Assembly (NCBI GenBank): GCA_017937135.1
Contig: JAGBEE010000013.1
Location: forward strand, 1-32,544
Direction of reading: 5' to 3'
Origin: Clostridia bacterium
GTDB lineage: Bacteria; Bacillota; Clostridia; Oscillospirales; CAG-272
DNA: 32,544 nucleotides
Shown here: positions 1 to 32,544 of the stretch, one piece after another
Numbering within the stretch: the stretch's first letter is position 1
Layout: each line of letters opens with the position of its first letter
Translations under genes and position numbers: made by a program
Notes under the pieces: generated by a model
Seen by the model: the letters and a program-made list of their open reading frames with translations, nothing else
What the model was told of the DNA's origin: nothing
The model's database searches: none

Positions 1-735
1 AACAGGAGTCCATCTTGCGGTAAGGGTGATATTGCCATAGCTACCCGTAGAAATCTCCGTTACTTTGGTTTCACCGTTATACCAACCGTCGAAGGTGTAG
101 CCGAGCTTCTCTAAATCTACAAGGGTAATAGTTTCGCTCTCAATGGTATAAGATATTGCGTTGCTATTATTGGCATCTTTCGTGTTTTCATAGGATATGC
201 TGTATGTAGCCACCTCATATTTTGCATATAACGTAATGGCGCCAGTCGACCCTTTGGATATGGTAGATACTTTATTGGTATAATCTTCGTCAGAATACCA
301 ACCCAAAAAATTATAGCCTTCTTTTTCTGCGTTAGAAAGAGCAAAATCATCCTCCACCGTGTACAGTGCAGGATTATTATGCGATCCACCATTTGCCTCA
401 TAGATTATATCATAAGAAATAAGGTCAAATTTTGCGTAGACAGACATATTGCTTGAAATGGGAGCATCAAGTAAAGAATTTGCAGAAAATGGTTTGCTCC
501 ATACATTTTCATCCCAATACCATCCATCAAAAGAATAACCTGTTTTAACAGGATCTTCCGGAATAGATATAACTTCTTGACCGCTTGTTCCTATGGTAGA
601 ATAATTCTCCCCGTCCACCTTGAAGGTTAAGTCAAAATTCTCAACTTTGTCACCACAGGCAACAAGTGAAAAAACGCTAAAAACAAGCATTATCAAGCAG
701 AGAACTATCGTCGTTAATCGTTTCTTGTTAATCAT
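1..735 (-). CDS. InlB/Listeria-Bacteroides repeat surface lipoprotein (C-terminus beyond window)
   Basis: This is a partial surface lipoprotein; 245 codons are visible and the reading frame is still open at base 1. A good AGGAGG site (745-750) sets the ATG at 733-735. The N-terminus is basic and hydrophobic and ends in a lipobox (L24-V25-A26-C27), so the protein should be lipid-anchored outside the membrane. After it come three repeats of about 70 residues, near residues 28-97, 98-168 and 169 onward, with the GYxFxGWY and YAKF/YAKY signatures of the InlB B-repeat (List_Bact_rpt) family. Such domains occur in adhesins and other surface proteins, so an adhesion or interaction role is inference. 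The only strong promoter seen upstream lies in the invertible segment 860-1034 and currently points away, so expression is probably phase variable. Confidence 0.85.
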   Translation of the reverse strand, partial: MINKKRLTTIVLCLIMLVFSVFSLVACGDKVENFDLTFKVDGENYSTIGTSGQEVISIPEDPVKTGYSFDGWYWDENVWSKPFSANSLLDAPISSNMSVYAKFDLISYDIIYEANGGSHNNPALYTVEDDFALSNAEKEGYNFLGWYSDEDYTNKVSTISKGSTGAITLYAKYEVATYSISYENTKDANNSNAISYTIESETITLVDLEKLGYTFDGWYNGETKVTEISTGSYGNITLTARWTPV

Positions 736-859
736 ATTTTGAAACCTCCTGATTCATTTTACATTGCTTTTGTTTAATTTTTGATTCTGAAATATATATT
801 ATCAACGTGTTTTCACACATTCGTTACCTCCTTATAGATGACTTATTTTCGTTTTATTT

Positions 860-886
860 GAACGCCTATTAGTGTAATAGGTGTTC
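860..886. repeat. Recombination site 1L
   Basis: The site has left arm GAACGCCTATT (860-870), core AGTGT (871-875) and right arm AATAGGTGTTC (876-886). The two arms are inverted copies of each other with one mismatch, the form of a tyrosine recombinase site. The core is the reverse complement of the core in site 1R. Confidence 0.8.
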
Positions 887-965
887 ACAAAACAGAGATT
901 TTATCACCTATTACCGCAAAAATGAACTTTAAGATGCAAAAAATTAAGATATTATAGGAAAAAAC

Positions 966-994
966 TTGAAATTCTAATTATATTATGATATAAT
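966..994 (+). promoter_or_regulatory. Sigma-A promoter inside invertible segment 1
   Basis: The -35 is TTGAAA (966-971) and the -10 is TATAAT (989-994), with a 17-bp spacer. It points right in this assembly and would be antisense to the gene at 1060-1527. After inversion it would drive the lipoprotein gene at 735. Confidence 0.8.
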
Positions 995-1007
995 TATTGT
1001 GTATTCC

Positions 1008-1034
1008 TACCGCCTATTACACTAATAGATGTTT
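1008..1034. repeat. Recombination site 1R
   Basis: Arms TACCGCCTATT (1008-1018) and AATAGATGTTT (1024-1034) surround core ACACT (1019-1023), which is the inverse of the site 1L core. The stretch CCTATTACACTAATAG is the exact reverse complement of the matching part of 1L. Confidence 0.8.
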
Positions 1035-1059
1035 GTTTAATCGCACCTGAAAAAGAGAG

Positions 1060-1527
1060 TTATTCTTCTTCAAGGGCGATATTTTTTATTTCTATTCCTT
1101 TCTTTTCTGCCTTTTTCAAGCAGACAGCTGCACCGCCGTTATCCCATTCCACGTATGCCACGAGAAGGTCGGAGTGTTCCACAAACCACTCGTTTCTCTT
1201 GGTGATGGCGGCTTTATGATGTATTCCATAGAGTTCTTCGGGATACCATATTTCATCGTAGAATTTTTCGAGACAATCCATATTTGCAACGGAATATGGA
1301 ATAACTAAAATCAAGCTGCTGTTTGCCGTGCCGTAGGCTTTCTGCCCCCTCTTGACAGCAGAAGCAACCATTGTGTCAAAATCTCCGTTTCGCCCGACAT
1401 AAAATTCCACATATTCTTTTTTGCGTAGTAGTTCGCTTATTATCCTGTCGAGTTGTTCTTCGACAAAGCGAAAACGGTCAATTTGCCTATGACCGATAAA
1501 GGAAACACGGTATATTTCTCCTATCAT
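1060..1527 (-). CDS. SLOG-family (DUF1273/YpsA-like) Rossmann-fold protein
   Basis: This 155-residue protein resembles the small SLOG family: an opening beta strand with FIGHR (residues 10-14), GRNGDFD (45-51) where a ligand-binding turn is expected, and a closing strand with DNGGA (129-133). SLOG folds bind nucleotides or nucleotide-derived ligands. The exact function is unknown. The ATG at 1525-1527 follows an AGGAAGG-type ribosome binding site. The only strong promoter upstream is in invertible segment 2, now pointing away, so the gene looks OFF in this assembly. No terminator is seen after its stop, so its transcript would run through segment 1 into the lipoprotein gene. Promoter 1 in its present orientation would make antisense RNA across this gene. 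Confidence 0.7.
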   Translation of the reverse strand: MIGEIYRVSFIGHRQIDRFRFVEEQLDRIISELLRKKEYVEFYVGRNGDFDTMVASAVKRGQKAYGTANSSLILVIPYSVANMDCLEKFYDEIWYPEELYGIHHKAAITKRNEWFVEHSDLLVAYVEWDNGGAAVCLKKAEKKGIEIKNIALEEE

Positions 1528-1575
1528 TTTCCGTTTCCTTCCTTCGTTATAGATGGATATTTTACACGCATAATT

Positions 1576-1602
1576 GTACGCCTATTGTTATAATAGGCGT
1601 AC
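1576..1602. repeat. Recombination site 2L
   Basis: Arm GTACGCCTATT (1576-1586), core GTTAT (1587-1591) and arm AATAGGCGTAC (1592-1602). The two 11-bp arms are perfect inverted copies. The arm motif CGCCTATT is the one used in sites 1L and 1R, but the core differs from theirs. Confidence 0.82.
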
Positions 1603-1673
1603 AAAAAATACATAAAAATTCACCTACAAATCGCATAATTGCCTGTTTTTCTTGCGATATATCCCCGAAAATA

Positions 1674-1702
1674 TTGACATATCCCTATAAATGTGATATA
1701 AT
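1674..1702 (+). promoter_or_regulatory. Consensus sigma-A promoter inside invertible segment 2
   Basis: The -35 is TTGACA (1674-1679) and the -10 is TATAAT (1697-1702), with a 17-bp spacer; both hexamers are perfect. It points right, away from the SLOG gene and antisense to the recombinase. Confidence 0.85.
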
Positions 1703-1704
1703 AT

Positions 1705-1731
1705 ATCCCACTATTATAACAATAGATGCTG
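1705..1731. repeat. Recombination site 2R
   Basis: Arms ATCCCACTATT (1705-1715) and AATAGATGCTG (1721-1731) surround core ATAAC (1716-1720), the inverse of the 2L core. Its outer arm shares AATAGATG with site 1R. It ends 10 bp before the recombinase stop codon. Confidence 0.78.
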
Positions 1732-1740
1732 AATAAGGTT

Positions 1741-2670
1741 TTACAACAATTTGCCGAGTTTGTTCATCATCTCTTTCTTGTGTTCCATAAGCGAGTGAAC
1801 ATAGCGGTTAAGGGTTACGGTTGGATTCTTATGCCCGAGTATCTCGGACAGCGTTTTCACGTCCATTCCGCATTCCAGGGCGCGCGTTGCAAAGGTGTGG
1901 CGCAGAGAATGAAAGCCCCGATGCGGTATATCGAGATTCTTCTGCAACGTAGCAAAGGTGCGTTGGTATGATCTGATTGAAATGGGTTTTTCGCCATTCG
2001 ATACAATGTATATCGAGTGGCTTTTCTTTTTAGCTTCACGGAGCAGAGGCATAAACTGTTTCGGGAGAGGGATTGTTCGGATGGAGGATTGTGTTTTCGG
2101 TATATCCGTTATTCTTCCGAATGTACCGTCCTGATTCTTTCCGTCATGGCAGGTCTTGTTCACTCGTAATTCGCCCTTTACGAAGTCAATGTCCGTCCAT
2201 TCAAGTGCAAGCAATTCGCCTATTCGGAGTCCTGTATATAGGCACAGGAAAACCCCGAACAGCTTCGGCTTGTCCTTGCCCATGATATACTGTTCCATCT
2301 TCTTTTGCTCGGCAGAAGAAAAACACTCAACCTTCTTTTCGCCCGTTTTAGGTCGCTTGATTTTATCTGCCGTGTAATCGTTCATATAACCGAGTGCGTA
2401 TGCCGTCTTTAGCGAATTCTGCATCACCGTGATGATTGCGTTTACAGAGTTCGGGGATAGCCCCTTTCCGGTCTTTAAGTTTCCGCTATTGAGTAGTTCC
2501 GTCACAAAGCATTGGAGCGTAAACGGTGTGAGTTCGTTGAGTTCAAGCTCTCCGAGCTTCGGGATAATGTGTTGATTCACGATCTCGCTGTACCGTGTGT
2601 ATGTCCTTTGCTTTGAGGACGGCTGAATATAATTATTGAGCCAATTGATGAGCCATTCTTGATATTTCAT
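1741..2670 (-). CDS. Tyrosine recombinase/integrase, probable promoter invertase
   Basis: The 309-residue protein has a SAM-like core-binding domain (about 1-105) and a tyrosine recombinase catalytic domain (about 115-300). All catalytic residues are present: R149 (TGLRIGE), K192, H254 and R257 (HSLRHTF), H280 (LGHKN) and nucleophile Y290. It lacks the extra N-terminal arm-binding domain of many phage integrases. The ATG follows an AAAGGAG site. The stop lies 10 bp from recombination site 2R, and four sites with shared arms lie within 0.9 kb, so it is the likely enzyme inverting both promoter segments. That is inference: an integrase of the neighbouring degenerate element is the alternative, and both could be true. 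Promoter 2, as now oriented, would produce antisense RNA over its 3' end. Confidence 0.9.
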   Translation of the reverse strand: MKYQEWLINWLNNYIQPSSKQRTYTRYSEIVNQHIIPKLGELELNELTPFTLQCFVTELLNSGNLKTGKGLSPNSVNAIITVMQNSLKTAYALGYMNDYTADKIKRPKTGEKKVECFSSAEQKKMEQYIMGKDKPKLFGVFLCLYTGLRIGELLALEWTDIDFVKGELRVNKTCHDGKNQDGTFGRITDIPKTQSSIRTIPLPKQFMPLLREAKKKSHSIYIVSNGEKPISIRSYQRTFATLQKNLDIPHRGFHSLRHTFATRALECGMDVKTLSEILGHKNPTVTLNRYVHSLMEHKKEMMNKLGKLL

Positions 2671-2889
2671 TGCTGTTCTCCTTTACGTTGATTTTTTGTG
2701 GGCGAATGGGCGAATTTTAATAATAATATTTTACACCTACGCGCAGAAAAAGGCTTGTTCTTTATGTGTACGGCAGAAAGAAAAAAGGTATTGAATTTGC
2801 ATCAACGCCTTTTCTTCTCGTCCGTATTTGCTTTTAAGAAAGCCTCTCTAATAAAAACCTATATATCTTCTTTTCTGCTGTAATCTCTT

Positions 2890-2967
2890 AAAGTGGGTAG
2901 TTCACTTTCTCCTACCATGATGACAGGTACCACCTGCCACCGTATAGGCAGGCTACGCCCTTGGTAG
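2890..2967. other. Hairpin-rich segment, possible structured RNA
   Basis: AAAGTG/CACTTT (2890-2895, 2903-2908) forms a first stem. CTACCA/TGGTAG (2912-2917, 2962-2967) encloses two overlapping alternatives: CAGGT/ACCTG (2924-2928, 2932-2936) or CCTGCC/GGCAGG (2933-2938, 2947-2952). The last two exclude each other, as in a switch. The strand and function are not known. Confidence 0.35.
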
Positions 2968-2999
2968 TGAAGTATAAAATTTCGAGTAATTCCTTGCAA

Positions 3000-3045
3000 C
3001 CCACATTGAAGACCACAGATTTTTCTTTGTATTGTGGGCGTTTTT
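3000..3045 (+). terminator. Possible plus-strand terminator
   Basis: CCCACA (3000-3005) or CCACA (3013-3017) can pair with TGTGGG (3033-3038), followed by five T. It would end a transcript covering the hairpin-rich segment on the plus strand. The stem is short. Confidence 0.35.
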
Positions 3046-3338
3046 CATTTTTAACCCATAGTACCGACTCCATAGGTCATTTACCGACCCACAGTTAATT
3101 TCGGGGAAAAAGTGCGAAAATCCCTTGAAAACAGTCGGCGTTGCCGTCTGTTGTGATGTGCGGCAAGGCGTTTACGACCCAGACGCTTTAACCTGCTTGA
3201 TTTTCGACCCTGCAAAAATCAGAGTTTTTGCTCTCGATCCGTGCTTTCCACACCGTCCGAATTTTGCCCTCATTTTGCCGTTTTCTCGGTCTTTCGGTAC
3301 TACCTCTGCCGAGGGCGTTCTTGTGCTGTTTTGGTCTT

Positions 3339-3366
3339 AAAAAACGCACAGGCTCTGTGCGTTTTC
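3339..3366. terminator. Bidirectional terminator after the 115-residue gene
   Basis: The stem ACGCACAG (3344-3351) pairs with CTGTGCGT (3355-3362) over a 3-base loop, flanked by A and T runs. It lies just past the stop codon of the minus-strand gene at 3374. Confidence 0.75.
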
Positions 3367-3373
3367 CGTTTCC

Positions 3374-3721
3374 TTATTCGTTTAGTTGGGTGTTTGCCTT
3401 ACCCCTGCGACCATTTCGCAAATTTGCCCGAATGTCATCAGCATTTTGAACGGCTCTCGCTGCCTCAAGTCGTTTTGCAAGAGCGGTTTGTTCTTCCTCG
3501 CTAATATCCCCACGGAAGATAATCGTTAGGTATTTCTTCGGGAAAATATAGGTCACACCGCCGTATTTGTTCGTTGCTTTTAGACGGTATAGATCGGGGT
3601 GCTTTTCCATCGCCATCTTGAGCTTCTTTTTTAGTTTTGCGTTGTGCGTATAGACTTCCGCTGCGCTTTCACCCTCGTTAAAGAGGATGATGGTTTCCTG
3701 TTCAATTCTTGTAAGATTCAT
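3374..3721 (-). CDS. Small conserved mobile-element protein, function unknown
   Basis: This 115-residue protein opens with MNLTRIEQETIILFNEGE and has a KKYLTI(I)F segment and a basic C-terminus. It resembles small conserved proteins often carried by Firmicutes integrative and conjugative elements and sometimes mislabelled as chaperones. No function can be assigned. It has no signal peptide or membrane segment, so it should be cytoplasmic. An AGGAGG site precedes the ATG and a strong hairpin follows the stop. A second hairpin lies 25-58 bases upstream of the start. It is probably a leftover of an element next to tRNA-Ser. The family memory is from general knowledge and was not searched. Confidence 0.65.
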   Translation of the reverse strand: MNLTRIEQETIILFNEGESAAEVYTHNAKLKKKLKMAMEKHPDLYRLKATNKYGGVTYIFPKKYLTIIFRGDISEEEQTALAKRLEAARAVQNADDIRANLRNGRRGKANTQLNE

Positions 3722-3745
3722 TTTCTTTCCTCCTGTTTTTTGAAA

Positions 3746-3779
3746 TAAAAAAAGCCGAGGATATTTCTATCACTCGACT
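3746..3779 (-). terminator. Terminator or attenuator upstream of the 115-residue gene
   Basis: On the minus strand GTCGAG (3778-3773) pairs with CTCGGC (3759-3754), followed by a run of seven T. It could end upstream read-through or act as a leader attenuator for the gene starting at 3721. Confidence 0.45.
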
Positions 3780-3925
3780 CAATATGTCTTATTAAATTTT
3801 TTGTTTTCGGGTAGAGCTTTGGGGGCGATTTTTGTTCTCACGGGAGTTCAAATCTATTCAGTATCGGGAAATATCCGCTTTTCATCTACAAAATCGAACT
3901 GTAAAAATCCGCCCCTTAAAAAGCA

Positions 3926-3952
3926 AAAATCCCTTGAAAAATCAAGGGATTT
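3926..3952. terminator. Terminator downstream of tRNA-Ser
   Basis: An 11-bp perfect stem, AAATCCCTTGA (3927-3937) with TCAAGGGATTT (3942-3952), has a 4-base loop. On the minus strand it is followed by T-rich sequence, 31 bases past the tRNA 3' end. Confidence 0.75.
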
Positions 3953-3982
3953 GCGGACGATATCTTTTTCATCGCCCTTTTA

Positions 3983-4070
3983 TGGCGCAGGAAGAGGGAT
4001 TCGAACCCCCGTGGCTTTTGGCCTAACGGTTTTCAAGACCGCCTCGTTGTGACCGCTTCGATATTCCTGC
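3983..4070 (-). tRNA. tRNA-Ser (anticodon UGA)
   Basis: The minus strand reads acceptor GCAGGAA, then anticodon loop CTTGAAA closed by GCGGT/ACCGT, a long variable arm typical of serine, T-loop GGTTCGAATCC, the acceptor return TTCCTGC, a discriminator G and an encoded CCA (3983-3985). The anticodon TGA is at 4033-4035, reading UCA and related serine codons. Length is 88 bases including CCA. A terminator follows at 3926-3952. The 5' end is part of a large palindrome. Confidence 0.93.
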
Positions 4071-4105
4071 ATATATGAATGCTTCTACGCATTCATATAT
4101 GCAGG
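4066..4105. repeat. 17-bp-arm perfect palindrome overlapping the tRNA-Ser 5' end
   Basis: CCTGCATATATGAATGC (4066-4082) is the exact reverse complement of 4089-4105, with a 6-base loop. The first five bases belong to the mature tRNA, so in a precursor the leader could pair with the acceptor strand. Confidence 0.85.
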
Positions 4106-4147
4106 GCAAAGAGATGTGGCTTGTGAATTTATTTCACAATTCGCTTC
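4081..4147. repeat. 67-bp direct repeat, copy 1
   Basis: Matches 4259-4325 at 65 of 67 bases, with a period of 178 bp. It begins inside the tRNA-proximal palindrome and contains a TTGTGAA/TTCACAA hairpin. Confidence 0.9.
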
Positions 4148-4258
4148 GTATGCGAGGCTATATCGTCTGGGAGCTCGCTCACAAGCGATAGCCGATGCAC
4201 AAAGCTCTGCTTTGCTATTCCTGTAATGATGCGTATGCATTATTTGTTTTTTTATTTT

Positions 4259-4325
4259 GCTTCTACGCATTCATATATGCAGGGCAAAGAGATGTGGCTT
4301 GTGAATTTATTTCACAACTTGCTTC
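4259..4325. repeat. 67-bp direct repeat, copy 2
   Basis: Near-identical partner of 4081-4147 with two substitutions near the right end. Only half of the palindrome is present here. It suggests a segmental duplication or a small REP/MITE-like element. Confidence 0.9.
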
Positions 4326-4611
4326 TTTACTGCTTTTTATGATGCGTTTAGCATTATTTTTGCTATCTTTTTCAAAATTGCATAGATATGATAGCATATT
4401 TTTTGTTCTGTGTCAATATGTTTTTTTAATTATTTTATTTTGTCTCATTTGCTTTTATAATTTCAAAGCCTGTGTGTTGACTTTACTTAACAAACATAAC
4501 AAAATATTTTTAATGCGACAAAACTCGTGTTGGTGTTGATATTATATTGGGTTTTTGATTCAACAAATAAAATTTCACCCGCTTTTTATTAAAACGTATT
4601 ATAACGTTATA

Positions 4612-4640
4612 TTGCAAATTCCTTTTGCGTATGATATAAT
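4612..4640 (+). promoter_or_regulatory. Promoter of the 7-TM protein gene
   Basis: The -35 is TTGCAA (4612-4617) and the -10 is TATAAT (4635-4640) with a 17-bp spacer, 47 bases before the chosen start codon. Confidence 0.65.
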
Positions 4641-4687
4641 TTTCATGGAATAATGCATTAAGCAACCTTATTAAATTGGAGGAATTC

Positions 4688-5947
4688 ATGAAAGAAGACT
4701 TTTATTATAAGCTCAAGGAACTCTTTGCTGAAATTCGCCTTGTTTTCCAAGAAAGTATTTTGGATAATAGCAAGCTAAATGCACTTACGAATAATCTAAA
4801 GACGTCGAGAAAGCATATTTTAAAACATGCCAAGAAAAAAGAGCGTACGCTGTTACTCTATTGCATAGACACTCTTTTTGAAGTAATAAAAGAGAACAAC
4901 AAGGAAAAAATATCTAATTTTGCAGATTTAGCTCATAATATTCCTGATATATATTTGGGCAAACGCAATTTTTATTCTTTTCACGAGGAAATCAAACTAT
5001 TTAGAGAAAAATACGGTGAAGCTTATTTCAAGAATATGAATAATATTTATCCTTATTTTTCTAAAAAAGCTCCTAAGAACGCATTACAATTCTTCTTTCC
5101 AGAATCCGACGAAGCCTTCAAAGAACAGCATCCGGTTGGATATTGGATATTGGTTATCTGTGGTATAACGGCCTTTCTTCTTCCTTTAATTATTTTCTCT
5201 ATATACATATCCCATTTTGATCAGGACCAAGGCGTTGGTGGATGGCCAGCGCTTGCTATTGTAGGGTGCTTGATTATAGGCATTGGCCTTTTCAATATAG
5301 TTGCTGCTTTTATTCATCAGTATCTTGGCCATAAATTAACCGCAATTTGTTTGCTTGGTGGCAGCGCTCTCGTCGCGCTTTCAATATTTATGGTGAATAA
5401 TCCACATCTTTATAACCAAAATGTTTCTATTTATTATTTTGTTTCTCTTTTTATGATGCTTTTACCTGCTCTTTTCTATGTATATTTTCGTTTTAGCGTT
5501 GGCTCTTGGCTGAAACGCTCGCGACGCATCAGTAATTCAAAATTTGAAAATTTAACCAAGGGCAAGAAAAACTTTTGGTGGTACGTAGCATTACATAAAG
5601 AAGTGAATTTAGGTATTCTTTATTATATAAATAAAGCTTTTACAATTCTTTATGTATCGCTTTTTGCTCTAACCTTGCTTACAGGTCTTATAAAGGAAAT
5701 GTCCTTGATTCTTTGCCCCTTGAATATTTTACTTTACCTGCTAACGGCGTTTATGGTTATATTTTCAAGGATTCAAGATAATTTGGATTTTCACAAAAAA
5801 CCGTTTGTTATTTTTGCAAGAAGCAGAAATAAAGGAATAGATTCTATCATATTTGACTTGTTTGCTGTGTTTTTTGTTTTAGCAATGGCTTATGTAAATT
5901 TAATGCTTGCCACAAGTATTTGGGGAATAGAATTGCCACATTTTTAA
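4688..5947 (+). CDS. Polytopic membrane protein, function unknown
   Basis: The 419-residue protein is not recognised. Residues 1-145 are hydrophilic and helical, followed by about seven membrane segments near 152-175, 186-209, 217-236, 248-269, 316-335, 340-360 and 385-408. A basic loop of about 45 residues lies between the fourth and fifth. I chose ATG 4688 because GGAGG (4678-4682) lies five bases upstream. A longer frame from TTG 4676 would overlap that ribosome binding site. It has its own promoter (4612-4640). The next gene starts 84 bases after its stop and could be cotranscribed, since no hairpin is seen between them. No catalytic motif or transporter signature is visible, so transport or signalling would be guesswork. 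Confidence 0.75.
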   Translation: MKEDFYYKLKELFAEIRLVFQESILDNSKLNALTNNLKTSRKHILKHAKKKERTLLLYCIDTLFEVIKENNKEKISNFADLAHNIPDIYLGKRNFYSFHEEIKLFREKYGEAYFKNMNNIYPYFSKKAPKNALQFFFPESDEAFKEQHPVGYWILVICGITAFLLPLIIFSIYISHFDQDQGVGGWPALAIVGCLIIGIGLFNIVAAFIHQYLGHKLTAICLLGGSALVALSIFMVNNPHLYNQNVSIYYFVSLFMMLLPALFYVYFRFSVGSWLKRSRRISNSKFENLTKGKKNFWWYVALHKEVNLGILYYINKAFTILYVSLFALTLLTGLIKEMSLILCPLNILLYLLTAFMVIFSRIQDNLDFHKKPFVIFARSRNKGIDSIIFDLFAVFFVLAMAYVNLMLATSIWGIELPHF

Positions 5948-6031
5948 CTTTAACATATGTGTAATTCTATATATTGCCATTCTTAACAAATCCCACAATG
6001 TGCATAAATTTTAAAAAATTCGGAGGTTTCT

Positions 6032-7051
6032 ATGCTTAACTCTTCTCCTGTGGAGCTTCATAAAAGGCTATTTGATAAAATAACCCCCTCTCTTAGATGG
6101 GACGAAAAAACACCAATCGATAAGTGGCGCATTACCTGTCAAGAAAAGCTATCGGAGCTTTTAGGCCTTGACACATTTGAAAAATGCGAGGCTGATTTAA
6201 AAATTGTCAGCGAAAGCACCCTTGGCTTATGCAAGCATATACATTTTCTTGTGCAGACAGAAAAGGATTACTATGTTAATGCCCACCTTCTTGTTCCCAA
6301 AGGAATAAGTGAGAAATTACCTCTTTGCATGGGCTTACAGGGACACGTCAGCGGTGCGCATATTGGCTTGGGAATCGAAAAATTTGATTATGACAAAATG
6401 TATATAAACGAGGACCACTTCGACTACTCTAAGCAGTGCATTGATTATGGCTTTGTTGGCTTGAGCATTGAGCAGCGTGGCTATGGCGAAAATGGTGGTG
6501 ACACCGAAACAGGACACACAAAATGCACGCACGCACAGACAGGCGCTTATTTACTTGGACGTACGCTAATTGGCGAAAGAGTATGGGACATACAAAGAGT
6601 GCTCGATGCCATTTTGGATTATTTTGGAGATATTATTACAATGAAGGGCTCGTTGCTTATTGGCACATCGGGTGGTGGCACAGCGACCTATTACACCGCC
6701 TGCCTTGAAAATCGCTTTGAGGTGTTTTTGCCCGGCGTTGCTCTATGTAGCTTTGCTGACTCAATAGTAGCGCTTGATCATTGTATTTGCAACTATATTC
6801 CAAATATTGCAAAATACTTCGATATGGGAGATTTGGCAGTTATGATAGCGCCCAAAAAGCTAATCATTTTAAGTGCAACCAATGATAGGTGGTTCCCAAT
6901 TGAGGGCGCTAAGCGTGAATACGAGCGCATAGAAAAAATCTACAAGCACTTAGGCGCGCAAAATAACCTGCGCTTTGTCATTGGAAACGGTGGACATAGC
7001 TTCTATCCAAACGAGGTGTGGCAAGCCATAGGCGAGCTTTTAGAAAAATAA
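6032..7051 (+). CDS. Alpha/beta hydrolase, acetyl-ester esterase-like
   Basis: The 339-residue protein has the core of an alpha/beta hydrolase: nucleophile elbow GTSGGG with S213, a likely acid D285 (ATNDRWFP) and H322 (NGGHSFYP), giving a full Ser-Asp-His triad. An oxyanion region GLQGHVSG is near residue 101, and ERGYG-like EQRGYGENGG near 147-156 is typical of Abhydrolase_7/acetyl xylan esterase relatives. There is no signal peptide, so it acts in the cytoplasm. CGGAGG precedes the ATG. A bidirectional terminator follows. Beside the sugar-degradation genes, deacetylation of imported oligosaccharides is a reasonable guess, but the substrate cannot be read from the sequence. Confidence 0.8.
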   Translation: MLNSSPVELHKRLFDKITPSLRWDEKTPIDKWRITCQEKLSELLGLDTFEKCEADLKIVSESTLGLCKHIHFLVQTEKDYYVNAHLLVPKGISEKLPLCMGLQGHVSGAHIGLGIEKFDYDKMYINEDHFDYSKQCIDYGFVGLSIEQRGYGENGGDTETGHTKCTHAQTGAYLLGRTLIGERVWDIQRVLDAILDYFGDIITMKGSLLIGTSGGGTATYYTACLENRFEVFLPGVALCSFADSIVALDHCICNYIPNIAKYFDMGDLAVMIAPKKLIILSATNDRWFPIEGAKREYERIEKIYKHLGAQNNLRFVIGNGGHSFYPNEVWQAIGELLEK

Positions 7052-7054
7052 AAT

Positions 7055-7098
7055 ATGAGCAAGAATGAAGGAAAATTCCTTTACTCTTGCTCATTTTT
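7055..7098. terminator. Bidirectional terminator between convergent genes
   Basis: ATGAGCAAGA (7055-7064) pairs with TCTTGCTCAT (7085-7094), with an inner AAGGAA/TTCCTT stem and flanking T/A runs on both strands. It ends both the hydrolase transcript and the uidA-uxaBAC operon. Confidence 0.85.
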
Positions 7099-7108
7099 AT
7101 TGAAAGCT

Positions 7109-8497
7109 TTATATTTTAAAATATGCTATGGCGTTGTTGTAGCAAATGTCCTTTATTACGCTTGATACAAGCTCCATATCGCTTGTCATTTCACCGTTTT
7201 CGATAAGCGTGCCGAGATAGTTGCACAAAATTCTTCTAAAATAGTGATGTCTTGGGTATGAAATGAGCGAGCGACTATCTGTTAGCATACCGACAAATGC
7301 GCCGAGGTGTCCTGTTGCGCAAAGGTCCTGTAAATGCTTCTCCATTCCTATTTTGTTATCTAAGAACCACCAAGCAGGTCCATATTGTATTCTTCCTCTT
7401 ACTCCGCTTCCCTGGAAGCAACCGATAATTGCCATTATCTCTGCGTTCATTTTTGGGTTTAGGTTGAAGATTATTAGCTTAGGCAGCAGTCCCTCGCTAT
7501 TTAATTTATCCATTAAGCGAGAAAGCATTGAAATGCTATTTGTGTCAGAAATACTATCAAAGCCTGTGTCAAGTCCAAGCCTTTCAAGCATTACAGCGTT
7601 ATTATTACGCATAGCGCCAATGTGTAGCTCGGTTGCTATATCGTATTTTGCATAAAGCTTCATTAAATAATATGTAAGGTAGCCCTTAAAAATCTCGGAG
7701 TCCCTTTGTGTTGGCAAATTACCATTTATTACTTTCTTTAAAACCTCATTGGCTTCTTCCCTGTCATAAACCTTATAAACGCTTTCAAGCGCTATATCAC
7801 TTGCTCTTGCACCAACTGACAAAAATGCCTTTAAGCGATTTTCAAGTGCACTCTCAAGCTCGTCAATTGAGGTTATTTTATTTGTTAGCGCCTCTAATTT
7901 TCCGAGGAAGGTAAGATAGCCCTTTGCCTCAATATTCATTATCTTATCAGCACGGAAGGCAGGAATTACAGAAAATTTATAGCCCTTTTCCTTGATTTTC
8001 TCAAACACATCAAGGTTGTCAAAAACCTCGTTTGTAGTAAACACGTGCGTTACGCTTGAGCCTTCAATTAAGGATGATGGTGTTATATTGTTTTTCTTAA
8101 TATATTCGTTGCACTCGTCCCAAATTTTTTGTGCATTTTTTGCGTTTATCTCAAGCTCACAGTCGAAGTATTCCTTTAATTCAACCTGTGACCAATGGTA
8201 AAGTGGGTTGCCAAAGGCTGTGCCAAGCACGGTGCAGTAGGCTACAAACTTTTCCTTGTTGGACTTATTTCCTGTTATGTATTCCTCGTCAACCCCATAG
8301 TTTCTCATAAGTCGCCACTTGTAGTGGTCGCCAGCAAGCCAGATTTCAAAAATGTCATTAAAGGGCTTGTTTTCAAGTATTTGATACTCCGACAAATGAC
8401 AGTGATAGTCAAAAATCGGCATATCCTTGGCATATGAGAAATAAAGCTCCTTTGCTGTATTATTTGTTAGTAAAAAATCATTTTTAATATAACTCAT
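7109..8497 (-). CDS. uxaC: Uronate (glucuronate/galacturonate) isomerase
   Basis: The 462-residue protein matches UxaC along its length. The metal-binding DYHCHL motif (H32, H34) is near the N-terminus, NPLYHWSQVEL lies near 97-107, and GRIQYGPAWWFLDN and DSRSLISYPRHHYFRRIL toward the end are family hallmarks. UxaC converts D-glucuronate to D-fructuronate and D-galacturonate to D-tagaturonate in the cytoplasm. It is the last gene of the uidA-uxaB-uxaA-uxaC operon. Its ATG shares one base with the uxaA stop (TAATG), suggesting translational coupling. The length is normal for the family and nothing is broken. Confidence 0.95.
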   Translation of the reverse strand: MSYIKNDFLLTNNTAKELYFSYAKDMPIFDYHCHLSEYQILENKPFNDIFEIWLAGDHYKWRLMRNYGVDEEYITGNKSNKEKFVAYCTVLGTAFGNPLYHWSQVELKEYFDCELEINAKNAQKIWDECNEYIKKNNITPSSLIEGSSVTHVFTTNEVFDNLDVFEKIKEKGYKFSVIPAFRADKIMNIEAKGYLTFLGKLEALTNKITSIDELESALENRLKAFLSVGARASDIALESVYKVYDREEANEVLKKVINGNLPTQRDSEIFKGYLTYYLMKLYAKYDIATELHIGAMRNNNAVMLERLGLDTGFDSISDTNSISMLSRLMDKLNSEGLLPKLIIFNLNPKMNAEIMAIIGCFQGSGVRGRIQYGPAWWFLDNKIGMEKHLQDLCATGHLGAFVGMLTDSRSLISYPRHHYFRRILCNYLGTLIENGEMTSDMELVSSVIKDICYNNAIAYFKI

Positions 8498-9873
8498 TAT
8501 AATGTAACTCCATCCTTAAAAATTGCTATTTCGCAAAAACCGTTTTCCTCGTTTTTCGCTTCCTTGCCTGAGGCAATTTGCAAAACAAGCTCCAATAGCT
8601 CATTTGTCATATCTGCCATTTTAGCTCCATCAAGAATAGGCGAGGCATCAAAATCTATCCATTTCTGCTTTTTTGTTGCAAGCGCCTTATTAGTTGATAT
8701 TTTTACAGTTGGCACGCCTGTGCCGAGCGGCGTTCCTCTGCCCGTGGTGAATAAAATCATATGTGCGCCACACGCCATAAGATTTGTAGCTGCCACAATA
8801 TCATTGCCAGGGCCATTAAGGAGCGAAAGACCATTTTTCTTAACCATCTCCCCATAATTAAGAACGTCAACAACAGGGGAAAGGCCTCCCTTTTGTACAC
8901 ATCCAAGGCTCTTTTCCTCAAGAGTTGTTATTCCACCCTCCTTGTTTCCCGGCGAGGGGTTTTCGTAAATTACCTGATTATGATTTGTAAAATATTCCTT
9001 AAAGTCGTTTATTAGCTTGACAGTTTTCTCAAAAACCTCATAGCTTACGCATCTTTCCATAAGTAAATGCTCTGCGCCAAACATCTCGGGCACCTCGGTT
9101 AAAACACAGCCTGCGCCATATGAAACCATTTTATCGCAAAGACTACCAACTAAGGGGTTAGCACTAATTCCACTATAAGCGTCGCTTCCACCACACTTTA
9201 AGCCAATACGCAAGCGTGAGATGCTAATTTTCTCTCTTTTAAAGGTGCTTGTGTACTCCTTTAGCTCGTTAATTAACGACACTCCCTTGGCAATTTCATC
9301 ATCCTCGTCTTGACAATTAAGAAATTTCACTCTTTTTTCATTGTACTCGCCAAGAGTCTTTTTTAATTCCTTTATATTGTTATTCTCGCAGCCCAAGCCA
9401 ACCACCAAAACGCCACCTGCGTTTGGATGCTTTATCATTCCACAAAGAATTTTCTTTGTTATTTCGTGGTCGCCACCAAGCTGAGAGCACCCATATGGAT
9501 GGGAAAAATACTTAGCTCCTGTTTTTTCAGCAAGCCTTTGTGCCACCTTGTTTACACAGCCGACTGTGTTTACTATCCATATGTCGTTGCGTATGCCGAC
9601 ATCGCCGTTTTCACGCACATAGCCATCAAAGGTTAAGTTGCTCTGTACTCTTTTTATGCCATAGTCCTTATAGGAATATGTATATTCAAGCGTGCCACTT
9701 AAATTTGTTTTCAGGTTATGGGTGTGCACGTGCTCGCCTTTTTTAATATCAGCTATGGCGTGTCCTATTGGCGCGCCATATTTAATGATATTTTCGCCAC
9801 ATTTTATGTCGCACAGGGCATATTTGTGCCCGTTTTCGCGAATTTCTACATTATCATTTATATGAATTTGCAT
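8497..9873 (-). CDS. uxaA: Altronate dehydratase
   Basis: The 458-residue protein has an N-terminal SAF domain (about 1-90, including GHAIADIKKGEHVHTHNL) and a C-terminal GD_AH domain with GYVRENGDVGIRND, NTVGCVNKVAQ, GLKCGGSDAYSGISANP and TTGRGTPLGTG. These mark the full-length UxaA type, an iron-dependent enzyme that dehydrates D-altronate to 2-keto-3-deoxygluconate. It starts 6 bases after uxaB ends and overlaps the uxaC start by one base. A related galactarate dehydratase is the main alternative, but the presence of uxaB and uxaC favours altronate. Confidence 0.93.
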   Translation of the reverse strand: MQIHINDNVEIRENGHKYALCDIKCGENIIKYGAPIGHAIADIKKGEHVHTHNLKTNLSGTLEYTYSYKDYGIKRVQSNLTFDGYVRENGDVGIRNDIWIVNTVGCVNKVAQRLAEKTGAKYFSHPYGCSQLGGDHEITKKILCGMIKHPNAGGVLVVGLGCENNNIKELKKTLGEYNEKRVKFLNCQDEDDEIAKGVSLINELKEYTSTFKREKISISRLRIGLKCGGSDAYSGISANPLVGSLCDKMVSYGAGCVLTEVPEMFGAEHLLMERCVSYEVFEKTVKLINDFKEYFTNHNQVIYENPSPGNKEGGITTLEEKSLGCVQKGGLSPVVDVLNYGEMVKKNGLSLLNGPGNDIVAATNLMACGAHMILFTTGRGTPLGTGVPTVKISTNKALATKKQKWIDFDASPILDGAKMADMTNELLELVLQIASGKEAKNEENGFCEIAIFKDGVTL

Positions 9874-9879
9874 AAAGCC

Positions 9880-11139
9880 TCACTCCATATTTGCAAAGCG
9901 TGAAATATCCTCGCCCCAAAGGGATACATCGCTAAGAATTTCCTCTACGCTACCGTTTTTCAGCTTGCAAATTACCTCTTCACTATCACTTGGTGTGCCT
10001 CTTTTGTAAAATTCTATAAGCATATGAAGCGCAAAGACAAGATTTTTTGGCGCCTTATTATATCTTTTCTCATAGTCAAGAATAGATGGGAGCACTCTTA
10101 CCTTAAACTTGCTTACAGAGCTTAGCGCAATTGACTGACACCTATGGTGAATATATGGGTTTAAAAACCTTTCAATTACGGAATCTCTATACTCCTCAGC
10201 TTCTTTTCTGTCAACATCCAAGGAGTCAACGATTTCCTCAAGGCAATTTCTTAAATGCGCGCTGATTTTCTCGTTTTTCAAACACTCTCCGACACTTTCT
10301 ACATTATTTAAGAGTGCGTATGGTATCATCGAGGTGTGCGCTCCGTTAAGAATACGCACCTTTATTGTACGATATAGCTGTACTGATGGCACATAGCGCA
10401 CATTTAAGCCTATTTTGTCAAAGGGCAGGCGCGAATCGCTCTCGCCCTCTATTACAAAGAGGTGAAAATACTCACTTGTGTTTACATTGTTATCTACATA
10501 GCCAAGCTCTATTTTCTCATCAGGCTTGCCCGACACTATTCTATCAACAAGCGTGTTTCTAAATGAGCAGGAGTCAAGATAGCTTAAAAATCCCTTATCA
10601 AGTCCCCAGCTTATTGCATGCTTTTTTACTATTTCCTTTAGCCTATCTCCGTTATTCTCAATTAACTCGCAGGGCACAATCAAGACACTGCCAAGAGCGC
10701 TTTTGTATCTTTGATAAAGAAGCGCGCATAGCTTTGCAGGGTAGCTATTTGGACAAGCAGTTTCTGGATACTCGCATTTTTCATACACTATTCCCGCCTC
10801 GGTTGTGTTAGAAACAATTACATCTGTGTCGGGGTTTTTAGCAAGGGCTAAAAACTCCTCGTAATTCTCACTTGCATTAACTGAGCCACAAATGCTATCA
10901 ACCAAGGTAACGTCATTGTGCTTGCCATCACGCGCTAAGTGTGTGTAGTTATAATTTTGCTCCATTAGAGGGTCTATCCCTCCTGTTAATGAGCGAACTA
11001 TAACTGCATTGCCCGAATATACGCCACTATCATTTGCCTTTTGTAGCATCCAGTCAAAAAAGCCACGAAGGAACACTCCCCCACCGAACTGAATAATTTT
11101 TACAGGTCTTTTCGGCTTATTTAAAGTTATTTTCTCCAT
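9880..11139 (-). CDS. uxaB: Tagaturonate reductase (altronate oxidoreductase)
   Basis: This NAD-dependent reductase of the mannitol dehydrogenase family has the dinucleotide site IIQFGGGVFLRGFFDW (residues 15-30), then SNTTEAGI and IVPCELIENNGD. The catalytic segment KVRILNGAHTS has K260, N265 and H268. SNTTEAG and PCELIENNGD are typical of UxaB rather than fructuronate reductase UxuB. It interconverts D-tagaturonate and D-altronate. I chose ATG 11139 (419 residues) because AGAGGA lies seven bases upstream. An in-frame ATG at 11169 lies inside uidA and lacks a ribosome binding site. It begins 10 bases after the uidA stop. Confidence 0.92.
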   Translation of the reverse strand: MEKITLNKPKRPVKIIQFGGGVFLRGFFDWMLQKANDSGVYSGNAVIVRSLTGGIDPLMEQNYNYTHLARDGKHNDVTLVDSICGSVNASENYEEFLALAKNPDTDVIVSNTTEAGIVYEKCEYPETACPNSYPAKLCALLYQRYKSALGSVLIVPCELIENNGDRLKEIVKKHAISWGLDKGFLSYLDSCSFRNTLVDRIVSGKPDEKIELGYVDNNVNTSEYFHLFVIEGESDSRLPFDKIGLNVRYVPSVQLYRTIKVRILNGAHTSMIPYALLNNVESVGECLKNEKISAHLRNCLEEIVDSLDVDRKEAEEYRDSVIERFLNPYIHHRCQSIALSSVSKFKVRVLPSILDYEKRYNKAPKNLVFALHMLIEFYKRGTPSDSEEVICKLKNGSVEEILSDVSLWGEDISRFANME

Positions 11140-11149
11140 TGTAATTCCT

Positions 11150-12877
11150 CTATTTTTCCTCGTCTGCAAAGCGCTTGTATAGCTCTCTTATTTTAAAATA
11201 TGCAGCCTTTGGATTTCTGTATTCATCAACAATACCCTTGTTGTTAAAGTAACGAACACGATTAAGGTCGGTTGATGGTGAGGTTCTAATATTAGCAAAC
11301 TGCCAAATATAAGTACCTCTCATATAAGGTGTTTTATGGAATAGCTCAAGAGTATATTCAATTAAATCTCTTTGATATTCCTCGCTCCATTTTACTGTGT
11401 CAAAATGAGAATGGAAGCCAGCAAGGGCGCCTGCACCAAATTCGCTCATAACAACAGGCTTGTCTTCCCAGCCCTTTTCCTTGCGACGAGCATCAAATTG
11501 CTCAATCATCTTATCCCAGTCTTTAAGATTTCCATCATAGCCACCATATCTGTACCAGCCGTGATAAATATTTATACAGATAATATCGTCAAAGCCCATA
11601 TCTCCATCACGCATTGGATGGCAGGAGGCGTGAGTAATTAGTCTATTTCCACCATTTTCTCTTAAATACTTACTCCACTTTTCAGATATAGGATATGAAT
11701 TTTTTGAATATGTAGGAATTTCGTTATGCATACCCCAAATTATAATTGATGGGTGGTTGTAGTAATACTTAACCATTTCCTTATGCATATTGAAGCCTCT
11801 TTCCATAAGCTCCTCGTTCTTTAGTGATTCCTCGCTAAAGCCACAGCCCCACATAGGAATTTCGCTCCATAATAAAATGCCCTTTTCATCAAGCATATCA
11901 ACAAAAATTCTTGAATTAGGATAGTGTGAGCCACGAACTGTATTACAGCCCATATCAAGAATTAAATCAATATCCTTTTTCATTAGCTTTGATGGGAAAG
12001 CAAAGCCCCAATCGGGATGCTCCTCGTGTCTGTTTACGCCAAGAAGCTCTATGGACTTGCCGTTTAAAAGAATGTTGCCTTCCTTAACCTCGATTTTTCT
12101 AAAGCCAATTTTATCAATTAAATCGTCCGTTTCCGTTTTGGCAACTACTGTATAAAGCCTTGGTGATTTTGTGCTCCACAATTCAATATTGTCAAGCACG
12201 ATATTAGGAGTTACAATTGTCTTTTTTTCATAGCCATCTAAGGAAACAGCCTCATTATAAATCACTGTATCGCCAACCGTTACAGACACATTTGAGGTAG
12301 TGGAAGTGCTATTTGCGTTATATAGCTCTATTACTGCGTTTACCTTAGCAGATTTAAGGTCATCTGATAGCTCGTTTTCTATATGATTTGAAAGAATAGA
12401 AATTCCCTTTAGCTCGTTTAGGTAAACATCTCTTGCTATACCGCCATAGTTAAACCAGTCAGTATATCTTTGCGGGAAGGATAGTGCGTCTAAGCGACTA
12501 TCTGCACGTACGATAAGTGTATGCTCACCCGCGCTTACGTCATTTACGATAAGCTCAAACTGCGTAAATGCTCCGTAATGCTCACCTATCCATTTGCCAT
12601 CAAGCCAAACGTCTGCCTTTGTCATTACGCTTCCAAATTCAAAACATAGTGTGCCACCATTTGTTTTAAATTTCTTTTCGTACCAAGCACAACCCTCATA
12701 GTTAAGTAATCTTAATTCGTTATTAAAGCAAGATGGGACAATTACGGTTTCACCATTTGTAAGACCGTTTTGCCAGCCCTGACTTTCTCCCACATTTTCG
12801 CTGTCAAGCTTAAATTGCCAATTTCCATTTAGGTCAAGTACTTTTCTTGCTTCATGCTCATTAAATAATCTTTTCAT
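11150..12877 (-). CDS. uidA: Beta-glucuronidase-type GH2 glycosidase
   Basis: The 575-residue protein has the GH2 order: sugar-binding domain (1-165), immunoglobulin-like domain (about 170-265) and TIM barrel (about 268-570). The acid/base is E386 (GMHNEIP) and the nucleophile E479 (MSEFGAG). The uronate-recognising N-x-K motif is present as N545-N546-K547, so it should cleave uronic acid conjugates rather than beta-galactosides. It has no signal peptide and is probably cytoplasmic. It is the first gene of the operon with uxaB, uxaA and uxaC, and its promoter is at 12911-12939. With UxaB and UxaA rather than UxuB and UxuA downstream, beta-galacturonide or dual activity is possible. Confidence 0.92.
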   Translation of the reverse strand: MKRLFNEHEARKVLDLNGNWQFKLDSENVGESQGWQNGLTNGETVIVPSCFNNELRLLNYEGCAWYEKKFKTNGGTLCFEFGSVMTKADVWLDGKWIGEHYGAFTQFELIVNDVSAGEHTLIVRADSRLDALSFPQRYTDWFNYGGIARDVYLNELKGISILSNHIENELSDDLKSAKVNAVIELYNANSTSTTSNVSVTVGDTVIYNEAVSLDGYEKKTIVTPNIVLDNIELWSTKSPRLYTVVAKTETDDLIDKIGFRKIEVKEGNILLNGKSIELLGVNRHEEHPDWGFAFPSKLMKKDIDLILDMGCNTVRGSHYPNSRIFVDMLDEKGILLWSEIPMWGCGFSEESLKNEELMERGFNMHKEMVKYYYNHPSIIIWGMHNEIPTYSKNSYPISEKWSKYLRENGGNRLITHASCHPMRDGDMGFDDIICINIYHGWYRYGGYDGNLKDWDKMIEQFDARRKEKGWEDKPVVMSEFGAGALAGFHSHFDTVKWSEEYQRDLIEYTLELFHKTPYMRGTYIWQFANIRTSPSTDLNRVRYFNNKGIVDEYRNPKAAYFKIRELYKRFADEEK

Positions 12878-12910
12878 AGTGTTTCCCTCTATAAATAATA
12901 ATATATTTTA

Positions 12911-12939
12911 ATTATAGCATACAATTTTAATTAGTGCAA
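12911..12939 (-). promoter_or_regulatory. Promoter of the uidA-uxaB-uxaA-uxaC operon
   Basis: Minus strand -35 TTGCAC (12939-12934), 17-bp spacer, -10 TATAAT (12916-12911), 34 bases upstream of the uidA ATG. The stretch matches the kinase promoter at 15511-15539 over most positions, including GTATGCTA before or across the -10. Confidence 0.8.
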
Positions 12940-12956
12940 TTATTTTTATATAAAAA

Positions 12957-12995
12957 AGAAAACGAAGCAAGGCAAATGCCCTGCTCCGTTTTTTA
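12957..12995. terminator. Terminator of the large lipoprotein gene
   Basis: On the minus strand a stem of about 13 bp (ACGGAGCAGGGC with GCCTTGCTTCGT, some mismatches) is followed by TTTTC, just past the stop at 13008. It separates this gene from the uidA operon promoter. Confidence 0.75.
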
Positions 12996-13007
12996 ATAAA
13001 TTAAGCT

Positions 13008-15395
13008 TTAATTATTATTTTGTGTAATAGTTGCATTTTCTCCATCTATTGTAATGGTATATACCTCATTTGAAGAAATTGCAACGGTTAATGTATTTTG
13101 GTCAACCTCTGCAAGCGCGCCGAATTTTACTATTTCAAAGCACGCATCTGCACTTGATATATAAGAGTCGGTTTTTTCAAGCTCTGTTAGCTGATACTTA
13201 ACTATTAAGGCGTATTCTTGATCCTCTAAGCTATACCTACCAATAGCAAGCTTGTAGCCCTCCCCATCTTTAGTTACACTATATGTGTTTCTTTGTGCGA
13301 AAGTAAAGCTTGCAAGCTGACTGTAATCAGGAATTGAAGAGCCGAGCGATGCTGGATAATAGCCATCATTTGAAATAAGCAGGTATTCGGTTTTTTCTGC
13401 CTCGTAGCTTATTAGCATTTCATCTACGACGTCAATTTGCTCATAGCTATATATTATATATTCAAATACGTCAAATTCAATATTGGTGGTTGGAATATAC
13501 ACCTTTTTATTTTGCTCGTCGAGAATAATTTCACCATAGTAAGCATAGATTGCCTCAAACTCTTCATCCTGTGCCCCTGCCTGACTAATAAAGCGATTGC
13601 CAGAAACGCCATCGTAATCTGGAGTATCAATTACAAATTCAATAAGCAAATCATCTGCATAGATGTAATTCATACCCATATCCTTTATGGTGATAAAGCC
13701 GTCGTTGAAATCCTCAAGCTGTGGATTATTAAGCGATAGCTCAGTGCGCGCCATCTCAAAAACGCCCTCTCCCTTGCGAACAAAGGTTAAATCGTAATAG
13801 TTATACATAGCTGTAATATTGCCATTTTCACCAATATAATTTCCTACAAATCCACCAATGTGTTGATTCTTTACGCCATCATACTCGCTAAGCATTGCTG
13901 TAAGAACTGCAAATTTTCCGTTTTCCCATTTAAGCGTAGCTATGTAAACATCCTCTACGGTTTCCTTCTGGAGGTCGTGATTGCTTCCCGTGTACTTATA
14001 TTTATATTCATATGTATCGTACTTATTTAATTCAACCTCAAGCTCGCAGTCGTACATATAGAAATCTGCTAAGTTAGATATGTAATCGTCGAAGAAAATT
14101 CCATCCTTCATAAGATAAAGCACATTGTCCGCGCAAGCAAACACGCCATCATAACAGATTTGCTCCCTTGGCTTTGACACAATCGGAGCATCCTCGCCTG
14201 TCATTGGGTCGTTATACAAGTAAATTTCGTTCTTTTCCTCATCTAAGTAAAGGCGACGGTCAACCTGCCCCTCCTCTGATGTAGCGTGCTTAAACTCATT
14301 GTATTTTGAAATGTCAACAAAGAAGCTTCCTTCAAGACGTAAAATCACATTTAATTCCTTGTCAAATACATATGTTGTGTCCGCGTACTCGTCGTAAAAT
14401 GCAGGAACATCATTCCTTACTGCATCCTCAAGCGCTATATATTCTCCTGTACCAAATGCTACGCTTGCATATACCGAGCCGTTTTTGTAAACCTTAATTT
14501 TCTTGTCGCCGCTTTGGTATAGCTTTTCTTGCTCAAAGTCAAAGCCATCATTTTCCTTGTCTATTATAAACTCCTCTGTCTCGTCGTGTGTTTCACCACT
14601 TGACGAGGTGCTTGTTATTGTCAATTTTGCTGTATTTCCACTTACCTCAGCCTTGCCTGTTGCGTAAATGTAATCGCTAAACGCAAATTTGTCGCCCATA
14701 ATATAAAGGCTTCCGTAGCTTGAGCAAAGGTCTTTGCCAAAATAGCGCTCACTATTTGAATAAACTATTTCGTAATAATCACCAATATCAATATTTATTC
14801 TTGTTGTTGCTAAATTTCCTCTTGCAGTTTGATAGGTGTCGTTTAGCACGTTCAAATCTATTACTAACCCATCGTTGTCCTCTGAAACTACCATTATTTT
14901 ATTAGATTTTACAGGGTAGTATTTAAGTGCCAAGCCAAGCAGCGTTCCTGTTCCGTCCTTATTCAAAACAAGGTCAGTGTTGCCCTCGTAGCCTCCAATG
15001 TCCATGCCCTGTTGCATTTTGTACGTGCCACCAAGGATTTCGTAGCTTTGTATTTCCTCATAGCCACCATCTCTTAGGCTTGAAAATACGAGCTTGCCAT
15101 CCTTCTTGGTAAACACCATAGCACCAATACCTATCTCGGAATCAGATACGCTTGGCATAAATTCAAAGGGCAGCTCCTTGCCATTTAGCTTTAACACCAG
15201 CTTAGTTGATTCGCCAGAGTCGCTTTTTATTTCCTTGTAAACATAGGAAAGATTTTCATCTCCTATTTTAAAGTCGTAGGTGTACTCTGTAACCACATCC
15301 CCACTTGGTGTCGGCTCCTCATCTGTACAGCCTACAAATGCCATGCATAAAATTGAAAGCGCCAAAAGTAAAAACGCCTTAAATAATTTTTTCAT
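13008..15395 (-). CDS. Large lipoprotein, function unknown
   Basis: The 795-residue protein starts with a lipoprotein signal (MKKLFKAFLLLALSILCMAF, then VGC with C23), so it is anchored on the outer face of the membrane. The rest is acidic, rich in Tyr, Asp and Glu, and predicted mostly as beta strands, with several similar strand patterns such as DLVLNKDGTGTL and YDLTFVRKGEGVFEM. I recognise no enzyme or binding domain. It has its own consensus promoter and terminator, so it is a single-gene unit. Between a uronate operon and a fucosidase operon, glycan binding or sensing at the surface is a possible role but is unproven. AGGAGG-like GGAGGAG precedes the ATG. Confidence 0.85.
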   Translation of the reverse strand: MKKLFKAFLLLALSILCMAFVGCTDEEPTPSGDVVTEYTYDFKIGDENLSYVYKEIKSDSGESTKLVLKLNGKELPFEFMPSVSDSEIGIGAMVFTKKDGKLVFSSLRDGGYEEIQSYEILGGTYKMQQGMDIGGYEGNTDLVLNKDGTGTLLGLALKYYPVKSNKIMVVSEDNDGLVIDLNVLNDTYQTARGNLATTRINIDIGDYYEIVYSNSERYFGKDLCSSYGSLYIMGDKFAFSDYIYATGKAEVSGNTAKLTITSTSSSGETHDETEEFIIDKENDGFDFEQEKLYQSGDKKIKVYKNGSVYASVAFGTGEYIALEDAVRNDVPAFYDEYADTTYVFDKELNVILRLEGSFFVDISKYNEFKHATSEEGQVDRRLYLDEEKNEIYLYNDPMTGEDAPIVSKPREQICYDGVFACADNVLYLMKDGIFFDDYISNLADFYMYDCELEVELNKYDTYEYKYKYTGSNHDLQKETVEDVYIATLKWENGKFAVLTAMLSEYDGVKNQHIGGFVGNYIGENGNITAMYNYYDLTFVRKGEGVFEMARTELSLNNPQLEDFNDGFITIKDMGMNYIYADDLLIEFVIDTPDYDGVSGNRFISQAGAQDEEFEAIYAYYGEIILDEQNKKVYIPTTNIEFDVFEYIIYSYEQIDVVDEMLISYEAEKTEYLLISNDGYYPASLGSSIPDYSQLASFTFAQRNTYSVTKDGEGYKLAIGRYSLEDQEYALIVKYQLTELEKTDSYISSADACFEIVKFGALAEVDQNTLTVAISSNEVYTITIDGENATITQNNN

Positions 15396-15437
15396 ATTTT
15401 CTCTCCTCCTTTTATTTTTTGCGCTGTTCTTATTTTT

Positions 15438-15466
15438 ATTATATCACTCCCAAAAAATGTTGTCAA
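15438..15466 (-). promoter_or_regulatory. Promoter of the large lipoprotein gene
   Basis: Minus strand -35 TTGACA (15466-15461), 17-bp spacer, -10 TATAAT (15443-15438). Both hexamers are perfect. The divergent kinase promoter lies about 45 bp to the right. Confidence 0.88.
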
Positions 15467-15510
15467 GTTCAAGAAATTTTGCATTATAAGCGCATTATAA
15501 AAAAGAGTAA

Positions 15511-15539
15511 TTGCATTATTAAAAAAAGTATGCTACAAT
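15511..15539 (+). promoter_or_regulatory. Promoter of the FGGY kinase gene
   Basis: -35 TTGCAT (15511-15516), 17-bp spacer, -10 TACAAT (15534-15539), 37 bases before the ATG. Over 40 positions it matches the uidA promoter at 32, more than the hexamers alone require. Confidence 0.72.
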
Positions 15540-15576
15540 TATAATATATGTAATATAAGGAATTTTTGGAGGAAAA

Positions 15577-17109
15577 ATGAAAAAAATATTAGGTATAGAG
15601 CTTGGCTCTACAAGAATTAAAGCTGTTTTAATTGATGAAAACGCAAGGGTTATCGCCCAAGGCTCACACGAGTGGGAAAACAAGCTTGAAAACGGCTTGT
15701 GGACATATTCCTTAGATGACGTTTGGCAGGGGCTTAGCTCCTCGTACGCGTCTCTTTGCCAAAATTATAAGGAGCCTATTGAAAATCTTGATGCAATTGG
15801 CATTTCTGCAATGATGCACGGATATTTAGCCTTTGACAAAAATGATGAGCTTTTAGTTCCGTTCAGAACCTGGAGAAATACAAATACTGCCGAGGCAGCC
15901 TCCGAGCTTACAAGTGCGCTTGGCTTTAATATGCCACAGCGCTGGAGCGCATCTCACTTCTATCAAGCAGTTTTAAACAAAGAGGAGCACGTAAAGGACG
16001 TTACATTTTTAACGACTCTTGCAGGCTACGTTCATTGGATGCTCACAGGCGAAAGGGTGCTTGGCATTGGCGACGCTGCCGGTATGTTCCCTACAATAGA
16101 CAATACATACGACAAGGAAAAGTTAGAAATATACAACTCTCTTTTAAATAAGCACGGAGTTGATAAGAAATTAGAGGAGCTTTTACCAAAGGCTCTTTAT
16201 GCAGGAGAGTTTGCGGGAAAATTGACCGAAAGGGGCGCAAGACTACTTGACAAAACAGGCACTCTTAAGGCTGGCGCGCCACTTTGCCCACCAGAGGGTG
16301 ATGCAGGCACGGGTATGGTTGCGACAAATGCTGTTAAGGTGCATACAGGTAACGTTTCAGCAGGTACATCTGCCTTTGCTATGGTGGTATTAGATAAGCC
16401 TCTTTCCAAGGTAAACACCACAATTGACGTGGTTGCCACTCCAACGGGAAAGACGGTTGCTATGGTACACGCAAACAACTTTACCTCTGAAATTAACGCG
16501 TGGGCAAATCTTTTTGAGGAGGTTATCTCTCTTGCCGGCGCAAGCATTAAAAAGGGTGAGCTTTTTGATAGACTATATGAGATTTCAGCAAAGAGTGACT
16601 CAGATGTTGGTGGCTTAGTTGGCTACAACTTCCTCTCTGGCGAGCCAATTGTTGATATGGAAGCAGGTATTCCTATGGTTTTAAGAAAGCCGGGTGGAAA
16701 ATTGACTCTTGCTAACTTTATGCAATTACAGCTTTACTCTGCCCTTGGCGCAATGAGCATTGGCATGGAGGCGCTTGCCGAGGAAAACGTACAAATTGAA
16801 GACATTTGTGGACACGGTGGCTTCTTTAAAACTCCATTCGTTGGCGCAAACGCAATGAGCGCAGCGCTTGGCGCACCTATAACCGTTATGAAAAACGCAG
16901 GCGAGGGTGGCGCTTGGGGAGTTAGCCTGCTTGCTCTTTATGAGCTTTGCAGTGATATAACCCTTGATGACTTTTTAGGTAATATCTTTAAGGACTGTGA
17001 AAAGGAAACGGTTGTAGCAAGCAGCGAGGAAAAGGAAAAATTCGCGCGCTTTATAGCAGAATACAAAAAGGGCTTGGCTGTTGAAAAATTGGCAGCTAAT
17101 ACACTTTAA
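15577..17109 (+). CDS. FGGY-family carbohydrate kinase (xylulokinase/fuculokinase-like)
   Basis: The 510-residue kinase has two actin-like ATPase halves. The first opens with GIELGSTRIKAVLID (6-20). PEGDAGTGM places the likely catalytic base at D242, and GNVSAGTSAFAMV (258-270) is the ATP-binding phosphate loop of the second half. FGGY kinases phosphorylate ketoses and polyols such as xylulose, fuculose, rhamnulose or ribulose in the cytoplasm. The sugar cannot be read from the sequence. The following fucosidase gene makes L-fuculose a plausible substrate, but no fucose isomerase or aldolase is in the window. GGAGG precedes the ATG. A terminator-like hairpin follows the stop. Confidence 0.85.
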   Translation: MKKILGIELGSTRIKAVLIDENARVIAQGSHEWENKLENGLWTYSLDDVWQGLSSSYASLCQNYKEPIENLDAIGISAMMHGYLAFDKNDELLVPFRTWRNTNTAEAASELTSALGFNMPQRWSASHFYQAVLNKEEHVKDVTFLTTLAGYVHWMLTGERVLGIGDAAGMFPTIDNTYDKEKLEIYNSLLNKHGVDKKLEELLPKALYAGEFAGKLTERGARLLDKTGTLKAGAPLCPPEGDAGTGMVATNAVKVHTGNVSAGTSAFAMVVLDKPLSKVNTTIDVVATPTGKTVAMVHANNFTSEINAWANLFEEVISLAGASIKKGELFDRLYEISAKSDSDVGGLVGYNFLSGEPIVDMEAGIPMVLRKPGGKLTLANFMQLQLYSALGAMSIGMEALAEENVQIEDICGHGGFFKTPFVGANAMSAALGAPITVMKNAGEGGAWGVSLLALYELCSDITLDDFLGNIFKDCEKETVVASSEEKEKFARFIAEYKKGLAVEKLAANTL

Positions 17110-17116
17110 TTTAAAA

Positions 17117-17164
17117 AACGGGCAGATTTAATAGCCATAGGCGATTTTAAATTCTGCCCTTTTA
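17117..17164 (+). terminator. Terminator or attenuator between kinase and fucosidase genes
   Basis: GGGCAG (17120-17125) pairs with CTGCCC (17154-17159), extended by TTTAA/TTTAAA, then TTTT. It probably lowers, rather than abolishes, read-through into the fucosidase gene, for which I see no separate promoter. Confidence 0.6.
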
Positions 17165-17175
17165 AAGGGGCTTAT

Positions 17176-18213
17176 ATGGAAAATATAAAATGGTTTAAAA
17201 ATGCAAAATACGGTCTTATGGTTCATTTTGGCTTGTACTCCTTATTAGAGGGCAGCTATAAGGGCAAAAAAAGCAAAAGCTACGCCGAATGGATTCAGTC
17301 GTCGCTTGAAATTCCGGTTAGCGAAACGGAGCGCTTGGCATCAATATTTAACCCTATTTATTTTGATGCCGAGGAGTGGGTCCTCTTTGCTAAGGAATGT
17401 GGTATGGAGTATATCGTAATAACCTCTAAGCATCACGAGGGCTTTGCCCTATTCAAATCAGAGGCAGACTCCTTTAACTGCTACGATAGCTCTCCATTTA
17501 AAAGAGATATAATAGGCGAGCTTGCCGGTGCGTGCAAAAAGCACGGATTAAAATTAGGTCTTTACTATTCACAGGACCTTGACTGGCACGAGGAAAACGG
17601 AGGTGGCTACAAATCAGAGCCCGTTGGCTGTGCCGGCGTTTCCTGGGACAACTCATGGGATTTTCCAAACAAGGACAAAAAGGACTTTAATATAACCTTC
17701 AATAATAAAATTCTACCACAAATAAAGGAAATAATGACAAAATACGGAGATATTTGCCTTGTATGGTTTGATATGCCAATGACTCTTACAGCCGAGCAAA
17801 GCGAGCAGATTTACCAAACGGTTAAAAAATATCAGCCAAATTGTCTTGTTAACTCGCGTCTTGGCAACGGAAAATATGACTATGTTTCCTTAGGAGACAA
17901 CGAAATTCCCGACACAGTGTCTATAATTGACGGGGTAAATGTAGATTACAATGACATTGAAGGCTTTAAGCCATCCCCATATGGGCTGTATGAATCTGCG
18001 TGCACTCTAAACGATTCTTGGGGCTACACCTCGCTTGACAACAACTGGAAAAGCGCTGAGCAAATTTACGAAAACAAGAAAAAGCTAAACGCTCTTGGAA
18101 TTAACTATCTTATAAATATAGGTCCCGACCACTTAGGTCGTTTTCCTCTTCAAGCAACCAACATTCTAAGAGAGGTAAAGCGTCTTGAGGAGCAAGAATA
18201 TGAAGCTAAATGA
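17176..18213 (+). CDS. GH29 alpha-L-fucosidase
   Basis: The 345-residue protein matches the GH29 catalytic barrel: WFKNAKYGLMVHFGLYS with H17, YIVITSKHHEGFALF (79-93, HH at 86-87) and LVWFDMPM, in which D199 aligns with the family nucleophile. It releases L-fucose from glycans. At 345 residues it is shorter than typical GH29 enzymes because the C-terminal beta domain is absent. There is no signal peptide, so it likely acts on imported oligosaccharides in the cytoplasm. AAAGGGG precedes the ATG. It follows the FGGY kinase gene, and its 3' end overlaps the start of a small regulator by 14 bases. Confidence 0.9.
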   Translation: MENIKWFKNAKYGLMVHFGLYSLLEGSYKGKKSKSYAEWIQSSLEIPVSETERLASIFNPIYFDAEEWVLFAKECGMEYIVITSKHHEGFALFKSEADSFNCYDSSPFKRDIIGELAGACKKHGLKLGLYYSQDLDWHEENGGGYKSEPVGCAGVSWDNSWDFPNKDKKDFNITFNNKILPQIKEIMTKYGDICLVWFDMPMTLTAEQSEQIYQTVKKYQPNCLVNSRLGNGKYDYVSLGDNEIPDTVSIIDGVNVDYNDIEGFKPSPYGLYESACTLNDSWGYTSLDNNWKSAEQIYENKKKLNALGINYLINIGPDHLGRFPLQATNILREVKRLEEQEYEAK

Positions 18214-18433
18214 TGCAATTGTCACGAGAATAAACGAAATATGCAAGGAAAAGGGTTTAAATATTTGAGATGCATCCTTGAGAGGTGGAATGTCGCCGTC
18301 GGCAATATATGACTTAGTCAAGGGAAGAACAAGGTGCTCTAAGGTAATTACGGTTAAACGTTTTTGTGAAGGAGCTGGCATTACTCTTGCAGAGTTTTTC
18401 GACAGAGAATATTTTAACGATATTGAAAAATGA
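18200..18433 (+). pseudogene. XRE-type HTH regulator with in-frame TGA
   Basis: GAGGAG (18187-18192) and ATG 18200 start a frame that stops at TGA 18266-18268 (codon 23), then continues without interruption for 54 codons to TGA 18431. Both halves together read as a small XRE-like helix-turn-helix protein of about 77 residues: NDAIVTRINEICKEKGLNI before the stop, and RGGMSPSAIYDLVKGRT plus KVITVKRFCEGAGITLAEFF after it. Such proteins bind DNA and regulate neighbouring genes. A single nonsense mutation at a Trp/Tyr-like position is the simplest reading, and the intact tail suggests it is recent. TGA also ends other genes here, so general recoding is unlikely. It overlaps the fucosidase end, suggesting it once belonged to that operon. 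Confidence 0.75.
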
Positions 18434-18504
18434 GGTTTGGAGGTCCTGTAGGGGAAATATCACTCCTTGTGCCAACAAATAATTTCAATTTTATACTAAT
18501 ATAA

Positions 18505-18552
18505 AAAGAGAGAGCATTTCGGCGTAAAAGCCGATTTGTTCTCTCTTTCTCT
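18505..18552. terminator. Bidirectional terminator between HTH remnant and pgsA
   Basis: AAAGAGAG (from 18505) pairs with CTCTCTTT (18541-18548), with an inner CGGC/GCCG stem. T runs occur on both strands, so it ends transcripts from both sides. It closes the long minus-strand run beginning at dnaA. Confidence 0.8.
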
Positions 18553-18602
18553 TTGCTTATATAAATTTGCTATTTTAAATTAGCTCTATTTTTCTACCCT
18601 TA

Positions 18603-19193
18603 TTATTCGTTAGGGTCGATGTGCTTTCCATAGATTTTTAAATAGTTAATGCCGGAGGCAACTGTCATAAATAGCATTACTCCAATTGCAACATAGGACA
18701 AAATGAAGTATGTGTTAAAGCCAATTCCGACAACCACTGCAAATTCAAGAAGGATAGCGACAATAGCTATAATTTGAGTTACAGTCTTTGCCTTGCCAAA
18801 GAAGTTTGCGGCAATTGGCGCCTCACCCTCCTTTGCTGCTACCATTCTAAGTGAGGTTACGCCAAGCTCGCGGAGGAAAACTATTGCACAAGACCATACC
18901 ATAACGTGTCCCATTATCGTTATTCCATATTGGAACATTTTTACGGTTATTGCCAAAAGCGCGCAAAATACCATAAATTTATCAGCAAGTGGGTCCATAA
19001 ACTTTCCAAATTTAGTCACAAGCTTTCTCTCTCTTGCGATTTTTCCATCAAGAAAGTCTGTAAAGGCAGTTATTCCAAACACAGCTGCTGATACAAGACC
19101 ACAGATTATCGCGTTAGGTATATAAAGCAAGCACGCGATAAATACAGGCACTAAAATTGCCCTCAAAATTGTCAGTTTGTTAGGTAGATTCAT
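18603..19193 (-). CDS. pgsA: CDP-diacylglycerol--glycerol-3-phosphate 3-phosphatidyltransferase
   Basis: The 196-residue integral membrane protein has the complete CDP-alcohol phosphotransferase signature: D46-x2-D49-G50-x2-A53-R54-x8-G63-x3-D67-x3-D71. Several hydrophobic segments surround it. It makes phosphatidylglycerol phosphate, the first committed step of anionic phospholipid synthesis. The start NLPNKLTILR is typical of PgsA. GGAGG precedes the ATG. It is the last gene of the minus-strand run and lies 63 bases after rimO. Confidence 0.93.
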   Translation of the reverse strand: MNLPNKLTILRAILVPVFIACLLYIPNAIICGLVSAAVFGITAFTDFLDGKIARERKLVTKFGKFMDPLADKFMVFCALLAITVKMFQYGITIMGHVMVWSCAIVFLRELGVTSLRMVAAKEGEAPIAANFFGKAKTVTQIIAIVAILLEFAVVVGIGFNTYFILSYVAIGVMLFMTVASGINYLKIYGKHIDPNE

Positions 19194-19256
19194 TTTTTTC
19201 CTCCATTAAGCTATATATGTAAATTAGGGTGTTGTGGCAAAGCCACTAAGGCTCCC

Positions 19257-20588
19257 TTAAACCTCTTTTGCCAAAAAGCCAAAGTCGTCAACGTCCTGTA
19301 TTTTAACCTTTACAAAATCGCCCGGGACGTGTCTTTCTTTTGATGTAAAGAGAAGCTTTATATCGTCAATTTCGGGCGCTTCACTCTGTGAACGGGCGAT
19401 ATACACCTTTTCGATTCTATCGTAGCCCTCTACTATTACCGTCTTCTCTTTTCCTATCTGCTCTTGGTTATAATTTTCAAAAATCTCGTTTGACTCGCGC
19501 ATTATAATTTCAAGCCTTTTTTCCTTTATCTCATCATCTATCTGGTCGTTAAAATTATATGCAGGAGTGTCCTCCTCTCTTGAATAGGAGAACGCGCCAA
19601 AGCGTTCAAATTTTGCTTCCTTTATATATTCAAGAAGCTCCATAAATTCCTCCTCGGTTTCCCCGGGGAAGCCAACTATTGCAGTTGAACGAATAACCAT
19701 GTCGTCAATTTGGCGTAGGTCCTTAATTACCTTCTTTATTAAAGCGCCATCTCCACGACGGTTCATTCTCTTTAAAATTCTGTCGTTTATATGCTGAATA
19801 GGAATGTCTATATATTTTACCAGCTTTTTATTAACCTTAAACTCATTTATAAGCTCGGGGGTAATTTTATCCGGGTAGCAATATAAAATTCTCAGCCACT
19901 TAACGTCGGTTTCCTTCTCAAGCCTTGACAAAAGCTCGTGTAGCCTATATTCACCATAAATATCAATACCATATGCAGTAGTGTCCTGTCCTATTACGAC
20001 AATTTCACTAACGCCCATTTGTACAAGCTCCTTAGCCTCGCTAATTATCTTGTCCATAGGTCTTGAACGGAATTTTCCACGAATATTAGGTATTGCACAA
20101 TACGTACAGCGATTATTACAGCCCTCTGATATTTTAAGGTATGCAAAGGCATTTTCTGTTGTTGTAACCACTCTGTCACCACCCAAGGCAACCTCGTTTT
20201 CGTCCTTAAATTCAGAAAATTTTCTTTTCTTTTCAACAGCCTTAATTGCATCGACAATGCTATGCACGCTACCCGTACCAAGAACTGCATCAACCTCGGG
20301 AAATTCCTTTAAAATCTCATCCCTGTATCTTTGTGCAAGACACCCCGTGACGATAATTCCCTTCAGATTGGCATTTTCCTTGAGCCAAGCAATATCTAAA
20401 ATGTTATCAATTGATTCCTTCTTGGCATCGTTTATAAACGAGCAGGTGTTGATAATTATAATATCTGCCTCAGTGTCCTCGGGAGTTATTTCATAGCCAG
20501 CCTTAACCACGTGTCCGAGCATAACCTCGGTATCGAGTAAATTTTTAGGACAGCCAAGAGATACAAAGCCTATCTTGCTCACGCTCAT
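19257..20588 (-). CDS. rimO: Ribosomal protein S12 methylthiotransferase
   Basis: The 443-residue protein opens with VSLGCPKNLLDTE, the RimO hallmark. The three N-terminal cluster cysteines are C13, C49 and C83. The radical-SAM CxxxCxxC motif is C157, C161 and C164 (GCNNRCTYC). A C-terminal TRAM domain (about 375-443) binds the substrate. RimO adds a methylthio group to an aspartate of ribosomal protein S12 using two 4Fe-4S clusters and SAM. Its ATG overlaps the recX stop (ATGA), so the two are likely coupled. The close homologue MiaB acts on tRNA but lacks the GCPKN start. Confidence 0.95.
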   Translation of the reverse strand: MSVSKIGFVSLGCPKNLLDTEVMLGHVVKAGYEITPEDTEADIIIINTCSFINDAKKESIDNILDIAWLKENANLKGIIVTGCLAQRYRDEILKEFPEVDAVLGTGSVHSIVDAIKAVEKKRKFSEFKDENEVALGGDRVVTTTENAFAYLKISEGCNNRCTYCAIPNIRGKFRSRPMDKIISEAKELVQMGVSEIVVIGQDTTAYGIDIYGEYRLHELLSRLEKETDVKWLRILYCYPDKITPELINEFKVNKKLVKYIDIPIQHINDRILKRMNRRGDGALIKKVIKDLRQIDDMVIRSTAIVGFPGETEEEFMELLEYIKEAKFERFGAFSYSREEDTPAYNFNDQIDDEIKEKRLEIIMRESNEIFENYNQEQIGKEKTVIVEGYDRIEKVYIARSQSEAPEIDDIKLLFTSKERHVPGDFVKVKIQDVDDFGFLAKEV

Positions 20589-21229
20589 TCGCTCCTTTCG
20601 GAAACGAGCTTTATTGCATCCTTGATTTCAACAAAGCTATAACCATATCTCATAAGCGCGCCCATCATCCTTTTAAGCTCTTCTGGGTCATTTTTCAAGG
20701 GGGAGTATTTGTTTTCTATAATAAAGGCGCAGTTTTCGGTAAAGTTTACCTTACTTAAATTTTCCTTTATATACTCAGAAACGTCCTCTCTTTGATAGCC
20801 CTTTAATACGAGCTCGTTAATGATTTTGAGCTTGCCATATTTTTTTCTTAAAAAAGTATCACAAAGGAGTCCTATCTGCTTTTTCTCGTCGATATAGCCT
20901 CTGTGCTCCATATAAATAGCCATATTTTTACAAAGCTCGTAGGAATAGCCCTTGGCTTGAAGCTTGGTTATAAGCGATTTTTTGTTATTTTCTCCACAGG
21001 AAAGAATGGAAAATGCAGTGCGCCTTGCATTGTCAAAAAGCATTTCCTCTCTTATTTGAAGGAAGTGCTTATCATCAATGACATCGCCCTCCTCCACCTC
21101 AAATCTTTCGTATTGCTCCTCGGAAACAAGCATTTCAAACGCAGTCCTCATATTAGATTTTATGCAAAAGATTCGTCCAGCCGGAGTTTTTTTGATTTTT
21201 TCTACCTTGTAATATATTTCTTTTTCCAT
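20585..21229 (-). CDS. recX: Regulatory protein RecX
   Basis: The 214-residue protein has the helical repeats of RecX: AFSILSCGENNKKSLITKLQAKGYSYE, then a second with IINELVLKGYQREDVSEYI and a third ending MMGALMRYGYSFVEIKDAI. RecX binds RecA filaments and limits their activity. It starts three bases after the recA stop and its stop overlaps the rimO start, a common recA-recX pairing. No strong ribosome binding site is seen, so translation may depend on recA. Confidence 0.9.
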   Translation of the reverse strand: MEKEIYYKVEKIKKTPAGRIFCIKSNMRTAFEMLVSEEQYERFEVEEGDVIDDKHFLQIREEMLFDNARRTAFSILSCGENNKKSLITKLQAKGYSYELCKNMAIYMEHRGYIDEKKQIGLLCDTFLRKKYGKLKIINELVLKGYQREDVSEYIKENLSKVNFTENCAFIIENKYSPLKNDPEELKRMMGALMRYGYSFVEIKDAIKLVSERSE

Positions 21230-21232
21230 AGA

Positions 21233-22339
21233 TTAGTCCAAATTGAGTGAGTCCAAATTAAAGTCGTCAGAGTCGAGGTCGAACTCATCCCCCTCTATTG
21301 ACTCTCCGTTTGCTATTCTTGTCTTAATTTTTTCCTCAAGCTCCTTCATAAGCTCGGGGTTGTCCTCAAAGTATTTTCTTGCGTTATCCTTACCCTGTGC
21401 AATTTTTTGTCCGTTATAGGAGAACCAAGAGCCACTCTTTTGAACAATATCAAGCTCAATTGCAATATCCATTATTTCAGATGCCTTGGAAATTCCCTTT
21501 CCGTAAATTATATCGAACTCAGCAGTAGTAAAGGGTGGTGCAACCTTGTTTTTAACAACCTTACATTTAACGTGGTTACCGTACGCCTCGCTTCCGTTTT
21601 TAAGCGTATCTGCCTTTCTTACATCGATTCTTACAGATGCGTAGAATTTAAGCGCGCGTCCACCTGTTGTTGTTTCCGGGTTACCATACATTACGTTAAG
21701 CTTTTCACGGAGCTGATTTATAAAGATTACTATACAATTTGTCTTTGCAATAGCACCTGAAAGCTTACGAAGCGCCTGTGACATAAGTCTTGCCTGAAGT
21801 CCCATGTGTGAGTCACCCATTGAGCCCTCTATTTCCTGTCTTGGAACGAGCGCAGCAACGGAGTCGATAACTACAATATCAACAGCGCCCGAGCTAACAA
21901 GCTTTTCTGTAATTTCAAGAGCCTGCTCTCCGTTGTCCGGCTGTGATACTAAAAGCTCATCTATATTAACACCTATTGCCTTTGCGTAAACAGGGTCAAG
22001 CGCGTGCTCTGCGTCAATAAATGCAGCAGTTCCACCGAGCTTTTGAGCCTCTGCTACTGAGTGGAGCGCAACTGTTGTTTTACCTGATGATTCAGGTCCA
22101 TATATTTCTATTATTCTACCACGTGGAAGCCCACCTATTCCCAGCGCAAGGTCAAGAGTTAGAGAGCCTGTTGAAACAGCGCTGATTTGAAGCTCTGCCT
22201 TTTCTCCAAGCCTTCTTATTGATTCCTCTCCACATTCCTTTCTGATTTGAGAAAGGGCTGTGTCAAGCGCCTTCTTTTTGTCGTCAGCAGAAACACCGCT
22301 TGCCTCGGGCTTTGTGGTCTTTGTTGATTTCTTTGCCAT
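21233..22339 (-). CDS. recA: Recombinase RecA
   Basis: The 368-residue protein has Walker A GPESSGKT (81-88), the [11 protein letters not shown] Walker B strand, the loop-2 region [27 protein letters not shown], and an acidic C-terminal tail. It forms filaments on single-stranded DNA, performs strand exchange and triggers SOS. The ATG follows GTAGGAG. A TATAAT at about 22362 may help drive it, but I find no convincing LexA box upstream. It lies between a small lipoprotein gene and recX in the same direction. Confidence 0.98.
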
Positions 22340-22389
22340 ATTTCTCTCCTACCTTTAAACAGGTGATTATAAACACTCTGTTATGTATT

Positions 22390-23004
22390 TTAGTATGTTG
22401 GACTGTCTATGCGCCAGCCATTATCCTCATATACAATAGTTATATTTATCGTCTCACCGTCGAGCGAGGTTATAGTTGCCTCTATGAAATTTCTTGAATT
22501 TTTTGTTACTACAGTTTTTGTTGGGTCGTATTCGTTTATTTCAAAATTCTTCTCGCTTGGAACTAATTCCCCGTCCTTTAATACAAGGGGCTTGTAATTT
22601 TTATAAACGGTTAAAAGTCCATCCTTTTCTACATATCTTGCAAAAAGTGCTGCTTGTCCATCTCCGCTTGATGCGCCAAAAAGCGCCATAGTCAATATGG
22701 ATTTAGAATACTCCTCTGAGAAAACCTTGTTTGTTTCCTCTCTTAAATCTGTTGTATTTTTTATTTTTTCTTCCTCACTAATTGGAGCATATTTTGAGTC
22801 CTTGTATTCCTCGCTATCAATATATTTCAAGCCTGTGCCAAAATATATTCTATTTAATTCGTACGATTTTTTAACAAGCTCATTTACTACGTTTTTTGCT
22901 CCCTCGTCGGTAACTCTTGTGCCACAGGAGCATAAGCCTGTGCCGATTATTGACACAAGCATTATGCAAAGTAGCGATTTTAATAAGGCTTTAAAGAATT
23001 TCAC
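22390..23004 (-). CDS. Small lipoprotein between gyrA and recA, function unknown
   Basis: The 204-residue protein begins at a GTG (23004-23002) that overlaps the gyrA stop as GTGA. GAGGA lies nine bases upstream. The signal peptide ends in LCSC with C27, a lipobox, so it is exported and lipid-anchored. The mature part (TRVTDEGAKNVVNELVKK and so on) ends with an ATITSLDGETINITIVYEDNGWRID segment, resembling the small beta domain of Firmicutes lipoproteins that start with a similar signal. No function can be assigned. Translational coupling to gyrA is unusual for an exported protein. Confidence 0.8.
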   Translation of the reverse strand: MKFFKALLKSLLCIMLVSIIGTGLCSCGTRVTDEGAKNVVNELVKKSYELNRIYFGTGLKYIDSEEYKDSKYAPISEEEKIKNTTDLREETNKVFSEEYSKSILTMALFGASSGDGQAALFARYVEKDGLLTVYKNYKPLVLKDGELVPSEKNFEINEYDPTKTVVTKNSRNFIEATITSLDGETINITIVYEDNGWRIDSPTY

Positions 23005-25559
23005 TCTTTATTTTCCTCGTTATTTGAATTGGTATTTTCTACTACCTCTTCATTTTGTGCTTCTGAATTTTCCTGTGCCTCGGTGGATACAGCTTGTATC
23101 TCCTCGTCAGTCTCCTCCTCTTTATCTACAAGAGTTGTATTTGCTACGATTGCACCCTCGTCAAGACGCATAATCTTAACGCCCGTTGTGCTTCTCTTGT
23201 AGGTAGGAATAACGTCTGTTGCTGTTCTTATGATAACACCCTCGTTAGTAATTACCATAACGTCCTTGTTCTCATCAACACAAGCAACTGAAGCAAGCTT
23301 ACCTGTCTTTTCATTGATATTATGAATAATAACACCCATAACACCTCTGTTTCTTGCCTCAAACTCGTTAAACTCGCTCTTCTTTCCATATCCGTTTTCG
23401 GTAATGGTAAGGAGCTTTTTATCATTATCTACGATAACAGCGCCACAAACTATGTCGCCCTCTCTTAAGTCAATACCACGAACACCTCTTGCCGTTCTTC
23501 CAACTATTGAAACCTTGTTCTCGTGGAAGCGCGCTGCATATCCATTTCTTGTAGCAATAAGAATGTGGTTATCGCCTGTTGTGTGTCCAACAAATATGAG
23601 CTTATCTCCCTCGTCGAGATTTATAGCTATCTTACCACCCTTGCGCTGATATTCATATTCCTTAATATCAGTACGCTTGATTACACCGTTTTGTGTAATC
23701 ATAGTAAGATACTCACCGTGAGTAAACTCGGCAAGCTCTATCATAGCAGTAACTCTTTCGCCCTTTTCTATCTCTATTAGGTTGATTATATTAGAGCCCT
23801 TAGCTGTTCTTGATGCCTCAGGTATTCTATATACCTTTCTTACGAAAATCTTACCACTGTCAGTAAACATAAGAAGGTATGAATGGCTGTTAGCCACGAG
23901 AACCTTTTCAATAAAGTCCTCCTCCTTAGTGTGCATAGCGATAAGTCCCTTTCCGCCACGTCTTTGTGCTGAATATGTGTCTGCGGGTATTCTCTTTATA
24001 TAGCCTGAGTTAGTAAGAGTAATAACGCACTCATGTCTTTCGATAAGGTCCTCAATGTCGATTTCCTCCTCGTTATCAAGAATCTCTGTACGACGCTGGT
24101 CTGCGTATTTTCTCTTTATTTCCAAAAGCTCCTCTTTAATAAGAGCCTTTAGCTTGTTTTCGTCGCCAATGATTTCGTTTAGCTCCTTTATAGTTTCATA
24201 AAGCTTTAGAAGTCTTTCCTCAACCTTTTGTCTTTCAAGTCCTGACAAACGACCAAGAGTCATTTCAACTATTGCCTGTGCCTGCTCATCAGACAAGGTA
24301 AATCTTGCTTTAAGATTTTCCTTAGCAACAGGTGTACTTTCGCTTGAACGAATTATTGAAATAATTTCATCAATATTGTCAATTGCTATCTTGTAGCCCT
24401 CATAAATATGAGCCTCTGCCTGTGCCTTTGCAAGCTCAAACTTAGTTCTTCTTAAAACTACCTCCTCCTGGAAGGATATGTAGTGATTTAGAACCTCCTT
24501 TAAGCTAAGAGTCTTTGGCTCTCCGTTCACGAGAGCAAGCATATTTACAGCGCAGGTGTCCTGAAGCTGTGTATTTTTGTAAAGAAGGTTAAGAATAATG
24601 TAAGGATTTGCGTCCTTTTTATATTCTATAACTATTCTCATTCCCGCACGGCCACTCTCGTCGCGAATGTCTGTAATGCCCTCTATTCTCTTATCCTTAA
24701 CAAGGTCTGCCATTTTTTCAATAAGCATGCTCTTGTTTACCATATATGGAATTTCGGTTACAATAATTCTTCGGTGGTCCTCCTCAATTCTTGCCTTGGA
24801 GCGAACCATAACGCGACCACGTCCTGTGGTGTATGCTTCTAAAATACCTCTTTTACCATATATAGTTGCGCTTGTTGGAAAGTCGGGACCCTTTATGTAT
24901 TCCATAAGGTCCAAAACCTCGCAATCGGGGTTGTCCATTAAATATACAGTTCCGTCTATTACCTCGCCGAGGTTGTGTGGTGGAACGTTTGTTGCCATAC
25001 CTACAGCTATACCAACGCTACCGTTTACTAAGAAGTTGGGGAAGCGTGAGGGTAATACTGTTGGCTCCTTACGGGAGTTATCAAAGTTAGGTATAAAGTC
25101 AACAACATCCTTTTCAATGTCGCTCATAAGCTCGTTTGCAAGCTTGGACATTCTCGCCTCTGTATAACGGTAAGCAGCAGCACCGTCACCGTCAACGTTA
25201 CCAAAGTTACCGTGACCGTCAACTAATGGATAACGGAGTGAGAAGGGCTGTGCCATTCTTACCATAGTTCCATAAACGGACTGGTCTCCGTGTGGATGGT
25301 ATCTACCAAGAACGTTACCTACGGTTGTAGCTGATTTTCTAAAGGGCTTATCACTTGTCAGATGGTCCTCATACATAGCATACATAACACGTCTTTGACC
25401 GGGCTTCATACCATCGCGTACGTCAGGCAAGGCACGACTTACAATAACGCTCATTGAGTATTCAAGAAAAGCCTCTGGCACTCTTGACTCTATATTTCTG
25501 CCGACAATCATTTGCTCGACATTTTCATAATCTAAGTTATTTAATACTTTATCGCTCAT
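23001..25559 (-). CDS. gyrA: DNA gyrase subunit A
   Basis: The 852-residue subunit has the winged-helix/tower breakage-reunion domain (about 25-515) and a six-bladed C-terminal beta-pinwheel (about 516-820). The catalytic tyrosine is Y132 in YRYTEARMS, and the GyrA box is QRRGGKG (532-538), marking it as gyrase rather than topoisomerase IV. In the quinolone region the sequence reads HPHGDQSVYGT: Q93 and G97 replace the usual Ser/Thr and acidic residue. The tail is acidic. It starts 14 bases after gyrB ends and overlaps a lipoprotein gene by four bases. Confidence 0.97.
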   Translation of the reverse strand: MSDKVLNNLDYENVEQMIVGRNIESRVPEAFLEYSMSVIVSRALPDVRDGMKPGQRRVMYAMYEDHLTSDKPFRKSATTVGNVLGRYHPHGDQSVYGTMVRMAQPFSLRYPLVDGHGNFGNVDGDGAAAYRYTEARMSKLANELMSDIEKDVVDFIPNFDNSRKEPTVLPSRFPNFLVNGSVGIAVGMATNVPPHNLGEVIDGTVYLMDNPDCEVLDLMEYIKGPDFPTSATIYGKRGILEAYTTGRGRVMVRSKARIEEDHRRIIVTEIPYMVNKSMLIEKMADLVKDKRIEGITDIRDESGRAGMRIVIEYKKDANPYIILNLLYKNTQLQDTCAVNMLALVNGEPKTLSLKEVLNHYISFQEEVVLRRTKFELAKAQAEAHIYEGYKIAIDNIDEIISIIRSSESTPVAKENLKARFTLSDEQAQAIVEMTLGRLSGLERQKVEERLLKLYETIKELNEIIGDENKLKALIKEELLEIKRKYADQRRTEILDNEEEIDIEDLIERHECVITLTNSGYIKRIPADTYSAQRRGGKGLIAMHTKEEDFIEKVLVANSHSYLLMFTDSGKIFVRKVYRIPEASRTAKGSNIINLIEIEKGERVTAMIELAEFTHGEYLTMITQNGVIKRTDIKEYEYQRKGGKIAINLDEGDKLIFVGHTTGDNHILIATRNGYAARFHENKVSIVGRTARGVRGIDLREGDIVCGAVIVDNDKKLLTITENGYGKKSEFNEFEARNRGVMGVIIHNINEKTGKLASVACVDENKDVMVITNEGVIIRTATDVIPTYKRSTTGVKIMRLDEGAIVANTTLVDKEEETDEEIQAVSTEAQENSEAQNEEVVENTNSNNEENKE

Positions 25560-25573
25560 TTATTTTTGTCTCC

Positions 25574-28014
<2,441 letters not shown>

Positions 28015-28034
28015 AAATACCTCCTATCAAAGCT

Positions 28035-28259
28035 TTATTTTATTGACGAGGAATTATAAGGGGATAGATATACCCTTTTATCCTTCATTAAAACAAAGGA
28101 TTTTGGTAAATCGTAGCCAAGAGTAAATACTCTTTTTTCCTTTTCAGCCATTTTAAGATATTTTCGAGTATTTATAGATACTGTGCTTGAATCTATATCG
28201 AAAATTCCTAATATGTCCTTTTTTCTTACCACCTTATCGTTACCTATATGAACGTACAT
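28035..28259 (-). CDS. remB: RemB-like protein (DUF370)
   Basis: The 74-residue protein starts MYVHIGNDKVVRKKDILGIF and contains SYDLPKSF-like GYDLPKSFVL, matching the RemB/YaaB family of Bacillus and Clostridia. The relative RemA controls matrix genes; the role of RemB is less clear. The position directly after recF and before gyrB is the same as in Bacillus subtilis. I chose ATG 28259, one base after the recF stop, with GAGGA upstream. A GTG at 28271 would add four residues inside recF. Confidence 0.88.
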   Translation of the reverse strand: MYVHIGNDKVVRKKDILGIFDIDSSTVSINTRKYLKMAEKEKRVFTLGYDLPKSFVLMKDKRVYLSPYNSSSIK

Positions 28260-28260
28260 A

Positions 28261-29397
28261 CTATTCCTCACCTATAATTTCATTTTCTAAAATGTCAGCG
28301 TTTATTCTTTTTCCATTTTCAATTTTAATGAAATTACATTTCTCTGTGCTTTCAAATACTCCCTTATCACAGCCTGTTATAATAACCTGCCTTGACTTTA
28401 TATTTGAAAGAATATATCTTTTTCTTGAATCATCAAGCTCGCTTAAAACGTCGTCGAATAAAAACACAGGATATTCTCCACTATATTCCCTGCTTATTTC
28501 TCCCTCTGCCATTTTCATAGCGAGTGAGAGGGACCTTTGCTGTCCCTGAGAGGAGTAAAAGCGTGAATCCTTACCGTTTAATTCAATTTTTAAATCATCC
28601 TTATGAATACCAAAAAGCGTTACTCCGTATTTTATTTCTCTATCAATATTATCTTTTAAAAGACTTAAATATCTATTTTTAAGACTTTCTCTTTGTTCAA
28701 AGTCATTTTCACCTACATTTACCTCATAGGTGATTTTTGGGGCTTCCTTGCCCTTTGTCATTTCCTCAAAGAAAATCTTAACCCAATAATCAAGCTTTTT
28801 TATGTATTCATTTCTTATTGATGCAATATCAGCGCAAAGATAAGCCATTTCCTCTGAATAAACATCAAGCATTAAATTATCTCTTTGTTCTTCTTCCATT
28901 TTCAAAATAGCATTTCTATTTTCTAAAACGCTATTATACTTTGCAAGCATTTTTATATAAATCGGACGAAGCTGAGATATTGCTACATCTAAAAATCTGC
29001 GCCTTACAGATGCTGAATCCTTAATTATACCTAAGTGAGAGGGACAGAATAAAACTGCCCTAAATTCTCCAATTATTTCAGAGGTTTTATTTACCCTTAC
29101 CTTATTTCTATAAAATCTTTTTGGAGTATTTTTATTTATTTCAACTCCTAAAAGCCCTTCACCCTCTTTTTTTACATACGAGAGCTTGGCATAAGCTGTA
29201 TTACTTCCAAATCTTACAAGCTCCTTATCCTTAAATGCACGGAAGCTTTTTCCCCTTGCAAAAAGATAAATTGCCTCAAGTATATTTGTTTTGCCCTGCG
29301 CATTTTCACCGTAAATTACGTTAATACCTTCACTAAATTCTATTTTTTCATTTTCGATATTGCGAAAATCGCTAAGCTCAATTTGTTTTACTATCAT
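28261..29397 (-). CDS. recF: DNA replication and repair protein RecF
   Basis: The 378-residue SMC-like ATPase has Walker A GENAQGKT (30-37), the signature SSQGQQRSLSLAM and Walker B FLFDDVLSELD. RecF loads RecA at gaps with RecO and RecR. Its ATG overlaps the dnaN stop by one base (TAATG), as expected for coupled translation. The S4-domain gene often found between dnaN and recF in Bacillus is absent here. Confidence 0.96.
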   Translation of the reverse strand: MIVKQIELSDFRNIENEKIEFSEGINVIYGENAQGKTNILEAIYLFARGKSFRAFKDKELVRFGSNTAYAKLSYVKKEGEGLLGVEINKNTPKRFYRNKVRVNKTSEIIGEFRAVLFCPSHLGIIKDSASVRRRFLDVAISQLRPIYIKMLAKYNSVLENRNAILKMEEEQRDNLMLDVYSEEMAYLCADIASIRNEYIKKLDYWVKIFFEEMTKGKEAPKITYEVNVGENDFEQRESLKNRYLSLLKDNIDREIKYGVTLFGIHKDDLKIELNGKDSRFYSSQGQQRSLSLAMKMAEGEISREYSGEYPVFLFDDVLSELDDSRKRYILSNIKSRQVIITGCDKGVFESTEKCNFIKIENGKRINADILENEIIGEE

Positions 29398-30551
29398 TAG
29401 TTATTCATTCTGATAGGCATTACAAAGTAGAGGTATTTTCCCTCCTCCTTGCTTTGTGGCTCTATCAAAACTCCCATAAGCGGATTTACAAAGCCGAGCT
29501 TCATTTTTCCGTCATCGCAAACCTTTAATGCATCAAGTAAGAACTTGCAGTTAAAGCCAATTGTAAGTGAATCACCGGAAAGCTTTTCAATTTCAATTTC
29601 GTCATATACGTTTCCATTTGCACTTTGTGTTGAAACTGAAAGAGCCTCATCAATTGTAAATTTAACATATGAACGAATACTACCTGCTAAGCGATCCTCG
29701 ATAATAAGTGAGCTTCTTTCAAGCGCACCTCTTAAATCCTCTGCATTAAGAGTTAATTCAAGATTTTGATTTTTAGGAATTATTCTGTTATAGTCTATAT
29801 ATTCAGAGTCAATTGTTTTTGAGAAAAGAATATATTTTCCAATTTTAAAAAGAACGTATTTAAGAGTAAGTCGAATTTCCATCTCCTCCTCTGTGTCCTT
29901 AACAAGCTTTAAAACCTCAACAAGAGTTTTGCCAGGTACTATAAATTTAAGATTTAAGGTGCTTCCAATAGCTATATTCTTGTTTTCAATTTCCATATCA
30001 TTTTCACAATAAGCCAAGCGATTACCGTCGCAGGAAACTAAAATCATTTTATTTCCTGTTATCTGGAAGTAAGCTCCGTTAAATACAGGGCGAGTATCGT
30101 TTTGTCCTATTGCAAAAAGTATTCTGTTTACAAATTTTCTGAAAAGATGCTGTGGAAACATAAAGCCACGGTCACCCTTTAGCTCAGGCAAGGTTGGAAA
30201 TTCTGAGCCAGGTAATGATTTTATATCAAAGTGGGAAAGTCCATTTGCTGATTCAACCACTGTTTTATAGGATGAGTCAACTGTTATTTTAATAGGTCCT
30301 TTAGGCATTGTTTTAACAATTTGAAAAAGTCTTTGTGCATTTATAATGCAAGAGCCCTCTCTTTCAGTTTCACATTCAACAAAGGTTCTCATTCCCTTTT
30401 CAAGGTCGTAGGATTGGAGCATACATTGTCCGTCATCCTTACAGGTCATATGAATACCCTCAATACAAGCCATTGTATTTTTTCCTGATACTGTGTACAT
30501 TACAGGAACAAGTGCATTTAAAAGTGTGTCCTTATCAAAAATAGCTATCAT
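29397..30551 (-). CDS. dnaN: DNA polymerase III beta sliding clamp
   Basis: The 384-residue protein has the three-part clamp fold, with SYDLEKGM, PVFNGAYFQI, SCDGNRLAYCE and the C-terminal PQSKEEGKYLYFVMPIRM segment. The ring keeps the polymerase on DNA. I chose ATG 30551 because AAAGGA lies just upstream. A longer frame from 30584 has no ribosome binding site and would extend into the origin spacer. It is followed by recF with a one-base overlap. Confidence 0.95.
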   Translation of the reverse strand: MIAIFDKDTLLNALVPVMYTVSGKNTMACIEGIHMTCKDDGQCMLQSYDLEKGMRTFVECETEREGSCIINAQRLFQIVKTMPKGPIKITVDSSYKTVVESANGLSHFDIKSLPGSEFPTLPELKGDRGFMFPQHLFRKFVNRILFAIGQNDTRPVFNGAYFQITGNKMILVSCDGNRLAYCENDMEIENKNIAIGSTLNLKFIVPGKTLVEVLKLVKDTEEEMEIRLTLKYVLFKIGKYILFSKTIDSEYIDYNRIIPKNQNLELTLNAEDLRGALERSSLIIEDRLAGSIRSYVKFTIDEALSVSTQSANGNVYDEIEIEKLSGDSLTIGFNCKFLLDALKVCDDGKMKLGFVNPLMGVLIEPQSKEEGKYLYFVMPIRMNN

Positions 30552-30663
30552 AATAAATCCTTTCAAATCAAATGAATTTTCCACGCTTGAGTTAAGAAAA
30601 TTCTAATTTTGAGAAATTTTTCTTTTAATTTCTTTTTTTATAAATAAATTTATCTATTTTATG

Positions 30664-30678
30664 TAGTAATAGTAGTAG
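30664..30678. other. DnaA-trio array of the origin unwinding region
   Basis: The plus strand reads TAG TAA TAG TAG TAG followed by GGGAGG; the AT tract is on the other side. Trios next to a GC cluster and a DnaA box are the known site where DnaA opens the strands. Confidence 0.75.
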
Positions 30679-30739
30679 GGGAGGTTGAAATTGGGGAAAA
30701 GTCCCAAGAGTCAATAGATATGGTATTTTTACCATAATT

Positions 30740-30748
30740 TTATCAACA
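30740..30748 (+). promoter_or_regulatory. DnaA box
   Basis: TTATCAACA, one base from the canonical TTATCCACA. A weaker copy follows at 30755-30763 on the minus strand (CTTTCAACA). Confidence 0.7.
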
Positions 30749-30837
30749 CACAGCTGTTGAAAGGTGTTGGCTTTTTTTAAAAGCATTTTAAATTTTTAAC
30801 CTTTTATTTTTCCCCTTTTAATAAACTTTTATTCAAC

Positions 30838-30846
30838 TGTTGAAAA
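30838..30846 (-). promoter_or_regulatory. Relaxed DnaA box
   Basis: The minus strand reads TTTTCAACA, two bases from the canonical box. Confidence 0.45.
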
Positions 30847-30896
30847 TAAATGGTTGAAAATCGTTTTAAGTGCTTGTCCTATAACGATTTTTAAGC

Positions 30897-30905
30897 TGTT
30901 GATAA
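30897..30905 (-). promoter_or_regulatory. DnaA box
   Basis: The minus strand reads TTATCAACA, identical to the box at 30740-30748, nine bases from the dnaA stop. Confidence 0.7.
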
Positions 30906-30914
30906 ATTGTGGAA

Positions 30915-32306
30915 TTAAGTAGAGGAAATTTGTCTTATAATATCGTTTACCTCGTATGCGAAGGCTGGGTCCCTTGCCATTTCCTCCTTAACAAACTTTT
31001 CACTTGAAATAACGGTTGTTCTATCTCTGTTGATAGATTTACCTATTTGCTCCTGTGAAAGCTTTGTTTGAGTCCTTGCAACGTAAACGCATATATGTCT
31101 TGGAATTGCAATTTCCTTATTTCGCTTGGTTGATAAAATATCATCTCTTGAAATATTGAATTTTTTAGAAACTGCCAAAATAATGTCGTCCATTTTCTTA
31201 GAGTCGGACTCCTTCTTTTGAACAAATTCTCCGATAGAGCTTTTAACTCTTTCAAGAGTAATATCAACGCCCTCTAAAAGCTGAATTGCACCAAGCTTTT
31301 TAATAACTCCCTCAAGCTGTCTTATAGATGAGGTAATATTCTCTGCTAAGTAGCTTATTATCTCGGGAGAAATATTAAGATTGTGAGTAATTGATTTTTG
31401 CTGTAATATAGCGCATCTTAAATCAAAGTCCGGCAATTGAATATCAACTATAAGTCCAGCCATAAATCTTGTTCTGAGCCTGTCCTCTAATGATTTCATC
31501 TCGTGTGGTGGACGGTCAGAGGTAAATATAATTTGCTTATTAGCATCATAAACTGCGTTGAAGGTATTAAAAAATTCCTCTTGAGTTGAGATTTTACCTG
31601 CAACGAAGTGAATATCGTCAATTAACAAAACATCTGCTGTTCTGTATTTTTCCTTAAATTGATTAGTTGTTTTATTTCTTATTGCGTCAAATAATTGATT
31701 AGCAAATTCCTCACCCTTAATATAAATAATTTTCTTGTCGGGATGATTTGAAGAAATCTTATTTACAATTGCATAAAGCAAGTGAGTTTTACCAACTCCG
31801 CTTGGACCATAAATAAATAGTGGGTTGTAATCCTTTCTTGAAAAGGAATTAAAGTCCTGATTTGCAACTGCAACTGCTGCTGAGTTAGCAAATTTATTAG
31901 ATGAGCCTACGATAAAATTTTCAAAGGTATATTCAGAGCGATAATTTTCGGGAATTTCTATATTATTTATAGATGACTTTTTTATTTCACCCTTTTCAAT
32001 TTTTTCAAAGGTTTTTAGATTATGTGCAGATAAGTCAACCTCTCCGTGCTCGCTTGAATGAATTACAACAGATGGCTCATAGCCTAAAATTTCACGAAGA
32101 TAATCTGCCATATCAATAGCAAAGCGCTGTGTAATAATTTTCTTTTTTAAGTCAGAGGGAGAAACAAAAACTGCCTCATTTTCATCAAGAGAAGCAAGCT
32201 TTAAATCTCCAAACCAAAGGTTAACTGCAGTTGATGAATTTTTTTCAAGCATCATCTCAATTAAAAGAGAGCGAATGCTTTCAAGGTCTAAGGAATTAGG
32301 AGCCAT
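30915..32306 (-). CDS. dnaA: Chromosomal replication initiator DnaA
   Basis: The 463-residue protein has an N-terminal interaction domain (1-85), a linker, an AAA+ ATPase with Walker A GPSGVGKT (167-174) and Walker B LLIDD (227-231), and a C-terminal helix-turn-helix domain (about 370-463). The DNA-reading signature is NRDRTTV (426-432); R429 stands where His is usual (DHTTV). DnaA-ATP binds oriC boxes and opens the duplex. AAAGGAGG precedes the ATG. The gene has its own consensus promoter upstream and reads toward oriC. Confidence 0.98.
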   Translation of the reverse strand: MAPNSLDLESIRSLLIEMMLEKNSSTAVNLWFGDLKLASLDENEAVFVSPSDLKKKIITQRFAIDMADYLREILGYEPSVVIHSSEHGEVDLSAHNLKTFEKIEKGEIKKSSINNIEIPENYRSEYTFENFIVGSSNKFANSAAVAVANQDFNSFSRKDYNPLFIYGPSGVGKTHLLYAIVNKISSNHPDKKIIYIKGEEFANQLFDAIRNKTTNQFKEKYRTADVLLIDDIHFVAGKISTQEEFFNTFNAVYDANKQIIFTSDRPPHEMKSLEDRLRTRFMAGLIVDIQLPDFDLRCAILQQKSITHNLNISPEIISYLAENITSSIRQLEGVIKKLGAIQLLEGVDITLERVKSSIGEFVQKKESDSKKMDDIILAVSKKFNISRDDILSTKRNKEIAIPRHICVYVARTQTKLSQEQIGKSINRDRTTVISSEKFVKEEMARDPAFAYEVNDIIRQISST

Positions 32307-32415
32307 ATTTTTCCTCCTTTCAAGAGCAAAAATGATAAAATCAAAAATTTTAATTTTCTCTCACGCACGCATATATAACGCGCGTGTGAATATACTTATA
32401 GTTATAGTTAATAAT
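32307..32415 (-). other. dnaA leader with alternating purine-pyrimidine tract
   Basis: The 5' leader of about 100 bases contains an alternating stretch at 32362-32388 (CACGCACGCATATATA, then ACGCGCGTGTG) with one phase break. It can also fold as an imperfect hairpin (TCACRC/GYGTGA). No gene is seen here or in the AT-rich DNA from 32445 to the window end. Confidence 0.5.
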
Positions 32416-32444
32416 ATTATAACATACAAGTGTTAATCTGTCAA
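32416..32444 (-). promoter_or_regulatory. dnaA promoter
   Basis: Minus strand -35 TTGACA (32444-32439), 17-bp spacer, -10 TATAAT (32421-32416); both hexamers are perfect. It lies 110 bases before the dnaA ATG. Confidence 0.88.
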
Positions 32445-32544
32445 CAAATTTGAAAAATTTCTTCTTATTATTATATACATTTTCAACTTTTTTATAAAAA
32501 AATATGGAAAAATATGAGAAAAAATTAAAAAAAATAAAGAGAGA

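Follow-up and report, generated by a model that had tools for sequence, protein, structure and literature searches.

A locus carrying one tyrosine recombinase gene and two candidate invertible promoters whose sites share arms and differ in their cores

Organization of the locus

The DNA analysed here, hereafter referred to as the window, is a stretch of 32,544 nucleotides (GenBank assembly GCA_017937135.1, contig JAGBEE010000013.1, positions 1 to 32,544) and corresponds to contig C15 of a Clostridia bacterium genome of 1.85 Mb in 42 contigs. The features of interest are listed in Table 1. Three genes, encoding a tyrosine recombinase, a SLOG-fold protein and a lipoprotein-type protein, lie on the minus strand, and two pairs of 27-bp sites are placed among them. 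A preliminary description, made from the sequence alone, had proposed that these sites constitute two invertible promoters with shared arms, different cores and one adjacent recombinase. All four sites were found to be present, and each pair is inverted. It was also verified that each pair has a core of its own, AGTGT/ACACT in switch 1 and GTTAT/ATAAC in switch 2, with a centre of 15–16 bp that is common within the pair. The complete recombinase gene adjoining the last site was recovered as well, ending 9 bp from that site. The catalytic signature of tyrosine recombinases is R-HxxR-H-Y, and the protein carries it in the strings TGLRIGE at 146, HSLRHTFAT at 254 and LGHKNPTVTLNRY at 278. The labels given to the two other genes held: fold comparison supported the SLOG Rossmann-like fold, and Pfam supported the InlB repeats of the lipoprotein.

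Table 1 Coordinates of the features in the window
Feature	Position	Strand	Remarks
Switch 1 target: lipoprotein-type protein, InlB/Flg_new repeats	1..735	-	PF09479 4.7e-34; 3' end lost at the contig end
Switch 1 outer accessory arm CATCTAT	834..840	-	19 bp outside the gene-proximal site, by the ribosome-binding site of the lipoprotein gene
Switch 1 gene-proximal recombination site	860..886		7-bp matched centre T-AGTGT-A at 870-876
Switch 1 invertible segment	887..1007		between the sites; predicted to invert
Switch 1 inner accessory arm CACCTAT	905..911	+	18 bp inside the gene-proximal site
Switch 1 promoter TTGAAA-17-TATAAT	966..994	+	directed away from the lipoprotein gene (OFF)
Switch 1 distal recombination site, inverted copy	1008..1034		
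Switch 2 target: 155-aa SLOG-fold protein, YpsA/ShosA/DprA-like	1060..1527	-	SLOG by fold
Switch 2 outer accessory arm CATCTAT	1549..1555	-	20 bp outside the gene-proximal site
Switch 2 gene-proximal recombination site, core GTTAT	1576..1602		both 11-bp arms fully complementary
Switch 2 invertible segment	1603..1704		between the sites; predicted to invert
Switch 2 inner accessory arm CACCTAC (6/7)	1621..1627	+	18 bp inside the gene-proximal site
Switch 2 promoter TTGACA-17-TATAAT	1674..1702	+	directed away from the SLOG gene (OFF)
Switch 2 distal recombination site, inverted copy	1705..1731		
Tyrosine recombinase, 309 aa, SAM-like core-binding domain and catalytic domain	1741..2670	-	PF00589 E 2.2e-28

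The preliminary description had also stated that near-perfect sigma-A promoters drive the two target genes. A strong promoter indeed exists inside each pair; however, both promoters are directed away from their targets, that is, both switches are OFF as assembled. Each switch has its promoter enclosed by inverted repeats and adjoins a gene that could be driven after a flip, which is the arrangement of an invertible promoter (inverton). Three features had been overlooked: the OFF state of both switches, the accessory arms, and the fact that the architecture belongs to a family rather than being unique.

Two further observations were made in and around the cassette. The −10 box of switch 2 (region 1674–1731) ends 13 bp from the core, as compared with 22–26 bp in most relatives, and the ON transcript would therefore begin at the site's edge. 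A tRNA-Ser (TGA) lies upstream of the recombinase gene, at 3983–4070, with a repeated and inverted stretch around it (4066–4105, 4258–4283).

Switches beside related recombinase genes

Species-representative genomes were searched for relatives of the recombinase. At E ≤ 1e-75 they were found in 39 of 395 genomes in a draw from the same family; an order-wide draw provided them in 8 of 394 genomes, all of which were from the window's own family. No relatives were found in viral contigs, and the phage and plasmid matches all had identities below 60%, the best among the matches listed being 37.8%. From the 64 loci that were read, the removal of 4 exact duplicates left 60 unique loci, and 58 of these, the window included, had enough DNA to be scanned. 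An inverted site pair behind the recombinase stop codon was assigned in 41 of the 58 loci; these 41 switches were selected manually among the scan results, core identity being given weight, and near-copies (L049/L050/L058 and L068/L069/L070) are included. The scan background, obtained from 265 shuffled regions, had a 99th percentile of 21.0 and a maximum of 23.5. Three accepted loci (L067, L069 and L136) are not above this percentile and were retained on the basis of homology with their neighbours, and L070 was placed by homology. The switch is located at most 65 bp from the stop codon in 38 of the 41 loci, the greater distances being those of L068, L070 and L135.

No switch was assigned, by eye, in the other 17 loci, 4 of which end within 320 bp of the gene. 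When 14 of these 17 were scanned more widely, L054 and L133 did seem to have a switch; both are kept outside all counts. The two sites of L054 have the same core, GTGAT, and are 311 bp apart, which is beyond the range of the first scan, and their score equals the best of 20 shuffles. Those of L133 have unlike cores (TGAAT/CGAAT) in the scan frame and equal cores (ATGTA) after a five-base shift. In L124, a lone, fully palindromic site with the core AGACC occurs 122 bp past the recombinase stop codon with no visible partner, and it is perhaps a dead switch.

The inner promoter exceeded the 95th percentile of shuffled segments in 39 of the 41 switches. As for its orientation, it is directed toward the recombinase (OFF) in 39 switches and toward the gene in two (L064 and L067). 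The second switch is OFF as well in the window, L045 and L053, as judged by eye from the sequence for the latter two.

The arm motif was also sought directly, as the preliminary description had suggested. The pattern CTATTN5AATAG, with free cores and a spacing of 101–161 bp, occurred as 4 pairs in 3 of 194 genomes: three pairs lie directly behind a recombinase of the window's family, and the fourth is switch 1 of the window, behind the SLOG gene. The window's genome holds only its two pairs, and two relatives hold one each. Twenty further genomes, picked for holding the recombinase, provided 2 pairs in 2 genomes, and all six pairs have identical cores. The control pattern, read backwards, occurred as no pair in either the 194 genomes or the 20 recombinase-holding genomes. 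Single sites are not enriched in the window's genome: 13 were found, 4 of them being the window sites, versus 10 for the control.

Contig ends near a switch, taken as a sign of mixed orientation, showed no clear excess among the 60 unique loci (7 versus 3). At most 400 bp follow the recombinase stop codon in L071, L108, L110, L118, L123, L129 and L134, and equally little precedes the start in L052, L053 and L126. In genome G194, three recombinase copies occur on contigs C3, C7 and C23, and two of them are at most 40 bp from the contig end on the switch side. The contig of L049 (JAQVPY010000088.1) is labelled Bacteroidales, and its recombinase gene is about 96% identical to that of the Clostridia MAG locus L058; the label is probably a binning error.

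The targets across the family include SLOG, surface and defence-like proteins. The SLOG protein of the window had no match in PADLOC, and that search gave a weak ShosA match for L114 (E 0.0021). In L051, L062 and L111, the first gene past the switch encodes a protein of 73–91 aa with a common motif like KxxMNRxFR...PYPE.

Arms and cores of the sites

For an assessment of the cores, a core-blind selection was made, in which the core was left out of the site choice and the threshold was the 99th percentile of 1,100 shuffles. This selection was passed by 26 of 55 loci, and the five-base cores were identical between the partner sites in 25 of the 26 pairs. There are 22 distinct cores among them, and cores of different loci agreed in 8 of 650 ordered comparisons. 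The earlier assertion that partner sites need core identity is supported by these pairs, which were found without using the core. In the close clade, the seven central positions, T-NNNNN-A, agree within the pair in all 27 switches (a set from which two near-copies had been dropped and whose selection did use the core), and the agreement drops farther out; the outer arm bases often differ between the two sites of one pair. A sharing of the overlap sequence between partner sites, as expected for a tyrosine recombinase, was accordingly found in both sets. These features suggest a strand-exchange overlap of 7 bp, T-NNNNN-A, with 10-bp arms, and such a 10-7-10 plan fits better than the 11-5-11 plan originally given for the sites.

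The arms and the cores behave differently with respect to the enzyme. In the 41 switches, arm similarity follows recombinase identity (Mantel rho 0.668, a value reached by none of 500 permutations); for core similarity no such tracking is seen (Mantel rho −0.078, 434 of 500 permutations). The original proposal, that shared arms let one enzyme serve several switches and the cores act as addresses of the pairs, is well supported by these sequence comparisons.

The sole mismatched core-blind pair is that of L050 (AGTGC versus AGCAC), whose recombinase gene (4853–5782 of the locus) has a stop at codon 99. Its near-copies L049 and L058 have intact recombinase genes and matched cores. Mismatched cores beside a broken recombinase are what a pairing requirement predicts, in a single case. 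Some tyrosine recombinases, those of the Tn916 type, tolerate unlike cores. We count this tolerance, as well as the mismatch of L133 in the scan frame, against the address model. It is also what would favour a single coupled system in which the cores are irrelevant and the four sites, all with common arms, recombine with one another, giving deletions and larger inversions. The pair-matched cores of the core-blind set, with the one mismatch at a locus whose recombinase is broken, argue against such cross-recombination, which we regard as the least probable of the alternatives considered in this study.

Loci with two switches

A search for further pairs in 506,162 bp of the 41 loci found switch 1 of the window, second switches in L045 and L053, and a hit in L116 that was judged to be due to chance (11/14 arm matches). 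In L045, the first switch has the core GTCGT; the second has the core ATTGT and lies after a SLOG gene and before an HKD-Snf2 helicase gene (PADLOC C3a139, E 4.7e-120). This second switch (region 2776–6311) thus fronts the helicase of a candidate defence system, and the switched SLOG gene precedes it. The two switches of L053 have the cores ATGAT and AAAAT. All three two-switch loci therefore have cores that differ between the switches and match within each pair; taken alone, this is weak evidence, because unrelated cores nearly always differ. The inner DNA of the first and second switches is 76% identical in L045 and 85% in L053, which indicates that these switches are duplications and that the core changed in both partner sites. 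The core change in them is no greater than the general divergence, so that selection for difference is not supported. The two switches of the window are unlike each other, with an inner DNA identity of 41% versus 36% for shuffled sequences.

These data bear on the possibility that the two switches have separate enzymes, the adjacent recombinase acting on switch 2 alone and a different one on switch 1. About 700 bp separate switch 1 from the recombinase gene, no recombinase of its own accompanies it, and the genome holds six recombinase matches, the window enzyme included. Nevertheless, switch 1 has the CTATT arms of the window's clade, and arms track the enzyme. The genome's closest other recombinase (contig C29, 49% identical) has its own switch with other arms (GTGCAC). 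Furthermore, the layout of one enzyme with two switches is repeated in L045 and L053. Separate recombinases are consequently very unlikely in our estimation, if the least unlikely of the alternatives. The layout and common arms of the window, L045 and L053 would fit one recombinase serving several switches, as in the RecV type, and the window enzyme would then act on switch 1 as well.

Inversion in nature

The preliminary description had named orientation differences between related genomes as a test. Such a difference was found for a sibling switch, L067, which is located on contig C29 of the window's genome: it is inverted relative to L068, L069 and L070 in three related genomes. The inner segment of L067 is identical to that of L070 at 111 of 120 positions when flipped, as compared with 48 of 170 columns when unflipped; the corresponding values are 103/120 and 51/170 for L068, and 108/120 and 49/170 for L069. 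The outer half-sites and flanks of L067 are collinear with those of the relatives. This finding indicates that the recombinase family inverts promoters in nature; the evidence comes from a sibling whose arms differ and whose recombinase is 49% identical. Among the genomes compared, neither window switch was found in a flipped copy, and the homologous CTATT-arm switches compared (L045/L045b/L047 and L049/L050/L058) are in a single orientation, with no inversion difference. The expectation of orientation differences was therefore realized for the sibling, but not among the CTATT-arm switches compared. The L067 switch itself (sites at 8910–9064 on the reverse-complemented locus, arms GTGCAC) is in the ON orientation, in which it would drive a 1672-aa lipoprotein with InlB/BspA repeats.

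The strong predominance of one orientation (39 of 41 OFF) would also be expected from a nearly static promoter. A static promoter between terminator hairpins, in which no inversion takes place and the palindromic sites shield the recombinase gene and its neighbour, could account for this bias, for the palindromy of the sites and for the T runs that follow several of them. In addition, the outer arms pair better within the site as assembled than as flipped (24 better, 10 equal and 4 worse, n = 38, p 5.5e-5, with a mild bias since the frame along the diagonal was chosen using palindromy); for all 41 switches, the pairing was better OFF in 27, equal in 7 and worse in 7. However, the loop of a hairpin need not match that of another, yet nearly all core-blind pairs have identical inverted cores, and the sibling switch is inverted between genomes. 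The hairpin energy of the promoter transcript shows no difference between the orientations (p 0.16, with the OFF form the more stable in 22 of 41), and no T run follows the gene-proximal sites in the window. We therefore think it very improbable that the promoters are static, this possibility standing between the coupled system and separate recombinases.

Accessory arms

Additional copies of the arm came out when the switches were aligned on the gene-proximal site. Their consensus is C-R-Y-C-T-A-T. The outer copy lies 18–20 bp outside the gene-proximal site, in several cases beside the ribosome-binding site; the inner one is a mirror copy 17–19, mostly 18, bp inside it. In the close clade (n = 27), 12 switches have the inner arm, 18 have the outer arm and 12 have both, the two switches of the window being among those with both. 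Shuffled flanks had means of 0.27 (inner) and 0.21 (outer) with a maximum of 3 in 300 shuffles. At the distal site of the same 27 switches, no inner arm and one outer arm were found, and none had both. The pattern of outer arm plus site occurred in 2 of 395 genomes, both at switches of the family, and the control occurred in none. The signal is seen only in such position-aligned tests: with per-locus shuffling, matches to 9 bases of the arm past the gene-proximal site reached p < 0.05 in only 4 of 42 cases.

RNA pairing between accessory arms and site arms was considered and set aside: no covariation was found in a test of low power (1:2, 20/28 versus 20.9 shuffled; 3:4, 29/36 versus 29.2). 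Recombinase binding is hence the better guess. Inversion of the segment would carry the inner arm along and make the ON arrangement unlike the OFF one. Our hypothesis is that the accessory arms bias the direction of the switch toward OFF, which is consistent with the observed predominance of OFF. An analogous precedent is FimE, whose direction depends on the sequence beside the repeats, according to the accessible part of the source (PMC6083910).

Proposed mechanism and implications

We infer that the window segments invert, and a cassette combining one tyrosine recombinase with two invertible promoters, with the arms as the key for the enzyme and the cores as addresses, is in our judgement very probably the right explanation of the locus. 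In this cassette, all four sites would be bound by the recombinase at their constant arms, which read about C-R-Y-C-T-A-T-T and often carry GTTC/GTAC on the outside. Strand exchange would take place across the 7-bp centre, the middle five bases being free but equal in the partners, so that a site would pair only with its own partner. In the OFF state a promoter faces the recombinase side, and inversion would turn it ON by pointing it at the SLOG or lipoprotein gene. The unlike cores would keep the two switches apart and guard the SLOG gene from deletion between directly repeated sites; probably, the cores tell the switches apart so that the two genes switch independently. The extra arms flank the gene-proximal site only, and as the inner copy would move with the segment, the OFF and ON complexes would differ, which could bias the switch to OFF.

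A broader proposal combines multiplexing by heterospecific sites with direction control: arms would be keys and cores addresses, modules would be duplicated and re-addressed, and two accessory recombinase-binding arms around the gene-proximal site alone would make the OFF and ON synapses differ and keep the population mostly OFF. We put this forward tentatively, as possible rather than probable. If the arm and core rule applies, the arms predict which recombinase flips which switch and the cores predict which sites pair, both being readable from sequence alone. Core-addressed sites would offer short orthogonal sites of natural origin, and a one-direction bias of a single inversion enzyme becomes testable through the accessory arms. 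Judging by the targets (SLOG proteins, the HKD-Snf2 helicase and surface repeats), defence and surface traits may be phase-variable in uncultured gut Clostridia.

Comparison with known systems

Heterospecific lox sites for Cre have constant arms and a variable spacer, and only those with matching spacers recombine. That system is engineered, whereas the rule for the window's family was read from natural loci. Mpi is a serine recombinase; the window enzyme matches PF00589, the tyrosine type, and so is not an Mpi-type invertase. The published systems below are compared as far as the accessible parts of the cited papers describe them. Mpi of Bacteroides fragilis resembles the window in that one enzyme serves at least 13 switches with a common 10-bp consensus (PMC5386303). 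RecV of Clostridioides difficile is likewise one tyrosine recombinase with several switches, cwpV and flagellar (PMC5386303, PMC7446863). The 2017 paper on RecV describes two repeats and flanking half-sites without recognisable identity (PMC5386303); the window sites, in contrast, have common arms and differ only in the core. XerC of Ureaplasma parvum is also one tyrosine recombinase that binds partly identical repeats, at mba and UU172, inversion having been shown for mba; it inverts genes, whereas promoters would be inverted in the window, and the role of the core is not analysed in the accessible part of that paper (PMC3599477).

In the accessible part of the literature searched, no tyrosine recombinase with common arms and pair-matched unlike cores, or with extra arm copies, was found, and this is weak evidence of novelty. 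The system of FimB/FimE and fimS, with hyxS and ipuS, involves tyrosine recombinases that flip promoters, as proposed for the window; however, several enzymes act on several switches there, and extra arm copies at a fixed spacing are not described in the part of the paper available (PMC6083910). A likeness also exists to the invertons of gut bacteria, which have a promoter between short inverted repeats, a recombinase nearby and surface-protein targets, and whose survey includes an integrase-associated group (139) consisting mostly of Firmicutes_A invertons (PMC11892184). That survey groups the invertons by whole-repeat similarity, and its accessible part does not describe an arm/core split, pair-matched cores or accessory arms (PMC11892184). 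Invertible promoters are known, and core addressing at the scale of a family, together with the accessory arms, appears to be new.
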